DNA of 64,000 nt from a candidate division Zixibacteria bacterium HGW-Zixibacteria-1 (GTDB lineage Bacteria > Zixibacteria > MSB-5A5 > GN15 > PGXB01), in the NCBI GenBank assembly GCA_002838945.1, contig PGXB01000014.1, forward strand, positions 1-64,000, written 5' to 3'. Below the pieces are notes generated by a model. That model saw only the letters and a list, made by a program, of their open reading frames with translations. It was not told where the DNA came from and did no database searches. The translations under genes and the position numbers were made by a program. The stretch's first letter is position 1; each line of letters begins with the position of its first letter. Positions 1-64,000 of this stretch are shown piece after piece.

Positions 1-413
1 GTTATGAAAAAACTACTGATGATGATCCGGGCAATGTTGAAAAACAATTTACCCTTTAATCCTAACTATGCCCTTGACAGTTAAGACGGTATCTACTATT
101 TTAGATACTTTCTTGCCTATGGACTTATGCCGAGCTGTCATTCTAAGATGTGGTATCCCACTTATATAAAATATGATGTTTAGAGGGAATGGCAAAGAGA
201 AAATTTATGGTTTAGGTCACAATTCCCCGATTGACATCGGGAAATTCCTTCGAAGCTCAGGATCTTTGACAAGTCATGAAATTGTCGAAACCTACCACTA
301 AAATAGTTTTAGTGAAGAACACGGCGGGTTTCAAGCCCGCCCCTGCAAGCCACAATCAATCACCAGATTACATGATAATCTTGAATTTTTTTAATGCTTC
401 TTTAAAAAACCGC
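1..413. other. Intergenic stretch, no convincing gene
   Basis: I see no coding region with a ribosome-binding site or recognisable protein here. The only structured part is a GGCGGGTTT / AAGCCCGCC hairpin near 323-342. The same kind of GGCGGGTT hairpin occurs near 19394 and 32346, so it is probably a common intergenic hairpin of this genome. The open frame starting at 276 reads through the promoter and operator of the next gene and has no protein-like features. Confidence 0.5.
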
Positions 414-454
414 TTGACAAAGTCGCATAATTTATTAACTAATTGGTTAGTTAA
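414..454 (+). promoter_or_regulatory. Promoter and palindromic TetR-type operator
   Basis: A TTGACA -35 box lies at 414-419. A -10-like TAACTA follows at 436-441 after 16 bases. Overlapping the -10 is a perfect inverted repeat, TTAACTAA at 435-442 and TTAGTTAA at 447-454, separated by TTGG. TetR-family proteins usually bind such palindromes in their own promoter. Occupancy here would block RNA polymerase, so I infer autorepression of the regulator and of the efflux operon that overlaps it. Confidence 0.7.
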
Positions 455-474
455 ACTAAATGGTTGGTTTTATT

Positions 475-1113
475 ATGAAGAAAGATAAAATATCAGCGGA
501 TCGCAAGGGGCGGGGCGAAATATCGGCGGAAAAAATCCTGATCGCCGCCCGCGCCGAGTTCGCCCGCCACGGGCTCGCCGGGGCAAGGGTCGATCGTATC
601 GCCGCCAAATCCGGTGTCAATAAGGCCATGATATATTACCACTTCGGCTCCAAGGAAAAGCTGTATCAGGAAGTCATCAAAGCGGTTGTTTCCAATATTG
701 CCGCGTTTCTGGGTAAAGCTTCGGCAGAATCGCGCGACCCGATGGAGATGCTCGAGAAGATAGCTTCGTTTTATCAGGATATGTTTTATCGCTCCGGCGA
801 TTTTCGGGCCATCTTTCTGCGCGAGCTGGCCGTTGGCGGCGGGCGCCTCAAGGAGGCCTTTGCCACCGTCTTTTCGGAGCAGGAAGTGCATAAGAAAATG
901 AAGGCCATCATCGATCAGGGAAAGAAAAGCGGCTTGTTCCGCGATGTGGACAGCACACATGCCATCATTTCCTTCATGGGTATGAATATTTTTTATTTTA
1001 TAGCATCACCCATTGTAAATCAAATGTGGGAGATAAAAAATGAAGAGCGATTTTTGCAAAAACGCAAAAAGGAAGTGCCGGATCTTTTCCTGCACGGCCT
1101 TCTTGCGAAATAA
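475..1113 (+). CDS. TetR/AcrR-family transcriptional repressor
   Basis: This 212-residue protein has the TetR DNA-binding domain at its N-terminus: a helix-turn-helix ending in the typical K-A-M-I-Y-Y-H-F-G-S-K-E-x-L segment near residues 50-65. An all-helical C-terminal ligand/dimerisation domain follows. An in-frame ATG also exists at 460, but it lies only five bases past the operator; the ATG at 475 starts the charged N-terminal tail. Neither has a strong Shine-Dalgarno. The last 74 bases overlap the TolC-like gene, which couples the two. The gene order (TetR, HlyD, ATPases, ABC-2 permeases) matches CecR with YbhGFSR, so I infer it represses the downstream exporter and is released by an exported toxic compound. 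Confidence 0.88.
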   Translation: MKKDKISADRKGRGEISAEKILIAARAEFARHGLAGARVDRIAAKSGVNKAMIYYHFGSKEKLYQEVIKAVVSNIAAFLGKASAESRDPMEMLEKIASFYQDMFYRSGDFRAIFLRELAVGGGRLKEAFATVFSEQEVHKKMKAIIDQGKKSGLFRDVDSTHAIISFMGMNIFYFIASPIVNQMWEIKNEERFLQKRKKEVPDLFLHGLLAK

Positions 1114-2410
1114 TAGCGTCATTATATTACTTCTGGTATCCCTGACCCTGTTCGGCGGTGAGGTGCCTGCCGCGGTTTCGCTTTCCCTGTCCGATGCCAT
1201 CCAAATGGCGGCGCGGAATTCGTACAATATCGAATCATCGAAGTATGATTCACTCGCCGCCATGTACCAGTACAAAGCGGCCAAATCGCTGCGGTTTCCG
1301 TCACTCAATCTCGATGCCCGCTCCAGCTTTGTGGACAATATCCCGACAGTAACATTCCCCCTTATGGGCAGCCGCGATTTCGGCTCGAAGAACAGTTATC
1401 AGGCCGATCTCAAGTTGAACGTCCCGCTTTTCACCGGTGGAAAGATTTCGTCGAACATCAAAATCAATTCCGAGAATCTGCATGCCGGGAGCTTTGCACT
1501 CGAGGCGGAACGATTGAACTCGGCTTATGGCAGCCGCAAGGCATATCTGAGTGCCATGCTGGCCGGGGCCGTGGCTTCATCGGCGGAGGCATCGCTCAAA
1601 CGAGTCGACATTATCCGCAGCAACGTTCATAATCTCTATCAAAGCGGCCTGGCCGACTCAATCGATATTCTTGAGGCGGAGCTGGCGTATCAACAGGTAT
1701 CTTTGGCCGCTTCGGAAAAACAGTCGGCCGTCGCCACCGCCATGATAAACCTGGCGAATTTGCTGGGATTACCGGGTGAAACCGAACTGGATCTGACCGA
1801 AACAATTACGCCGCCCGGTGCCGAGCAGAATGTACCCACATCGGACAAATCGAACCGGGCTGAGCTGAAGATGCTCGACAGTAAAATCCGCGCCGCCGAG
1901 CAGACCACGCGCCTGAACAGTTCTGAGTATTTCCCGTCGGTCAGCGGTTTTGCCGGATATTCCTATGGCAAACCGAATCGCGATTATTTCAATGGCGAGT
2001 GGGATCATTACTGGATTGCCGGGCTGGCCCTCAACTGGAACCTGAATCTTGGCGGGAGAACTTCGCACACCGCCAACGCCGCGCGTCAGGCGGCTTCATC
2101 GGCCCGCATGCAGCGGCATGACCTGGAGCGATCGCTGACCATCATGGCCGAGACCACCCTGGAAAAAATCAAACTGGCCTATCAGACCGTTGGCACCTCC
2201 GAAATAGAATATGACATCGTCCGCAAGAAGTACCGTCTGGCCGACAACAAGCAAAAAGCCGGACTTCTGACGGTCAACCGTCTGCTCGAAATCGAGGCCG
2301 AACTTACTTCGAGTGAGCAGCAGTACCGGGCCTCGATAATAAATTACCACATTGCTCGAACCGAGCATCTCTACGCCATTGGTTCCGAAAAAATATATGG
2401 AGGATTATAA
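1040..2410 (+). CDS. TolC-type outer-membrane efflux protein
   Basis: The 456-residue product has a basic N-terminus and hydrophobic signal segment to about residue 45. Two homologous outer-membrane-efflux repeats follow, with long alpha-helical stretches (A-x-x-N-S-Y-x-I and similar). Length fits the TolC/OEP family (about 450). TolC proteins trimerise into an outer-membrane channel and periplasmic tunnel for inner-membrane pumps. A GGAGAT ribosome site precedes the ATG at 1040, which lies inside the 3' end of the TetR gene. Being first in the pump operon, it is probably a dedicated exit duct. Substrate unknown. Confidence 0.88.
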   Translation: MKSDFCKNAKRKCRIFSCTAFLRNNSVIILLLVSLTLFGGEVPAAVSLSLSDAIQMAARNSYNIESSKYDSLAAMYQYKAAKSLRFPSLNLDARSSFVDNIPTVTFPLMGSRDFGSKNSYQADLKLNVPLFTGGKISSNIKINSENLHAGSFALEAERLNSAYGSRKAYLSAMLAGAVASSAEASLKRVDIIRSNVHNLYQSGLADSIDILEAELAYQQVSLAASEKQSAVATAMINLANLLGLPGETELDLTETITPPGAEQNVPTSDKSNRAELKMLDSKIRAAEQTTRLNSSEYFPSVSGFAGYSYGKPNRDYFNGEWDHYWIAGLALNWNLNLGGRTSHTANAARQAASSARMQRHDLERSLTIMAETTLEKIKLAYQTVGTSEIEYDIVRKKYRLADNKQKAGLLTVNRLLEIEAELTSSEQQYRASIINYHIARTEHLYAIGSEKIYGGL

Positions 2411-2411
2411 A

Positions 2412-3293
2412 ATGAAAACCGGCCCCATAATATTTTCAATATTGATCAGTCTGGTGATTGCATCATGCGGCGAGAACAACGTTCTGCCCGGCGGCTCGGG
2501 ATTGATCGAATCGACCGAGATCATAGTCTCGGCCGAAACCGCCGGAAAGCTCGAAGCGCTGTATTACCAGGAAGGGGATAAAATAAAAATCGGCGACACG
2601 ATTGGCATGATCGATACCACCACCGTCTCATTACGCTTGAACCAGGCGTCCGCCATGCACCAAGCAGCCATGACGCAGATGCAGATGGCTTCGTTGAACC
2701 GCGAACAGGCGGTCTACAACTATGATCTGGCCGGTAAGGAATTCGAGCGCATGACGGCGCTGATAAAATCAGGCTCGGTCAATCAACAGCAATACGATAA
2801 GGCGGAAAATACCTATAATCTTGCCGGGCTGGCGAAAAAGCAGGCCGATGCCGCGGTCAATGCCGCCCGCGCCGACTTGAAAAAAATAGAGGCCGAAATT
2901 GCTCTGCTCGACAAGCAAATGACCGATTGTTTCCCCACCTCTCCTCTGACCGGAATTGTCGCCGATAAATTTATCGATGCCGGCGAGCTGGTCGGGATGG
3001 GGGCGCCGTTTATAAAGATCTCGCGCCTCGATACGGTCTGGGTAAAAGTGTACCTTCCTCCCTCCGATTTGAGCAAAATCAAACTGGGCGGACAGGCCGA
3101 TATCGACCCGGAAGATAACGGCGAAATCATGCACGGCTCTGTCACCTGGATCGCTTCGTCGGCCGAATTTACACCCAAAAATGTCCAGACCAAAGAGGCC
3201 CGCGCCGATCTGGTCTATGCCGTTAAGATTACCATCCCCAACCCGGATGAAAGACTTAAAATCGGGATGCCGGTCTCCGTGACGATACCATGA
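2412..3293 (+). CDS. HlyD/YbhG-type periplasmic adaptor lipoprotein
   Basis: The start at 2412 is set by GGAGG at 2399-2403, just before the TolC stop. The 293-residue protein begins with a lipoprotein signal whose lipobox I-A-S-C puts the lipidated Cys at residue 19. It continues with a biotinyl-lipoyl-like half-motif (V-S-A-E-T-A-G-K-L), a long alanine/glutamine-rich coiled coil (about residues 75-165), the second lipoyl half and a beta-barrel region. Membrane-fusion proteins bridge an inner-membrane transporter and TolC. The gene ends in ATGA shared with the ATPase gene, so translation is coupled. Lipid anchoring instead of a transmembrane helix is a variation seen in AcrA-like adaptors. 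Confidence 0.87.
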   Translation: MKTGPIIFSILISLVIASCGENNVLPGGSGLIESTEIIVSAETAGKLEALYYQEGDKIKIGDTIGMIDTTTVSLRLNQASAMHQAAMTQMQMASLNREQAVYNYDLAGKEFERMTALIKSGSVNQQQYDKAENTYNLAGLAKKQADAAVNAARADLKKIEAEIALLDKQMTDCFPTSPLTGIVADKFIDAGELVGMGAPFIKISRLDTVWVKVYLPPSDLSKIKLGGQADIDPEDNGEIMHGSVTWIASSAEFTPKNVQTKEARADLVYAVKITIPNPDERLKIGMPVSVTIP

Positions 3294-4198
3294 ATGCCAT
3301 AGAAGTACATAATCTGTCGAAAAAATACGGCGACCTTAAGGCGGTCGATGATTTCTCGTTGACCGTCGGTCAGGGCGAACTGCTGGCCCTGGTTGGTCCC
3401 GACGGCGCCGGCAAAACGACTATCTTCCGAAGCCTCTGTAATCTGATCGATTTCGAAACCGGCGATATTACCATCGGCGGCCGGATGCATAAAACCGAAT
3501 TTGACAGGATCAAAGATATTCTTGGATACATGCCGCAGCAGTTCTCGCTCTATCCCGATCTTTCGGTCGAGGAAAATCTTGTTTTCTATGCCGGGTTGTT
3601 CGGCTTCAATCGTAAACGGTTCGATCAAAAAAAAGATGCCCTGTATAAATTTTCCGGGCTCGGGCCGTTCGCCAAACGGAGGGCATCCGCCCTGTCGGGA
3701 GGCATGAAACAAAAACTGGCCCTGAGCTGCAACCTTATCCATGATCCGAAAATACTGCTGCTCGATGAACCGACCACCGGCGTTGATCCGCTCTCCCGCC
3801 GTCAGTTCTGGGATATTCTTAAGAAGCTTCAGGCTGAGGGTGCTTCGATCATGGTCTCCACGCCGTACATGGATGAGGTGGCGCTGGCCGACCGGGCCAT
3901 ATTTATTTATCAGGGACGCAAACTTACCGAAGGCACTCCGCAGGAGCTGGTGGCGCACTTTGACGGTAATGTCTATCGGGCCGATTTTTTCCCGTCGGCG
4001 AAAAGTATGGCGCAGCTCGAGCAAATCGAGGGTCTCTCTTCGCGGCGGTTCGGTTCCACCATACATCTCTACACTTCCGCCGACACACCCATTAACAGTT
4101 TCCATGATCGGCTTCATAACGTCGGTATCGAGCCGGACATGCTGGAAGAAATCGATCCCGATCTGGAAGATGTTTTTATTCAGCAGATAGGCAAATGA
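3290..4198 (+). CDS. ABC exporter ATPase, first (YbhF N-half-like)
   Basis: This 302-residue ATPase has Walker A G-P-D-G-A-G-K-T-T at residues 36-44, a signature L-S-G-G-M-K-Q at 135-141 and Walker B I-L-L-L-D-E at 155-160. The switch region reads S-T-P-Y-M-D-E at 190-196, so the usual H-loop histidine (position 192) is proline. About 80 C-terminal residues form an accessory domain. In Escherichia coli YbhF this half is fused to a second ATPase; here the halves are separate genes three bases apart. It should energise the two ABC-2 permeases downstream. The lost histidine suggests that its own nucleotide site hydrolyses poorly. Confidence 0.88.
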   Translation: MNAIEVHNLSKKYGDLKAVDDFSLTVGQGELLALVGPDGAGKTTIFRSLCNLIDFETGDITIGGRMHKTEFDRIKDILGYMPQQFSLYPDLSVEENLVFYAGLFGFNRKRFDQKKDALYKFSGLGPFAKRRASALSGGMKQKLALSCNLIHDPKILLLDEPTTGVDPLSRRQFWDILKKLQAEGASIMVSTPYMDEVALADRAIFIYQGRKLTEGTPQELVAHFDGNVYRADFFPSAKSMAQLEQIEGLSSRRFGSTIHLYTSADTPINSFHDRLHNVGIEPDMLEEIDPDLEDVFIQQIGK

Positions 4199-4201
4199 CC
4201 G

Positions 4202-4948
4202 ATGGAATATGCCGTCACCATAAATAATCTTACGCGGAAATTCGGCAGTTTCACTGCTGTCGATTCCATCAGCCTCGATGTCGAAAAAGGCGAAATCTTC
4301 GGTTTTCTGGGAGCCAACGGCGCCGGCAAAACGACTGCCATCAGGATGCTCTGCGGCCTGCTGCTGCCGACATCGGGAGGCGGCACGGTGGCCGGCCTGG
4401 ATATATATAAAGAGAGCGAAAAAATAAAACGAAGCATCGGCTATATGTCGCAGAGGTTTTCATTGTACTGTGATCTTACCGGCCGCGAGAATCTTACTTT
4501 TTACGGATCGGTTTACGGCCTTAATCATCGCGATATTAAAAATCGAATCGATGAACTGGCGGAATATCTGACGCTTTCGGAATTTATCGATCGCTCCTGC
4601 GCTTCACTTCCCCTGGGATGGCGCCAGCGGCTGGCCCTGGCGGCGGCGCTTCTGCACCGCCCGCAGATTCTTTTTCTCGATGAGCCGACCGGCGGGGTCG
4701 ATCCGGTTTTCAGGCGGCGTTTCTGGGAAATATTGTATCGTCTGGCCGACCAGGGAACGACATTGTTCGTTACCACTCACTATATGGATGAGGCTGAGTT
4801 CTGTCGGAGAATATCCATCATGCATCGCGGCAAAATTATCGAGATCGGCAACCCGGAAAAACTGGTGCAAAAATACAACCAGCCCGATCTCCAGGAACTG
4901 TTTATCAAATTGATCACCGAAAGAGATGCCGATGCACAAAATTTATAA
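4202..4948 (+). CDS. ABC exporter ATPase, second (YbhF C-half-like)
   Basis: The 248-residue protein has Walker A G-A-N-G-A-G-K-T-T at residues 37-45, Walker B I-L-F-L-D-E at 156-161 and a normal H-loop histidine at 193 (T-T-H-Y-M-D-E). Its signature motif is degenerate: L-P-L-G-W at 136-140 instead of LSGGQ. In a head-to-tail dimer with the first ATPase, this bad signature completes the site that already lacks its histidine, while the good L-S-G-G-M completes this protein's intact site. So one composite site looks catalytic and the other degenerate. The final 23 bases overlap the permease gene. Confidence 0.88.
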   Translation: MEYAVTINNLTRKFGSFTAVDSISLDVEKGEIFGFLGANGAGKTTAIRMLCGLLLPTSGGGTVAGLDIYKESEKIKRSIGYMSQRFSLYCDLTGRENLTFYGSVYGLNHRDIKNRIDELAEYLTLSEFIDRSCASLPLGWRQRLALAAALLHRPQILFLDEPTGGVDPVFRRRFWEILYRLADQGTTLFVTTHYMDEAEFCRRISIMHRGKIIEIGNPEKLVQKYNQPDLQELFIKLITERDADAQNL

Positions 4949-6032
4949 CATCGCCTCCAAAGAAGTTCGCCATATCCTGCGTGACGTGCGCTCACTGGTC
5001 ATTGCCATCCTGATGCCGATATTGATGACGTTCCTGTATGGTTATGCCATCAATCTCGACATCAAGAATATCAAACTGGCTGTGATCGATTTCGATCGGA
5101 CCCTGGAATCCCGCGAGCTTGGCGCCGATTTTTTCAATTCGGGATATTTTGTACCATCGTTACATCAGCCCGATATCTCCGACCCCGAGCGCGTTCTAAA
5201 AACGGGTAATGTCGGCGCCGTCCTGACCATCAGGTCCGGCTTTGCCGAAGCGATTCATAACAAAGACGAGTTTGAACTTGGGTTGGTGGTGGACGGCGCC
5301 GATGCCAACACCGCCGCGGCCATTTCGAGTTATTCCAATATTATCCTGGGTGAGTATGTCAAAAGCAAATTGCCCCCAAATTTCGAAATACCGGGCGTGA
5401 CCATCTCCCAGCAGGTGCTCTACAACCCCGACCTGAAATCATCCCATTTCTTCGTTCCGGGATTGATCGCCGTTATCCTGATGATGATCTCCGCTCTGTT
5501 GACCTCGATAACCATCGCCCGCGAAAAAGAAACCGGCACCATGGAACAGCTTCTCACCGCGCCGGTGACACCGAGACAGATAATTATCGGCAAGGTGATT
5601 CCGTATATTGCCCTGGCCTTAATTGACGGTTTTCTCATTCTCGCTTTTGCGGTCTTTCACTTCGGCGTGCCGTTTATCGGGTCTACCCTGCTCCTGTTCG
5701 GGCTTATTTATATCGCCGCCGCTTTGTCACTCGGTATCGTCATCTCAACCGTGGTTAAGACTCAGCAACTGGCGATGCTTGTTGCCCTGTTGTTGACTGT
5801 CATGCCGTCGGTGATGCTGTCCGGCTTCATCTTTGAAATAAAAAATATGCCGATCGTGCTGCAGGTGTTGACGCATTTCATACCGGCCAGATATTTCATC
5901 CAGATCATCCGGGGTGTCATGCTCAAGGGTTCGTCGATACAGGTTCTCTGGGTCGAAGCCGCTTTCCTGATCGCCATGACCATCGGCCTTTTGGCCATTG
6001 CCGTTAAACGCTTCAAGCTGAAAATAGGTTGA
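4926..6032 (+). CDS. ABC-2 type permease, first (YbhS/YbhR-like)
   Basis: The 368-residue membrane protein starts with an amphipathic segment (I-A-S-K-E-V-R-H-I-L-R-D) typical of ABC-2 permeases. It has one transmembrane helix near residues 23-45, a large extracytoplasmic domain (about 50-180), then five helices to the C-terminus, including the E-K-E-T-G-T-M-E-Q-L-L coupling segment near 200. A second ATG six bases downstream (4932) is an equally possible start. It should pair with the next gene as a heterodimeric pore for drugs or lipophilic compounds. Confidence 0.85.
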   Translation: MPMHKIYNIASKEVRHILRDVRSLVIAILMPILMTFLYGYAINLDIKNIKLAVIDFDRTLESRELGADFFNSGYFVPSLHQPDISDPERVLKTGNVGAVLTIRSGFAEAIHNKDEFELGLVVDGADANTAAAISSYSNIILGEYVKSKLPPNFEIPGVTISQQVLYNPDLKSSHFFVPGLIAVILMMISALLTSITIAREKETGTMEQLLTAPVTPRQIIIGKVIPYIALALIDGFLILAFAVFHFGVPFIGSTLLLFGLIYIAAALSLGIVISTVVKTQQLAMLVALLLTVMPSVMLSGFIFEIKNMPIVLQVLTHFIPARYFIQIIRGVMLKGSSIQVLWVEAAFLIAMTIGLLAIAVKRFKLKIG

Positions 6033-6036
6033 TGAC

Positions 6037-7134
6037 ATGTATAGAACGATTATAGCTCTCATCAGAAAAGAGTTCCACCAGGTTTTTCGTGACCGCATGA
6101 TGCTTCGTGTCATCTTTGTCATGCCGATCGTCCAGCTCCTGTTGCTCGGTTATGCCATCACCACCGATGTCAAAAATATTGATATGGCCGTTTATGATTT
6201 CGACCGCTCCGAGTTGTCGCGCGAATATATCCGCTCGTTGTCCGCCGGGGATTACTTCAATATCGGCTCGTCGGAGTTGAACCTGACCGATTCGGATATT
6301 GAATTTCTTAAAAACAAATTCCGCTCGATCCTGATCATTCCGAGTGATTTCTCCGAGAGTATTACTAATTTCAAACCGGTGAAGGTGGGATATGTCGTCG
6401 ATGGTACCAATGCCAACTCAGCGGCGGTGGCGCTTGGTTATGCCGGCGTTATCACGCGCAATTTCAATGAAAAAGTTACCGGTTTTAAAATGCCGGTCAA
6501 AATAAAAGAAAAGCGGCTCTACAATCCGGAGAGCGAATCGGTGTTCTTCATGGTTCCCGGAATTGTCGCCACGTTGATTACCATGATTACGGTTTCGATG
6601 ACTTCCATGGCCATCGTTCGCGAGCGCGAGATCGGCACGCTCGAGCAGCTTATGGTGACGCCGATCACCACCCCGGCCTTCATTCTCGGCAAAATAATTC
6701 CGTATGCCATTCTCGCTTATATGGAAATGTCGCTGGCCCTGCTGATCGGCATCATCTGGTTCCACATTCCTTTTGCCGGATCATGGCTGCTGCTTTATGG
6801 CTTGTCGTTTATTTATATTCTGGCGACACTCGGGATCGGCATGTTTATCTCGACCATGACCAAAACCCAGCAGCAGGCGATGTTTTTCGCCTGGTTCTTC
6901 TCGATTTTCGCCATCCTGACGGCTGGCTTTTTCACCCCGATATCGAACATGCCCCAATCGGTGCAGTACCTGACGCATCTTAATCCATTGCGCTATTTTA
7001 TGACCATTATCCGGGCCATTATGATGAAAGGCGCCTCGTTCGACATTCTCTATCCGGAAATTCTGGCCATGTGCATATTCGCGGTGGCCCTCTTCACCCT
7101 CTCCTGGATCCGCTTCTCCAAACGCGTGAAGTGA
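6037..7134 (+). CDS. ABC-2 type permease, second (YbhR/YbhS-like)
   Basis: At 365 residues it is a paralogue of the preceding permease: I-R-K-E-F-H-Q-V-F-R-D near the N-terminus, one helix, a periplasmic domain of about 130 residues, the R-E-R-E-I-G-T-L-E-Q-L-M coupling segment and five more helices. It begins four bases after the previous stop. It closes the operon; no strong terminator follows directly, but two hairpin repeats (7182-7231 and 7246-7301) may serve as transcript 3' ends. The transported substrate cannot be told from sequence. Confidence 0.86.
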   Translation: MYRTIIALIRKEFHQVFRDRMMLRVIFVMPIVQLLLLGYAITTDVKNIDMAVYDFDRSELSREYIRSLSAGDYFNIGSSELNLTDSDIEFLKNKFRSILIIPSDFSESITNFKPVKVGYVVDGTNANSAAVALGYAGVITRNFNEKVTGFKMPVKIKEKRLYNPESESVFFMVPGIVATLITMITVSMTSMAIVREREIGTLEQLMVTPITTPAFILGKIIPYAILAYMEMSLALLIGIIWFHIPFAGSWLLLYGLSFIYILATLGIGMFISTMTKTQQQAMFFAWFFSIFAILTAGFFTPISNMPQSVQYLTHLNPLRYFMTIIRAIMMKGASFDILYPEILAMCIFAVALFTLSWIRFSKRVK

Positions 7135-7181
7135 TGATGATTTGTATTTTGAATTCCCATGCTGTCAGATGCAGTCTTCAG

Positions 7182-7231
7182 TAGGGCATGATCCGCAGTC
7201 CTGTCGCAGACGGGACCAGCGATCCTGCCTA
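7182..7231. repeat. 50-base nested-hairpin repeat, copy A
   Basis: The outer arms TAGGGCATGATC and GATCCTGCCTA pair around an inner hairpin GTCC(T)GTC / GAC-GGGAC. Two more 50-base elements with the same architecture occur at 7894-7943 and 26467-26516. The inner stems differ in sequence yet still pair, which is compensatory change and points to selection on structure. Confidence 0.7.
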
Positions 7232-7245
7232 TTTTTTATCCTAAA

Positions 7246-7301
7246 GTGGTGACGGGTCTCAGTCGCAGATCCTGAATGACATGAAGGGCACCCGACACCA
7301 C
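7246..7301 (-). repeat. 56-base inverted-terminal repeat, copy 1
   Basis: The ends are GTGGTGACGGGT and ACCCGACACCAC, an imperfect terminal inverted repeat. Its reverse complement matches 26351-26406 at 50 of 56 positions, including an unbroken stretch across GGTGTCGGGTGCCCTTCAT. It lies 14 bases from the 50-base nested-hairpin repeat, and its second copy also lies near a member of that family. Confidence 0.75.
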
Positions 7302-7401
7302 ACCCATTTTCCCCTTGCCATTTTCTCAAAACATCATATTTTACCTAAGAGGCAAGGCGTGCCCTGTTTTTAAGCCTGAATATAGGACTGGGAGACATAA
7401 T

Positions 7402-7884
7402 ATGATTTTTAAGCGAAAAATTTCCGTAAATGAGTATTGTAAGACTCGCCTTGATCTTCTTTTTAGCTCACAACAAACAACACTTTGGCTACAACTTAAG
7501 CAATCTTGGCCGGACAATGCAGTGGTAATGGCATCAGATAGTAGTTATTTGAAAAACATAAGAGCGGCTCATATCACCGTTCTATCTATGGCGGTTATTA
7601 AAAAGTATGGCATAGATATAGCTTTACAGATGAACCGATGCATCCAAGACTATTTGGATAACCACGATCAGGAAGAAATAAATTCTCTATTACCGGTGTA
7701 TGATAAGGCATTGTCTACAATACCTCAGGACGGAATCCTTGGAATAGCACAATTTCTTGCTGCTGTAATCTGCCATGACAATTGTTCCCAAGATACAATC
7801 TTCGCACTCGGAGGACAGCTTTATGGAGCACTTGAATCTATTCGTGCAGATTTTAAACAAATAAAAATTGTCTCTGAACTTTAA
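7402..7884 (+). CDS. Hypothetical protein, 160 residues
   Basis: I do not recognise this protein. The ATG at 7402 follows GGGAG at 7390-7394 with good spacing. An in-frame ATG at 7315 would add 29 residues that run through the repeat edge and look non-coding. The product looks soluble and mostly helical, with no signal peptide or transmembrane segment. It is AT-rich compared with the efflux operon and recF. It is flanked on both sides by 50-base nested-hairpin repeats, so it may have been acquired as a cassette. Confidence 0.65.
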   Translation: MIFKRKISVNEYCKTRLDLLFSSQQTTLWLQLKQSWPDNAVVMASDSSYLKNIRAAHITVLSMAVIKKYGIDIALQMNRCIQDYLDNHDQEEINSLLPVYDKALSTIPQDGILGIAQFLAAVICHDNCSQDTIFALGGQLYGALESIRADFKQIKIVSEL

Positions 7885-7893
7885 TCCAATGAA

Positions 7894-7943
7894 TAGGCAG
7901 GATCACTCATTCCGCAATATGCGGAATATCGGATCCTGCCTTA
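7894..7943. repeat. 50-base nested-hairpin repeat, copy B
   Basis: TAGGCAGGATC at 7894-7904 pairs with GATCCTGCCTTA at its far end. Inside sits a second hairpin ATTCCGC / GCGGAAT. It starts ten bases after the stop of the orphan gene and could end its transcript and that of the convergent ATPase gene. Confidence 0.72.
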
Positions 7944-7990
7944 CTTAGAACTTAAAAATTCAATTACTGGAAAAACGGCGTTAACTGCAA

Positions 7991-9046
7991 TCAATACCTT
8001 CTCGCCAAACTCTCGCCCGTCTCTTTGCTGAACAGATGAACTTTGTCGGGGATGATGGAAAATTTGATGTTGTCGTCCGGCTTGAATTTGCCCGGTTCGG
8101 CCACCAGCGTGATATCCCGGTCGATATACCGGGCGGTGATTATCGAGCGGTCGCCGAGATACTCCACCGTCCTGATGGTGGCGTGGTATCTTCCTTCGGG
8201 GTCGATCATGATATCCTCGGGGCGGATACCGACAATAATCTCCTGCGAGGCATAATCGGACGGCACGAACACCTGCGATATCCGAAACGGCTTGATCTGC
8301 CCTTCGGTAATCCATCCCTCGACCAGGTTGATTTTTGGTGACCCGATAAACGAGGCTACAAAAGTATCGGCCGGCCTGTTGTACACCTCATCGACCGTCC
8401 CGATCTGCCTGACATGCCCATCCTTGATGACCACCAGCCGGTCGGCCATGGTCAGCGCTTCGGTCTGGTCATGGGTGACATAAACCGTCGTCACTCCCAG
8501 ATTTTTCTGCAGCTCGACCAGCTCGCGGCGCATCCGTGTCCGCAGGTCGGCATCGAGATTTGACAGCGGCTCATCGAGCAAAAACAGATCCGGCTTGCGG
8601 ATAATGGCCCGCCCCAGCGCCACGCGCTGCCTCTGCCCGCCGGACAGCTTGGCCGGATGGTCATCCAGCCGGTCCGAGAGCCCCAACAGCGTCGCCGTGG
8701 CCAGCACTCGATCCTTGATCTCCTTGCGATCCATTTTGGCGATCTTGAGCGGGAAAGCCAGGTTCTGCTCGACTGTCATATGCGAATAGAGAGCGTAATT
8801 CTGAAAAACCAGCGCCACGTTGCGTTTGCGCGGCGGCAGGCGGTCGGCGCGGTTGGAACCGATCCAGATCTCACCCGTGTCGGGCGTTTCGAGCCCGGCG
8901 ATAATCCGCAGAAGGGTCGATTTGCCGCATCCGGAGGGCCCCAGCACCACCACCAGCTCACCGTCGTTGGTATCGAGATTTATATTGTGAAGAATCTGCT
9001 TATCCGCAAAGGACTTTTCGATGTTGATGACTTTGAGCTTCGGCAT
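7991..9046 (-). CDS. ABC importer ATPase, MalK/UgpC/MsmK type
   Basis: The 351-residue protein has Walker A G-P-S-G-C-G-K-S-T (36-44), signature L-S-G-G-Q (134-138), Walker B L-F-L-L-D-E (154-159), H-loop H192 and a C-terminal OB/TOBE region that includes the V-G-I-R-P-E-D signature of carbohydrate-importer ATPases. These subunits power CUT1-type sugar or glycerol-phosphate importers. No permease or binding-protein genes adjoin it, so it may be a shared ATPase serving importers elsewhere. It lies 18 bases downstream of recF on the same strand and may be read from the same transcript. Confidence 0.85.
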   Translation of the reverse strand: MPKLKVINIEKSFADKQILHNINLDTNDGELVVVLGPSGCGKSTLLRIIAGLETPDTGEIWIGSNRADRLPPRKRNVALVFQNYALYSHMTVEQNLAFPLKIAKMDRKEIKDRVLATATLLGLSDRLDDHPAKLSGGQRQRVALGRAIIRKPDLFLLDEPLSNLDADLRTRMRRELVELQKNLGVTTVYVTHDQTEALTMADRLVVIKDGHVRQIGTVDEVYNRPADTFVASFIGSPKINLVEGWITEGQIKPFRISQVFVPSDYASQEIIVGIRPEDIMIDPEGRYHATIRTVEYLGDRSIITARYIDRDITLVAEPGKFKPDDNIKFSIIPDKVHLFSKETGESLARRY

Positions 9047-9064
9047 AGCCCCAATATAGCCATT

Positions 9065-10156
9065 TTATTCCGGGAAAACATCCCCATTTTCGATTTTGAA
9101 CCGCCGCGCCCGGGCCAGCAGCGTTGCCGGTATCTCGGAGGCTGAAGTCAGAAAAATCTGCCCGAACTCGCCGAACAACTCCACCAGCATTTCCTTGCGG
9201 CCGGGATCAAGCTCCGCGAAAATTTCATCCAGCAGAAGCACCGGTTTCACACCGCGCACTTTCCTGAGATAATCGAATACCGCCAGCTTGAGCGACACCG
9301 CCGAGGTTCGCAGCTCCCCCTGCGAGCCATGGGAGCGGGCCGGGAGATTTCTGATGCTGAAATCGATATCGTCGCGATGCGGGCCAACCATTGCCGTTTG
9401 CATGGCTCTCTCGCGCTCGTGATAACGCCTAAGTTTGGCGGCGAAATGATCCTGTATGCCCGTCTCGCTCCAGTCGTCATTATCGATTCTGACTGACGGC
9501 TTATATTCCAGGCTGAGATTTTGTCCGCGCGATATCACCGCATAATTTTTTGCGGCGCTCTCGGCGATGGCATCAAGATATGCCTTTCTCGCCAGCATGA
9601 TATTACAGCCGTACTTTATCAGGAGATCATCATACGGTGTTTCACCGGCATTGTTTTCCTGCTTCAGGTAAGCATTTTTCTGGGCCAGCACTTTCTGATA
9701 ATCGATCAGGTCGGCCATATATTTTTTCGATGCCTGCGAGAGATAAATATTCACGAACTCGCGGCGATTCGACGGCGGCCCGGAAAGCAGCTCGATATCT
9801 TCCGGCGCAGTTGATACGACGGTGCAGGTTTCGAAAAGCTCGGATGCCCGCGCGGATATTTTGTCGATGGTTATTTTTTTTCGTCCGCCCGATTGATAGG
9901 CCACGGCCAGTTCATGCATCCGTCCCGACAGATCGATCTCCCCTTCGAGACGATAGTATTCGGCGCCCTCGGTCAGCATCACCGAATCGGTGACCCCTCG
10001 CGGCGAGCGGGCCAGCATCAGCACAAAGACCGCTTCGAGAAGATTGGTCTTGCCGGCGCCGTTTTTGCCGTAAAAAACATTGACACCATCCGAAAATTCA
10101 ATTCGGGTGGTGCCAAGATTTCTAAAGAAGTTTAATTCGATACTTTTTACAAGCAT
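9065..10156 (-). CDS. recF: DNA replication and repair protein RecF
   Basis: The 363-residue protein is an SMC-like ATPase with Walker A G-K-N-G-A-G-K-T-N at 30-38, the signature segment G-S-Q-G-E-L-R-T near 280 and Walker B/D-loop L-L-L-D-E-I-F-A-E-L-D-P near 303. RecF loads RecA at single-strand gaps with RecO and RecR. The start ATG shares one base with the dnaN stop (TGATG), so translation is coupled. The order dnaA-dnaN-recF is the classic arrangement at bacterial origins. Confidence 0.95.
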   Translation of the reverse strand: MLVKSIELNFFRNLGTTRIEFSDGVNVFYGKNGAGKTNLLEAVFVLMLARSPRGVTDSVMLTEGAEYYRLEGEIDLSGRMHELAVAYQSGGRKKITIDKISARASELFETCTVVSTAPEDIELLSGPPSNRREFVNIYLSQASKKYMADLIDYQKVLAQKNAYLKQENNAGETPYDDLLIKYGCNIMLARKAYLDAIAESAAKNYAVISRGQNLSLEYKPSVRIDNDDWSETGIQDHFAAKLRRYHERERAMQTAMVGPHRDDIDFSIRNLPARSHGSQGELRTSAVSLKLAVFDYLRKVRGVKPVLLLDEIFAELDPGRKEMLVELFGEFGQIFLTSASEIPATLLARARRFKIENGDVFPE

Positions 10157-11268
10157 CAGTCAGCAAGCCTTAACGGCATAATCAGACAGAGAAACTGTTC
10201 CTTCGGGATATCGGGTGAATAGATAACGCCCGCGGAAACCGCATTCGACAGACCGAATATTACTTCGTCACTGTCCATTTTGCCGAGAATTTCGCTCACA
10301 TAAGTGGCGTTATAGCCAAGTTCAAGAGCCTCGCCGGCATACTCACACGGAATCGTTTCCTTGCCTTCGCCACCGACATCGGCGTTGGTCGTTGAGATCG
10401 TCAGAGCGTTTCCCTTCAAAGAGAATTTGACCTGGTGCGTCAAAGAGTTGGACAATATCGCAATGCGCCTGACCGCTCCTGAAAGTTCATCTTTGGAAAT
10501 TGACATTGTTTTGTCGGTCTCGGAGGGGATAACCTGCTCATAATTCGGATATGGTCCCTCGATAAGACGTGAGGTCAGGATAATATCATCCAGGTTGAAA
10601 ATGATATTGTTTTCGCCGAAAATAACGCCGATCTCACCGTCGGACTCACTGATGAACTTCGGGATAATATTCAGAACCTTGGGCGGAATAATAATATCTT
10701 CGGAAACACCTTTGAGTTTGGAATTCTCCATAGAGATCTTGGCCAGGCGATGACCGTCGGTGGCCACCATGGTCATCATGTCACCTTTCGTGGACCAGAG
10801 AACACCATTGAGCGCCGGCCGCGTTTCATCCAGTGAACAGGCAAAGGTCGTCTTTTTGATCATCGTGACAAAATCGGAACCTTCAATTTTTATCTGCTTC
10901 TTGGTATTAACAACCGGTAGTTTAGGGAAATCTTCAGCGGTGGCACAGGCTATTTTGTAGGAACCATTGGGAACTTTGATCTCGACTCGACTGGCAGTTC
11001 CTTCAAATGTTATTTCCGATTCGGGCAATTCCTTGATGATATCGAATAATATTCTACCCGGAAGGACCGCAATTCCTTTTTTGGCCACGGCACAATCGAA
11101 AGTCGCCGTTATTGACACCTCAAGATCGGTTGCCGAAATTTTTAACTTATCCTCAAGAGCCTCGAAAATGACATTCGATAAAATCGGTAAAGTCGATTTA
11201 GTTGGAACTACCTGCAATACAGATTGAAGATATCCGCTCAGCCTCGATTTAGATAGGTTGAACTTCAT
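10156..11268 (-). CDS. dnaN: DNA polymerase III sliding clamp (beta subunit)
   Basis: The 370-residue length fits a beta clamp with three repeated domains. The recognisable segments are the N-terminal M-K-F-N-L-S-K-S, the central A-T-D-G-H-R-L-A-K segment and the C-terminal M-P-L-R-L motif. The dimeric ring tethers the replicative polymerase. The ATG at 11268 has a GGAGG site upstream. It sits between dnaA and recF on one strand; the AT-rich gap to dnaA holds DnaA boxes. Confidence 0.96.
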   Translation of the reverse strand: MKFNLSKSRLSGYLQSVLQVVPTKSTLPILSNVIFEALEDKLKISATDLEVSITATFDCAVAKKGIAVLPGRILFDIIKELPESEITFEGTASRVEIKVPNGSYKIACATAEDFPKLPVVNTKKQIKIEGSDFVTMIKKTTFACSLDETRPALNGVLWSTKGDMMTMVATDGHRLAKISMENSKLKGVSEDIIIPPKVLNIIPKFISESDGEIGVIFGENNIIFNLDDIILTSRLIEGPYPNYEQVIPSETDKTMSISKDELSGAVRRIAILSNSLTHQVKFSLKGNALTISTTNADVGGEGKETIPCEYAGEALELGYNATYVSEILGKMDSDEVIFGLSNAVSAGVIYSPDIPKEQFLCLIMPLRLAD

Positions 11269-11539
11269 TTATGATTTCCTCCGACATTGTTATACACAAC
11301 TAATAGATATTATTCTTTCTATATATATATAATATATAATAATAATAATGCCTGTTGGTATGTTAATAATTCTGTTTTCATCCGTCTTAGGTGTTCGTTT
11401 TCAAAAACTTATCTACTCCTGAAAAGGATAGCCTCTTTGAGTATAGGATGTCAACAAAAGTTTTTAATCTTGTCTCTTTTCCACAACTTAAATTTCTCAA
11501 CATTTCGAACACCGGTTAAACCACCGCTTATTGACAGCC
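11269..11539. other. dnaA-dnaN intergenic region, putative second half of the origin
   Basis: This AT-rich gap has a perfect DnaA box TTATACACA at 11290-11298 and near-boxes TGTTAATAA (11361-11369, opposite strand, one mismatch) and TTTTCCACA (11477-11485). Between them is an alternating AT run (about 11320-11340) leading into a TAA-repeat ending near 11349, a good candidate for unwinding. Read from the box at 11361 the TAA repeat resembles the AAT-type DnaA-trio pattern. This is a pattern argument only. Confidence 0.55.
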
Positions 11540-12907
11540 TTAAGCCAGCAGGGCCGCCTCGAGATTATTTATTTTTTCTCTGAAATCGTAGTCGTTTTCA
11601 ATTCTTTTGGCGATCATTTCGCAGGCATGAATGACTGTGGAATGATCGCGCCCGCCGAAAGCCTCACCGACACTTTTCAGCGAAAAAGCGGTCAGCTTTC
11701 TTGAAAGATACATGGCTACCTGGCGGGCCAGAGCTATTTGGGATGTTTTTTTCTTGGCCGTCATCATGGCCGGATCTGTCCTGAAAATCTCCGCCGTTTT
11801 CTTCTGAATTTCCGTGATGGAAATTTCTCTTTTGGGGCGGACAATCTCTTTTCCGAGAACACGTTCGGCAAAGTGGCGGTCTATTTCAGTCTTTTCCAGC
11901 GAAGCATAGGCCAGCAGTTTGGTCAAACACCCTTCCAGTTCGCGAACGTTGCTGGTGACATTGTCGGCGATAAAATAAAGAACATCCTCAGGAATCAGGA
12001 CCTTTTCCTGGTCGGTATGTTTTCTGAGAATGGCAATTCTCGACTCAAGATCGGGCGGCTGCAAGTCAGCCACCAGGCCGGATGAAAACCGTGACAGCAG
12101 CCTTTCTTCGAGACCTTTAATATCCCGCGGATGACGGTCCGAAGTGAGGACCACTTGCTTTCCGGAGTGAAAGAGATCATTGAAGGTGTGAAAGAATTGC
12201 TCCTGGGTTGATTCTTTTCCGGAAAAGAACTGAACGTCATCGATCAACAGAATATCAGCCGAACGATACAATGATGTGAAGTCGGTTATCTTCCCGGTGG
12301 AAACGGCATTAATGAAGTCGGAGGTGAATTTTTCGGATGTGGCATAAACAATTTTCTTGTTGGGCGATTGCTCCTGGGCAAAATGCCCGACGGCCTGTAC
12401 AAGATGCGTCTTGCCGAGCCCGGTTCCACCGTATATCAACAGCGGATTATATGGTGTTTTCCCCGGAGCCTCCGCGACCGCAACGGCGGCGGCATGCCCG
12501 AATTGGTTGAATTTTCCGACGACAAAATTATCGAATCGAAAACGTTCATTCAGCGGATAATCCAGCCGTGAATTTTGCGGTGCGGGCGCCGGCGTTCTGA
12601 CAGGATTGAAGTTAATCTCGGTCTGTGAGTCAAAATCCGACGGATTACTGATTTCAAAAATGAAGTCAATACTTTTTCCGGCAACTTCCCGGATAGCTTC
12701 GGAAATAAGATCGGAGTATCGGTCGGAGAGCCAGTCGGCGACAAATTGATTGGGTACTGTTACAATAATTGATGATGCGTTTGAATCGTATGCACCCCTG
12801 GTATACTTGAACCATGTACTAAAGGAATGTTTCTTGACGCGAAGCGACATGTAGTCCAGACAGTTCTCCCACATTTTCTGGTATTCCGAAATATTGGTAA
12901 TCGTCAT
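11540..12907 (-). CDS. dnaA: Chromosomal replication initiator DnaA
   Basis: The 455-residue AAA+ protein has an N-terminal domain with W-x-x-C-L-D-Y / S-F-S-T-W-F, a proline-rich linker near residues 100-115, Walker A G-G-T-G-L-G-K-T-H (160-168), Walker B L-L-I-D-D (220-224), and the domain IV DnaA signature G-R-D-H-S-T-V-I-H-A near 419-428, which contacts DnaA boxes. I chose ATG 12907 because it gives the usual N-terminus; the frame extends to TTG 12934 and has another ATG at 12919. The purine-rich GGGGGGAGGA lies unusually close to 12907, so the exact start is uncertain. Confidence 0.95.
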   Translation of the reverse strand: MTITNISEYQKMWENCLDYMSLRVKKHSFSTWFKYTRGAYDSNASSIIVTVPNQFVADWLSDRYSDLISEAIREVAGKSIDFIFEISNPSDFDSQTEINFNPVRTPAPAPQNSRLDYPLNERFRFDNFVVGKFNQFGHAAAVAVAEAPGKTPYNPLLIYGGTGLGKTHLVQAVGHFAQEQSPNKKIVYATSEKFTSDFINAVSTGKITDFTSLYRSADILLIDDVQFFSGKESTQEQFFHTFNDLFHSGKQVVLTSDRHPRDIKGLEERLLSRFSSGLVADLQPPDLESRIAILRKHTDQEKVLIPEDVLYFIADNVTSNVRELEGCLTKLLAYASLEKTEIDRHFAERVLGKEIVRPKREISITEIQKKTAEIFRTDPAMMTAKKKTSQIALARQVAMYLSRKLTAFSLKSVGEAFGGRDHSTVIHACEMIAKRIENDYDFREKINNLEAALLA

Positions 12908-13910
12908 TCCTCCCCCCATTCTAAGAGAATTCAAGGATTTTGATCCTGTGAAATCACTTTTGTCTAGGAATAATATATAGGTGTGAAAAAAGCATGTTTG
13001 AATTTACGATCCATGTTATGGCGCATAAAGCTTTGTTTGTCATGGCGGTAAGGTTTCCTCTGGCAAAAAAATCAGCGCTGAAAACAGTTATCCATAATTT
13101 GTTAACATGCTCTTATTCAATAACTTCTAATAAACTCCAAATAAAGGTACAATAATTATGACGTCAAGGGTTCGAAGCTTAATTTTAAAAGATATTTTAA
13201 CTCGTTTAATTTCAAGAGATTATCAAAAAACCCCGAATTTGTCAATTTATAACGAGAATAATTTATCGACCTCAAAAAAATTGTTGAAAGTTGTAATGTA
13301 TATGGCATCAACAGGTACTGAGACTTTTGCGGTTTAACCTTCATTGTTTGCAAGACCGGGAACGCTTCTATGAATTGATGGATTATATTTTGGCTGCGGG
13401 CGCCGGAGGACGCCCCTGCCGATGAGAGAAAAGTACAGCATTTTATGTGGTTGCAAAAATAATGTTTTGGGTTCAATGAATACATGCTTGATGAGATCAG
13501 TTTCATTTCTTAAGTAATCAGGTTTCTCGCCCCGACGACCACATGTCCGACAGGGCAATTTAAAGTTCAGGATTCTCTCTTCATCGTGGATTTATCCACA
13601 CTTAGGCCACAATTGACAAAAAATTAATACCAATAAGCGCTTGCATCACAATAAGCAATGACAAGAGAAGAAAGTTATTCACATTTTTTTACTATTTTGT
13701 GATTTCAGGCAGGCCTGACCTAGCTTAATAGAATATAGCGACTCTCCGGGAATATCACCATAATATTTCGCAATAAATTATTCCAGACAAAATTATCTGT
13801 GAGACATCCGATTATGGAAGGGCTTTGTATTTGCTTTTTATTGCAATAATTTTTTTCGACAAAAAAAATTTTATTAAAAGTTGTAATGCCCTCTTGGAGA
13901 ACAGGTAGTA
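12908..13910. other. 1-kb gene-free AT-rich region upstream of dnaA, putative oriC
   Basis: No credible gene lies here. Perfect DnaA boxes (TTATNCACA) are TTATCCACA at 13592-13600 and TTATTCACA at 13675-13683; TTATCCATA at 13088-13096 has one mismatch. The 13592 box sits in a palindrome GTGGAT-TT-ATCCAC. The box at 13675 is followed by a T run and TACTATTTTG, similar to DnaA-trio sequence. AT-rich blocks lie at 13160-13300 and 13840-13885. Together with boxes on the other side of dnaA this fits a two-part origin. The box count is low, and no GC-skew calculation was possible. Confidence 0.6.
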
Positions 13911-14987
13911 CTATGGTTTAGTCGAGGCAACCTTCGATGCCAGTTCCAGGTAGTACCCCGATAATTCTTTGCTCTCTGATAGTGCAATCAGTTGTCCCGA
14001 ATCGGCAGCCTCGCGTATCTCGATTCTGATCGGAATTTCACCGATGAACGGAACTTTCAGATATTTGGCCAAATCCTTACCCCCGTCCTTACCGAAAATG
14101 TACTCCCGCCGGCCATTAGTCTCGTAATAAGCCATGTTTTCTATAACGCCGAGCACCGATAACTTAGTCTGCTCGGCCATCTTGGCAACCCGTCCGGCAG
14201 TATGCGACGCCAGCGGCTGCGGTGTCGTGATGACAAGCATTTCTGATTTGGGGAGCGCCTGTGCAATCGATATGGTGACATCACCTGTCCCTGGAGGAAG
14301 ATCAATAAGAAGGAAATCGAGTTTGTCCCACAGGACATCGGAAATAAATTGATTGATGGTTTTATGCAGAAGCGGACCGCGCCAGATGACCGGTGTGTTT
14401 TCGTCCACAAAAAAGCCGATTGATATTATCTGTATGCCATCCTTGGTAATAGGTACGATATGATCATCAATTGTGGTCGGCTGACCGCTCACCCCGAATA
14501 TCCTCGGGATCGAAAAACCATAGACATCGGCATCAAGAACGCCCACTTTATAGCCGAGCCTTTTCAGGGCCCCGGCCAGATTGCCTGTAACGGTCGATTT
14601 ACCTACTCCGCCCTTGCCCGAAGCGACACAAATAACGCGATCGGCAAAATCGCCGGCCACCGGCGCTTCCTTGCCGTGAGACGCCGCGTCAGCTTTATGA
14701 TCCTTGCCGTAAATTCTCTTCGCCAAATCCTTTCGCTGTTCCGGTGTCATCGTCCCCATCTTAACTTCAACCTGCTCCACGCCGGCGATTTCGGCCAGGG
14801 CGCCGCTGACATCTTCACTGATTTTTTTCTTCAGAGGGCAGCCCGGTATCGTCAGGGAGACTTCGACCGTAACTTTGCCGCCGTCGATATCCACCGCTTT
14901 AATCATATTCAGTTCGGTCAAAGACCGATTTAATTCAGGATCCTTGACCGTGCCAAGGGCTTCCATCACTTTGTTTTTATCTATCAT
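13911..14987 (-). CDS. mrp: Mrp/NBP35-family Fe-S carrier ATPase (ApbC)
   Basis: The 358-residue protein has an N-terminal MIP18/DUF59 domain (about 1-80, with P-G-C-P) and a ParA-like P-loop ATPase with deviant Walker A S-G-K-G-G-V-G-K-S-T at 123-132 and the L-D-A-D-V-Y-G and D-L-P-P-G-T-G-D segments. Family members usually transfer Fe-S clusters through a C-terminal C-P-x-C. Here that place reads E-N-M-A-Y-Y-E-T-N-G and the protein has only two cysteines, C50 and C120. Some family members lack the motif, so this may be a non-canonical carrier or a regulator. Confidence 0.9.
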   Translation of the reverse strand: MIDKNKVMEALGTVKDPELNRSLTELNMIKAVDIDGGKVTVEVSLTIPGCPLKKKISEDVSGALAEIAGVEQVEVKMGTMTPEQRKDLAKRIYGKDHKADAASHGKEAPVAGDFADRVICVASGKGGVGKSTVTGNLAGALKRLGYKVGVLDADVYGFSIPRIFGVSGQPTTIDDHIVPITKDGIQIISIGFFVDENTPVIWRGPLLHKTINQFISDVLWDKLDFLLIDLPPGTGDVTISIAQALPKSEMLVITTPQPLASHTAGRVAKMAEQTKLSVLGVIENMAYYETNGRREYIFGKDGGKDLAKYLKVPFIGEIPIRIEIREAADSGQLIALSESKELSGYYLELASKVASTKP

Positions 14988-15051
14988 AGCTTCACCTTAT
15001 TGCTTTGAGGTACTTATTATCTATAAATGCTGATATCACCGAATAGTCCAA

Positions 15052-15660
15052 TTATTGAGTGAAATCTTTTGGGATTTCATCATTATTTCTATCTGTTTCC
15101 GGTCTTACGGCCGGTTCTGTTTGATTGAGAAAAAGAAGAAAGATCAGCAGAATGATAACACCGATGGTTATTGATGCATCGGCAATGTTAAACACCCACC
15201 AGCGGTCGAAATGCAAACCGAACATGTTTATATCGAAAAAATCGAAGTCAAGGAAATCGACCACCTTGCCGAACCGAATACGATCTATGATGTTGCCGAC
15301 TGCGCCGCCCGCGACGGCCGCCATGGGCAACGAAATCAACAGATTGTGGCGATTGATGTAAATGAAATAAATAACGATCAAAAGAATGAGAAGTGACGAG
15401 ACCAAATAGAAGATACCGCTTCCGAAATCGGTCCCAAGGGCGCCACCCTTATTAAAAATCAGCTTTAGTTGGAAAAAAGTACCGAGAACCTGCCAGGGCT
15501 GGCCTTCAATGAGACGGCCAAGTGCATACAACTTAGTCAACTGGTCGGCTATAACCACTACCGCCAGAGTAAGTAACGGGATAAGCAGATGTCGTTTACT
15601 AACGCCGGCCAGTCTTGGCCTCCTCTTCACTTTCTTTACACTCAAGGCAGAGCCTGGCAT
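15052..15660 (-). CDS. lspA: Signal peptidase II (lipoprotein signal peptidase)
   Basis: The protein has four transmembrane helices and both aspartate motifs: G-G-A-V-G-N-I-I-D-R with V-D-F-L-D-F, and F-N-I-A-D-A-S-I. LspA cleaves prolipoproteins before the lipidated cysteine in the inner membrane; this window encodes several lipobox proteins. The frame opens at ATG 15660 and overlaps the DksA-like gene by 62 bases. The first 20 residues are basic and unlike other LspA proteins, so GTG 15630 or a nearby codon could be the real start. The C-terminal tail (N-Q-T-E-P onward) is a short hydrophilic extension. Confidence 0.93.
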   Translation of the reverse strand: MPGSALSVKKVKRRPRLAGVSKRHLLIPLLTLAVVVIADQLTKLYALGRLIEGQPWQVLGTFFQLKLIFNKGGALGTDFGSGIFYLVSSLLILLIVIYFIYINRHNLLISLPMAAVAGGAVGNIIDRIRFGKVVDFLDFDFFDINMFGLHFDRWWVFNIADASITIGVIILLIFLLFLNQTEPAVRPETDRNNDEIPKDFTQ

Positions 15661-15994
15661 GCGGAACCGCTTCCAGCCGGGCCTTCTGAATTTGTTTGCC
15701 GCAGGTTTGGCATTTTCCGAAGTCGCCTTTGCGAAGCCGTCTCAGGGCTTCATCGATGTGGTACAACAGGCGTCCCAACTTCGAGGCAAACATGAAGGCC
15801 TTCTCGCGCTCCATGTTATCAGTTCCCTGATCGGCCATATGATATGAATAGCTCGAGAGATCACCGGTGGCATCCTTGGTCGTGGCATCGCGTATTTCCT
15901 TGCTGCGCTTGAGCTGCTCCGCCAGTTCCTCTCTTTTCTTCAAGAGGAGCTTTTCATACTTTTCCAATTCGTCTTTTTTCATGGGTGCTCCCAA
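15599..15994 (-). CDS. DksA/TraR-family zinc-finger protein
   Basis: A coiled coil at about residues 8-40 is followed by the C4 zinc finger with C95, C98, C116 and C119. Length is 131; ATG 15982 is an alternative start giving M-K-K-D-E-L. DksA-type proteins enter the RNA polymerase secondary channel and modulate rRNA and stress promoters with ppGpp. The coiled-coil tip lacks an obvious D-x-x-D-x-A, so I leave the gene unnamed. It lies between ileS and lspA on the same strand, 2 bases after the ileS stop region. Confidence 0.88.
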   Translation of the reverse strand: MGAPMKKDELEKYEKLLLKKREELAEQLKRSKEIRDATTKDATGDLSSYSYHMADQGTDNMEREKAFMFASKLGRLLYHIDEALRRLRKGDFGKCQTCGKQIQKARLEAVPHARLCLECKESEEEAKTGRR

Positions 15995-15996
15995 TT

Positions 15997-18900
15997 CTAT
16001 ATCCTTATGACTACTATATCCGCCTTAATACCATTTATGTTCCAGTTTTTTCCGCCATTTTCAGACGAAATCGAATCGACAAGCGCAATTTCATCAGCCA
16101 GCGTTTCTCCGCAAATAAATGCGTCATGCTTTCTTACTGCGGCCGCAAGAGGCTCTTCGGTCCTGACCATTATTTTAATACGATCGGTCACCTCAAATCC
16201 AGAAGACTTTCTCATGTTCTGGATTTTGTTGACGATCTCTCTGGCGAACCCTTCGTCGCGCAGAATATCGTCAATTTCTGTTTTGAGCGCAACTGTTATT
16301 CCATCGTCGCTTTCGACCGCAAAACCTTCTTTTTCCAGCTTCTCAATGTCAACTTCTTCTTTGGTCAATTGATACGAGGTTCCGTCAATAGTGATTTCAA
16401 GGCTCTCGGTCTTTATGAACTTTTCAAGGTCATCACTCGCCAGTCCGGTCACCCTGGTCGCGATCTGCTTCACCGCCGAGCCCAATCGCGGGCCGGCTTT
16501 GGCAAAATTGAGCTTGCCCTTATAAGAAACCACCGAGGAAATATCCGATAAGTCCTCTATCTCCTTGACATTCAACTCATCCTTTATTATCCGAAATTCC
16601 GTCTTAACCTTATCGAATTTACCGATTCCGGGAATATTCACCAGAACCCCGGCCAGCGGCTGCCTGACCTTGATATTGACCCGGTTGCGCGCGGCGCGTC
16701 CGATCGAGACGATTTTCTGGGCCAGAGCCATCGATTCCTCGAGCTCGGAATTGATAACGCCTTCATCAAAATCGGGGTAATCCTGCATGTGAACCGAGAT
16801 CCGTCCATCCTTCTTATTCGGCGCCGTAAGCTCCTGCCAGAGGAATTCAGACATAAACGGAGCTGCCGGGGCGATCAGCCTGGCCACACCGCACAGGATC
16901 TCGTAAAGAGTCAGATAGGCGCGCATTTTGGACGGATCATTCTCCGGAGCCCAGAACCGACGCCGGTTTAACCTGATATACCAGTTGGACAGGTCATCGA
17001 TAACAAAATCGGTAATCTGGCGGGTCGGCGGCGTAATGTCATAATTATCTAGCCGCTCGCCGACATTTTTGACAAGGGTGTTATAGCGCGATATGATCCA
17101 TTGATCGATCCGTTCGGGCGGGCCGGCAAACTGTCCCAGAAATTCCGAAACCGAATTAGACTCCTTATTGGCCCTTTCCGCGATATCATCGATATTGGAG
17201 TAGAGCGCAAAGAAGCTAAAGCTGTTTTTCAGCGTATCGAAAAACTTTCGGATGACCTCGTCAAGCTGCTTCTCGTCGAATTTCTTGGCCAGCCAGGGAT
17301 TGGAACCATTGATGAACAGCCAGCGCAGCGGATCGGCCCCGTATTGCGAGAAAATATACAGAGGATCGACCACATTGCCCTTACTTTTCGACATCTTCTT
17401 GCCTTCCTTGTCAAGGACATGCGAATGGACAAGGACATTCCGGAACGGCTCTTTGTCGAAAAGCATGGTCGAGATGGCCAGGAGTGTGTAGAACCAGCCA
17501 CGGGTCTGATCGATCGCCTCGGAGATAAACTCACACGGGTACTTTATTTCGAAAACATCCTTATTCTCAAAGGGATAATGCCACTGGGCATAAGGCATCG
17601 ACCCGGAATCGAACCAGGTGTCGATAACTTCCGGCACGCGTGTCATGGCGCCGCCGCATTTCTCGCACTTAAGCTTGATGGCGTCAATACCCGGCTTATG
17701 AACGTCGATAGTATCCGGCACGTCGATACCGTCCCGGCGAATCTGTTCGAGTGAACCGACCGCTGTCATATGGCCGCATGACTCATTGTCGCAGATCCAA
17801 ATCGGAAGCGGCGTGCCCCAGAAACGTTCGCGCGAAAGGGCCCAATCGACATTGTTTTCCAGCCATTCCAGCATCCGGCCGGTGCGGATTTCATCCGGAT
17901 ACCAGTGGATGGCGTTGCTATTTTTAAGAAGCTGTTCCTTAAACTGAGTCGTCCGGATATACCAGCTGTGCCGGGTGATATAGATCAAGGGCGAATCACA
18001 GCGCCAGCAGAACGGGTAGTTGTGAACATACTCTGCCACCTTAAACAGCTTGCCCTCAGTCTTCAAATCTTCAATTATAAACGGGTCGGCCTTTTTGATA
18101 AACTTCCCTTCATACTTACCTGAACCGGGTACAAAATGGCCGTTGGGGGCGACCGCCTGAAGAACCGGAAGGCCATATTTTTGACCGATTTCGTAGTCAT
18201 CGGCGCCGTATCCCGGCGCGATATGGACAATTCCGGTGCCGTCTTCGAGCGTCACGAAATCGCCGTTGATGACATAAAAGGCCTTGTCCGACATATCCTT
18301 AAATGTGTCGAACAACGGAATGTATTTTTTATTCGCGAAATTTGAGCCCCGCTTCCTCTCCAAAACCTCATATTCATCATGCAGGGTTGAGGGGGCCAGA
18401 GCCTCGGCCAGGACCAGCTTCTCACCCTTATAATTCACCAGTACATAGTTGGCGTTTGGGTGCATACATAGGGCGGCATTTGACGGCAACGTCCATGGCG
18501 TCGTGGTCCAGACAAGGAAGTAATAATCTTCATCGACTGCTTTGACTTTGACAAACACCGAAGGGTCGGCCACTTCGGCATAACCCTGGGCAACCTCATG
18601 GCTCGACAGACCGGTCTCGCAGCTCGGGCAGAACGGCACTGTCTTATATCCCTTGTATATCAAATCCCGGTCGAAATAGTTCTTCAAAATCCACCAGACT
18701 GTCTCGACATAATTATCGGCCAGGGTGATGTAAGCGTTATCCAGATCGAGCCAGTAACCCATCTTGCGCGTAAGTGTGTTCCAGTCATCAATATACTTGA
18801 ACACCGATTCTTTACACTGCTGCGTGAATTTATCGATACCATATTTGAAAATATCCGATTTGTTTTCGAATCCGAGCCGTTTCTGGACCTCGATTTCGAC

Positions 18901-19173
18901 CGGCAGGCCGTGTGTGTCCCATCCGCCCTTGCGGTCCACCCGGAAGCCTTTCATCGACTTATAGCGGCAGACCATGTCCTTGATGGTTCGTGACAGGACA
19001 TGATGAATCCCCGGTTTGCCATTGGCGGTCGGCGGGCCTTCATAGAAGACAAAATGCGGGCGGTCCTGAACCGCTTCCATCGACTTCTCGAACACCTTGT
19101 TATCTTCCCAGAATTTGAGAATTTTGGCTTCTGCATCGGGAATTTTGAACTCATTTAACTGGTCGAATTTCAT
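15997..19173 (-). CDS. ileS: Isoleucyl-tRNA synthetase, long (type 2) form
   Basis: The 1058-residue class Ia synthetase has the HIGH-like motif as G-I-H-H near residues 55-58 and K-M-S-K-S at 593-597, with a CP1 editing domain between. It has the extended C-terminal domain of the eukaryote-like group. Bacterial type 1 enzymes are about 930 residues, so length and the G-L-S-S-H-E-V-A-Q-G-Y segment point to type 2. That group is known for intrinsic mupirocin tolerance; whether this protein shows it is an inference. No T-box leader is visible upstream. The downstream order DksA-like, lspA is common. Confidence 0.95.
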   Translation of the reverse strand: MKFDQLNEFKIPDAEAKILKFWEDNKVFEKSMEAVQDRPHFVFYEGPPTANGKPGIHHVLSRTIKDMVCRYKSMKGFRVDRKGGWDTHGLPVEIEVQKRLGFENKSDIFKYGIDKFTQQCKESVFKYIDDWNTLTRKMGYWLDLDNAYITLADNYVETVWWILKNYFDRDLIYKGYKTVPFCPSCETGLSSHEVAQGYAEVADPSVFVKVKAVDEDYYFLVWTTTPWTLPSNAALCMHPNANYVLVNYKGEKLVLAEALAPSTLHDEYEVLERKRGSNFANKKYIPLFDTFKDMSDKAFYVINGDFVTLEDGTGIVHIAPGYGADDYEIGQKYGLPVLQAVAPNGHFVPGSGKYEGKFIKKADPFIIEDLKTEGKLFKVAEYVHNYPFCWRCDSPLIYITRHSWYIRTTQFKEQLLKNSNAIHWYPDEIRTGRMLEWLENNVDWALSRERFWGTPLPIWICDNESCGHMTAVGSLEQIRRDGIDVPDTIDVHKPGIDAIKLKCEKCGGAMTRVPEVIDTWFDSGSMPYAQWHYPFENKDVFEIKYPCEFISEAIDQTRGWFYTLLAISTMLFDKEPFRNVLVHSHVLDKEGKKMSKSKGNVVDPLYIFSQYGADPLRWLFINGSNPWLAKKFDEKQLDEVIRKFFDTLKNSFSFFALYSNIDDIAERANKESNSVSEFLGQFAGPPERIDQWIISRYNTLVKNVGERLDNYDITPPTRQITDFVIDDLSNWYIRLNRRRFWAPENDPSKMRAYLTLYEILCGVARLIAPAAPFMSEFLWQELTAPNKKDGRISVHMQDYPDFDEGVINSELEESMALAQKIVSIGRAARNRVNIKVRQPLAGVLVNIPGIGKFDKVKTEFRIIKDELNVKEIEDLSDISSVVSYKGKLNFAKAGPRLGSAVKQIATRVTGLASDDLEKFIKTESLEITIDGTSYQLTKEEVDIEKLEKEGFAVESDDGITVALKTEIDDILRDEGFAREIVNKIQNMRKSSGFEVTDRIKIMVRTEEPLAAAVRKHDAFICGETLADEIALVDSISSENGGKNWNINGIKADIVVIRI

Positions 19174-19575
19174 AAGCTTACATCTATACGTTAAGTTTTT
19201 TCAAAAAAATGATTTTCTATAACCTGATAAATTAAGCCAACGAAAGAGTAAAGTAAAGTGAAATATTCCCCGAATGTGGATTATTTGTGGAGAAATCATA
19301 AGGCAATATCGTTATTCGAAATCATATTCGATTTAAGGGTAGGGAAGGAGTCTCCGGACTCCTGCCATTTTGTTAGTTGCCATCCCTATAAATGATCGGC
19401 GGGTTCTCAAACCCGCCGCAGTCGATCTTTTTCTGGACCAGCCGAGCACAAAATTATTATCACTGGAAAAGTCGGTAGGTCGGCGTTCCGAGCGCATGAG
19501 CCTTGGCGAATAAACGAGAAACCCGGACATTTGTTGGATCATAATCTTGTCGGGTTTCTCATTCGTCCGATGACT
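19174..19575. other. Intergenic region with hairpin repeats
   Basis: The 400 bases upstream of ileS hold a GGAGTCTCCGGACTCC palindrome near 19349, a CGGCGGGTT / AACCCGCCG hairpin near 19393-19413 and copy 1 of the AAACCCGACA repeat (19476-19560). An open frame across 19333-19542 consists mostly of repeat and is rejected. I see no riboswitch. Confidence 0.55.
19476..19560. repeat. Long-hairpin repeat with AAACCCG arms, copy 1
   Basis: The left part (TAGGTCGGCGTTCCGAGCGC at 19476 onward) matches 24444 onward closely. The arm GAGAAACCCG(G)ACA at 19516-19529 pairs with TGTCGGGTTTCTC at 19548-19560. The loop differs completely between the two copies, so only arms and left flank are conserved. Confidence 0.65.
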
Positions 19576-20259
19576 CTATTCCGAGCTTGAATTACTAGCT
19601 TTCCTTATTCGTCGATAAGAATTCAAATCGTGCAAATCTATACTCTTTATCTTAATAAGCCTATTCCATAACCAATACTTATGACCCATCCCTACGACGA
19701 TAAGAATTCTCTTTTCTGTATTTCGGTCAATTACTTGATTGATCTTTTTCAGAAAATACTCATTCCCCGAAATATAATATTCATGGAGTTTGGGAAAATA
19801 ATGCTTGATGGTCATATCCAGAGCCTCATTCATTGAGTGGAATTCCGACAATTGCGAATTCTCTATGCATTCAGGATAAATCATCTGCTCACGCCAAAAA
19901 CCGCCCAAATAATTAGTGTATTTATCAATGAATTCCCAGATTGCTCTGGACTTGTCATCGGTCAATATTTCATCTATAATAGCCGCCTTTGCCCTCTCTC
20001 TGGCCAAGCCTTCTTCTGTAGGCGGCTGTATCGGGACAATAGTAATTCTTGAATCCTTCGCAAGTGGAATGATCACATCCCGTTGTTCCGGTTTGGAATC
20101 ACAGGTTGTGTAGCCCTCGAGTTGCTCCGGTGACAACTCCGCACAGATTATATCCGGTTCAATTTCCAGCACTATGCTCTTTAATCTGGTGTGGTATTCC
20201 GGATATTCTATACCGGAAAGATGACGGGTTCCCAATATAATGACAGTATTCTTTTTCAT
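19576..20259 (-). CDS. Putative TraB/ChaN/EreA-fold protein
   Basis: The 227-residue protein begins I-I-L-G-T-R-H-L-S-G and has C-A-E-L-S-P-E-Q-L-E-G near residue 40 and I-L-I-V-V-G-M-G-H-K-Y-W-L near 190. A G-T-x-H strand, an acidic glutamate after the next strand and a late V-G-x-G-H are the hallmarks of the TIKI/TraB/EreA-like superfamily (metal-dependent hydrolases, haem-binding ChaN, erythromycin esterase). Here the N-terminal histidine is present. No signal peptide is visible, so it is probably cytoplasmic. It is AT-rich and sits between repeats. Substrate unknown; family assignment is by motif only. Confidence 0.45.
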   Translation of the reverse strand: MKKNTVIILGTRHLSGIEYPEYHTRLKSIVLEIEPDIICAELSPEQLEGYTTCDSKPEQRDVIIPLAKDSRITIVPIQPPTEEGLARERAKAAIIDEILTDDKSRAIWEFIDKYTNYLGGFWREQMIYPECIENSQLSEFHSMNEALDMTIKHYFPKLHEYYISGNEYFLKKINQVIDRNTEKRILIVVGMGHKYWLWNRLIKIKSIDLHDLNSYRRIRKASNSSSE

Positions 20260-20376
20260 AATGGTCTGATCCGAGCAAATATAAATTGGATTTGTTTTAA
20301 CATTCTCAAATTAGATTATATTATTTGTTTTGTCAACATTTGTACATTTAGAGCATTCATTCTACCTCTAATTATA

Positions 20377-20400
20377 TAAAAAGGCCGCCTGACGGCGACC
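20377..20400 (-). terminator. Rho-independent terminator
   Basis: On the minus strand GGTCGCC and GGCGGCC form a 7-bp stem with a short loop, followed by a U run (A run at 20377-20382). It ends the thioredoxin/cysteine-rich-peptide transcript 40 bases past its last stop. Confidence 0.75.
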
Positions 20401-20439
20401 CTTACCCCGGCATATCTTTCCTTTAAGGTGGTAAATTAG

Positions 20440-20703
20440 TTAGTCGCAGTTGCCCTGCCAGTCGGAGTGACACCACTCCCACTGACAGCCGCAGCCAAGC
20501 TGGTCGTCGCAATGATAAACATAGTACGGCCAGTTCGGATTGGGGCATTTGGGTCCGGTATCACAACTGAATATATAATAAGACTGCGGCCCGAAGCAGG
20601 ATATAAGGCTGGCATTGGCATTGTCCGCGGTCACAATCGACAGCCCCGTACCCATAGCACAGGCCAATAAGAAAATCGATAGAACGCACAGAACTTTTTT
20701 CAT
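20440..20703 (-). CDS. Small exported cysteine-rich protein (8 Cys)
   Basis: I do not recognise this family. The 87-residue precursor starts at ATG 20703, preceded by a strong AAGGAGG. It has a Sec signal peptide with a likely cut after A-N-A at residue 31. The mature part of about 56 residues has eight cysteines (36, 47, 53, 65, 71, 73, 78, 86) and four tryptophans, a pattern expected of a small disulfide-knotted or metal-binding secreted protein. It lies 29 bases after an exported thioredoxin-like gene and shares its terminator, so the thioredoxin may oxidise or isomerise it, or be its redox partner. Possible roles include a bacteriocin-like peptide, a copper or haem binder or a surface adhesin; none can be chosen. 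Confidence 0.72.
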   Translation of the reverse strand: MKKVLCVLSIFLLACAMGTGLSIVTADNANASLISCFGPQSYYIFSCDTGPKCPNPNWPYYVYHCDDQLGCGCQWEWCHSDWQGNCD

Positions 20704-20732
20704 GTCAAACCTCCTTGTTCTTCTGCCGGGGA

Positions 20733-21302
20733 TCAAAAATATTCATTCAGAATACTCTCCGTAAATTCATAGCCGAAACCACCTGTGGCGAATTTCACGA
20801 TATTGTGCCCCTTGGTGCCGTCAACACCGATCATGGTCGGCATCCCCTGAATGTGCAGGGCATCCATCATGTCCGAAGTGACCGCATAAACCGGCAAGTC
20901 GGTCAACGGCGTAAATGCTTCCGGTTCCTGGCTTAGAATAATCACCCGATATTGCTTCTCCCCGATTATCTCCGACGTCCTGAAATATTCCATCAGATCA
21001 TGACATGGTTTGCACCCTTCGGCGACAAACGCAATAATGGCTTTCTGACCATCAAGAAGACTGCCGATATTGATCGCGTTCCCGTCATTATCGGCAATCT
21101 GCAGATCGGGAAACTGATCCCCGATTTCCAGATTGGTGCTGTTATGCATCTTATCCTGCGGGATTGTCTGGTTGCCCGAACCGGTCAGACCGGACCGGAC
21201 GGCGATAAACATCCCCAGATAAACGCCGGCGGCAATGGTAACGCAGATGATCGCCGCCTTGATTAAAAATGATTTGTAGTTGGTTGTTGCAGTACTGGCC
21301 AT
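20733..21302 (-). CDS. Membrane-anchored TlpA/AhpC-like thioredoxin
   Basis: The 189-residue protein has one transmembrane anchor (about 12-35), then a thioredoxin-fold domain with active site G-C97-K-P-C100 and a later cis-proline loop (I-Q-G-M-P-T). The region G-D-Q-F-P-D-L at 61-67 is the usual TlpA/redoxin opening. It should face the periplasm and act in thiol-disulfide exchange. It is the first gene of a two-gene transcript with the 8-cysteine peptide. A dockerin protease with cysteine-decorated calcium loops lies just upstream but behind its own terminator. Confidence 0.82.
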   Translation of the reverse strand: MASTATTNYKSFLIKAAIICVTIAAGVYLGMFIAVRSGLTGSGNQTIPQDKMHNSTNLEIGDQFPDLQIADNDGNAINIGSLLDGQKAIIAFVAEGCKPCHDLMEYFRTSEIIGEKQYRVIILSQEPEAFTPLTDLPVYAVTSDMMDALHIQGMPTMIGVDGTKGHNIVKFATGGFGYEFTESILNEYF

Positions 21303-21441
21303 AAAAACTCCCGCTAATTAAAGATCATTCAAAACCCGAATAATCGACAATTCGTTAATTTCCTGTGGCAAATCACGGTGGCAAAGTCAAACGGTGTACG
21401 AAAATATAATCATTATGCCGGCTTTGTAAAGAGGTAAGATT

Positions 21442-21469
21442 AAAAAAATCCCCGACCAGGTCGAGGATT
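21442..21469 (-). terminator. Rho-independent terminator of the protease gene
   Basis: On the minus strand AATCCTCGACC pairs with GGTCGGGGATT around a single-base loop region, followed by seven U. It lies 29 bases past the protease stop and separates that gene from the thioredoxin operon. Confidence 0.82.
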
Positions 21470-21497
21470 ATAAGTCATTTTTTGATAAGACGATAAA

Positions 21498-22889
21498 CTA
21501 CTGCATGGGGCCCGGCTCGGGGCCGTTCTTATACAGGAAATTAACCAGATGCGTCACATCGAGCAGGTTGCAGGACCCATCACAATTGACATCATCGCCC
21601 ATCTCGCAAGTCGGGGCCGGATCGCTCTTATATAGATATTTTATCAGGTAAGTCGCATCCAGAAGATTATAATTGCAGTTGCAGTCGGCATCGCCGGCGA
21701 TGCCGTCGTTTATCACCACCGTGAAATATTTCAAATACTTGACGAACGGGTCGGATGAATCCTCGACCCTGATACCGAAAGTGCATGATTTGGCCCGGGT
21801 CGGGAAACCGTGCAGAAGCCCGTCCGTCTCGAGCGTCAGGCCGTCGGGAAGGAACCCGACCTGCCGGTAGAAACTGTACGGCGGGGTCCCTTCGGCCGCC
21901 GCAAACTGGAACTGGTATTCCCCGGGGGCGCACAGCTTGTCCCCCGCCGGAAGGAGCTTGTCGGTCGTGAAAGCCACATTATCGATATCGAGCAGAGCCG
22001 CGGCGGTGCCGAAATTGCAGGAGCCATACTTGATCCAGAAATAACCGTCATCACCCCAGTTGGCCCCCCAGCTGTTCTTGACACGCCAGGCGCCCACACC
22101 GCCGCACATATTGTCATCCCAGCCGACAATCAGTACGGCATGATTGACCCCCGCCGAGTCATCGGCATGATCGTAACATCCCTGGTCATACCAGTTGAAA
22201 TTATCATACACGAAAAAGGCCACCGCCACCGGCGCGGTCATGACCGCCGTCTTGATGGCGCTGACATTATTGGGAATCGCGGTCCATGAGTTGCAGGTGG
22301 CATAGACGGGGTACTGACCCTCGGTGCATGGCACCTGATCATTGGCCGCATACGGCATGTATGCTTCCAGTATCGAACCATAGTCGCGGAAATGCGTGTA
22401 GGCGTAGTCCATCCATCCGCCGCTGCATCCCCAGCCGCCGGACACGCACGACAAAATCTGCTGTTCGGAGAGATCGACATCGACCTGCCGCTGAATTTTG
22501 TAAATTGCCTCAAGGGCGCCGACCGCGGCAAAAATCCAGCAGGAACCGCAGCCGCCCTGGTTGCGAACGCCGGTCACCTTGCCCGAATCTTCCCAGTTGA
22601 ACGTTGACGGGAGATCTTCGACCGCAAGCTTCAATGAGCCCGGCTTCAGATGCGCGCTCCAGATCTCTTCCCAGTTATCGGGCAATTTCAGGCCGGCCAT
22701 GTTGCGTCGCTGTTCGGGGGTGTAGTCGGTGATAACCGGATTTATAGCCGCCGTCCAGTAATAGCCGTCGGTATCGATTTCTTTTTGTATGGCTTGAAGT
22801 TCTTCCTGAAGGTTTTCAGCGGCGAAAGCCGGGCTGATTAACAACAAAGTCGTGAGGATAAACAGCGGCACCGAGATAAATTTATTCAT
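21498..22889 (-). CDS. Secreted papain-like (C1A) protease with dockerin pair
   Basis: The 463-residue precursor has a signal peptide ending at A-F-A-A (about 24), a short pro-region, and a C1A protease domain with oxyanion Q111, nucleophile C117 in G-C-G-S-C-W, H250 in V-N-H-A-V-L and N272 in K-N-S-W-G. An Ig-like putative domain (about 310-390) follows, then two dockerin calcium loops with D-x-D/N-x-N/D...L-L-D. Dockerins bind cohesins on scaffolds or the cell surface. Unusually, both loops carry extra cysteines (first loop at positions 4 and 6; second at 4 and 8), and a fifth sits in the linker, so the dockerin may be disulfide-stapled. All catalytic residues are present. It has its own terminator. 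Confidence 0.9.
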   Translation of the reverse strand: MNKFISVPLFILTTLLLISPAFAAENLQEELQAIQKEIDTDGYYWTAAINPVITDYTPEQRRNMAGLKLPDNWEEIWSAHLKPGSLKLAVEDLPSTFNWEDSGKVTGVRNQGGCGSCWIFAAVGALEAIYKIQRQVDVDLSEQQILSCVSGGWGCSGGWMDYAYTHFRDYGSILEAYMPYAANDQVPCTEGQYPVYATCNSWTAIPNNVSAIKTAVMTAPVAVAFFVYDNFNWYDQGCYDHADDSAGVNHAVLIVGWDDNMCGGVGAWRVKNSWGANWGDDGYFWIKYGSCNFGTAAALLDIDNVAFTTDKLLPAGDKLCAPGEYQFQFAAAEGTPPYSFYRQVGFLPDGLTLETDGLLHGFPTRAKSCTFGIRVEDSSDPFVKYLKYFTVVINDGIAGDADCNCNYNLLDATYLIKYLYKSDPAPTCEMGDDVNCDGSCNLLDVTHLVNFLYKNGPEPGPMQ

Positions 22890-23658
22890 AGCCCACCTTA
22901 AAAAAGGTTATGTTATATCTAACTTACTATTTTCCAGTCATTTATAATATAGCAATTATATCGGTTTCGTCAAGATTTTATCCACACCCGGCCCCCGGTC
23001 GCCCGTTCAATCCCTACCCGTCGTTGCGAGCGGAGAGATGCGCCGCAGGCGCAAATCGAAGCGTGGCAATCACGCCGCTTTGTCCGATAAAGCTGACCTG
23101 GAGATAGAAGCAACGTGATTGCCACGTCGCTCATCCTCGCCGAATGGCTCGGCTTCACTCCTCGCAACGACGAAAAACAGGATTACGTATGGCATTGCGT
23201 AGCAAATCACCATCAAATTACTATCGTTTTTGCAGCGTTTTTGGCGAAAATTTCCTTGTACTATATTTATTTTCATTCAATTACTCGAAATTGGGTTCGT
23301 TTTCCCATTTTTAAAGTTTCGACTTCATTTTGGTAGTGATTTTGGGCGCGAAAGCGCCTTTTGGCCTTTGGTCTGCTATATCACAACATTCTGCTTGATT
23401 AGTGGCTGGGATATGTGGGAATGACAGATGGTGCGGATCGGATAGTTCTGGCTTTTCAAAATATTGTGATCACATTCAAAGTACGCAGGGGCAGGGCAGT
23501 GCCCTGTCCGCGCATGATGAAGGCGGACAGCATTTTGTAGGTCAGGAGCCTTGCGCTCCTGACGATTTAAAAGGCTATTTCCATAATTGTCAGGACCGCA
23601 AGGGTCCTTATCTACTTTAATAAAGGGTTTTTTGAATGATGAAGCCGTCATGATAATG
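22890..23658. other. Intergenic region with repeats
   Basis: This 770-base gap holds an inverted-repeat element (23019-23172), a GGGCAGGGCA-TGCCCTGTCC hairpin near 23479-23500 and a GTCAGGAGC / GCTCCTGAC hairpin near 23541-23564. I find no gene with a ribosome site or recognisable product. Confidence 0.55.
23019..23172. repeat. MITE-like element with 12-bp terminal inverted repeats
   Basis: The element begins CGTCGTTGCGAG and ends CTCGCAACGACG, a perfect 12-bp inverted repeat. Internal arms GCGTGGCAATCACG and CGTGATTGCCACGTC also pair. CGTC-TTGCGAG...GGCAATC elements are widespread short mobile-looking repeats in bacterial genomes. It encodes no protein, so any movement would need a transposase from elsewhere. 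Confidence 0.7.
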
Positions 23659-24264
23659 TCAGGAGCCATGGTTGTCATCCCCGTCTTTATCAATTATGGC
23701 AGGAGACGTTGCATTAAGGTGGTCGCGCAACTGCAGGAGCTCAAGGAGGCGATAGGCGCGGAATATCTGGCGGTCAAGGCGCATCTCATAGTGCATGATG
23801 TCGCGGCTGTTTGAAGGAATGGAGCGGAGGCCGACCTGGTTGGCAAAGAAAGTTTCCCGATCTTCGGGCTGCTCATCCGGATCTTTATGATTGCTGTCGA
23901 GGAAACGCATAATCAGTCTTTTGGTTTCGAAATCGGAATCGATATCACGGATCTGGTCGTTGATTTTGGCGGTTTCGGCGATGACGGCGCGGCGGGAGCG
24001 CCAGAGGCAAAGGGCGATTTTACGAACGAGGTATTCCTGGAAGATGGTTTGCGGCTCGAGTTCGGCGTGGAGTTCTTCGAGGAGGGCCTCGAATTCGGCG
24101 GGGTCCTCTTTGAGGCGGGGGGCATCGATGAGGATATGGCGGGAATGGAGACCGTGTTTGACGGCGTTTCGGGCGGCGACGGCTTTACCCTGATCGGTTT
24201 TGGGCCCGGTGGATTTTTGGGCATTTTGCCGGTTGGCGGCGATTTGTTTTTTAGACGCAGACAT
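23659..24264 (-). CDS. Conserved protein with ANRxNAQKSTGPKT motif
   Basis: The 201-residue protein opens with A-A-N-R-Q-N-A-Q-K-S-T-G-P-K-T and N-A-V-K-H-G-L. This is a motif I recall from a large multi-copy family in Planctomycetes, Acidobacteria and candidate phyla that has no assigned function. The rest is helical and charged, with a possible coiled coil (about 60-125). No signal peptide or catalytic motif is visible. It sits between a MITE-like element and the long-hairpin repeat, which fits a gene that travels with repetitive DNA, though that is only an inference. Confidence 0.7.
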   Translation of the reverse strand: MSASKKQIAANRQNAQKSTGPKTDQGKAVAARNAVKHGLHSRHILIDAPRLKEDPAEFEALLEELHAELEPQTIFQEYLVRKIALCLWRSRRAVIAETAKINDQIRDIDSDFETKRLIMRFLDSNHKDPDEQPEDRETFFANQVGLRSIPSNSRDIMHYEMRLDRQIFRAYRLLELLQLRDHLNATSPAIIDKDGDDNHGS

Positions 24265-24646
24265 AGCTATATCCTTTTTGAAAAGAAAAGGTCCTCTATA
24301 AGAGCTCCCGGTGACCCGATTAACAGCGAATTGATGCGGTTTTTGTAATTAATTTAAATAAAGGGTTAAGTTTTGTATTCACGAGACATGGTTTAAGAAA
24401 CCCGGAGCGGAGCTCCGGACCACGTCGGGCCAAATATTAATGATAGGTCGGTGTTCCGAGCGTATGAGCGCCAGCGAATAGGCGAGAAACCCGACATGAT
24501 GAGAAGAATTAATTGGTGATGTATGAATTGAACAATGTTGCATAATCGTCGGGTTTCACAATCGTCTTTTGGCTCATACGGAACCAGATCTACTTGGCTT
24601 TTTGGGGATATTTATATGTTATGTTTTTAAGGGTGATCAAAATTTA
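24265..24646. other. Intergenic region with long-hairpin repeat
   Basis: Apart from the repeat at 24444-24585 and the palindrome CGGAGCGGAGCTCCGG near 24402, I see nothing gene-like here. Confidence 0.5.
24444..24585. repeat. Long-hairpin repeat with AAACCCG arms, copy 2
   Basis: TAGGTCGGTGTTCCGAGCGT at 24444 onward matches copy 1 at 19476. GAAACCCGACA pairs with CGTCGGGTTTC, and the outer GTTCCG-(AGC)-GTATGAGC pairs with GGCTCATACGGAAC at the right end. The result is a long interrupted hairpin with an unpaired loop of about 50 bases. Confidence 0.65.
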
Positions 24647-25387
24647 TTAACCCATACCTGCCGTTGTTATTGGTTTTTTTTCAAAATACCGCCCGATAAA
24701 CACTATCGGAAAATAAAATGCAAGTACAATTATAGCCATAACCATTGCATAGTCTGTCTTTGCGTAAAGGATCATATCTATAAAGACTATTACAGCTAAG
24801 GAGCCATATTTAATGTAGATCCATGACAGAGGAAGTGATAAAAGAAACAGATCTAGGCCCGTCCTCGAAAAGGTTATCTCTTCCATTGGGGAATGGACAA
24901 CTGCAAATAATATTCCGCTGAGACTTATTGCCGCCACACGCGCCCATTCATTATTACTGATCGAATTTAGAATGCTGTTTATTAGAAGAACGCGAAGAAT
25001 TATCTCGCTTCCCGTTATGAACAAGAATATCGGGATTAATTCAAGAAATATCCTAAATGAGATTGTCTGAGGAACCTCCACGACAAACATTATCATCAAG
25101 ATTACAAATATGGCAAATATTATCCAAAATGGCCTGTCGATGTTGAAACCGCACTTTATTGATGACCATTTTGCCTTGATTATACCATATAACATTACAG
25201 CTATAATTATTATTGCCACAAGAATCATTACAAAATTCGGATAATTTGGTGATTCCAGATTTGGAATTGATGCATTGATCCTCAGCGGATTAACACCCAG
25301 GAAGGCATAAATGGCATAAAGGAGAATCAAGATAAAACTGTAAACGTTTATCTTGAGACTACTACCAGAAGATGGTCTTTCCAGCAT
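24647..25387 (-). CDS. CPBP/CAAX-protease-like membrane protein
   Basis: The 246-residue protein has about seven transmembrane helices. Motif 1 of CPBP (ABI) glutamic intramembrane proteases, E-E-x-x-x-R, appears as S-E-I-I-L-R, so the first glutamate is serine. Motif 2, F-x-x-x-H, is present as F-A-V-V-H. Family members include Rce1 and bacteriocin-maturation or self-immunity proteins. One acid is missing, so activity is doubtful. The ATG at 25387 has AGAGG upstream. It is AT-rich and lies next to a paralogue. Confidence 0.65.
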   Translation of the reverse strand: MLERPSSGSSLKINVYSFILILLYAIYAFLGVNPLRINASIPNLESPNYPNFVMILVAIIIIAVMLYGIIKAKWSSIKCGFNIDRPFWIIFAIFVILMIMFVVEVPQTISFRIFLELIPIFLFITGSEIILRVLLINSILNSISNNEWARVAAISLSGILFAVVHSPMEEITFSRTGLDLFLLSLPLSWIYIKYGSLAVIVFIDMILYAKTDYAMVMAIIVLAFYFPIVFIGRYFEKKPITTAGMG

Positions 25388-25480
25388 AGGGACCTCTTAT
25401 GTTTGATTAAAAATGGGACAAATAATGTCATTACTGTCATGCATATCCAGGAATTTATAATCAGTTTCTTTTTCTACAAA

Positions 25481-26191
25481 TCAGAAGTCTCGCTTAATAG
25501 GCAATAGGCTTTTAGCAACATATGCCAAAGTTAAATACATAATAATTGTCCAAAGGCTAATCCAAAATGCATATTCTGCAGGCGTTACTAATAAAGCCAT
25601 AAAAAATACAAAAAGCAGAATTGATTGAACCCTATAGTACAAATAACCCAAAATCAATATTTTTGCCACTGTAATACTTGTTAGCGAAATTATTGGAGCC
25701 AAAACAATAGAATATACTATACTGCTTATGAAAATTGAAAAAAATACAGCATACCTCTGGCTACCAATGATATCTATCAATCTATTTATTAGAATAGCCC
25801 GGAATATGAGTTCGTAGCTCATGAGATTAACTGTTACGAGTAATGCCCAAAAAATATTATTGATTCTGATTCCTTCGGCAAAAATAGCGAGATATAGCGC
25901 CGACAAAATGATAAATGCAACCACAAACCAAGATTCCTTATTATATGGTATCCCCAAGTTAGTGCTTTGCCAAGCTGACCGTGTTATAAACAATATTACA
26001 GTTATATATGAAATTGCAAAAATTAACGTCTCTATTATGAAAAATGGAGGTGACATAGAGGCGCCATTGCCGATGAATATACCGCTATATTTGGTATTGT
26101 GAATATAAGATAATATAGCATATAATAGGACAAATGCCAATAAAATGGCATTTGTCTTTTGAGATGATTTCTTGTGAATTGATTCTGTCAT
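25481..26191 (-). CDS. Degenerate CPBP-like membrane protein, paralogue
   Basis: The 236-residue polytopic membrane protein shares the motif-1 region with its neighbour: Y-E-L-I-F-R-A-I-L-I-N-R versus S-E-I-I-L-R-V-L-L-I-N-S. The histidine of motif 2 is gone (I-V-Y-S-I-V-L). It is preceded by a strong AAGGAGGG at 26198-26205. The two genes run in the same direction with this one first, 93 bases apart, and look like an old tandem duplication. Loss of different catalytic residues in each suggests that they are non-proteolytic or work together. AT-rich, likely acquired. Confidence 0.6.
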   Translation of the reverse strand: MTESIHKKSSQKTNAILLAFVLLYAILSYIHNTKYSGIFIGNGASMSPPFFIIETLIFAISYITVILFITRSAWQSTNLGIPYNKESWFVVAFIILSALYLAIFAEGIRINNIFWALLVTVNLMSYELIFRAILINRLIDIIGSQRYAVFFSIFISSIVYSIVLAPIISLTSITVAKILILGYLYYRVQSILLFVFFMALLVTPAEYAFWISLWTIIMYLTLAYVAKSLLPIKRDF

Positions 26192-26350
26192 AAATGACCC
26201 TCCTTATTGTAAGTCCCGGCAGTGAACGGAGTCTCCGGGCCACGTCGGACCGATTTTCATTGTGGAAATTGCCGAGGTGTCATTCAAAGGTGTGGAAATC
26301 CACGCATGAAAGATAAAGTGTTTTGGGGAAATGGCAAGGGGAATATTAGT

Positions 26351-26406
26351 GTGGTGTCGGGTGCCCTTCATTTTATTCAGGGTCTTCGACGGAGACCCGA
26401 CACCAC
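26351..26406 (+). repeat. 56-base inverted-terminal repeat, copy 2
   Basis: The ends GTGGTGTCGGGT and ACCCGACACCAC are perfect inverted repeats here. It matches the reverse complement of 7246-7301 at 50 of 56 bases, so it lies in the opposite orientation 19 kb away. Confidence 0.78.
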
Positions 26407-26466
26407 AAGAACATAGGAAGAGCAAATGTGGGCGGGCCGCCCATAAAATGGAGGTTGTCAGAAGAA

Positions 26467-26516
26467 TAGGCAGAACCACTACGTCCCGCATTGGCGGGAT
26501 TTCGGGTTCTGCCCTA
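26467..26516. repeat. 50-base nested-hairpin repeat, copy C
   Basis: TAGGCAGAACC pairs with GGTTCTGCCCTA, enclosing GTCCCGC / GGCGGGAT. Length and architecture equal copies A and B, while stem sequences differ with pairing kept. Confidence 0.72.
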
Positions 26517-26751
26517 CTATTCCTTCAGGAGCTTCTAAGTGATTAACCCACAGCCCGCCATGGCTGGTGGGGCACCCCGGCCCTGCCGGGATCTAATATT
26601 ATTATTGTAATCGATTTTAAGACTTCGACTTATAAGGGCTCAACTGCTTTTTGCTTGAACCGATATAAATATTATGGTATCTTCTTTATGTAATTATCAA
26701 TGGTCGAGGGAACCGAATCTCAACAGTGCCAGGGAAAGGCTTAAGTGATTC

Positions 26752-27858
26752 ATGAAACGTGAGTATGTCACCAATGCATTATTCTTCCTGATTGCCGCCG
26801 CTTTCTTCTATCTCTTTTACCGGATCATGATTCCGTTTTTCACGCCGATCGCCTGGGCCGGGATTCTGACCATCGTTTTTTATCCGCTCTACACCTTACT
26901 GCGCCGGAAAGTCAAAACCCCCGGGATGGCCTCGCTTCTAACCTGCATCATCGTCTGTCTGCTCATCATCGGGCCGGCGCTGTACATCCTGGCCTCGCTG
27001 GTCAGCGAAGCGGCGGCGGCGGTGCAGATGCTGAACGATGCCTATCAGAGCGGCGAACTCAATTCCATTCTCTCGCCCAACATTCCCTTCTGGGAAGCCA
27101 TCAAGAATAAGCTGGCCGATTATCCGGAGCTGGCCAATATCGATATCGAGGCGATTGTCAAGAACGCCGTGGCAACCGTCACGCGCGCTATCGGCGCGCA
27201 GGCGACCAATGCCATCGCCAATATAACCCTGACCCTCACCTATTTTATCCTGATGCTTTTCGCCATGTTCTTTTTCTTCCGTGACGGTGACAAGATTGTC
27301 TGTTTCCTCAAGCGGATCACGCCGCTGGAAGCGGAGAAAGTGACGCTGATGTATTCGCACCTCCGTGACGTGATCGAAGGGATGATGTACGGCGGCGTGG
27401 TGATTGCACTTATCCAGGGTTTTCTCGGGGGGATGCTCTTCTGGATAATGGGGATATCATCGGCGGTGCTGTGGGGCTCGGTGATGGCGCTATTGGCGTT
27501 TGTCCCGATATTGGGGCCGTTTCTGGTCTATATTCCGGCCGGGATAATTATGTTTATCGGCGGGTCGCCGATAAAAGGTATTCTCCTGATCGTGATCGGA
27601 GTGGTGGTGGTCAGTCAGATCGACAATTTCCTCCGTCCGGTTTTATTCAAGGGAAAAACACAGACACATACGCTGATGCTGTTTTTCTCGATCATGGGCG
27701 GTATCACCATGTTCGGTTTGCTCGGGGTGGTTCTCGGGCCGTTTATCGCGGCGGTGTTTCTGGCCCTGTTGAAAATGTTTGAACTGCAGCTGCATCCGGA
27801 AATGGAAGCTAAACTGGTCGAAGAACTCAGCGGGGATACTCCCTCGGCGGAAAAATAG
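26752..27858 (+). CDS. AI-2E/PerM-family permease
   Basis: The 368-residue protein has paired N-terminal helices (I-P-F-F-T-P-I-A-W-A segment), a helical extracytoplasmic region near residues 90-150, and four to five C-terminal helices with the family's G-L-L-G-V-V-L-G-P-F-I-A segment near 325-336. The family (PF01594) includes E. coli TqsA, YdiK and PerM, and some members are Na+/H+ antiporters. The substrate cannot be read from sequence. It stands alone; a weak CGGC / GCCG hairpin with a T run at about 27846-27868 covers its stop. Confidence 0.85.
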   Translation: MKREYVTNALFFLIAAAFFYLFYRIMIPFFTPIAWAGILTIVFYPLYTLLRRKVKTPGMASLLTCIIVCLLIIGPALYILASLVSEAAAAVQMLNDAYQSGELNSILSPNIPFWEAIKNKLADYPELANIDIEAIVKNAVATVTRAIGAQATNAIANITLTLTYFILMLFAMFFFFRDGDKIVCFLKRITPLEAEKVTLMYSHLRDVIEGMMYGGVVIALIQGFLGGMLFWIMGISSAVLWGSVMALLAFVPILGPFLVYIPAGIIMFIGGSPIKGILLIVIGVVVVSQIDNFLRPVLFKGKTQTHTLMLFFSIMGGITMFGLLGVVLGPFIAAVFLALLKMFELQLHPEMEAKLVEELSGDTPSAEK

Positions 27859-28131
27859 CCGTTTTTTTCTCACGCGAATAAAATTCCATCCGAAAAATAG
27901 ATGAAATGCTTGATTTTGTCTAATATTTTTGCGGTCATAGTCGAATTTGTTCTGGTAAATATCGCCTTTTTTGGTATATTTACTGGCAGAACAAGTACCT
28001 TCCGCCACCATAAAAGACAAATAGACTTCACAGTAAGGCATTGAGCGTTGTGGCCCTGTGCCATGAAGAGGGGCAATCCCTGCTGTGAGATTCTCACTAT
28101 CCATAACCTTAATTGATGCGGGAGAATTATC
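27859..28131. other. Intergenic leader of the M23-dockerin pair
   Basis: No gene is visible. A GGGAG ribosome site near 28120 precedes the ATG at 28132. A TATATT-like -10 near 27977 could belong to a promoter, but the -35 is poor. Confidence 0.35.
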
Positions 28132-29604
28132 ATGGCTGTAAAACGAATCATGCTTCTGGCTGTTCTGCTTTTCTCGGCGGTCAATGCTTCGGCACTCGAC
28201 TGGCCGGTCTGGCCGGACAGCACCAATCAGCAGGTCTCGGCCACCTATGGCCTGGTGCAGAATGAAATATACCTGCACACGGGCATCGATATCGCCGTGC
28301 CCCAGGGGACCCCGGTTTATGCCGTCGAATCCGGTTATGTCAAGGCGATTATTACCCTGTATGACAGCCCGAGCAATTGGCGGATTGCCATCGCCGATTC
28401 ATCCGGAACCGAGGAGTGCGACGGATGGATGTATGCCCATGTCGACCGGTACAACATTTATGTCATGCCGGGTCAGTGGGTGGAAGCGGGCACGCTGATA
28501 GCACAGGTGGTGGGATGGTCGGATCCGAATATTGTCAGGCATCTTCATTTTTCCAGGATCCGTTTCTCGGGCGATCAATATGCCTGGTCCAATGGATTCT
28601 GGGATTGGGAGTTTATCGACAACCCGCTGCTATATATGGAGAACATCTATGATCCCGATCCTCCGGTCCTGGACCTTGCCGTGGGCAGTCAATTGTTTGG
28701 ATTCTGCAGCGAGGGGTACCCCGAGTATTTCGCGGAGGGTGAGCCGCTCTCGGGTGACGTCAATATCATCTGCAGCGCCTATGACTACGTCAATTTCTAC
28801 CAGTGGAAATCAGTTCCATATAAGCTGGAGTATAAAATCGAAGGTGATTCCTCGATTCCCTGGATGACATCGGTCTGTTTTAATGAACCGATGGGTTCAT
28901 ACAACGGCTATATGTGCACTTATAAATCGATTATTTACCAGAACGACGGCGTCTGCAATACCAGCTTTACAGCCGACAGCCAGGCGATGTTTTTCAATCT
29001 TACCAACACGGACGGTGACGGGATAGTGGAAGTCGAGGATAAGCTTTGCTGCTGGCATACCATGAATTTTCGAAACGGCGATTACTGGGTTTATGCGCGG
29101 GCGACCGATCTGGGAAATAATGTAACGGTTGATTCGATGTTGGTGACTCTGGGCAATTACTTCGAACTGTCCGGCACGATAACTCTTCAGGGAAGTTCCT
29201 CGCCGGCAGGGACAATCGTGACGGCGGTGGAAAACGGGGCGTGCGACACGACCGATGAATCGGGGCATTATGCGATATCCAATGTCGGCATCTTTGAGCA
29301 GTTGATTACGGTGCAGAGGCCGGGATTTACTTCATTTGACACGACCATATCGATGGATCAAAATTATGAACTTAATACAACGCTGCTTCTGGATTATATG
29401 TGCGGCGACGCCAATTATAATGCCGCGATTAATATCCTCGATGCCACATTCTTAATAAATTACATTTATAAAGGAGGTCCGATACCAATACCGATTGAGG
29501 CGGGCGACGTCAACGGTAACGGCGCCATAAATATTCTTGATGTAACATACCTGATTAATTACCTTTATAAGGACGGGCCGGAACCGGTCTGCCCGGAAAT
29601 TTAA
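28132..29604 (+). CDS. Secreted M23-type metallopeptidase with dockerin, copy 1
   Basis: The 490-residue precursor has a signal peptide (to about residue 21), then a LytM/M23 fold with H49-x-x-x-D53, Y-A-H103 and H137-L-H139, so the zinc and catalytic residues are intact. A middle beta region with D/N-rich loops follows, then a carboxypeptidase-regulatory-like domain (about 345-410: S-G-T-I-T-L ... D-T-T-D-E-S-G-H-Y) and two dockerin calcium loops (about 424-485). M23 enzymes cut peptidoglycan cross-bridges or elastin-like peptides; dockerin suggests surface-complex attachment. The next gene is a tandem duplicate two bases downstream. Confidence 0.88.
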   Translation: MAVKRIMLLAVLLFSAVNASALDWPVWPDSTNQQVSATYGLVQNEIYLHTGIDIAVPQGTPVYAVESGYVKAIITLYDSPSNWRIAIADSSGTEECDGWMYAHVDRYNIYVMPGQWVEAGTLIAQVVGWSDPNIVRHLHFSRIRFSGDQYAWSNGFWDWEFIDNPLLYMENIYDPDPPVLDLAVGSQLFGFCSEGYPEYFAEGEPLSGDVNIICSAYDYVNFYQWKSVPYKLEYKIEGDSSIPWMTSVCFNEPMGSYNGYMCTYKSIIYQNDGVCNTSFTADSQAMFFNLTNTDGDGIVEVEDKLCCWHTMNFRNGDYWVYARATDLGNNVTVDSMLVTLGNYFELSGTITLQGSSSPAGTIVTAVENGACDTTDESGHYAISNVGIFEQLITVQRPGFTSFDTTISMDQNYELNTTLLLDYMCGDANYNAAINILDATFLINYIYKGGPIPIPIEAGDVNGNGAINILDVTYLINYLYKDGPEPVCPEI

Positions 29605-29605
29605 C

Positions 29606-31102
29606 ATGATTGAGAATATTGCAATGAAAAACTTATCTCGTATTGCCATAATCATTATCATGATTACAGCGACTTTTGCCTGCGCGCAGGCGCTTCCCTG
29701 GCCGATCTGGCCGGACAGCAGCTGGCATATTGTCTCGGCGACCTACGGCCATATTCAGGGCATGCCCGATGGTATGTATGTTCACAATGCGATCGATATT
29801 GCTGATGCCCAGGGGACGCCCGTTTATGCCATCAAGGCCGGGTATGTCAAGGCGGTCTATACCATATTCAACAGCGACCGTCACTGGCGTGTAGCGATTG
29901 CCGACTCGGCCAATGACGCGGAATGCGACGGCTGGCTGTATGCACATCTCAACAAGAATTATTTTGGCGTCTGGGTCGGCAAATATGTGGAGGTCGGCGA
30001 ATCGCTGGGGGTTATAATCGGCGGCTGGCCGGATCCGTCAACGCCGGAGCATGTGCACCTGGCCAAAATTCGTTATGCCGGTAATGCTGCGGCGTGGGCC
30101 AACGGTTTTTATGACTATGATTTCACCGGTAATCCGCTTGAGTATCTTGACGGTGTCGCTGATGTGGACTACCCGTATTTCGGGAACGCCGTCGGCGATC
30201 AGCTTTTTGCTTTCTATGATGACATCGCCGATACGCTGTATGAAGAAGGTCAGCCGGCCTCTGGGTATATCGATATCATCTGCCGGGCATTCGATAATTG
30301 TTATAATTATACTTTTGGCACCGCGCCATATAAACTGGAATACAAAATCGAAGGGGATTCCTCCATCCCCTGGACGACTACGGTCATTTTTGATGAGCCG
30401 GTCGGATCATATAACGACGGCTGGATGGCGACATACCGCAGTATTGTCTATTACGGCGATTACGCCAATCCGTATGTAATACCGGAGTTGCTCTTTTACC
30501 TGACCAATACCGATGGCGACGGCAGCGTGGAAGTGACCGACTCGGCCCATTGCTGGGAGACACCATATTTCCACAATGGTGAATATGTTGTGTATGCCCG
30601 GGCGACAGATTTTGTCGGCAACAGTACAGTCGATTCGATGGCGGTAACGGTGGCGAATGCCTTTGAGTTATATGGAACGGTAACGCATAACGGAGTCCTG
30701 TCCGGTCCTGAGGGTACGATCGTGACTTCTGTTACCGATGGTGTCGCGGACACGACTGATGCGAGCGGGAACTTTTCGATTCCCAATGTCGGCGGAGGTC
30801 TGCAGCAGATTATCGTAAACAGGCCGGGGTTCACCTCATTTGATACGACTTTCCTGATGATTCAGGCCAATCAGTTTGACGGCGCCCTGGCACTCAGTTA
30901 TATGTGCGGCGACGCCAATTACAACGGTGCGATTAATATTCTTGACGCCACCTACCTGATAAATTATATCTATAAAGGCGGCTCGACCCCGACTCCGATG
31001 GAGGCCGGGGACGCCAACGGCAATCTCGCCATCAATATTCTGGATGTGACCTATATTATCAATTACCTGTATAAAGGCGGCCCTGAGCCGCTCTGCCCGT
31101 GA
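29606..31102 (+). CDS. Secreted M23-type metallopeptidase with dockerin, copy 2
   Basis: The 498-residue product is collinear with the preceding gene: signal peptide, M23 fold with H60, D64, H114 and H149-V-H151, beta region, regulatory-like domain and two dockerin loops (C-G-D-A-N-Y-N-G and G-D-A-N-G-N-L). The ATG at 29606 follows GGAAAT; ATG 29624 would give a more standard signal peptide. It begins two bases past the previous stop, so the pair is one transcript. Catalytic residues are conserved in both copies, so the duplicate has been kept functional, perhaps with different specificity. Confidence 0.88.
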   Translation: MIENIAMKNLSRIAIIIIMITATFACAQALPWPIWPDSSWHIVSATYGHIQGMPDGMYVHNAIDIADAQGTPVYAIKAGYVKAVYTIFNSDRHWRVAIADSANDAECDGWLYAHLNKNYFGVWVGKYVEVGESLGVIIGGWPDPSTPEHVHLAKIRYAGNAAAWANGFYDYDFTGNPLEYLDGVADVDYPYFGNAVGDQLFAFYDDIADTLYEEGQPASGYIDIICRAFDNCYNYTFGTAPYKLEYKIEGDSSIPWTTTVIFDEPVGSYNDGWMATYRSIVYYGDYANPYVIPELLFYLTNTDGDGSVEVTDSAHCWETPYFHNGEYVVYARATDFVGNSTVDSMAVTVANAFELYGTVTHNGVLSGPEGTIVTSVTDGVADTTDASGNFSIPNVGGGLQQIIVNRPGFTSFDTTFLMIQANQFDGALALSYMCGDANYNGAINILDATYLINYIYKGGSTPTPMEAGDANGNLAINILDVTYIINYLYKGGPEPLCP

Positions 31103-31237
31103 GATAGGAAAAGCGAAATCAAAAAAGTAATCTACAGGTAAAGCGCCGGACTATTCTATTGATTCATTGATAGTGTATGATTTTTAGAAAGGAATGAGTT
31201 GAATTTACATTAAAATAAATTGTTAATATATGATAAG

Positions 31238-32200
31238 TCATTTACTCCATACGCCGATTCCCTTCTTTTTTGCGATTATCTCGGTTTCTTTATATTTTCT
31301 TTTTTCTTCGAATTCATATTCTGAAGTAACTCTTGCAAGCCCGGCTGACAGTAAACCTTCATTCATACATCGATCGTCTTTGTAAATATATCCTAAATTG
31401 GAACCTGTAATCCGGGATGCTAACGTATCAATTTTAATTAAAATAAATTCTTCCAGAATATTGGCCTCTAAAAAAGATCTGGCTCGATGCATTATTATAC
31501 TATCTTCTCCTATATTCTCAATTCCGGCGAGATTTATTATCACTGAATCATCAAGCTTTAATGAGGTGCCGCTAAAAACATCAGTCGTATAACCAAATAA
31601 GATATTTTCTGCAGAATCGATAATATTTTTATAATCAATTAAGGAAATATATTGAGCCTCAAAACTCAGAGTATCACGAGTGGTATCAGATTTATTATAT
31701 AATTCAAGAACAGCATTCCTATAACATGCGATATCTTGGATTGGGTTAATTTCTTGATAATTCGGGTCAATTTCTTGAAATACAATTTCAAAATCCCTAA
31801 ATGGTGACAACCATACGTTTGGGAAAAGGTCATATTTATATAAGGACCTTATTGTTAATTCGATAAGCAAGTGGGAATAAACTTTAAAAAATTTGAAAGC
31901 ATATGTTTTATTTTGATTTTTTTCTAAAATTGATGCATCAGGAATTAATAGCACTTTGTATTTTATAATAAAACTACTATCTTCATTTGCTTTTTGTTCA
32001 ATTAACGCCGAGACGACTATTTTTTCTGTTGAAATAGGTTCTATCTCTATTTCGAGAATAAGATCAATAATATTTTTTATTTTAATATCATATCTATTGT
32101 TTAGAAATCCTTCTGTTATAGAACTCTTAATGATGCTGGGGTATATAAAAGTAATGACTAGGCAAAATAGGAGCATTCTAGCTTTTATTGCTTGTTTCAT
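31238..32200 (-). CDS. Exported protein with eroded SNase-like domain
   Basis: The 320-residue protein has an N-terminal hydrophobic signal (to about 28), an unrecognised middle region, and a C-terminal nuclease-like domain with N-L-A-G-I-E, L-G-Y-I-Y, M-N-E-G-L-L-S-A-G-L-A-R-V and G-I-G-V-W-S-K, matching the order of staphylococcal-nuclease motifs. The catalytic arginines are lost: the R-L-x-x-V-D position reads I-N-L-A-G-I-E, and the G-R-x-L-A-Y-I-Y arginine is serine (G-S-N-L-G-Y-I-Y). It is thus likely a binding domain rather than a nuclease. AT-rich compared with flanking genes. No Shine-Dalgarno is visible before the ATG. Confidence 0.6.
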   Translation of the reverse strand: MKQAIKARMLLFCLVITFIYPSIIKSSITEGFLNNRYDIKIKNIIDLILEIEIEPISTEKIVVSALIEQKANEDSSFIIKYKVLLIPDASILEKNQNKTYAFKFFKVYSHLLIELTIRSLYKYDLFPNVWLSPFRDFEIVFQEIDPNYQEINPIQDIACYRNAVLELYNKSDTTRDTLSFEAQYISLIDYKNIIDSAENILFGYTTDVFSGTSLKLDDSVIINLAGIENIGEDSIIMHRARSFLEANILEEFILIKIDTLASRITGSNLGYIYKDDRCMNEGLLSAGLARVTSEYEFEEKRKYKETEIIAKKKGIGVWSK

Positions 32201-32345
32201 AAAAAATATTAATAATTCGAGTTGCGATTTTGATTAATATTGCTTTTTCATGATATGTTGTCAATCAATTAAATAGATATAGTTAAATTATATTATGGAG
32301 TATTTAATAAAAATGTAATAGTTATTGATTGACTGAGTTTATATT

Positions 32346-32370
32346 CGGCGGGTCTTTTTTGGACCCGCCG
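32346..32370 (-). terminator. Hairpin downstream of aconitase
   Basis: CGGCGGGTC and GGACCCGCCG pair around six T. No long U run follows on the minus strand, so it is either a weak terminator or another of the GGCGGGT-type intergenic hairpins. Confidence 0.5.
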
Positions 32371-32399
32371 CTTGCTTTTGGGGACTGTCGCCATGCTGG

Positions 32400-34346
32400 C
32401 TACTTCCGCTTCGCCATGCCGCGTTTGCGGGTGTAGGTCAGAAGGCCGCCCAGCTTCAATAATTCCTTCTGGCGGTCGGTCAATTTCGCTTCAGTCTCGA
32501 TATTATACCCCCGGGTCGTGTTCTGAATGGTGAAAGTCGCTTTATCGACCGAGGCAAGACAGTCTTTGATGACCAGTTCATCACCTTTCTCGATAAAATC
32601 GTAGTCGTCCTTGTTCTTGAAGGTCAGCGGCAGGAGACCGAAATTGACGAGGTTGGAATGATGAATCCGTGCGAATGATTTGGCAATGACGCCTTTGACA
32701 CCGAGATACATCGGGGCCAGCGCGGCATGCTCGCGCGAGGAACCCTGCCCGTAATTCTCACCGCCGACAATAAATCCGCCCCCTTTGGCTTTGGCCCTGG
32801 CCGAGAAGGTGGGGTCGAGACGGTAATAAACATATTCGCTGATTTTGGGAATATTCGAGCGGTAGGCCAGAATCTCGGCCGCGGCGGGCATGATATGGTC
32901 GGTGGATATGTCATCCTCGACCTTAATCAGCACTTCGCCGCTGATGGTATCATGCAAAACATCTTTCGGATCGGCCGGGACAATATTATCGCCGCGCCTG
33001 ATTTTGAGTTTTTTGGCATCCGCTTCCGACGCGGGCGGAATCAGGTTGGGATTATCCTGGCGGATTTTGGGTGGAAGTTCCGAGGGCGGCGCTTCCATGC
33101 CGAGGGTGGAAGGATCGGTCAGAACGCCGGTAATAGCGGTCGCGGCGGCGGTTTCCGGGCTGGCCAGATAGACCAGGTCATCCTTGAATCCGGAACGGCC
33201 GCGGAAGTTGCGATTGACCGCCCGCAGCGAGCGGGCGCCGGGCGCAGGGACATGGCCGGAGCCGATACAGGCGCCGCAGGTCGGTTCGGCGACATTGACA
33301 CCGGCCTTGAGAAGATCCTCAAGATAGCCTTCCTCGGCCAATTGCTCGAGCGCCATCCGGCTGGCGGCATGGATGAAGAAATTGACATCGGGATGCACCT
33401 GGCGGCCCTTCATGATTTTCGCCACCGCCTTCAGGTCGGCATAGGCGCCGTTGGTGCATGATCCGACCATCACCTGCTCGATTGCCACGCCGGCAATATC
33501 GCGCACCGGGACAACCTTGTCAGGAAGCGATGGCTGCGCCACGAGCGGCACGATTTTCGACAGGTCCAGCTCGATACGCTCGTCGTACTCGGCGTCGTCA
33601 TCGGGCAGCATTTCTTTCCAGTCATTCGGCCGCCCGGTAACTTCGAAATAATGTTTAGTGATTTCATCGGACGGGAAAATCGATGTGGTTGCACCCATCT
33701 CGGTTCCCATGTTGGTGATAGTTACGCGCTGTTGCACGTTAAGTGTTTTGATGCCGGGCCCGGAGTATTCGAAAATTTTGCCGAAACCGCCGCGCACGGT
33801 GATACGGCGAAGCATCTCGAGAATGACATCCTTGGCGGTTGACCATGGTTTCAATTCACCGGTCAGATGCACATTGACGACTTTGGGCATGACAAAACTG
33901 TATCCGCCGCCGCCCAGAGCCACGGCGACATCGAGACCGCCGGCACCGATGGCCAGGACACCCATGCCGCCGTTGTGCGGCGTGTGGCTGTCGGCGCCGA
34001 CCGCAGTGGTGCCGGGAACGGCGAAATGCTCCTGATGAATCTGGTGGCCGATACCATTGGCCGGTTTGGAGAACCAGACGCCGAATTTCTTCGCCGCCGA
34101 CTGGAGATACAAATGATCCTCCATATTTTCTGCCTTGATCTGCAGGACATTGTGATCGGCGTAGCATACGGCCACTTTGGCGCCGATGCGCTCGAGGCCG
34201 ATGGCTTCGAAATGCAGAAAGACCTGGGTGCCGGTGATGTCTTGAACCAGGACATGATCGATATCAATGGTGATTTCGGTGCCCGATTTTATTTCGCCGG
34301 AGATGAGATGTTGTTCGATGATTTTATGTGTCAGTGATTTGCCCAT
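32400..34346 (-). CDS. Aconitate hydratase
   Basis: The 648-residue enzyme converts citrate to isocitrate in the TCA cycle. The Fe-S ligands are visible as V-G-S-C-T-N-G and T-C-G-A-C-I-G-S-G. Substrate-binding segments G-A-D-S-H-T-P and G-G-E-N-Y-G-Q-G-S-S-R-E-H-A mark the C-terminal swivel domain. Length fits the short bacterial/archaeal-type aconitase lineage (about 640-650), shorter than AcnA (about 890). A single-gene unit. Confidence 0.93.
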   Translation of the reverse strand: MGKSLTHKIIEQHLISGEIKSGTEITIDIDHVLVQDITGTQVFLHFEAIGLERIGAKVAVCYADHNVLQIKAENMEDHLYLQSAAKKFGVWFSKPANGIGHQIHQEHFAVPGTTAVGADSHTPHNGGMGVLAIGAGGLDVAVALGGGGYSFVMPKVVNVHLTGELKPWSTAKDVILEMLRRITVRGGFGKIFEYSGPGIKTLNVQQRVTITNMGTEMGATTSIFPSDEITKHYFEVTGRPNDWKEMLPDDDAEYDERIELDLSKIVPLVAQPSLPDKVVPVRDIAGVAIEQVMVGSCTNGAYADLKAVAKIMKGRQVHPDVNFFIHAASRMALEQLAEEGYLEDLLKAGVNVAEPTCGACIGSGHVPAPGARSLRAVNRNFRGRSGFKDDLVYLASPETAAATAITGVLTDPSTLGMEAPPSELPPKIRQDNPNLIPPASEADAKKLKIRRGDNIVPADPKDVLHDTISGEVLIKVEDDISTDHIMPAAAEILAYRSNIPKISEYVYYRLDPTFSARAKAKGGGFIVGGENYGQGSSREHAALAPMYLGVKGVIAKSFARIHHSNLVNFGLLPLTFKNKDDYDFIEKGDELVIKDCLASVDKATFTIQNTTRGYNIETEAKLTDRQKELLKLGGLLTYTRKRGMAKRK

Positions 34347-34436
34347 ATTTTCCTCATCATTATCAATATAGATTTCCTGCTATATATACAAAAATATACA
34401 GGTTTTAAGATTAATACGGAAGAACAGACTTAAGAA

Positions 34437-35261
34437 TTAACGATTTCTCTGGCAGCGGGGGCAGAAATGGGCCGAGCGGGAACCGATTTTTTCTCTTCTG
34501 ATCGAGGCGCCGCAGCGTTTACATGGCTCTCCCTCACGCCCGTAAACGTTGAGATATTTCTGGAATCCGCCCGGCTGTCCGTTGACACCGGCATAGGTGT
34601 CAACCGAAGTGCCCATCAGGTTGATGGCTTTTTTCAGGATCTTGACAGTATGGCCGTGTAACTCAGTCAGTTTCGTATCGGCAATACTATCGGTCAGGCG
34701 GCGCGGGTGGATCCGGCCGAGGTAAAGGGTTTCATCGGCATAGATGTTGCCCAGTCCGGCGATAAAGGTTTGATCCAGCACAGCCGGTTTGATCATGCGC
34801 CGGGTGGATTTGAATAATTGAATGAAATCATCCCGGCTGATTTCCAGCGGCTCGGGGCCGAGTTCGATTAATCCTTTTTGGCTCATCACCTGGTCGGTTT
34901 TGAACAGGCGCACCCGGCCGAACCTTCGGTAGTCGTTGAAACGCAGATGATGACGGTTGTCTTTCAGTTTGAATATCAAAAGATCATGCTTATCGATTTC
35001 GGTTTTATCCGACATGTAGTAAAGATGGCCGGTCATTTTCAGATGCACCCACAGGGTGTAATTATCAGAAAGATCGATGAGGATGTTTTTGCCCCGGCGG
35101 TGAATGTTAATAAATGTTTTATTTCGGAGAATATCGAGCCATCCGCGTGGATTGTCGCTGTCGATTTTGGGAGAGTTTATGAATACCGAATCAATGGTTT
35201 TGTTCAAAATTGTCTGCTGCAAACCGCGAACAACGGTCTCGACCTCGGGAAGCTCAGGCAT
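34437..35261 (-). CDS. mutM: Formamidopyrimidine-DNA glycosylase
   Basis: The 274-residue protein begins M-P-E-L-P-E-V-E-T, where P2 is the nucleophile and E3 the acid for base excision of 8-oxoguanine. H-R-R-G-K near residue 55 carries the beta-elimination lysine, and the C-terminus has the zinc finger C-x2-C...C-x2-C. It is last in a four-gene unit: NifU-like, lipoprotein, DUF1858, mutM, with gaps of 18 to 41 bases. Pairing of oxidative-damage repair with Fe-S assembly is plausible. Confidence 0.95.
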   Translation of the reverse strand: MPELPEVETVVRGLQQTILNKTIDSVFINSPKIDSDNPRGWLDILRNKTFINIHRRGKNILIDLSDNYTLWVHLKMTGHLYYMSDKTEIDKHDLLIFKLKDNRHHLRFNDYRRFGRVRLFKTDQVMSQKGLIELGPEPLEISRDDFIQLFKSTRRMIKPAVLDQTFIAGLGNIYADETLYLGRIHPRRLTDSIADTKLTELHGHTVKILKKAINLMGTSVDTYAGVNGQPGGFQKYLNVYGREGEPCKRCGASIRREKIGSRSAHFCPRCQRNR

Positions 35262-35302
35262 TATCTATCAGTCTTGTTTTTCGATTTCAGAATCAATAAG
35301 TC

Positions 35303-35497
35303 TCAGGCTAATTGTTTTAGCTCGGCGATTATCTTATTAACGTCATGACCATGAAGTTCGGCTCCCATTTCGAGGGTTTCCATTTTCATCGATGGACAGC
35401 CATAACATCCGCCATGAAAATACTTCTTTATAACGGAGGCAGCGCCCGGTATGTTTGCGATAATATCGCCGATGCTGGTATCTTTGGTAATATCCAT
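35303..35497 (-). CDS. DUF1858 small redox protein
   Basis: The 64-residue protein has the DUF1858 pattern: a helix opening I-T-K-D-T-S-I-G-D-I, G-A-A-S-V-I-K-K-Y and G-G-C-Y-G-C-P, with a C-x-x-C near residues 31-34. Such domains occur alone or fused to hybrid-cluster and DUF438 proteins and are thought to be redox disulfide modules. A GGAGGG site precedes its start. Its operon partners include an Fe-S scaffold. Confidence 0.82.
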   Translation of the reverse strand: MDITKDTSIGDIIANIPGAASVIKKYFHGGCYGCPSMKMETLEMGAELHGHDVNKIIAELKQLA

Positions 35498-35515
35498 TAC
35501 AGGTCCCTCCAGACC

Positions 35516-36166
35516 TCACGGGAACTTAATCCCATCAATCATTGCCTCCAGCAGCATGCCGGAGCCGTTTAACGTCTCATATTTAACGAGCCCCACATTT
35601 CTGGCAAACCAAAAGACGCTCGTTCTTTGAAAAAACGACGTCGATGGATTCTCCGAAGTTGAATAGGTCATTCCGACTTCGATGCAGTTATCAAATTTCC
35701 CGGCCGGAGTCGAGATCGAATTAATCCCCAGGATTTCATATCCGACCATGATCCTTATATGTGAATTGGCTGAATCATTTCTGATTTCAACCGCCTCGAC
35801 CAGCATCGTATCGCCGACCAGATTGGACCACGGGCCAAAAGGAAGCGAAGGGATGAAATGTACGTAAAATCCGGAATCGGATCGGTCAATGATATTGTTC
35901 AGCAGGACGGTGTCATGATTCAATTGAAAATCCTGCCACCGGCTGATATTCCCGGAAGAATCATAATATGTTATGGTGAACAGATTGCTCTGATTGGAAG
36001 AGACTTCACACCTGCCCATGGGGCCGGAATACAGGAAATAATCGCCGTTGTTCAGGGGGAAATAACGGGAAAAATCAATTTTGGCCTTTTGTTCGACACG
36101 CTTGATGCAACCCAATAATAGCACCGCAATCAAGAACAGGCTTAATGCGGTGAATGTGGTACGCAT
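35516..36166 (-). CDS. Lipoprotein of unknown function
   Basis: The protein has a lipoprotein signal (L-L-L-G-C). Its body is mainly beta strands, with a C-terminal T-P-A-G-K-F-D-N-C-I-E-V and W-F-A-R-N-V-G-L-V-K, a motif pair common in exported lipoproteins of this group of bacteria. I chose ATG 36166, which shares one base with the upstream stop (TGATG); GTG 36169 is in frame too. Probably outer-membrane-anchored. It is translationally coupled to a NifU-like gene, a curious pairing because one is cytoplasmic and one exported. Confidence 0.75.
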   Translation of the reverse strand: MRTTFTALSLFLIAVLLLGCIKRVEQKAKIDFSRYFPLNNGDYFLYSGPMGRCEVSSNQSNLFTITYYDSSGNISRWQDFQLNHDTVLLNNIIDRSDSGFYVHFIPSLPFGPWSNLVGDTMLVEAVEIRNDSANSHIRIMVGYEILGINSISTPAGKFDNCIEVGMTYSTSENPSTSFFQRTSVFWFARNVGLVKYETLNGSGMLLEAMIDGIKFP

Positions 36167-36546
36167 CACATCTTATTTCCGTTTTGGTTAGCCCGATAAT
36201 TTTCGATCGCCGCCCGAAGAGCATCGGTCGCCAGATTGGAGCAATGCATTTTGATCGGCGGCAGGCCGCCGAGAGCATCGGCCACTTCATTCCTGGTCAG
36301 CCTCTCGGCTTCTTCAATCGTTTTGCCCTTGACGATGGCCGTCGTGATCGAACTGGTGGCAATAGCGGCGCCGCATCCGAAGGTCTTAAATTTTATGTCG
36401 ACAATAATATTATTTTCGACTTTTATGTACATTTTCATAATATCGCCGCATGACGGATTTCCTACCGTTCCGACACCATCGGCGTTTTCGATCTCACCGA
36501 CATTCTGCGGATTTTGAAAATGTTCAATTACTTTCTGAGAATACAT
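36166..36546 (-). CDS. NifU/IscU-type Fe-S cluster scaffold
   Basis: The 126-residue scaffold has all three cluster cysteines: C33 in N-P-S-C-G-D (with D35), C58 in F-G-C-G-A-A and C102 in M-H-C-S-N-L. Length fits the stand-alone IscU/NifU-N fold. It assembles [2Fe-2S] clusters with sulfur from a cysteine desulfurase, not seen nearby. AGAGGAT precedes the start. A Rex-like operator lies at its promoter, suggesting redox control. Confidence 0.9.
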   Translation of the reverse strand: MYSQKVIEHFQNPQNVGEIENADGVGTVGNPSCGDIMKMYIKVENNIIVDIKFKTFGCGAAIATSSITTAIVKGKTIEEAERLTRNEVADALGGLPPIKMHCSNLATDALRAAIENYRANQNGNKM

Positions 36547-36580
36547 TTTTTATCCTCTATCCCGATCATATCACATTGAC

Positions 36581-36624
36581 AATATAATGTGATTTTCAAA
36601 AAAGCCAAGTGAAATTTTTCACAT
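36581..36624 (-). promoter_or_regulatory. Promoter with Rex-like operator for the nifU-like operon
   Basis: On the minus strand a -35 TTGGCT (36603-36608) and -10 TATATT (36581-36586) are 16 bases apart. Directly upstream, overlapping the -35, lies ATGTGAAAAATTTCACTT (36607-36624), which keeps GTGA-N6-TCAC of the Rex operator. The rex promoter has the same layout, ending TTTCACTTGACA. Confidence 0.6.
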
Positions 36625-36637
36625 TTCTCGTTAAAAA

Positions 36638-37639
36638 TTAACTCCCGGATTCATGCATTGTAACTTCTCCGGCGGAGAATTGTCTGATTCCTTCGGCCGT
36701 CTCAACCACCAGACGGCCACTGCCATCTATATCTAATACGTTGCCTGATAAAGTCTTGCGACCTATTTTCAGAGTGATTGAAGAATTTATCAAAGAAGAG
36801 TACTTCAAGATTCTTTTTCTGGAAGCGGCCAATCCGCGTTTTTTGAAGCCGAGGTACTCTTTTTCGAATTTAGCCATAAAATTCTTAAGAAAATCGACCC
36901 TTCTAATCTCTCTTTTGAGGCCGATTCTGACGGCTGTGGCGCTTTTTCTGAGCGGCTCCGGGAAATCGGAAATTTTGTGGTTAATGTTAATGCCAACGCC
37001 CACAATGACGAAATTGGTGCGGCCGATTTCGGCCGAAAGTTCGGTCAGGATACCGGCCGTTTTTTTGCCCGAGATCAGAATATCATTGGGCCATTTTATC
37101 TTAACGTCGATATCCCCGTAGGAAGCGATTGTGTCGGCGACGGCCACGGCAGTGATCAGCGATATACCTGGAGCCAGCGTCGGAGGAATTTTCGGCCGGA
37201 GAATTATTGAACAATATACACTTAGCCCGGCCGGTGAATGCCAGGTCCGTCCGAATCGGCCCCGCCCACGAGTCTGCTGTTCGGCCACAACGACGGTCCC
37301 CTCCGGTGCGCCGATCGCCGCCAGTTGACCGGCGAGAGTATTGGTTGATTGAACCGATTGCCAGCTATGTATTTTGCAGCCGATTATTTTCGTTTTAAGG
37401 CGGTGGGCAATTTCCCGGGCAAGGAGCTTGTCAGGCGCCGATAAAAAACTGAAAAAACCGTTCTGATCCGCTTTGAATTTATAGCCCCATTGCTGGAGCA
37501 GGCCCAGACCGCTGATTATATCTTCCCGGGTGACTTTATAACCTTTGGCCAGCTTCACCGGATCGAAACGGTGTTTCGGCCGGGCGCGAATTTTCTCAAT
37601 TATTTTTTCAGCGAGAGCTTCAAATTGGTCTTTAGTCAT
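36638..37639 (-). CDS. birA: Biotin-protein ligase / biotin operon repressor
   Basis: The 333-residue protein has an N-terminal winged helix (about 1-65), then the ligase domain with Q-S-T-N-T near residue 97, the biotinyl-AMP loop G-R-G-R-F-G-R near 125 and K-W-P-N-D near 185, and a C-terminal SH3-like domain. The HTH suggests a bifunctional BirA that also represses biotin genes, none of which are in the window. It follows nadC by 11 bases in one transcript. Confidence 0.93.
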   Translation of the reverse strand: MTKDQFEALAEKIIEKIRARPKHRFDPVKLAKGYKVTREDIISGLGLLQQWGYKFKADQNGFFSFLSAPDKLLAREIAHRLKTKIIGCKIHSWQSVQSTNTLAGQLAAIGAPEGTVVVAEQQTRGRGRFGRTWHSPAGLSVYCSIILRPKIPPTLAPGISLITAVAVADTIASYGDIDVKIKWPNDILISGKKTAGILTELSAEIGRTNFVIVGVGININHKISDFPEPLRKSATAVRIGLKREIRRVDFLKNFMAKFEKEYLGFKKRGLAASRKRILKYSSLINSSITLKIGRKTLSGNVLDIDGSGRLVVETAEGIRQFSAGEVTMHESGS

Positions 37640-37650
37640 AAAAAATAGTC

Positions 37651-38535
37651 TTATTGCGGCAGAAATTTCAGCGAAAAATCCGATGACGGCGCCGAATGAG
37701 TCAGGGTGCCGATGGAGATAAAATCCACGCCGGTTTCCGCGACCTTCCTGACATTGGCGAGATTGACATTGCCGGAGGCTTCAAGCTTGACGCCGGCATC
37801 AAGGGAACGGGCGATTTTAACCAATTCGGCAAGCTGTTCTGTCGATTGATTGTCGAGCAAAAGCCTTTTGACTTTGCCGGCGATGGCTTCCCTGAGCTGC
37901 GACTCATTTTCCACTTCGACTTCGATTTCGATGTGTTCTGGCTTAATAAGATATTGTTTTTTGTATTCGTCGGATTTCAGAAAGGCGCGCATTTTTTCGA
38001 CCGCTTTGGTAATGGATCCGGCGGCGGCAATATGATTATCTTTGATCAGGGCCATATCATAGAGGCCGAAACGATGGTTGGAGGCGCCGCCGCAGGCCAC
38101 GGCGTATTTATCGAGGAGACGAAGCCCCGGGGTGGTTTTCCGGGTATCCAGAATGGTGGCTCCGGTACCCCTGACAGCCTCCACGAATTTCGCGGTCAGG
38201 GTGGCGATACCGGACAGATGTCCCAGAAAGTTCAGGGCGGTTCGTTCGCCGGTCAGAATGGCGCGGCTGTCGCCCTCGATACCGATAATCCTGTCGCCCC
38301 TGGCAAAAGTCTCGCCATCGGTCTTGACGATCTCGATTTGGACATTTTTATCGCGCGACTGAAAGACCATCTCGACGACCATCAAGCCGGAGACGACGCC
38401 TTCGGATTTGGCCATAATCTCGGCCTTGACGAGGGTCGGTTCGATACAGGCGGTCGTGGTAATATCGCCCTGCCCGATATCTTCCATCAGGACCAGGTCA
38501 ACCTGCTGGCGGATGATTTCATCAATTGAGTCCAT
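37651..38535 (-). CDS. nadC: Nicotinate-nucleotide pyrophosphorylase
   Basis: The 294-residue enzyme turns quinolinate and PRPP into nicotinate mononucleotide in NAD synthesis. Recognisable are E-D-I-G-Q-G-D-I-T-T, E-R-T-A-L-N-F-L-G-H-L-S-G-I-A-T, D-T-R-K-T-T-P-G-L-R and L-E-A-S-G-N-V-N. It is first of a nadC-birA pair, a common association in FCB and Gram-positive genomes. No NAD riboswitch is apparent upstream. Confidence 0.95.
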   Translation of the reverse strand: MDSIDEIIRQQVDLVLMEDIGQGDITTTACIEPTLVKAEIMAKSEGVVSGLMVVEMVFQSRDKNVQIEIVKTDGETFARGDRIIGIEGDSRAILTGERTALNFLGHLSGIATLTAKFVEAVRGTGATILDTRKTTPGLRLLDKYAVACGGASNHRFGLYDMALIKDNHIAAAGSITKAVEKMRAFLKSDEYKKQYLIKPEHIEIEVEVENESQLREAIAGKVKRLLLDNQSTEQLAELVKIARSLDAGVKLEASGNVNLANVRKVAETGVDFISIGTLTHSAPSSDFSLKFLPQ

Positions 38536-38630
38536 GTGGAGGGTAAGATAATAAATCGTGTGCTTCTGTCAAACATTCATTTTTATAAATGACAGAAACG
38601 AAACAGCAAGGATCGTTGGTTTCAAATGAT

Positions 38631-38659
38631 CTCAGGCGGCGGGTTGTCCGCCGCCTGAG
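38631..38659 (-). terminator. Strong hairpin after the papain-like gene
   Basis: CTCAGGCGGC and GCCGCCTGAG form a perfect 10-bp stem 15 bases past the stop. A long U run is lacking on either side, so it may act as a transcript-stabilising end as much as a terminator. Confidence 0.55.
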
Positions 38660-38673
38660 ATTTTCAAATACAA

Positions 38674-39609
38674 TTATATGTTAAAATTTTTGGTTTCAAG
38701 CCACTTCATACTAATAAGCGACCAGAAATCAAGGGCATCTCCATTTAAGACATATTCATATGGCAACCAGCCATAACCTTTGTCGCCCCAGGATGCCCCC
38801 CACGAATTTTTGAATAAAAAGGCTCCCTTGCTCTTTTTATTACAAATGGTGTTTTTTATGACCAGGTTATCATCATAGCCGACTGCCAAGACGGCGTGAC
38901 CCCAGATTTGCCATTCCCCGGTGCAAGGTATTGGAACACCCCCTTTAACGTCGGAATGACCAAACGACTGGTAACCGAAAAAACCAAACATTGATGGAAT
39001 CTTGGCAGCGAGAAATGTCTTGATTGTTTTAAGGACCTTGTCTTTAGGGATATTTTTCCCCAAAGGATCATGACAGAAATATTTCAAGGCCTCGTAATTG
39101 TCGGCAATGGCATAAACAAACTGCGATGGCTCGTCATCAAATGTTCTCTCGCCGGGCTGATTGGCCACCAGCTTGGTAGTGTATGGCCAGTACCTTTCGT
39201 TGGGCAAACCACAATGGGCCAGTGCACCCATAGCCGTCCGCAACCAGGCCCCGGTATCACCGAGTACACCCATGAGATTGCGAGTGGTTTTATAAACAAA
39301 AAGCCGTGACCCCTCAATATGCTTGCCAAAGGCCCGATTTTCAAAATACTCAACCATGCCGACTGCAGCATGGGCACTGCAGGAGCCGAGATCCTCCTGA
39401 TCTTCAACGCCTGAGCACCACTGCCGGAGATCTACTTTATCCGGTATCGCGGGCGCTTTAATTCCGGGCGTAATTTTAATTGTCTTGGTTAGCTTGATAA
39501 TTTCCTCCGCTTCGGGATGGTAGTCTCTGAAATCATACATGGGTGGCAGCCAACCGGTATAATAGACCGTATCCGTTGCAGAATCCTTCGCTTTTATGTA
39601 ACGCAACAT
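38674..39609 (-). CDS. Papain-fold cysteine peptidase, no signal peptide
   Basis: The 311-residue protein has the papain triad: Q71, C77 in D-L-G-S-C-S, H238 in W-G-H-A-V and N268 in K-N-S-W-G. Unlike the secreted C1A protease at 21498, it lacks a signal peptide and dockerin and begins M-L-R-Y-I-K-A-K-D. It follows a clostripain-like lipoprotein gene by 28 bases and has an AAGGAT ribosome site. Such signal-less papain-fold proteins may be cytoplasmic, may leave by another route or may be inhibitor-like. Its role may be linked to its partner peptidase. Confidence 0.85.
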   Translation of the reverse strand: MLRYIKAKDSATDTVYYTGWLPPMYDFRDYHPEAEEIIKLTKTIKITPGIKAPAIPDKVDLRQWCSGVEDQEDLGSCSAHAAVGMVEYFENRAFGKHIEGSRLFVYKTTRNLMGVLGDTGAWLRTAMGALAHCGLPNERYWPYTTKLVANQPGERTFDDEPSQFVYAIADNYEALKYFCHDPLGKNIPKDKVLKTIKTFLAAKIPSMFGFFGYQSFGHSDVKGGVPIPCTGEWQIWGHAVLAVGYDDNLVIKNTICNKKSKGAFLFKNSWGASWGDKGYGWLPYEYVLNGDALDFWSLISMKWLETKNFNI

Positions 39610-39637
39610 TGTCTGTTATCCTTTATTCTGGAGTTTT

Positions 39638-41194
39638 CTATTGAGGGATGTTGGCGTAAAAATTTTGCAGCCAATTATCCCAATTGTTATACTTGACGAA
39701 ATCAACAGGCATAAAGGTATTGGCATCCTGGTATGCAGTGTGGTCAGGGTCATTGTTATAAGCCGCCTGGTCCGGCGGAAAGTAAATAGCTGTTCCATGA
39801 ACGTCTGGCATATTCCCGCTGCACTTGGAATTGATAACAAAGTTTTGAACTGCTTGATGAACCGCCTCGGCCGCATCCTTTATACTTTGGGATGCAACAT
39901 TATTTTTGACATTTTTTATGAAACCGCAGAGATCGGTTCCCCAGCAGGAATTGGACCATGATGGATGAAACTGCTGGGCATTGTCTCTGGCATCAGCCAT
40001 GAGATTCCATTCGGCATTGGCGGCAGCTGTGAATAAATTCAGTTTAGTTGTAAGATCAGTGACCTTTGAAATATCGACAGCAGCCTGAGTGATCCCGCCC
40101 TGGCCGGCATACGATGCAGCATAATCATCGACAATATATTCGGCAAGTTTGCGCGGTGTGGTCGAAGGGTCCTGCACCAATCTGGGAAGAATTAAATCAT
40201 AAGGCCAACCGTCCCACGGCTCCACTTCTTCGGAGCCGACCATATAATTGGTGATGTCCCTGAGGGCATAGGCATTTTCGATCATACCCATTAGGCAGGC
40301 ATCAAAACCCACCAGATCGAGTTTGACCTGAGTATTAAATCGTTCTGACAGTCGTTGCTTGGCTCCCAAAAGCGCCGTTTGCACTTCTTTCATGTACAGC
40401 CTGTCATTGGCATCCACATCGATCGCAATGGCGCGCGCCACTCCGCAGTCAGGGTTGGCAACGGACTTGGCTGTAATTGACAGGCTGTCCAGTCGTTGCT
40501 TCATGGCCTTCCAGCCGTCGCCATGATTCCAAATTACAAGAGCATAATGTGCGGCCGGATAGTTGGTAATACCCCACTCGACAAAATCCTGAAGCACCGC
40601 CGGGTCACCCATGTTTGCTTCACCAAGGTTCTGCACCGGCGCGATTGATGGGGTGTTGCCATTCCGAATTGCAAAGCGTCTGGTATCAGTCCAGTCACCA
40701 TAAGCCTGGTTGTAACCGGACGCCCGGTCCAATTGCGTTATAATATTGATTGAATCCGAATTTTTTACAGACGACATTTCCAGGAAATCATCCATCGCCG
40801 CCCCCTCAAGATCATTGTCGGCGGCCATATACACCATAAAGGTCCAGGATGCATCACCGGGGATAATGAAATTTTTATCACTTTCATCGCTTCCTCTCGA
40901 AGTCCTGACCAAGATAAATCCGGTCTTTGCGCCGGGCGGGACCTTAACCCTGAGCTTATTTTTTGAAGCAAAGAGTATATCTGACGCGGGTACACTCACC
41001 CCTTCAAAGGTGACTTCATTCTTGGCAACCGTATCGCCGAAACGTTTCCCGTTGATTTCCACTTCGGTTCCGGCCTTCCCTTGTTCAGGTGTAAAGTTAT
41101 AAATCACCGGGGCACAGCCGAGAATCAGGAAAACGGCGAGTGTCATCAGGGCGGCCGGAAGGTTCACTGAAAAAAGGATTTTTTTGCGTTGCAT
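39638..41194 (-). CDS. Clostripain-like (C11) peptidase lipoprotein
   Basis: The 518-residue protein has a lipobox L-I-L-G-C (C27), an IPT/TIG beta-sandwich (about 30-110), and a C11 caspase-fold domain with H224 in W-N-H-G-D-G and C300 in G-F-D-A-C-L-M-G. C11 enzymes cut after arginine or lysine, usually after self-maturation. Lipid-anchored in the envelope. A strong AAGGAGG precedes the ATG, and the papain-like gene follows in the same transcript. Confidence 0.9.
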   Translation of the reverse strand: MQRKKILFSVNLPAALMTLAVFLILGCAPVIYNFTPEQGKAGTEVEINGKRFGDTVAKNEVTFEGVSVPASDILFASKNKLRVKVPPGAKTGFILVRTSRGSDESDKNFIIPGDASWTFMVYMAADNDLEGAAMDDFLEMSSVKNSDSINIITQLDRASGYNQAYGDWTDTRRFAIRNGNTPSIAPVQNLGEANMGDPAVLQDFVEWGITNYPAAHYALVIWNHGDGWKAMKQRLDSLSITAKSVANPDCGVARAIAIDVDANDRLYMKEVQTALLGAKQRLSERFNTQVKLDLVGFDACLMGMIENAYALRDITNYMVGSEEVEPWDGWPYDLILPRLVQDPSTTPRKLAEYIVDDYAASYAGQGGITQAAVDISKVTDLTTKLNLFTAAANAEWNLMADARDNAQQFHPSWSNSCWGTDLCGFIKNVKNNVASQSIKDAAEAVHQAVQNFVINSKCSGNMPDVHGTAIYFPPDQAAYNNDPDHTAYQDANTFMPVDFVKYNNWDNWLQNFYANIPQ

Positions 41195-41494
41195 TATTCT
41201 TTCCTCCTTAAATTAATGAGCTAGAGAGACTCCGTCATGCTGTTATATTTTTTCCATATCACCCCCTTCAATCGAAGCAGGCGTTTCAATTAGTTCAACC
41301 ATGCTATTCCTTCTGACCAAAGCCAGATAATGAAAGCCATGAGCTTAGATGTTTTGGTATTGTCCGCGATGCAAAATCAATGATGAAAAGTACTGGACAA
41401 GATAGACTATAATAATTATACGATTATTTGTCCTGATTAATTGAGAAGAAACTATCTTTATTGATAATAATTGTCAAGTTGCAAAATGGATTAT

Positions 41495-41523
41495 AAAAAA
41501 GGCGCGGTTGGCCGCGCCTTTTT
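41495..41523. terminator. Bidirectional Rho-independent terminator
   Basis: GGCGCGG / CCGCGCC (41501-41518) with an A6 tract on one side and T5 on the other. It ends the punA-like gene on the minus strand; no plus-strand gene ends here. The rest of 41195-41494 shows no gene. Confidence 0.85.
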
Positions 41524-41544
41524 AATAGTACTGAATATTATTAA

Positions 41545-42366
41545 CTACATTTTTTCCACGCAGCCGGCGATCAGTTCGCGGAGTTTGGGTTCGGCACTGT
41601 TGGCGGTGGCGATGATTTCATCCAGCGAGCACGGCCCCAGCGCATCGGGCAGGCCCATATCGGTAATAATCGAAAAGGCCAGGACTTTGGTGTGCTGGTG
41701 GCGGGCGGCGATCACTTCCGGGACGGTTGACATGCCGACCACGTCGGCCGCCAGAATTCTCAGGAAACGGTACTCGGCGGCGGTTTCCAGATTGGGTCCG
41801 GCGACAGCGACATAGACCCCTTTTCTGACCGGGAGTTTCTGCTCGAGAGCGATATTTTCGGCCAGTTTAACAAGATCCTTGTCATAACAATTGTACATAT
41901 CGGGAAACCGGTCGCCGATCGAATCGTCGTTGGGCCCGATCAGCGGGTTGTTGCCGAGCAGGTTAATATGATCGGTAATGATCATAATATCGCCGCGATT
42001 GAACTGGGGATTAAGACCGCCGCAGGCGTTGGAGACGATGAGAGTCTCGATACCGAGCTCTTTCATGACCCGTACCGGGAAAGTCACCTGTTTCAAGGAG
42101 TAACCTTCATAATAATGAAACCGGCCCTGCATGGCGACCACCGGCTTGTTGCGAAGATGTCCAAATAAGAGTCTTCCGGCGTGCGATTCCACTGTTGAAA
42201 CCGGGAAATGTGGTATATCCTGATAATTGACGGTGGCGGCGATTTCGATTCCATCGGCCAATGAGCCCAGACCGGTGCCGAGAATAATTCCTATTTGTGG
42301 TATGATGTCGACTTTGGTTCTTATAAATGCCGCTGCCTCAGAAATCATTTCCCTGAGATTGTCCAT
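41545..42366 (-). CDS. punA: Purine nucleoside phosphorylase
   Basis: The 273-residue trimeric-type PNP has I-I-L-G-T-G-L-G near the N-terminus, the H-A-G-R and M-Q-G-R-F-H-Y-Y-E-G phosphate/ribose loops, N-A-C-G-G-L and G-P-N-L-E-T, E203-type and G-M-S-T-V-P-E segments, all typical of the purine II family. It phosphorolyses guanosine and inosine for salvage. Its first 29 bases overlap the end of the DivIVA-like gene. Confidence 0.93.
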   Translation of the reverse strand: MDNLREMISEAAAFIRTKVDIIPQIGIILGTGLGSLADGIEIAATVNYQDIPHFPVSTVESHAGRLLFGHLRNKPVVAMQGRFHYYEGYSLKQVTFPVRVMKELGIETLIVSNACGGLNPQFNRGDIMIITDHINLLGNNPLIGPNDDSIGDRFPDMYNCYDKDLVKLAENIALEQKLPVRKGVYVAVAGPNLETAAEYRFLRILAADVVGMSTVPEVIAARHQHTKVLAFSIITDMGLPDALGPCSLDEIIATANSAEPKLRELIAGCVEKM

Positions 42367-43009
42367 TCTTCACTTCCTCCTTGAGTTCTTCCGATGATTC
42401 GCCGAAATGGTCGACGACACTTTCAATCTCTTCCTCTTTCATTTCAATCGGCGGTGGTTCCGGCGCCGGTTGTTCCATTTGAGGAGGTTCCTGCTGTTCC
42501 GTTCTTGTTTCATAAGTCGATGTCTCCCTGGCCGCCGGTTTTGGTTCTTTTTCAGTTTTTGCAGGGGGGACGATCGAATCTACCAGTTTCAGGTGAGCCA
42601 GGATTTCGGCGCGCAGTTTGGCATAAAAACTTCGTTTCGTGTAGTCCATTTCGTGCACTTTGGCTTCCAGCTCGGCCATTTTATGATGCTGTTCAGCGAC
42701 GGCTCGATTATAGTTTTGCTTGCCCTCGGTAATAATCAGTTCCGCCTCTTTCCGGGCGTTGGTGCGTATCTGGTCGGCGGTTTTCTGGGCCTCGACCACA
42801 GCATTTTTGATCGAATCCTCGAGTTTTACCAGATTTTCAAGCCTGGCCGCCATTGATATTTTGTCTTCCTTGAGCTTCTGCAAATCGGCCCGCGCCGCTT
42901 CCAGAGCATCGGCCGCGCCCTGCACAAAGGCATCGACCTCGGCCTTATTATAGCCGCGCATAGAGGAAGCAAACTGATGATTTCTCATCTCATTAGGTGT
43001 GGTTTCCAT
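42338..43009 (-). CDS. DivIVA-domain protein
   Basis: The 223-residue protein has the N-terminal DivIVA segment (M-R-G-Y-N-K-A-E-V-D-A-F-V, about 18-30), a coiled coil to about 145 and a proline/glutamate-rich tail. Family members sense membrane curvature at poles and septa and organise cell-wall growth or division. Following YggS this recalls the ylmE-(ylmG)-divIVA order of Gram-positives, here separated by an AT-rich membrane protein. Confidence 0.88.
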   Translation of the reverse strand: METTPNEMRNHQFASSMRGYNKAEVDAFVQGAADALEAARADLQKLKEDKISMAARLENLVKLEDSIKNAVVEAQKTADQIRTNARKEAELIITEGKQNYNRAVAEQHHKMAELEAKVHEMDYTKRSFYAKLRAEILAHLKLVDSIVPPAKTEKEPKPAARETSTYETRTEQQEPPQMEQPAPEPPPIEMKEEEIESVVDHFGESSEELKEEVKNGQSQGNDF

Positions 43010-43084
43010 GATTAGCCTCGTTTATTGAAAATGCATTTAATTTCTATATATATTTTTAATCGGCATAAAAGGAAAAAACTTGCT

Positions 43085-43720
43085 TTAATATAACATAGTA
43101 ATCATATAATGATAGCCCGATAAGTTGTTGTCCACTTTCTTATTAGTATGACTACAGTGATAGATTTCCCGCATGAAACGGGATTCAGAAATCCCATCCC
43201 CAAAAGGACAAACTAGTTTAATCTCATTTTGAATTTTCCGCGGCTTATTTGGCCACCATGGGCCATAAAGAAAAATTGCGCAGAGGAATATTATAACCAC
43301 AATTATGGGAAGGGCCCATTTCAATTTTAGCCTTTTCCATATTCCAGCTAAAAGCCCCAACCGATAATTCTCTCTACCAATAGTCACTTGTTCCCCTTTG
43401 GAGAATCTTTGCCCAGTATTTACAAGTATATTCCAACCGGGCGGTTCAGCATTTCGTGCTTGTGCCATTCTTAATTCGAAATACTTGACTTGTCTAAATA
43501 CTAGGAACATCCAGACTGCTGAGAAAATTAATCCCACAATACTTATGATAAATAAATTTGGCTGACAAGAAAAAAATGGGGTTATTATGATTTCTTTTAG
43601 AAACATACCCAATAAGATCAAATTTGCGGCTGTAAATATGGAATAGGTTTGCCATAATATACTATTTTCATGTTTCATCATTTCAATGGCAATTTTATAT
43701 TTTTCTAATTTAATATTCAT
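43085..43720 (-). CDS. AT-rich membrane protein of unknown function
   Basis: I do not recognise a characterised family. The 211-residue protein starts at ATG 43720 with AGGTGAG just upstream; the frame is open further, but that part overlaps the yggS end and is a shadow. It has an N-terminal amphipathic region (E-K-Y-K-I-A-I-E-M-M-K-H-E-N), two helices near 30-80, a basic cytoplasmic middle and another helix near 150, with a charged C-terminal tail. Base composition is clearly AT-richer than yggS or divIVA. It occupies the place where YggT/YlmG usually sits. Confidence 0.65.
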   Translation of the reverse strand: MNIKLEKYKIAIEMMKHENSILWQTYSIFTAANLILLGMFLKEIIITPFFSCQPNLFIISIVGLIFSAVWMFLVFRQVKYFELRMAQARNAEPPGWNILVNTGQRFSKGEQVTIGRENYRLGLLAGIWKRLKLKWALPIIVVIIFLCAIFLYGPWWPNKPRKIQNEIKLVCPFGDGISESRFMREIYHCSHTNKKVDNNLSGYHYMITMLY

Positions 43721-43757
43721 TCTCACCTGATATACCTCACTTTTAATCAATCCCATT

Positions 43758-44447
43758 TTACTTATTTCTACTGCCGAAAATGGCGGTTCCGATTCTGACC
43801 ATATTCGAACCCTCCTCGATGGCGATTTCATAATCATCCGACATCCCCATCGAGAGTGTGTCGAATTGATTTCCGGCCGATTTTCGCCCATCCTCGAACA
43901 GCCTTCTTGTTTTACGAAAAGCATTGCGAATTAGTTGTCTATCGTCGGTCAGCGGGCCGATGGTCATTATTCCCCGCAGGATGATATTCTCCAGTTTTCC
44001 CGCCTTTTCAATTAATTCCGCGGCCATTTCCGGGGCAAGGCCCGATTTGGAACTCTCCCCGGCCGAGTTGATTTCGATAAGGCAGTCGATTTTTCGATTA
44101 ATTTCACCGGCCTGGCGGTTGATTTCTTCGGCCAGTTTCAGCGAATCAACCGACTGGATAAAATCAAAAACGGCCACAGCCTTCTTGGCCTTGTTGGTCT
44201 GTAAATGTCCGATCATATGCCATCGCGCAATCTTCCCGAGACTCTGTATTTTTGGCTCGGCTTCCTGTACGCGCGATTCACCGACATCGGCAATTCCGAA
44301 TCCGACCGCGGCCGTGATAGCTTCGGCCGGATAGGTTTTGGATACGGCCACCAGAGTAATCTCTTCGGGTTTTCGGCCGCTGCGTCGGGCGGCTTCGGAG
44401 ATATTTTTATTTATTTTTTCGAGATTTTCCCTGATATGGTCGAACAT
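43758..44447 (-). CDS. yggS: PLP-homeostasis protein (YggS/YlmE/PLPBP)
   Basis: The 229-residue single-domain alanine-racemase-fold protein binds PLP through the lysine of V-A-V-S-K-T-Y. H-M-I-G-H-L-Q-T-N-K and G-M-S-D-D-Y-E-I-A-I are invariant family motifs. It balances free PLP and amino-acid pools and has no racemase activity. It heads a likely unit with the membrane protein and divIVA. A full alanine racemase (alr) lies nearby. Confidence 0.94.
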   Translation of the reverse strand: MFDHIRENLEKINKNISEAARRSGRKPEEITLVAVSKTYPAEAITAAVGFGIADVGESRVQEAEPKIQSLGKIARWHMIGHLQTNKAKKAVAVFDFIQSVDSLKLAEEINRQAGEINRKIDCLIEINSAGESSKSGLAPEMAAELIEKAGKLENIILRGIMTIGPLTDDRQLIRNAFRKTRRLFEDGRKSAGNQFDTLSMGMSDDYEIAIEEGSNMVRIGTAIFGSRNK

Positions 44448-44559
44448 TCCGCCAACTTACCTCCGGTCTATTATATGCCGTCCGGCGGTATAATATCAAT
44501 AAAAAATATACCGCTTGTGATTCACGGCCCATAATCGTATCATTTTCCAGGTCAAAAAC

Positions 44560-44587
44560 TTGACATTTTGGGCCGATGCGATTTAAT
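44560..44587 (+). promoter_or_regulatory. Promoter of the ferritin-like pair
   Basis: TTGACA at 44560-44565 and TTTAAT at 44582-44587 are 16 bases apart, about 40 bases before the AAGGAG-led ATG at 44627. No Fur or PerR box is clear. Confidence 0.6.
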
Positions 44588-44626
44588 TAGACAGACTGCA
44601 AGGAGTAATTTTAAGGAGTATTTAAG

Positions 44627-44833
44627 ATGATTGACAAGACCACGGATCCCCAGGAAGCTATACGAATCGCCATCAAACGCGAACGCGAGGCCCACGAATT
44701 CTATAAAAACCATGCCGATCTTTTCGAAAATAAGGCGACCAAAGAGATGTTTCTTTTTCTTGCCAAAGAAGAAAAGAAGCATGAGGAGAGACTGCAGGCC
44801 GAATTGGATGAGAATCTGCATTATGAAATGTAG
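44627..44833 (+). CDS. Half-size ferritin-like protein
   Basis: The 68-residue protein has two helices with E-R-E-A-H-E-F-Y-K and E-E-K-K-H-E-E-R, the E-x-x-H/E spacing of half a rubrerythrin four-helix bundle. A dimer could build one di-iron site. The AAGGAG site and ATG are well spaced. It precedes a full ferritin-like gene by 36 bases. It might be an iron-binding half-ferritin such as those loaded into encapsulins, but no encapsulin is in the window. Confidence 0.75.
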   Translation: MIDKTTDPQEAIRIAIKREREAHEFYKNHADLFENKATKEMFLFLAKEEKKHEERLQAELDENLHYEM

Positions 44834-44869
44834 GCAAAACTGATTTTATTTATATAAAGAGGAGAAATA

Positions 44870-45352
44870 ATGGCTGTTCATCCTGATATCCTGGGAGCAT
44901 TGACGACCGGCATTCAATCCGAAGTTGCCAGCTATGTTTTTTATACCGAAGCGGCCAAAAGAGCAGACGTCGCCGAATTCAAGGCAGCCCTTAAACAGCT
45001 GGCTCTGGAGGAAAAAAGGCATTTTCATGTTCTCGAGCGCCAGTATGATTCGCTGATCCGCTCCGAGAAATGGATCAGCACGGCTGATATTCTTAAGGAA
45101 GAAGGGCTGCCCGAAATCGGCGAAGAAATGGCCGAAAAGCACCGGCCGTTGATAAATGAAGTCAAAAAGGCGGCTGACAAACGGGCCGTTCTTGAGATAG
45201 CACTTCGCCTGGAATATGAGGCGAGGGATCATTTCTCGGCCATGGCCAAAAAGGCCGAGACCAAAGAAGCCAAAGATACTTTTGACTATTTGTCGAAATT
45301 CGAGCAGACGCATGTCGAAATTATAAAGAAGATGATGGCCGGGCTTGGTTGA
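44870..45352 (+). CDS. Rubrerythrin-like di-iron protein
   Basis: The 160-residue four-helix protein has two E-x-x-x-Y / E-E-K-R-H half motifs (S-E-V-A-S-Y-V-F-Y near 18-26 and L-E-Y-E-A-R-D-H-F near 123-131) and ends before any rubredoxin domain. Rubrerythrins reduce peroxide using a di-iron site; without rubredoxin it needs another electron donor. Co-transcribed with the half-ferritin; ends at a strong terminator. Fits an anaerobic or microaerobic lifestyle. Confidence 0.85.
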   Translation: MAVHPDILGALTTGIQSEVASYVFYTEAAKRADVAEFKAALKQLALEEKRHFHVLERQYDSLIRSEKWISTADILKEEGLPEIGEEMAEKHRPLINEVKKAADKRAVLEIALRLEYEARDHFSAMAKKAETKEAKDTFDYLSKFEQTHVEIIKKMMAGLG

Positions 45353-45369
45353 CAGAGAATATTTGAAAG

Positions 45370-45394
45370 GGCCCGTATCAACGGGCCTTTTTTT
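45370..45394 (+). terminator. Rho-independent terminator
   Basis: GGCCCGT / ACGGGCC with loop ATCA and a seven-T run, 17 bases past the rubrerythrin-like stop. Confidence 0.9.
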
Positions 45395-45432
45395 ATTTGC
45401 GGCGCATCATTTGAAAGATTTTATTAAACCTT

Positions 45433-46575
45433 ATGAATAAACGATATCTCACCTGGATTGAACTCGATTCCAAAGCCTTAAGAAAAAACATTGCCACCAT
45501 CAGGCGCCTGTCCGGAAAAAGAAAGATAGCGGTTGCGGTCAAGGCCAATGCCTATGGTCATGGCTTGAAGGAAATTATTTCGCTGCTGGAAGCGGAAGAT
45601 GTCGAATATATCGCGGTTCATTCGCTCGATGAAGCCGCGGCCTCGCGTGCCTTCGGGTGGAAACGCCACATCCTGGTTGTCGGATATATTGCACTATCCG
45701 ATCTTGAAGCGGTCGTCGACCTGAATCTGGAGCCGACCGTTTACAATGCCGAGACAATCAATCGCCTGGGACGGCTGGCAAAGCGGGTCGAAAAGACAAT
45801 CGACATTCATCTCAAAGTGGAAACCGGCACCAACCGTCAGGGCGTGGAGGAAAGCCGGCTGCCCGGAATAATCGAGATTATCAAGAAACATCCGGGACTG
45901 AATTTGAAAGGTGTCTCGACGCACTTTGCCAATATCGAAGATACAACCAACCATGAGTATGCCAATAACCAGTTGAAACAATTCAATCGGCTGGTATCGG
46001 CCATCAGGGCGCACGGTTTGAAACCGGTGTATCGTCATACCGCCTGCTCGGCGGCGCTGTTGCTCTTCGATGATACGAAATTCGAGCTGGTCCGTCCCGG
46101 AATCGCCTTTTACGGTCTCTGGCCATCCAAAGAAACTTATCTCTCCTACCGTCTGCAGGGAGGCTCCAATAATATTTTATCGCCGATCCTGACGTGGAAG
46201 ACGCGCATTATTCAGATAAAGGAGGTGCCTTCCGATGCGTTTATCGGTTATGGGTGTACTTACCGAACCACCTCGAAAACCCGTCTGGCGATTTTGCCGA
46301 TCGGGTATTATGAGGGATATGACCGTTCACTGTCCAATCTTGCCTATGTTCTGATAAAAGGCAAAAGGGCGCCGGTTCGCGGAAGAATCTGTATGAATCT
46401 GGCCATGGTCGATATTACCGATATCAAAGGTGTCCGGCTTGAGGATGAGGTCGTGTTATTGGGCAGCGATCAGAAAGAGAAAGTAACGGCAGATCAGATT
46501 GCCGACTGGGCCAAAACCGTAAATTATGAGATTATCAGCCGAATAAACGGAAACATTCCGCGGCTAATAATTTGA
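45433..46575 (+). CDS. alr: Alanine racemase
   Basis: The 380-residue PLP enzyme makes D-alanine for peptidoglycan. The PLP lysine is in A-V-K-A-N-A-Y-G-H-G (about residues 35-44) and the catalytic tyrosine in I-G-Y-G-C-T-Y near 275. R-I-C-M-N-L-A-M-V-D is the C-terminal domain motif. No clear Shine-Dalgarno precedes the ATG. Monocistronic between two terminator or promoter regions. Confidence 0.95.
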   Translation: MNKRYLTWIELDSKALRKNIATIRRLSGKRKIAVAVKANAYGHGLKEIISLLEAEDVEYIAVHSLDEAAASRAFGWKRHILVVGYIALSDLEAVVDLNLEPTVYNAETINRLGRLAKRVEKTIDIHLKVETGTNRQGVEESRLPGIIEIIKKHPGLNLKGVSTHFANIEDTTNHEYANNQLKQFNRLVSAIRAHGLKPVYRHTACSAALLLFDDTKFELVRPGIAFYGLWPSKETYLSYRLQGGSNNILSPILTWKTRIIQIKEVPSDAFIGYGCTYRTTSKTRLAILPIGYYEGYDRSLSNLAYVLIKGKRAPVRGRICMNLAMVDITDIKGVRLEDEVVLLGSDQKEKVTADQIADWAKTVNYEIISRINGNIPRLII

Positions 46576-46684
46576 TTGCGAAAACAATTTAATTTTTTTA
46601 GTATCAAATAATACCATATATTGGCATATTATAGTAGATAAATACAATATATATTAATTTTGAGTTGTGAATCTAATTTTATAT

Positions 46685-46752
46685 TAGTGATATTTTTCAC
46701 TTGACATAATCGGCAAGTCTGCCTAATTTAACATTTGTGAATTGATTCACAT
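46685..46752 (+). promoter_or_regulatory. rex promoter with two Rex operators
   Basis: TTGACA (46701-46706) and TAATTT (46724-46729) are 17 bases apart. A Rex-type site TAGTGATATTTTTCACTT (46685-46702) overlaps the -35, and a better one, TTGTGAATTGATTCACAT (46735-46752), lies at the expected start point; the known consensus is TTGTGAA-WWWW-TTCACAA. Two sites bracketing the promoter suggest tight autorepression when NADH is low. Confidence 0.78.
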
Positions 46753-46791
46753 GCTGATTTTGGGGCATGATGTCGAACAAGAGGTTATATT

Positions 46792-47451
46792 GTGATATCT
46801 GAATCGAAGAAGAAAAAAATATCGGAATCAACCATACGCAGGCTGTCCTTGTATTATCGGGTTTTATCGATTCTCGAAAAGGAGAATTATGAAACGGTAT
46901 CATCTAAAGAACTGGCCAAGCGAAAGAAGCTGACTCCGGCGCAGGTACGAAAAGATTTATCGTTTTTTGGCTCTTTCGGTACCCGTGGTCTGGGCTATCC
47001 GGTCTCCGAACTTAAAAAGCAGATTGCGGAAATTCTCGGTCTGAACCGGGGCTGGAACGTGGCTTTGATCGGTGTCGGTAATATTGGATCGGCTCTCGTG
47101 GGATACAAGGAATTTCAGAGACAGGGCTTTAATATAAAGTTGATTTTCGATAACGATCAGCGCAAAATCGGTTCGAATCACAAGGGAATCATCGTTTCTG
47201 ATATAAAGAATCTGGAAAAAGACCTTAAGGATAATAGCATTGAAATAGTCGTCGTGGCGGTTCCGGCGACAGTTGCCCAGTATATTGTCGATGATGTTAT
47301 CAAGGCAGGTATTAAGGGCATTTTGAATTTTGCCTCGGTCAATCTGAAGGTCCCGGACGATGTTTTTCTGAGAAACGAGAACATGTCCATGGAGCTGGAA
47401 TATTTATCGTTTGCCCTGAGTAATCTGAGGAACGGCACCGGCGACAACTGA
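46792..47451 (+). CDS. rex: Redox-sensing repressor Rex
   Basis: The 219-residue protein has an N-terminal winged helix (about 10-75; V-R-K-D-L-S-F-F-G-S-F-G is the family recognition region) and a Rossmann domain with G-V-G-N-I-G near 96-101 that senses NADH/NAD. Rex dimers release DNA when NADH rises. The start is GTG 46792 with AAGAGG upstream. Two operator-like sites in its promoter fit autoregulation. Confidence 0.93.
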   Translation: MISESKKKKISESTIRRLSLYYRVLSILEKENYETVSSKELAKRKKLTPAQVRKDLSFFGSFGTRGLGYPVSELKKQIAEILGLNRGWNVALIGVGNIGSALVGYKEFQRQGFNIKLIFDNDQRKIGSNHKGIIVSDIKNLEKDLKDNSIEIVVVAVPATVAQYIVDDVIKAGIKGILNFASVNLKVPDDVFLRNENMSMELEYLSFALSNLRNGTGDN

Positions 47452-47516
47452 TATAAAAATAGTATTCCGTTTCATGGGACGAAGCGGAATTACCTCTCTC
47501 AAGGATCACCTTGACG

Positions 47517-47540
47517 ACGCCCATCCGGATGGATGGGCGT
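47517..47540 (+). terminator. Hairpin after rex
   Basis: ACGCCCATCC and GGATGGGCGT form a perfect 10-bp stem around GGAT, 65 bases past the stop. The downstream T content is modest. Confidence 0.65.
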
Positions 47541-47644
47541 TCGTATTTATATTTTGGGGGCGGCCAAGCAATTACTTGACTTTCTTTGCCACAGCCGATA
47601 ATCTTAAGGGTATAATATAAAAAGTCTTTTTCGGGAGAATAAAA

Positions 47645-48574
47645 TTGCGCACATCATTGGTTAAAGTAGTCATATTCCTGGTAATTATGGCATCAATCGG
47701 CAATGCCGAGGACAGTCTCAGTGTTTATTTGAAAAAAGCGGGCGGCGCTTTCGGGGCCAATGATTATCCCCGGGCGCTGGAGCTTTTTCACCGGGCGCTC
47801 GATTTTGATTCATTGAATGTCAATGCTCTCAGAAATCTGGGGGTTCTTTACTCGATGAAAAAGGATTATGCCAGATCGCTGGAATATCTGAAAAAGGCCC
47901 TGGCGCAGGACTCGACCGACCCGGAGATCTTCAACAGCCTGGGAATCACCTATTCCAGCATCGGCGATACGGTTAAAGCAATAAGCAATTATCGTCGAGC
48001 GGTGTCAATGGAAGGAACCAATCTTGATTTTCTTCATAATCTCGGTTCCATCTGCCTGACATCCGGGCGGCACGATGAGGCCCGGAAGGCTCTCGAGAAG
48101 ATGATCGAACTGGATACGACCGATACGGAGGCGCATTTCCTAATGGGCAACATTTACCTGACCCGGAAAGACTATGTCAAAGCGGAGCAGTTTTTTGATA
48201 TCGCGGCCGAGCGTTCACCGAAACAGCCCCGTTATCTTTTTTATCAGGCGCAGGCCAAGGACCGGCTCAAGAAACGCGATGAGGCGGAAGTGATATACAA
48301 AAAGGCGCTGGAGCTTTACCCCGATTACTTTGAAGCGCATCAGCGGCTGGGTGTTCTCTATGTTATTCAGGAAAAATTTCCCGAGGCGCTGGTACAGTTC
48401 AGGGAGGCGGCCAAGATAAGACCCGGCGACATTGATACTCAGGTGTTTCTGGGGGCGGCTTTAATGTACAATAATATGACGGAAGAGGCGGAAAAGGTGT
48501 ATGACAGCCTGGTGGTGCGCAATCCCGAGGCTGCGCAAAAGATGCTGAATCTGATTCAACCCGAAGGTGAATGA
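47645..48574 (+). CDS. Exported TPR-repeat protein
   Basis: The 309-residue protein starts at TTG 47645 (GGGAG upstream) with a signal peptide ending at G-N-A-E. About eight TPR units follow (A-L-x-x-F-x-x-A-L-x-x-D, one near every 34 residues). TPR proteins form protein-binding superhelices. The next gene, a TonB-dependent receptor-like protein, starts at the stop codon, so it is probably a periplasmic partner of that receptor or of secretion. Confidence 0.88.
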   Translation: MRTSLVKVVIFLVIMASIGNAEDSLSVYLKKAGGAFGANDYPRALELFHRALDFDSLNVNALRNLGVLYSMKKDYARSLEYLKKALAQDSTDPEIFNSLGITYSSIGDTVKAISNYRRAVSMEGTNLDFLHNLGSICLTSGRHDEARKALEKMIELDTTDTEAHFLMGNIYLTRKDYVKAEQFFDIAAERSPKQPRYLFYQAQAKDRLKKRDEAEVIYKKALELYPDYFEAHQRLGVLYVIQEKFPEALVQFREAAKIRPGDIDTQVFLGAALMYNNMTEEAEKVYDSLVVRNPEAAQKMLNLIQPEGE

Positions 48575-50917
48575 TTGCGAAAAATATGCAGGATATTTAA
48601 ATGCTCCTGTGATTTATCTTCTTTTGTTATTTTAATACTCCTACAAATATTAACGGCCCCCCGGGTTTATCCGGATGCTTCCAACAGGGCCTCATTGCAC
48701 GGTACAATCAAAGGGCGGGTAGTCGATGCCGATGTCAGGGCGGCCCTGGTCGGAGCCAATATTTATATAATTGATTCCGATTTCGGAACCGTCACGGACA
48801 CGGCCGGTTTTTTCACTTTCGCGAATCTGCCGGTCGGGAAATACAGCCTTCGGATCACCCATATCGGCTATACTCCGGTAATGAAAACCGATATAAATAT
48901 CAAACCTGACCGGATTACATATGTTTATCCGGAGTTGAAGGCGGCCGCCGTGCCGGGACGAAAAATCAGGGTAACCTCGGGTTATTTTCCCGCCCTGGAC
49001 CGTAATCCGGTCGGCGCGATCAATTTTTCAAAGGTCGAAATAGAGCGGTCCCCCGGCTTTGCCTCCGACGTTACCCGTGTCATCAGCACCCTGCCGAGCG
49101 TGTCCAGCTTTGATGACCGGTTCAACAATCTTATCGTCCGCGGGGGCAACCCCATAGAAAACGGTTTTCTGGTTGACGGGGTTCCGATTCCCAATGTCAA
49201 TCATTATGCATCCTATGGGGCGCCCGGGGGGATAATCGGGCTGCTGAATATCGATCTTTTCGAAGAACTCAATTTTTACACCGGCGGCTTTCCGGCGTGG
49301 TACGAAAACCGCTTGTCATCCTATATGGATATAAAGTATCGTGAGGGTAATCGCGAAGAGTTCGACGGCAAGGCGGTCCTGGATCTGGGCGGCTGCGGAC
49401 TGATTGCGGAGGGGCCACTGCATCATGGTCAAGGCGCCTGGCTGGTGGCGGCACGACGCGGTTTTCTTGATCTTCTTATGGATATCCTTGATATAGATAT
49501 GGCGCCCAAGCACTGGGACATTCAAACAAAGTTAACCTATGATTTATCGCCGAACAATAAGTTGAGCGCCCTGGCTATTGCCGGTTCAAGTGATGTGTCG
49601 GTTGCCAGAGATGACGCCGATGTCCTCGGCGGCTCCAATTATGGTGATGCCGCCGACTCGGAGTTCGATATGGGGTTGAGCTGGAGGTATCTCTGGAATC
49701 AGAACGGCTATTCGGATCTCATCTTATCGAGGACCCATATGAAGTATGACTTCCTCAGCAGATGGTATGAAAACGATTCACTGCATTTCACTACAGAGTC
49801 GCTGGAAGATTATTATCAGCTGAAAAATTCGCAGCACCTGAGGGTCAGCGAATCGATATTACTGGATTTCGGTCTTAGCCTGGGATTAAATCATGCCGAC
49901 ATAGATTATTATTTCGCGGCAATGCGCGATAATTATTTGATGAGTCTTCCCGAGACATACATAAAGACCGTCGAAGAAACATTTAGTGTCGGGTATTTCT
50001 TCAGTTCCACTTTCAGAATAAGCGAAAGACTGAACACTACGGTCGGGGTTCGATCGGATTATTTCTCCTACAATATGGATCATCACTGGTCCCCCCGCCT
50101 TTCGTTTTCATACAGGCTGTCGGAAAGAACGGCCCTGACCGGGGCATTTGGAACTTATTATCAGAACCTGCCGATGATATTCCTCGGCCAGTACGATAAC
50201 GCCGATGATATCGGCGATCTGCGCTCGCACCACTATATCATCGGGATCAATCAAATTCTTGCCGATGATACGCGCCTGACGGTCGAGTATTATGAGAAGC
50301 AGTACCGCAATTTCCCGATCGATGTCAATCAACCGATGATATTTCTTATTGATGAGGTTCTGGAATATTACGGGTTTTTCCTGAGTCACCGGGAACTGGT
50401 CGGTGGCAGCCGGGCGGCCAGCCGCGGGATCGAGGTTGTTCTTCAGAAAAAATTTTCCGGGAAATTGTACGGGCTGCTTGGAGGGACCTATTACGAAGCC
50501 AGATATCGCGGTCTTGATGATATCTGGCGCAACCGCGTCAACGATAACAGGGTGAACCTTACGGCGGAGGGCGGTTATCGCCCGGATGATAATTGGGAGT
50601 TCAAAATACGCTGGGAATTTGCCGGAGGGCGGCCATATACGCCATACGATTCATCGGCATCGGTGCAGCAGGGCGACGGCATACTGGATCGCAATAATAT
50701 TAACGGCGAGAGGCTGCCCGATTATCATGGCATGTCGGTTCGCATCGACCACAGATTCAATTTCACGCATTCCAATCTAAGGATGTACCTGAGCATATGG
50801 AATCTTTATAACCGGAAAAATGTGGCCACTTATGACTGGAGCAAGGCGGAAGAAAGAACACACTTCAATCATCAACTCAGCTTCCTGCCGGTGGCCGGCT
50901 TCGAGTACAAGTTTTAG
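48575..50917 (+). CDS. TonB-dependent receptor with CarboxypepD-regulatory-like domain
   Basis: The 780-residue outer-membrane protein starts at TTG just after the previous TGA, with AAGGTG as ribosome site. It has a signal peptide, a beta-sandwich CarboxypepD_reg-like domain (about 45-125: G-R-V-V-D-A-D...G-A-N-I-Y...D-T-A-G-F-F-T-F), a plug domain (N-L-I-V-R-G-G-N-P...V-D-G-V-P-I-P-N, about 145-250) and a 22-strand-type barrel. This layout is typical of SusC-like and FCB receptors. The transported ligand is unknown, and no SusD is nearby. Confidence 0.86.
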   Translation: MRKICRIFKCSCDLSSFVILILLQILTAPRVYPDASNRASLHGTIKGRVVDADVRAALVGANIYIIDSDFGTVTDTAGFFTFANLPVGKYSLRITHIGYTPVMKTDINIKPDRITYVYPELKAAAVPGRKIRVTSGYFPALDRNPVGAINFSKVEIERSPGFASDVTRVISTLPSVSSFDDRFNNLIVRGGNPIENGFLVDGVPIPNVNHYASYGAPGGIIGLLNIDLFEELNFYTGGFPAWYENRLSSYMDIKYREGNREEFDGKAVLDLGGCGLIAEGPLHHGQGAWLVAARRGFLDLLMDILDIDMAPKHWDIQTKLTYDLSPNNKLSALAIAGSSDVSVARDDADVLGGSNYGDAADSEFDMGLSWRYLWNQNGYSDLILSRTHMKYDFLSRWYENDSLHFTTESLEDYYQLKNSQHLRVSESILLDFGLSLGLNHADIDYYFAAMRDNYLMSLPETYIKTVEETFSVGYFFSSTFRISERLNTTVGVRSDYFSYNMDHHWSPRLSFSYRLSERTALTGAFGTYYQNLPMIFLGQYDNADDIGDLRSHHYIIGINQILADDTRLTVEYYEKQYRNFPIDVNQPMIFLIDEVLEYYGFFLSHRELVGGSRAASRGIEVVLQKKFSGKLYGLLGGTYYEARYRGLDDIWRNRVNDNRVNLTAEGGYRPDDNWEFKIRWEFAGGRPYTPYDSSASVQQGDGILDRNNINGERLPDYHGMSVRIDHRFNFTHSNLRMYLSIWNLYNRKNVATYDWSKAEERTHFNHQLSFLPVAGFEYKF

Positions 50918-51053
50918 TTAAAATCCATATTAATTTCCACATAGGAAGGCGGCATAAGGAGCCCGATTTACTCGTTCCTCGAATATTGTTTGCATTTGTA
51001 ATATTTCTTGAGTACCTTTTGCCGTATTATCAAGGCCGGATGGAGGTTTTCAG

Positions 51054-53702
51054 ATGAAAAAGCTGTCGTTGATTTTTATCATTATTATGATATCGGAGCC
51101 GGCTATGATCGCCGGTGCGGCGGAATTCGGAAACATGGCGATATATCTGGATAAATCGATTACGGAAGATTTCTCGCGGATGAGTATCCAGCTTGAAGGC
51201 GAGCCGATGGTTCGATATTTCGATAAAAATCGAGAGATGATATTCTGGGATATTTATCCCGGCCACTATGATATTCAACTGGCTTTTCCGGATGATCGCG
51301 GGGCTGTTTCCGTTAAGGCGGAGGTCTTGCCCGGACTGACCAGCAAAATTATTATTCGGAATAGCGACGGAAAATATCTTCTGCACAACGATGGTTTCGC
51401 TGATCAAGGCGGCCATATTTTGACCTTTGACCGAAATGAGATTAACAGCATGCCGGGTGAGTTGTCGGACGGTCTCGGGATACTGGCCCCGGCGGGCCGC
51501 GACAGTGTGCGGTATTCATATGAAGGACTGAATATCGCGGAAGAAACACAGGGGCGGGTTTTTGCGCCCAACTCGAAAACAATGCCGGACCTGGCGCTGG
51601 TCAATATCAGCGACCCGTTTGCGGGATACGGCGATGAAAATATCAGCCTGATCAACAATTATCTCGGCCCGGAGAAAATGGGCGGTGAATATACGTACGG
51701 AACCAGGGATCAAAGGTACTACCGGGTGGTGGCGCGGCATGAACTTCCGAGGGGAGTCGGCTCGGCCTTTGGCGCCCTCAGTTTTGACAATCTGGGTGAC
51801 GCCGACCCGAAATGGAATGTTGACTGCCGGCTGCCGCATAACGGCGCCGAAAATGTCGAGCTGCTGGGCGGGATCGGGTTTAATATTCTGACGCGCTTCA
51901 AATCTGATGTCAGCATTTATTACAAGTCGATCAAGCGGGACTACTATGAGCATGCCTATTATTTTGATTATGTGCACTCGCCTCGTGAGGAATTGAATGC
52001 TTATGGCGGCGATTTGTCGGTGAGCGGCTGGCTGATGAAAGATCTTTTCATGAATGTCAGAGTCGGAATTTCCGGCGACGAAAGCAGAAAAGGCGACGGC
52101 AAATTTTTCGACAATTTAACGGCGTATGATCGGACAATCTCGAATCCAAGCTATGATCCCCACTATCTGTTCTATGCCTGGGATGATATGGAAGAAATTA
52201 CCGACACTCTCGATGAGTCGCATTATTATAGTGTTTACAGCAGATATCAGACTCGTGAAAAGAAAGCTTTTGTGCAGTTGAAAAAGCAATTTTCAGACAA
52301 TATTGAAGTATGGTCGGATGTTCAATATTCAGTCTCAACCTTCAGAAAATACGTGAGCCTGGATGCAACACAGGGATATAGTGCTTCACTCGTTGACGTC
52401 ATCGGGTTTGACTCGCTGGGCGATGAGACCACTGAGAATAACTACTTCGCCGATATTCCCCATCCAAAGAAGCTGAATCTTTCAATTGGTGCAAAAATAA
52501 TCGATCGGAAATATTTTGTAAAAGGCACTGTCGATTATTACAGGTTCGACCCCGGTGCGCTGGTCTTCCGCGATCCTCTTAATCCGCTTGATCCCGACGG
52601 TATAGATGATTATGACCTGGAAGCGGTGGATATGAAAGAAACTGAGGTAAACACCGATGTGGGATTCAGATTTTCGGGCGGGTATTCTTTGCGGAATTCT
52701 CTTGATTTGTTCGCCAACGCGGTCAGAACCTATGAATATCCTTCCTATGACAGTCTTTATGTCGGTTTTGAATTTCTGGAAAGTCGAATTTCAGCGGGTT
52801 CATATTATCCATTCCCCAATGCCAACCTAAGTTCGATAAAGCATACTCAACTTGAATCTGGATTAAGATTCACAACTCATGATAATTCTTTATCTTTGTC
52901 TTATCAGTACAGAAGGTCGGATGGATTTTATGGTTTTTATCATTTTTCCGCGATACCGTACTCATATGATATGCTGGAAAATCGGGACGTGAAGGGAACC
53001 GAGAATGCGCTGGTACTAAGCTATCAGTATTCGGGAAAACATTTTATCAATACCGCCCTGTATGGCGAAGTTGTGTGGCGCAAATGGGACAGGGATATAG
53101 TCTTAAGATATTATCATGATTACAATATTGCATGGAGCAACCCAGCCAGTATTCCTGCTTCATCAATCGAATTCGATACTTATAAACTGGGCGGAACTTT
53201 CGGGCTCCACCCTGGAAACCTCAATCTTGATCACGACCGCTTATATGCAAAGATTCTCTCCCGCCTTGGTCTGAATATATCGTTTGATTATAAGAGCGGC
53301 CTGCGCTATACCAAAATGGCTCCTTATGACGAGGTTTCGTTCGGCGATGCTCAGGTAACACCGGTATCGCCGTTTTTCTCCGAGAAGGCGCGTCACTTCT
53401 TCGAGGTGAATCTGGCCCTGTCGGCGCGGGTTGCCGATTTCAGGGGAGCATCAATGTCGCTCTGTTTCGAGGTGCTCAATCTACTCGACCGGGATAATTT
53501 TCTTGATGTGTATGACGCCACCGGCAGGGCTGATTATGACGCCTATGACCAGACGATTGACTATGATTTGCAGGCTACGGATGAAAACATTTATGACAAC
53601 TCCGGTCTTACCTTCGCCGAGAAATATGCGCTCAGGCTGAATGATCCGAATAACTACAGCCGTCCGCGGTTATTACGGATTCTGGCTCGACTGGAGTTTT
53701 AA
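51054..53702 (+). CDS. Large outer-membrane beta-barrel protein
   Basis: The 882-residue protein has a signal peptide (to A-G-A), a short beta domain (about 25-110), a plug-like stretch with L-S-D-G-L-G-I-L-A-P (about 140-200) and a long barrel with alternating aromatic strands. It ends R-I-L-A-R-L-E-F, an outer-membrane-type terminal aromatic. It resembles TonB-dependent receptors but the plug motifs are weak. TGGAGG precedes the ATG. It lies downstream of the receptor gene with 136 bases between, and a terminator follows. Confidence 0.75.
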   Translation: MKKLSLIFIIIMISEPAMIAGAAEFGNMAIYLDKSITEDFSRMSIQLEGEPMVRYFDKNREMIFWDIYPGHYDIQLAFPDDRGAVSVKAEVLPGLTSKIIIRNSDGKYLLHNDGFADQGGHILTFDRNEINSMPGELSDGLGILAPAGRDSVRYSYEGLNIAEETQGRVFAPNSKTMPDLALVNISDPFAGYGDENISLINNYLGPEKMGGEYTYGTRDQRYYRVVARHELPRGVGSAFGALSFDNLGDADPKWNVDCRLPHNGAENVELLGGIGFNILTRFKSDVSIYYKSIKRDYYEHAYYFDYVHSPREELNAYGGDLSVSGWLMKDLFMNVRVGISGDESRKGDGKFFDNLTAYDRTISNPSYDPHYLFYAWDDMEEITDTLDESHYYSVYSRYQTREKKAFVQLKKQFSDNIEVWSDVQYSVSTFRKYVSLDATQGYSASLVDVIGFDSLGDETTENNYFADIPHPKKLNLSIGAKIIDRKYFVKGTVDYYRFDPGALVFRDPLNPLDPDGIDDYDLEAVDMKETEVNTDVGFRFSGGYSLRNSLDLFANAVRTYEYPSYDSLYVGFEFLESRISAGSYYPFPNANLSSIKHTQLESGLRFTTHDNSLSLSYQYRRSDGFYGFYHFSAIPYSYDMLENRDVKGTENALVLSYQYSGKHFINTALYGEVVWRKWDRDIVLRYYHDYNIAWSNPASIPASSIEFDTYKLGGTFGLHPGNLNLDHDRLYAKILSRLGLNISFDYKSGLRYTKMAPYDEVSFGDAQVTPVSPFFSEKARHFFEVNLALSARVADFRGASMSLCFEVLNLLDRDNFLDVYDATGRADYDAYDQTIDYDLQATDENIYDNSGLTFAEKYALRLNDPNNYSRPRLLRILARLEF

Positions 53703-53718
53703 TTGAAGAAATTAAAGG

Positions 53719-53745
53719 GGCCGGTTGATTACCGGCCTTTTTTTT
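53719..53745 (+). terminator. Rho-independent terminator
   Basis: GGCCGGT / ACCGGCC around TGATT with an eight-T run, 17 bases past the barrel-protein stop. Confidence 0.9.
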
Positions 53746-53885
53746 CGGTATTTTTGCTTCCAGTCACCGGCGGCAGGAAACGGCTGAAACAATATTTTAT
53801 TTCTTTCGTCTCTCTTATTGATTTATTAATATGACGCGTTACATTTTGAACTAAAGATGGTTTATTTAAGAGAGGAAGGGTCGGT

Positions 53886-54593
53886 ATGAAAGTAATCAAA
53901 TTGGCTTGTCTGATGATGGTGGGGGCGTTTCTTATGTCGGCGGCTCCGGCCGGGGCATTCACGAATTTTCAGGGTGGAGTCAACCTGCTTCTGGGTTTCC
54001 CGCAGGGCGATTTCAAGGATGAGCTTGACAAAACCGGCGTCGGGATCGGCGGCGAATTTCTCTATACCCCAGGCAATTCATTTTTTGGAATCGGCGCCTC
54101 GATGGGTTTTATGGTTTACGGCCATGAAACACACCGGGAACCGTTCAGCTCTACTATCCCCAATGTTTTTGTGGATGTGACCACCGATAACAATCTTATC
54201 CTGGGGCATCTTTTGTTCCGGGTCCAGCCGAAAACCGGCCCGATTCGCCCGTATGGAGAAGGGCTGATCGGATTAAATTACCTTTTCACCGAAACAACCA
54301 TCGAAGATATCGGCGATGGTGAGGATATCGCCAGTTCGACCAATTTGGATGACGCCGTTTTCAGCTATGGCGCCGGGGGCGGTGTCATGATAAATTTATA
54401 TTCCGGCGATCCGACCCACGGCAAATTGTGGCGATTGATGATGGATCTTCGTCTGCGGTATTTGATCGGCGGCGAAGCCGAATATCTGAAAGAAGGGTCG
54501 ATCGTTGTCGAGGATGGGCAGGCTTACTATGATATCAGCAAGTCCAAGACCGACATGATGACGGCCCAGATCGGGTTAACCTTCGAGTTTTAG
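53886..54593 (+). CDS. Small outer-membrane beta-barrel protein
   Basis: The 235-residue protein has a signal peptide ending A-G-A and about eight beta strands with alternating hydrophobic residues and glycine-rich turns. It ends with I-G-L-T-F-E-F, the phenylalanine terminus favoured by the BAM complex. OmpW/OprF-like barrels of this size are common. AGAGAGGAAGG precedes the start. Function unknown. Confidence 0.78.
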   Translation: MKVIKLACLMMVGAFLMSAAPAGAFTNFQGGVNLLLGFPQGDFKDELDKTGVGIGGEFLYTPGNSFFGIGASMGFMVYGHETHREPFSSTIPNVFVDVTTDNNLILGHLLFRVQPKTGPIRPYGEGLIGLNYLFTETTIEDIGDGEDIASSTNLDDAVFSYGAGGGVMINLYSGDPTHGKLWRLMMDLRLRYLIGGEAEYLKEGSIVVEDGQAYYDISKSKTDMMTAQIGLTFEF

Positions 54594-54617
54594 AAAACTT
54601 TCTATGGATTACAGCAG

Positions 54618-54645
54618 GGACGGGTTTTCAACCCGTCCTTTTTTT
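54618..54645 (+). terminator. Rho-independent terminator
   Basis: GGACGGGTT / AACCCGTCC with a seven-T run, 24 bases past the small-barrel stop. It is also part of the family of GGG-TTT-rich hairpins in this genome. Confidence 0.85.
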
Positions 54646-54679
54646 AATATAGACAGAATTATTTTAAAACAGGATAAAA

Positions 54680-55981
54680 CTACTTCATCAGCACCATCTT
54701 CCGGGCTTCCTTGAAATCGCCGGTCTTCAATTCATAGAAATATATGCCCGATGGCGCCGGATTGCCGTTACGGTCGGTGCCGTCCCAGATGACTGAATAT
54801 TCTCCGGCGGCATATTCGCTGTTAACCAATCGTCTAATGTTTTGCCCGAGTATATTGTAAATCGATATATCCACATGGGCGCGGGATGAAAGCGAGTATT
54901 TGATTTTTGTCGAAGCATTGAACGGATTGGGATAATTCTGCGAAAGCTTATAAGTGGCCGGCAGATTACCGTGACTGTCATCGGTGACATCGGATGCCTC
55001 ATGTTCGAATGATGTCAACCCGTCACCAAAAGTGGAGATCCAGACTCTTCCCGAGGTATCGACGGCGATATCGGTGACATTGGCATTGCTCCCGACACCA
55101 TTGTAGCGGTTGTAGGTTGTCCAGTCGGCGCCGTCGAAGACCGATATCCATACTTCAAACGCTTGGGTCCAGGCATGACCGGCCCAGATATTTCCCAGGC
55201 TGTCAACAGCGACAGCCATCACTGCTCCGGGCGCGAGACCATCATCCGCTTCGGTGTAATTGACCCAGTCGGCGGCGCCATCAAAACGGCTCAGCCCGGA
55301 GTCGGTGCCTAACCAGAAATATCCGGAAGGATCCTGAACCATCGCATAAACAAGGTCGCCCTTCAGGCCGCTGTTATCCTGAGTGTACGAGGTCCAGATG
55401 CCGTCGTGATCGATTTTTGAGACTCCCCCCCGTGTCGCGAACCAGACGTTGCCGTCGGCATCAATTAGCGATGACAGTGTACTGTTGTCGGCCAGGCCGC
55501 TGTCCACCGTGTAATGGGCGAGAGTGGTATCGCCGTCATATTTGAGAACGCCGGCGCCGAATGTCCCCAGCCACATGAAACCGGAATCATCGACAACCAT
55601 GGTTTTGATATCGACATGCTCCAGACCGACCCCCTGAACGTATTGGGTCCAGGTAATTAAACCGTCAAAGCTGCAAAAGCCGTAAAAAGAGGCGAACCAT
55701 AATGTTCCCGATGAGTCGGAAGTAATATCGTTAATGGTGTTACTAATTAACCCGATTAATTGAGTATATGGCTCGTGGTGAGTGCCGTCGAATTTTTCGA
55801 CACCGCTGCCGTTGCTTCCGATCCAGATGGAGCCCGAAGTATCGGCATGAAGCGTGTTAATATAATTGTCGATCAGATCGTTATTCTCAGAATCATAAAA
55901 TTTCCAGCCGGCCGCGGCGGGCCCGACTAATCCGACAATCAGAATGGTTATGGCTAAAATCGTTATTTTTGCAGGCATCAT
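54680..55981 (-). CDS. Secreted beta-propeller protein with FlgD-like sorting tail
   Basis: The 433-residue precursor has a signal peptide, about seven two-component-regulator-propeller repeats (D-x-x-G-x-x-W-x-G-T/S-x-G-x-G-x...) up to residue 340, and a C-terminal FlgD-Ig/Por-type domain: L-S-Q-N-Y-P-N-P-F-N, D-I-S-I-Y-N-I-L-G, G-I-Y-F-Y-E-L. In FCB bacteria this tail marks surface export. No histidine kinase is attached. The gene is divergent from the subtilase. Confidence 0.85.
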   Translation of the reverse strand: MMPAKITILAITILIVGLVGPAAAGWKFYDSENNDLIDNYINTLHADTSGSIWIGSNGSGVEKFDGTHHEPYTQLIGLISNTINDITSDSSGTLWFASFYGFCSFDGLITWTQYVQGVGLEHVDIKTMVVDDSGFMWLGTFGAGVLKYDGDTTLAHYTVDSGLADNSTLSSLIDADGNVWFATRGGVSKIDHDGIWTSYTQDNSGLKGDLVYAMVQDPSGYFWLGTDSGLSRFDGAADWVNYTEADDGLAPGAVMAVAVDSLGNIWAGHAWTQAFEVWISVFDGADWTTYNRYNGVGSNANVTDIAVDTSGRVWISTFGDGLTSFEHEASDVTDDSHGNLPATYKLSQNYPNPFNASTKIKYSLSSRAHVDISIYNILGQNIRRLVNSEYAAGEYSVIWDGTDRNGNPAPSGIYFYELKTGDFKEARKMVLMK

Positions 55982-56121
55982 TTATTTTCTCCCGTTTATA
56001 TAATTGACGTAAATACTTTGATAATATAACAATAAAGTTGGATTTTTAAAACCCGGTTTAGTATTCGAACGGCATCAAAATGTATAAAATCGATTAAAAA
56101 TGTAATTGATATCAATTCTGC

Positions 56122-56149
56122 TTGCCTTTTGGGAATTTTTTATTATACT
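56122..56149 (+). promoter_or_regulatory. Promoter of the subtilase gene
   Basis: TTGCCT (56122-56127) and TATACT (56144-56149) lie 16 bases apart, about 100 bases ahead of the start. The rest of the 270-base divergent spacer shows nothing else. Confidence 0.55.
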
Positions 56150-56251
56150 TAACCCGTTGGAAGACAATAAAGTAATGCATGGCGAAAAAATTCTTTAATC
56201 GGCCTTATTGTCGAATATGACCATAATTAAATGGCAACATAAGCAGGGTGT

Positions 56252-59248
56252 ATGAATAGTATGAAGAAATTGATGATTTTGTCAATGGTGTTTATCGTGA
56301 TGATAATAGTGCATCGCCCGGTATTATCCGGTCAAATGGCGCCGGAGCTGGCGGCGAAAATATCCGGGGCGGGCGCCTACGATAAAATTCCGGTTATCAT
56401 AACGCTCAAACAGCCGGTTTCCAAAACAAACATTAAGAGTGACCTGCAATCCAATTATCATACTTTCAAAGCCCGGCATCTGGCCGGAGTCGAACGGCTT
56501 AAAGGTGAAGCATCGTTCACACAGACCGGATTACTGGCCGCCCTGGAACAGCTCGAGCAGTCGGATCTGGCGGAAAATATTAAAGGTCACTGGATAGTCA
56601 ATGCCGTCACCGTTTCGCTCTCAGTTTCCAAATTGAAAAATATATCTTCCCGATCGGATGTCGATGTCATGTATGAGCTGCCGCAATTAGAGCTTGTCGG
56701 ACCAACCTATATCTCCCCTTCTCAGCCGAATTTACTGCCGTCGGCGCCGGAGCCGAATATCAGGATGGTCGGAGCCGACTCCGCCTGGGCGCTGGGTTAC
56801 AACGGAGAGGGCAGGATTGTTTGTTCATTCGATACCGGTGTCGAGGGCGGCCACCCGGCTCTTAAGGATAAATGGAAAGGGCTTGACGGCGACTCGGCCG
56901 CCGCCTGGTTCGATCCGATCGGCATGCAGCCATTTCCGCATGTTTTCGCGTATCTTCCTGATGCCACCCATGGAACGCATGCGATGGGTATCATGGTGGG
57001 GGCAGGGGTTGATTTATATCTAAGTAAAGACAGTATCGGTGTGGCTCCCGGGGCGAAATGGATCTCCGCGGCGGTCATCAGTTTGATCGGAGCTTCGGTT
57101 ATCGATGCTTTCGAGTGGGCGGCCGATCCCGATGGCGACCCGAACACGATCAGCGATGTGCCGGATGTAATCAATCACAGTTGGGAGTACCGGAACCTGG
57201 GCTGCAGCGATTATTTCAGGGAGATGATCGACAATGTCGAGGCGCTCGGCGTTGTTAATATCTTTGCCGCCGGTAACAGCGGGCCGAATGCGCGGACAAT
57301 GTCCAATCCGGCCTGCCTGGCCTATGATTCTCTCGACTGCTTTGCGGTCGGCTCGATTTACTATGGTGACAGCCTTATCGCCCGTTATTCTTCACGCGGG
57401 CCGTCGAACTGCAATCCGCTTTCGATTGACATGATCAAACCGAATCTGGCTGCTCCCGGCGACAGTATCTGGTCATCGATCGGTTCACAGTTTATGTCTC
57501 GCGCCAATGGCACATCGATGGCCGCGCCGCACGTTGCGGGGGCAGTGGCGATTTTGCGCCAGTATGCTCCCGATGCCACGGTCGATGAGATCAAGCAGGC
57601 GCTTATCGCCGGGGCGAGCGCCGCGCCCGACCCCGAGCCGCTTCCCAATAACACTTACGGCTGGGGCATGCTTTACATTCCCGCCGCGCTGACGGCGCTG
57701 GATACGATCATGCATTCCCCGGCGCCGAATCTCAAAATATATTCATTTGAACATCCTTTGGTTTTGCCGGGCGACACGGTCAGCGGGATGGTCATCATCA
57801 AGAATGTCGGCGCCCGTATCGAAAATATTGTCGGCGATGTTTATGATAACAGCGGCGGGCTGGATATCCTCATCAACAGTCTTATCTTCGGGACAGTCGA
57901 ATCGGGCGACACCGCCCACAGCGATATCGAATTCATGGCGGTGGTGCATGACACGGTAACGAGCGGGCGGCTGTTGTCGGTGAATATCGATTTGAGTGAC
58001 GGCGCCGGATACCTGATGCCGGGACAATTGTATATTCGCATCGGCAGCGCGCCGGAAAAAACATTTTACACGCATACCAATGATGTGCTCGATTTCACCG
58101 TTTCCAATTATGGCATCTATGGCTTTGCCTTCAATAGTTTCGATCCGCTCAGTTTCAGCGGCTTTCGCTATATAAATAAATCCCGCAATGATATGTTCGA
58201 AGGGTCGTTTATTATCGGAACCGATGTCGATCATATCTCCGACGGTATCCGCAACTATGCGGAGGAGCCGGACAATGATTTTGCGGTCGCTCCGGAAGGT
58301 GATCTGATCATTTCTGTCCCCGGTCCAAAGGCCGACCAGCAAACATATGCGGTCTTCGATGACAGCCGGGCCGAAAATCCAATCGGCCTCGAGATAACGC
58401 AAAAAACGTACAGCTGGAACAGTCCGCCCAATGATAATTATGTAATAATGCAATATATTTTTAAGAATATATCTGATAGTGCAATCAATGATATCTATGC
58501 CGGTTTGTTCATGGATTGGGACTTGTATAATGATTTTCATGACAGCGCCGGTTATGTCGAAGCCGAAAATCTGGGTTTTATAAATCATGGCCTTGTCAAC
58601 ACTCTGCCGCCGACTCCGGCCAAATATCGCGGGGTCACGGTCATAAATCCGGAAGGTATGGCCGCAAGTAATATTATCAGTAGCCTTGTTACATCTTCGC
58701 CTTTTAAAGATTTATCATTTGCGGAATCAACAAAATATGATCTCCTGACTGACGCCGTTTTTGATGCAGCCGCGAATTCCTGGTTTGATCTTGCCCAAGT
58801 GGTCTCGACCGGGCCGTTTAACCTGGCTCCCGGCGAGATAGATACCGCCGTTTTTGCCATCGTGGCGGCTGACAGCACGCTCGGTAATCTAACGGCAACG
58901 TCAGCGGCGGCGCGGGCAATGTATGATATCGTGACCGATGTCAGACTGGTCGATAATGATATTCTCCCAAACAAGTTTACACTGGGCCAGAATTATCCCA
59001 ACCCGTTTAACCCCGCAACCCGGATTGCTTTCGATCTGAAGAGCCGTTCGCGGGTGAATCTGTCCGTCTACAATCTGCTGGGCCGCCGGGTGGCGGAGTT
59101 GATCGACACCGAGTTGCCGGCCGGGAGCTATGAAAGTTCGTGGGATGGGCGCGATCGGTCCGGTCATGAAGCCGCGGCGGGGGTTTATTTTTACCGGCTG
59201 GAAGCGGGTAAAACGAGCCTGACGCGGAAAATGGTCCTTCTGAAATAG
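56252..59248 (+). CDS. Secreted subtilisin-like (S8) protease with FlgD-like sorting tail
   Basis: The 998-residue precursor has a signal peptide (ATG 56261 is an alternative start), an I9-like propeptide (about 45-145), and an S8 domain with D194 in F-D-T-G-V, H240 in H-G-T-H and S422 in G-T-S-M-A-A-P-H; the oxyanion asparagine is in A-A-G-N-S-G. A long beta-rich stretch (about 490-900) has no name I can give. The C-terminus is an FlgD-like domain: L-G-Q-N-Y-P-N-P-F-N-P-A-T and G-V-Y-F-Y-R-L. All catalytic residues are present. It ends about 150 bases before tRNA-Glu, marking the chromosomal side of the integrated element. Confidence 0.93.
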   Translation: MNSMKKLMILSMVFIVMIIVHRPVLSGQMAPELAAKISGAGAYDKIPVIITLKQPVSKTNIKSDLQSNYHTFKARHLAGVERLKGEASFTQTGLLAALEQLEQSDLAENIKGHWIVNAVTVSLSVSKLKNISSRSDVDVMYELPQLELVGPTYISPSQPNLLPSAPEPNIRMVGADSAWALGYNGEGRIVCSFDTGVEGGHPALKDKWKGLDGDSAAAWFDPIGMQPFPHVFAYLPDATHGTHAMGIMVGAGVDLYLSKDSIGVAPGAKWISAAVISLIGASVIDAFEWAADPDGDPNTISDVPDVINHSWEYRNLGCSDYFREMIDNVEALGVVNIFAAGNSGPNARTMSNPACLAYDSLDCFAVGSIYYGDSLIARYSSRGPSNCNPLSIDMIKPNLAAPGDSIWSSIGSQFMSRANGTSMAAPHVAGAVAILRQYAPDATVDEIKQALIAGASAAPDPEPLPNNTYGWGMLYIPAALTALDTIMHSPAPNLKIYSFEHPLVLPGDTVSGMVIIKNVGARIENIVGDVYDNSGGLDILINSLIFGTVESGDTAHSDIEFMAVVHDTVTSGRLLSVNIDLSDGAGYLMPGQLYIRIGSAPEKTFYTHTNDVLDFTVSNYGIYGFAFNSFDPLSFSGFRYINKSRNDMFEGSFIIGTDVDHISDGIRNYAEEPDNDFAVAPEGDLIISVPGPKADQQTYAVFDDSRAENPIGLEITQKTYSWNSPPNDNYVIMQYIFKNISDSAINDIYAGLFMDWDLYNDFHDSAGYVEAENLGFINHGLVNTLPPTPAKYRGVTVINPEGMAASNIISSLVTSSPFKDLSFAESTKYDLLTDAVFDAAANSWFDLAQVVSTGPFNLAPGEIDTAVFAIVAADSTLGNLTATSAAARAMYDIVTDVRLVDNDILPNKFTLGQNYPNPFNPATRIAFDLKSRSRVNLSVYNLLGRRVAELIDTELPAGSYESSWDGRDRSGHEAAAGVYFYRLEAGKTSLTRKMVLLK

Positions 59249-59400
59249 AGGCGGCGAAGCCGTGCGGGGGGCTGTTTTTGCGATATTTTGTTGACGGCCA
59301 AATGTTTTCGGCGACCCGGCCGGTCCTATTTTTGGGAACAATTAGCTATAATTTGTGTTGACAGAAGCGAAAAATTTTATATACTAGGTCACGAGTTTGC

Positions 59401-59477
59401 GTCCCCATCGTCTAGACGGCCTAGGACACTGCCCTTTCACGGCGGCAACAGGGGTTCGAATCCCCTTGGGGACGCCA
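59401..59477 (+). tRNA. tRNA-Glu (anticodon TTC), CCA encoded
   Basis: The acceptor stem GTCCCCA / TGGGGAC and the T-arm GGGGTTCGAATCCCC are perfect, and the anticodon loop C-T-T-T-C-A-C gives TTC. A discriminator G and an encoded CCA end it. The serine recombinase gene on the other strand runs into this gene and stops in its D-arm, so tRNA-Glu is the likely insertion site of the element to the right. Confidence 0.96.
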
Positions 59478-60959
59478 TAATTGATGATTCGGCGATTCCA
59501 GACCAGATTGCCGAATTTTTTTATGTTCTTTTTCTTTGAAAGCTGCAAGCATGTCAAAGGGTTGGCGATATTCAATATTGAATTCACCATCCTTTATGAC
59601 ACAGTTCGAAGATATATAATCAAGTATTCTTCTCTTTTCATGGGAATCGCTTCTAAGATAAACATTCATAGCGTCTTGCGCGAGTTCTAAGATTTTTACG
59701 CCTTTTTCATAATAATCGATGTTTGCACTTGCATGTAACCCGATTTTGTTTCTTATCTGTTCGATTTTGCCAAAATATTTATCATGAAATGACTTCCATT
59801 GATCTTCTGTTAATATTCCGTCCAGCTTATCCTCGTATATTTTTGCTACCCGATTTTCCAATTTTGAAAGCTCTGTCTGTAGGATGACAACGGAACTATT
59901 ATGATAATTCTGTTCATCTTGATGGCTCTCTTTAAGGGCACTTTTCAGCCATTCAACCAATACGGGATTTAGGGATATAGCATCAACAATCTTGAATAAC
60001 TGATCTTCAATTACTTCTTCTCTAAAATAACCCTGCTGGCATTTACCTTTTGATTGTGAACATTTGTAGTAAACATATCTTTTCTTTTGTAATTCTGCGG
60101 TCATTTTACATCCGCAATAACCACAGGTGAGCAGACCCCTATAGGCAAAATCATGTTTATTCTGTCTTGGCTTATCGAATCTCTTTAGCTGATATTGAAC
60201 CTTGTCGAAAAGCTCCATTGAAATAATCGGCGTATGATTGCCTTTATATATTTTTTTGTCCCACCGAAAATAGCCATAATAAATATGATTCTTGAGAATC
60301 TTCTCCATAGTCCCCGGGCTAAAACGAGCCCCGGATTTTATATAGCCCAATCCTTCTTTATAGACCTTATCGGACAGTGATTTCAATGAGTAATTTCCAG
60401 TCGCATACCATTCAAATAGTCTTTTTACCAGATCGGCTTTATCATGATCAATTTCAATTCGACGAGTAATTTTGTTATTTGTATATCCCAATGGAGCCCT
60501 GCTTGGATAATCCCCCTGTTCCGCCTTTTCAAGCATTCCTTTTCGTGATTCTTCAGATAGATTATCAATATAGTTTTTGGCCATTAGCAATTTGATGCCA
60601 TGAATAAATTTGGCGTGCGAACGGCTATCCTTGCCTATGATTTCATTTTCTTTGACAAGGTGAATTTCTACTTCAAGCTCCTCAAGTAAGACATAATCCT
60701 TGAAGTTTCTGTAAAGCCTGTCTGTCTTCTCAACAAGAATTATATTAGTATTTGAATTGGTTCTTAGAAAATTCACCATTTCCCCAAAACTGACTCTTCC
60801 CGATTTTTTGGCCGTTTCTACATCGACAAATTCTTTAGCTATCCGGATGTCATTCTTTTTGGCATATTCCTTTAGTAGCTTTATCTGAGCTGGAATGGAG
60901 AACCCCTCTTTTTCCTGCTCCTTCGAGGATACTCTGGCATATAAGACGGCCTTAATCAT
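59421..60959 (-). CDS. Large serine recombinase (integrase/resolvase family)
   Basis: The 512-residue protein has the catalytic resolvase domain (A-R-V-S-S near residue 8-12, serine nucleophile S11; D-R-L-Y-R-N near 80), a recombinase domain (G-Y-T-N-N... near 155-250) and a zinc ribbon (C-G-Y-C-G-C-K-M...C-S...K-C). A coiled coil follows. The last 18 or so codons are read antisense from tRNA-Glu (the Q-G-D-S-N-P-C segment) and the stop TAG is in the D-arm. Integration thus supplies part of the C-terminus. Its start overlaps the upstream Xre gene by ATGA. Confidence 0.92.
   Translation of the reverse strand: MIKAVLYARVSSKEQEKEGFSIPAQIKLLKEYAKKNDIRIAKEFVDVETAKKSGRVSFGEMVNFLRTNSNTNIILVEKTDRLYRNFKDYVLLEELEVEIHLVKENEIIGKDSRSHAKFIHGIKLLMAKNYIDNLSEESRKGMLEKAEQGDYPSRAPLGYTNNKITRRIEIDHDKADLVKRLFEWYATGNYSLKSLSDKVYKEGLGYIKSGARFSPGTMEKILKNHIYYGYFRWDKKIYKGNHTPIISMELFDKVQYQLKRFDKPRQNKHDFAYRGLLTCGYCGCKMTAELQKKRYVYYKCSQSKGKCQQGYFREEVIEDQLFKIVDAISLNPVLVEWLKSALKESHQDEQNYHNSSVVILQTELSKLENRVAKIYEDKLDGILTEDQWKSFHDKYFGKIEQIRNKIGLHASANIDYYEKGVKILELAQDAMNVYLRSDSHEKRRILDYISSNCVIKDGEFNIEYRQPFDMLAAFKEKEHKKIRQSGLESPNHQLWRPQGDSNPCCRRERAVS
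59487..59522 (+). terminator. Terminator of tRNA-Glu inside the recombinase gene
   Basis: ATTCGGC at 59487-59493 pairs with GCCGAAT at 59510-59516, followed by a T run to 59522. It lies ten bases past the tRNA but on the antisense strand of the recombinase coding sequence, so either the element brought a new terminator or the original one was captured. Confidence 0.7.
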
Positions 60960-61132
60960 TTCTTGCCCTTTAATAGTTTCTCTATATGATATTTCTGAAT
61001 CTTATTCGGTTCTGTATGACCATTGAGCCAGCGGTTAACAGTCGAAAATGCCACTCCAAGCATTTCAGCTAATTTCTCCTGAGAGATTTTATTTTCTAAG
61101 CGATAGATTTCAAGCCTTTTGATTAGATCCAT
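60956..61132 (-). CDS. Small Xre/Cro-type helix-turn-helix protein
   Basis: This 58-residue gene translates cleanly from ATG 61132 and stops at TGA 60958, overlapping the recombinase start by four bases. It has an HTH with Q-E-K-L-A-E-M-L-G-V-A-F-S-T-V-N-R-W-L-N near residues 18-37, typical of phage and plasmid repressors. Because translation is coupled to the recombinase, it is likely its regulator or a co-factor for directionality. Confidence 0.85.
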   Translation of the reverse strand: MDLIKRLEIYRLENKISQEKLAEMLGVAFSTVNRWLNGHTEPNKIQKYHIEKLLKGKK

Positions 61133-61173
61133 AATATTTCCCTGTTATAGCACAATATAGCATATTATTTTAT

Positions 61174-62259
61174 TTAGTCAAGCAAAATCTTCCTTATTTT
61201 CTCTATTTTATCATTCTCAATGGTTGCCTGCTTTTTTGAAAAGTCTATACTCTTTAAGATCTCCGTCAGCCTGGCATTGCCATAGTTTGCATACGAGGAT
61301 AGGGTTGTGGCAATATGTTCGTGTCCAAAATTCTGACTGATTGCTTTGATCTCTTCTCCGGTTCGGCAATGTTTCAGTGCCAGGTCAACTGCAAGATGCC
61401 TGAAAGTATGCGGAGGAAAATAAGGCAATCTTGCTTCATCTGATCGCTTCTTGAATATCTCTCGAATTCTGCCGGTTCCTTGCCAGAATATTGGCTCGAT
61501 TTCAGTTGCGCTCTCAAAGCTAAGATTTTCTTTGCCCTGGTTGGTTTTGGAACGCGGGAATAAAGGATCGGCAGAACCGAATCCCTTTTTCTTAAGATAT
61601 TTAGCCCACTCGACAGCATATTCCACTAATTGTTCATCAAACCTGAAAAGAGTAGTGAAAATATACTTGGAAAACTTGGTCCGGACACCCGCTCTTGGAT
61701 TTTGATTTATTGTTAAATTATTTTCATCGAAACAATCCAATGGAAGAGTAACAATGGCTTCATCGCGCATACCGCTCAAGAGTGTAAATGAGATAAGCGC
61801 GCGATCTCGCTGATCTACTTCCGAATTTATAGTAATCGAATTAGCCATTTTAATAGCATATTCCAGAGACGGGTAATTTCTGGGTGTTGTCTGGGTAGCC
61901 ATTCTCTCCTCCTTTTCCTTAATCTTCAAATAGTCAATCGAATCATGGGCAATTTTGCTTTTATATCCCGGTTGCCAGGCCAACCATGCAAAAAATTTCC
62001 GGAGGTGTCTCAAATAGGTGTGATAAGTAACTATTGAAATTGGCCTACCACGAAATTCCCGATTTCTAAGATGCTTCTTGAATTCAATCGCCTTATCAGG
62101 TGAATACGAGCCAAAATCCGCAGTTTTGGTGAATTCTTCATATATCAGGACTGCCTTTTCAATGTTGTCGATAGTGGCTTCACAACAGCCGTCAGCTTCT
62201 CTCAGCCATTGGATGAACTTCCTTTTCACTCGCTCGTTTTTGATGTTATGTTTCTTCAT
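61174..62259 (-). CDS. Tyrosine recombinase (XerC/D-like)
   Basis: The 361-residue protein has a SAM-like N-terminal core-binding domain (about 10-115) and a catalytic domain with R165 (S-G-M-R-D-E), H284-x-x-R287 (H-T-F-R-H), H313 and Y323. It could be the integrase of a second nested element or a resolvase. It overlaps the HTH/zinc-ribbon gene by 14 bases at its start. Its presence beside a serine recombinase is unusual. Confidence 0.9.
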   Translation of the reverse strand: MKKHNIKNERVKRKFIQWLREADGCCEATIDNIEKAVLIYEEFTKTADFGSYSPDKAIEFKKHLRNREFRGRPISIVTYHTYLRHLRKFFAWLAWQPGYKSKIAHDSIDYLKIKEKEERMATQTTPRNYPSLEYAIKMANSITINSEVDQRDRALISFTLLSGMRDEAIVTLPLDCFDENNLTINQNPRAGVRTKFSKYIFTTLFRFDEQLVEYAVEWAKYLKKKGFGSADPLFPRSKTNQGKENLSFESATEIEPIFWQGTGRIREIFKKRSDEARLPYFPPHTFRHLAVDLALKHCRTGEEIKAISQNFGHEHIATTLSSYANYGNARLTEILKSIDFSKKQATIENDKIEKIRKILLD

Positions 62260-62761
62260 CTAATCCTCCGTCTATGTCAGTGTTAAAGCAATGCCCCTCA
62301 GTACCAATTAATTGTATTTTACATTCCGTTAATTTCGTGATGATTTTTGACAGCTTCAGCCATTTTCTATCTGAGGAAAAAACAGTTAGATTCCGGCCGC
62401 AGACACTACAAACCCCCTTTATAATAACCTGCTTATAACATGAACCCAGTTTCCTGCCAGTTGAAATAATTCTGACATTTTGTGGCAATGACCTTCTTGG
62501 GCTCCTGCAACTCACACAGAAAAACTCCCCCGGTTGGAGCTCTTGTTTTCTTTTTGAGTATTTGACCCTTAAAAAATCCCTGACATCTTCCCCTGAAACC
62601 AGATAGGGTTTTGATGTCTCATCTATAATTTTCAATCCATGCTTACGCCAGATCTGAACGGTCCGAACATGAACACCGAAGACTTGGGCTATTTCGGCAA
62701 AGGTATATGAGCGGCGCCCTTTAATTAAATTTGGATTATGCTTTCTCTTTTTCCTTGCCAT
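62246..62761 (-). CDS. Helix-turn-helix and zinc-ribbon protein
   Basis: The 171-residue protein begins at ATG 62761 after AGGAA. Residues 18-65 form a MerR/excisionase-like HTH (Y-T-F-A-E-I-A-Q-V-F-G-V-H-V-R-T-V-Q-I-W). A Cys4 zinc ribbon follows: C82, C85, C118 and C121. Excisionase-like HTH proteins next to tyrosine recombinases usually bend DNA for excision; the zinc ribbon is an addition. It overlaps both neighbours, so the three genes probably form one operon. Confidence 0.75.
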   Translation of the reverse strand: MARKKRKHNPNLIKGRRSYTFAEIAQVFGVHVRTVQIWRKHGLKIIDETSKPYLVSGEDVRDFLRVKYSKRKQELQPGEFFCVSCRSPRRSLPQNVRIISTGRKLGSCYKQVIIKGVCSVCGRNLTVFSSDRKWLKLSKIITKLTECKIQLIGTEGHCFNTDIDGGLDEET

Positions 62762-62948
62762 ATTTCCTGTCCAATTCTTCAAGCAGGTTGAAAAGACCGG
62801 TCATATTGTCAGCAATCTCCCTGGCATCTTCGCGGGTAAGAGGGCGGGCATAATATTGCTGCCAAGTTTCAATTGTCCGATCCAGAAATTCTTTACTATA
62901 TCCCGTCATAAATAAAAAACCCGCATACGGATAGTTCACCATCCGCAA
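62736..62948 (-). CDS. Small conserved element protein
   Basis: Translation from TTG 62948 is suggested by AGAGGAG five bases before it and gives 70 residues; ATG 62909 would give 57 residues, beginning M-T-G-Y-S-K-E-F-L-D-R-T-I-E-T-W. The C-terminal part (T-R-E-D-A-R-E-I-A-D-N-M-T-G-L-F) is helical and hydrophilic. I believe that such peptides recur next to integrase genes in candidate-phylum genomes, but I cannot verify this. It overlaps the HTH/zinc-ribbon gene by 26 bases. Confidence 0.6.
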   Translation of the reverse strand: MRMVNYPYAGFLFMTGYSKEFLDRTIETWQQYYARPLTREDAREIADNMTGLFNLLEELDRKYGKEKEKA

Positions 62949-62953
62949 GCGGG
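62914..62953 (-). terminator. Terminator/attenuator hairpin ahead of the integrase operon
   Basis: On the minus strand CCCGC (62949-62953 region) with GCGGAT and ATCCG(T)A with GCGGG pair, followed by six U (62914-62919). It lies just past the 49-residue gene and at the start of the next gene, whose TTG start would place the hairpin within its coding region. Confidence 0.75.
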
Positions 62954-62991
62954 CTCCTCTTGATACAACTAAGCTCTTCAGATACCTGCTG

Positions 62992-63141
62992 TCAGCTTAT
63001 TTTGGTTTTCTCTATTTCTTCTTTTTCGATATCCTGTATTGATCCATCCTGGATCGATACACTGAATCGGGCCATTCCATAGAATCCTTTCTTCAGGACC
63101 CTCTTGAATGTCTGTTCAATCAATTGAGTCAGACTGGCCAT
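62992..63141 (-). CDS. Small protein resembling YezD/DUF2292
   Basis: From ATG 63141 a 49-residue protein reads to TGA. Its centre, F-S-V-S-I-Q-D-G-S-I-Q-D-I-E-K-E-E, resembles the V-x-V-x-D-G-K-V-x-Q-I-E-x-x-E pattern of DUF2292. That family is of unknown function. The ribosome site is weak. A terminator follows. Confidence 0.55.
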   Translation of the reverse strand: MASLTQLIEQTFKRVLKKGFYGMARFSVSIQDGSIQDIEKEEIEKTKIS

Positions 63142-63177
63142 CTTGTTTTTGTTATTCTCTGTCAACCATTTACCCGT

Positions 63178-63195
63178 TTAACTAAATTCAGTTAA
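63178..63195. promoter_or_regulatory. Palindromic operator-like site
   Basis: TTAACT and AGTTAA flank AAATTC as a perfect 6-6-6 inverted repeat between the ImmA-like gene stop and the small 49-residue gene start. It could bind the element's Xre repressor; not demonstrated. Confidence 0.4.
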
Positions 63196-63212
63196 CTTAC
63201 AGCATAAAAAAA

Positions 63213-63947
63213 TTATGCTACTGTCTTAAAAGGACCTTTTTGAGGTCTCATGAAGCTCATGTCATATTTCTCCATGGTGCAATTAGCTATTAATCCAAGT
63301 TTATGTAATTTTAGCCCCAAGCTTTCCTTTGAAATATTTGAAAAACGCATGACCAAATCTCCTGCCAAAATTCTGCAAAGATCAGTATAGGAGTATATCT
63401 TGATTTTCCTATCAATACCATATGCATAAATAAAATATTCTCCGGGCCCGGTATATCTGAATGGTCTTCCTGTCTGGTAACACAAATAATACTTCTGATA
63501 AACAAGTCTATCCGGCATGATCAGATTCTCGGCGAAAAGATTCGCCTGAATCTCCATGGTTTTTTCTTTGTTGCTCGAAAATATCTCCCTGGAACTACAT
63601 CTAAATAACCTATTTCCCCCGGGATGCAAAGCCGCATGGCCGAATTCATGGCCAAGTGTAAAAGTAAATCTCGCATCCCTTGCGGGCGGCGAGATTGATT
63701 TATCGACCAATACGACCCTGTCCTTGCCTATAAATTTACCAAGAATCTTCCTATCTTCAAATTCGCCAAGATTAATATCTGTTATTAGCTGACATTCAAA
63801 TCTGGGGTAAATAACGGTCTCATAGACTTCCCGAAGATCGATAATGACTTCTTCGAGTTTTGTCCAGCCCATTTCCCGGATATACTCCTGAATGATATCC
63901 AAGGTAAGGGCTTTAATCGAATCCTTATAAAATCCCCTCAAATTCAT
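63213..63947 (-). CDS. ImmA/IrrE-type zinc metallopeptidase
   Basis: The 244-residue protein has H-E-F-G-H at residues 100-104 with a downstream helix holding a second acidic residue (E-I-Q-A-N-L-F-A-E-N-L). ImmA-type proteases cleave phage-type repressors to switch on element excision. The C-terminal region (I-Y-S-Y-T-D-L) is an extra domain I cannot name. Together with an Xre regulator in the same element this suggests a repressor-antirepressor switch. Confidence 0.86.
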   Translation of the reverse strand: MNLRGFYKDSIKALTLDIIQEYIREMGWTKLEEVIIDLREVYETVIYPRFECQLITDINLGEFEDRKILGKFIGKDRVVLVDKSISPPARDARFTFTLGHEFGHAALHPGGNRLFRCSSREIFSSNKEKTMEIQANLFAENLIMPDRLVYQKYYLCYQTGRPFRYTGPGEYFIYAYGIDRKIKIYSYTDLCRILAGDLVMRFSNISKESLGLKLHKLGLIANCTMEKYDMSFMRPQKGPFKTVA

Positions 63948-64000
63948 AAGGGTTTACCCCAAATTTGTTACTTTTTTTCTACCTTTCCCTGTCGGAATAA

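What the first reader, a model, noticed from the sequence alone, without database searches (positions are those of the whole stretch)
20377..21302. Two-gene operon: exported thioredoxin plus an 8-cysteine secreted mini-protein
Seen: a membrane-anchored thioredoxin-like protein (C-K-P-C) is followed 29 bases later, with a very strong AAGGAGG, by an 87-residue precursor whose mature 56 residues hold eight cysteines and four tryptophans; one terminator ends both. I do not recognise the peptide family. Thioredoxin-like partners usually fold or reduce such disulfide-rich proteins. The peptide could be a secreted effector, toxin or metal binder with a dedicated maturation enzyme. This is the best candidate here for an undescribed system.
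Basis: partly seen in the sequence, partly recalled or inferred. Interest (0 to 1): 0.65.

Follow-up and report, generated by a model that had tools for sequence, protein, structure and literature searches.

The report
Thioredoxin-linked secreted cysteine-rich peptide family
In a little-studied bacterial phylum (Zixibacteria), a membrane-anchored thioredoxin repeatedly sits beside one to eight genes for tiny, very variable, exported cysteine-rich proteins that match no known family, which points to an undescribed, dedicated redox-folding system and its unknown secreted products.

Summary
Both genes are on the minus strand: a membrane-anchored CKPC thioredoxin (20733-21302) and, 29 nt downstream, an 87-residue precursor (20443-20703) with 8 Cys and 4 Trp after an AxA signal-peptide site. 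In 132 genomes of the phylum (named relatives: Candidatus Zixiibacteriota) a profile of the thioredoxin finds 68 genes in 47 genomes; 59 of these (43 genomes) lie beside at least one small secreted Cys-rich ORF on the same strand, none on the opposite strand. Generic redoxin genes almost never do. I catalogued 104 peptides: mostly 6-12 Cys, 94% even counts, mean charge about -3, up to 8 tandem copies, no Pfam, NCBIfam, PHROG, PADLOC or PDB family. One relative is predicted confidently as a three-stranded beta fold without a PDB match. Ten genomes tested lack DsbA, DsbB, VKOR and Thioredoxin_4, while nine carry a DsbD-family protein. Best reading: a dedicated thiol-disulfide oxidoreductase for a new family of secreted disulfide-rich mini-proteins, working like PedC/BdbB of bacteriocin operons. 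Linkage and reading frames are shown; redox direction and peptide activity are inferred or unknown.

The parts
20733..21302 (-). Membrane-anchored TlpA/ResA-like thioredoxin, 189 aa, CKPC active site, invariant Pro155 (cis-Pro position)
20440..20703 (-). Precursor of secreted 8-Cys mini-protein, 87 aa (stop codon 20440-20442)
20611..20703 (-). 31-residue Sec-type leader ending in ANA (SPase I site); same length in 49 of 104 peptides catalogued
   Evidence: cleavage site inferred from the AxA rule
20443..20610 (-). Mature 56-residue peptide, 8 Cys, 4 Trp, net charge -5; shares DTGPxCxNPxxPYYxY with one relative class and the C-terminal CxC-x4-C-x(n)-C framework with another
20704..20732 (-). 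29-nt intergenic stretch with the AAGGAGG ribosome site
20384..20396 (-). Terminator-like hairpin (GCCGTCAGGCGGC) followed by a T run, ending the pair
   Evidence: consensus match only

Best explanation
This is one instance of a phylum-wide module: a membrane-anchored, outward-facing thioredoxin-like thiol-disulfide oxidoreductase dedicated to a rapidly diversifying family of small secreted cysteine-rich proteins. The peptides are exported by Sec, cut after AxA, and their paired cysteines form disulfides outside the inner membrane. The neighbouring thioredoxin acts on those cysteines while they fold, most likely as a reductase/isomerase recharged by DsbD (inferred), less likely as the oxidant itself. 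The mature peptides are then released or displayed and act outside the cell; what they act on is unknown. Shown: genes, frames, linkage, variability, lack of a known family. Inferred: secretion, disulfides, direction of the redox step.
For: 68 subfamily thioredoxins in 47 of 132 genomes; 59 of 68 have a secreted Cys-rich ORF within 1.3 kb on the same strand, 0 on the opposite strand, and four of the nine without are cut off by a contig end. Background 0 in 90 kb. Of 30 generic redoxin and 8 DsbD-family loci only 3 have such a neighbour, one of them already in the subfamily. On the tree 21 of 23 generic redoxins form one separate group and the linked ones cluster far beyond shuffles. CxxC kept in 67 of 70. 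Even Cys count in 55 of 58 closest peptides. No other recurrent partner gene. Possible co-decay: in the same-genus relative G001 the thioredoxin has an in-frame TAG and no peptide follows; in G069 CxxC reads SPHC and no peptide is seen. DsbD-family protein in 9 of 10 genomes, DsbA/DsbB/VKOR/Thioredoxin_4 in none. Precedent: co-expression of PedC raised the potency of recombinant pediocin (PMC4919988).
Against: No biochemical data. Two distant linked redoxins read CSFS instead of CxxC, so thiol exchange by a CxxC pair cannot be the whole story there. About ten peptides in G018 and one in G033 lie away from any subfamily thioredoxin. With none of the four oxidase/DsbA models present, how disulfides would be made is unexplained; the cysteines could stay reduced. 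G037:C1 and G078:C1:2705836 have an apparently intact thioredoxin and no peptide. The window peptide itself is predicted poorly (pLDDT 67.7).
Confidence: 0.6

Rival explanations
1. The peptides are antagonistic secreted effectors (bacteriocin-like), the arrays being a diversified set; the thioredoxin is their maturation enzyme. This is a more specific form of the best explanation.
For: Tandem arrays of up to 8, conserved leader with variable mature part (leader identity 0.73 against 0.32 in G033:C3), changing copy number at one syntenic spot (7, 1, 0 in G033, G038, G037); PedC and BdbA/BdbB precedents.
Against: No immunity gene, ABC exporter or double-glycine leader recurs beside them. Mean charge about -3, unlike most membrane-active peptides. 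No positive selection can be shown: synonymous sites are saturated and pN is below pS.
Confidence: 0.3
2. The peptides are redox or thiol-buffer partners of the thioredoxin: they carry electrons or protect thiols in the envelope rather than being folded by it.
For: DsbD-family protein present without DsbA/DsbB/VKOR suggests a reducing route outside the membrane; tight pairing of the genes.
Against: Extreme sequence variability and several paralogues per thioredoxin are unlike a carrier; no common CxxC site in the peptides.
Confidence: 0.15
3. The peptides bind metal (metallothionein-like or zinc sites) and the thioredoxin keeps the cysteines reduced.
For: 14% Cys in the mature parts; no canonical oxidase found.
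Against: Counts of 6 and 10 are as common a kind as 8 and 12; rich in Tyr/Trp/Pro, few His; no common CxxC/CxC repeat pattern.
Confidence: 0.1
4. The linkage is only shared ancestry of one chromosomal spot, with no functional tie.
For: Several loci are syntenic (hutU..mot genes in one family, folP..lepA in another).
Against: Many different contexts, both gene orders (peptide before or after the thioredoxin), two or more copies per genome in different places, always the same strand.
Confidence: 0.03

Closest known systems
ResA / TlpA-type membrane-anchored thioredoxins (Redoxin/AhpC-TSA superfamily; PDB 1st9, 4nmu)
   Same: N-terminal membrane anchor, outward thioredoxin domain, CxxC, conserved Pro; ResA is among the best solved relatives by profile
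   Different: Below the curated cut-offs of ResA (27 against 170 bits) and of Redoxin/AhpC-TSA for the window protein; the genetic partner is a Cys-rich peptide and no cytochrome maturation gene recurs beside it
Thiol-disulfide oxidoreductases of bacteriocin operons (PedC of pediocin PA-1; BdbA/BdbB of sublancin 168)
   Same: A thioredoxin-fold CxxC protein encoded next to a small secreted disulfide peptide (PMC4919988)
   Different: Those operons have ABC exporters and immunity proteins and the peptides have two disulfides; here Sec-type leaders, 3-6 potential disulfides, arrays of diverse paralogues, no exporter or immunity gene found
NVEALA peptides of Bacteroidota (PF14055)
   Same: Short exported Cys-containing precursor (recalled from memory, a lead only)
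   Different: No PF14055 match among 79 members nor above cut-off in the genome
Venom-like or defensin-like disulfide-rich peptide families of eukaryotes
   Same: Conserved leader, variable mature part, conserved Cys
   Different: No sequence or fold relation found

Membership tests
ResA/TlpA-type thioredoxin | Thioredoxin-fold homology to ResA/TlpA structures | tested here: met
   Profile A5 hits ResA and related chains at about 1e-8 to 1e-10
ResA/TlpA-type thioredoxin | CxxC plus membrane anchor | tested here: met
   CKPC here; CxxC in 67 of 70 relatives; hydrophobic N-terminal segment visible in nearly all members
ResA (NCBIfam PRK03147) | Curated score cut-off (170 bits) | tested here: not met
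   27 bits
ResA | Role in cytochrome c maturation | not testable with these tools
   Needs a mutant; no recurrent cytochrome gene beside it
NVEALA (PF14055) | Match to the Pfam model | tested here: not met
Bacteriocin operon with thiol-disulfide oxidoreductase (pediocin type) | Thioredoxin-fold CxxC protein beside a small Cys peptide | tested here: met
Bacteriocin operon with thiol-disulfide oxidoreductase (pediocin type) | Dedicated ABC exporter and immunity gene | tested here: not met
   No such recurrent flanking family in an all-against-all comparison of 281 flanking ORFs; immunity proteins under 90 aa were not excluded
Bacteriocin | Kills or inhibits other bacteria | not testable with these tools
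   needs an assay
Metallothionein-like metal binder | Repeated CxC/CxxC, few aromatics | tested here: not met
   Composition Y 7.1%, W 2.8%, P 9.6%; no repeated motif

The most novel reading that the evidence does not exclude
A phylum with no recognisable DsbA, DsbB, VKOR or Thioredoxin_4 protein makes its extracellular disulfides with small dedicated membrane thioredoxins, each tied to its own set of highly variable secreted mini-proteins: a distributed, substrate-specific oxidative folding system and a new bacterial class of disulfide-rich secreted proteins.
Probability: 0.2. Interest if true: 0.85.

Novelty: new variant of a known kind. Interest (0 to 1): 0.66.

Why it matters
It gives about a hundred new disulfide-type mini-proteins outside any known family, each with a candidate dedicated folding enzyme encoded beside it, in a phylum where the usual periplasmic disulfide machinery was not found in any of ten genomes tested. 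The pairing makes the question 'can a TlpA-like protein be a dedicated foldase or oxidase for one secreted peptide family?' directly testable in E. coli.

Tried and rejected
Single-peptide scan of viral contigs found no relatives. Two alignments were not conserved enough for a degenerate genome scan; a DNA pattern for TG[PA]xCxNPxxPYY over 85k genomes hit only 6 contigs, all Zixibacteria/FCB. That pattern covers one peptide class only, so wider spread of other classes is untested. DUF6520, JUQZ and AimP matches are weak; the JUQZ and AimP alignments inspected cover the leader only, DUF6520 was not inspected. PDB bacteriocin 6lwz at E 0.39 is chance level. Fold search of the confident model gave no match in PDB or viral structures, but Foldseek is weak for 60-residue proteins. 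Positive selection could not be shown: synonymous sites are saturated. PADLOC and PHROGs gave nothing useful. The paper searches run found no description of such a family.

Full report
Observation. Both genes are real and lie on the minus strand: thioredoxin 20733-21302 and an 87-aa precursor 20443-20703, 29 nt apart, with AAGGAGG before the second. The mature 56 residues hold 8 Cys and 4 Trp. It is the only small signal-peptide Cys-rich ORF in the 64-kb window by a uniform search, and ten shuffles of the window gave one in total. Neither Pfam nor NCBIfam knows the peptide; the thioredoxin is a weak Redoxin/AhpC-TSA and ResA relative below the curated cut-offs.

Relatives. The window lies in a Zixibacteria genome (relatives' records are named Candidatus Zixiibacteriota or FCB group). 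Searching 60 related genomes separately with the peptide and with the thioredoxin gave hits side by side in several genomes. A profile of 24 thioredoxins then found 68 genes in 47 of 132 genomes of the phylum, and a peptide profile found matches in 30 (many of the weaker ones are uncertain).

Linkage. All 68 thioredoxin neighbourhoods were fetched and searched for small ORFs with a ribosome site, an N-terminal charge and hydrophobic stretch, and at least 4 Cys in the rest. 59 of 68, in 43 genomes, have one within 1.3 kb on the same strand; none on the opposite strand; 0 in 90 kb of background. Of the nine without, four have under 250 nt of contig left downstream (one of these, G027:C310, does show a partial peptide). 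G001 has an in-frame TAG in the thioredoxin (a draft genome, so a sequencing error is possible); G069 has lost a Cys of CxxC; G022 has 1.06 kb of contig left; two (G037:C1, G078:C1:2705836) look intact. Control: 30 generic redoxin loci of five genomes and 8 DsbD-family loci have such a neighbour only three times; one belongs to the subfamily already, two are distant redoxins with CSFS in place of CxxC. A tree places 21 of the 23 generic redoxins used in one separate group, and the linked ones cluster strongly (12 changes, shuffled mean 26.8), though they are not strictly one clade.

The peptides. 104 were catalogued: median mature length 58, Cys counts 8 (43), 6 (24), 10 (20), 12 (6); 98 of 104 even, 55 of 58 when one per thioredoxin is counted. 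Mean charge about -3. The leader is 31 residues in 49 of 104. Arrays hold up to eight genes (G018:C60), and paralogues mostly keep the leader better than the mature part (G033:C3: 0.73 against 0.32 identity excluding Cys). At one syntenic place near folP and lepA, three genomes have 7, 1 and 0 peptides, so copies come and go. The window peptide shares DTGPxCxNPxxPYYxY with the G018/G024/G031 class but its Cys framework, ending CxC-x4-C-x(n)-C, with the G033 class, so it bridges the two. No family in Pfam, NCBIfam, PHROGs or PADLOC fits.

Structure. The window's mature peptide is predicted poorly (pLDDT 67.7). A G024 relative is predicted well (pLDDT 90.9, pTM 0.69, three beta strands) from 19 sequences; Foldseek and VIA-align found no solved match. 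For such small proteins a missing match is weak evidence for a new fold.

Redox setting. In ten genomes (eight with the linked module or its remnant, two without) no DsbA, Thioredoxin_4, DsbB or VKOR was found while the same searches rang in control genomes; a DsbD-family protein is present in nine. Absence of four models is not proof that no oxidase exists. The simple reading is that the linked thioredoxin, recharged by DsbD, reduces or shuffles peptide disulfides; an oxidase role is possible. Both are inference.

Verdict. Linkage and conservation: established. Secretion, disulfides and dedicated folding: probable. Biological role of the peptides: unknown, with antagonism the leading guess. 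The kind of arrangement is known from bacteriocin operons (PedC, PMC4919988); the peptide family, its diversity and its phylum-wide spread appear undescribed in the libraries and papers searched here.

Noticed in passing
own genome G000:C31:79522-79950; G018:C34:62790 and 63229; G024:C25:2132; G033:C4:95747: Peroxiredoxin-like ORFs with an in-frame TGA at or near the active-site Cys position (for example FTFV[TGA]PTEL), suggesting selenocysteine peroxiredoxins.
   Followed up: no
window 21498-22889 (-): Papain-family protease with weak Ig-like (He_PIG) and dockerin matches, just upstream of the thioredoxin; the same neighbour in the same-genus genome G001.
   Followed up: partly
ten Zixibacteria genomes including G000: No DsbA, Thioredoxin_4, DsbB or VKOR match while a DsbD-family protein is usually present.
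   Followed up: partly
L220 and L224 (G024:C130, G024:C186): Distant redoxins with CSFS instead of CxxC beside 10-Cys secreted peptides; a possible non-redox version of the pair.
   Followed up: partly
L073 (G001:C371) 1709-1867: Stretch (AAGGCAACATCTCCGCGGACAGGAATGTCCGCGCTACGG) downstream of the TAG-bearing thioredoxin that looks like a dispersed repeat; not checked for other copies.
   Followed up: no
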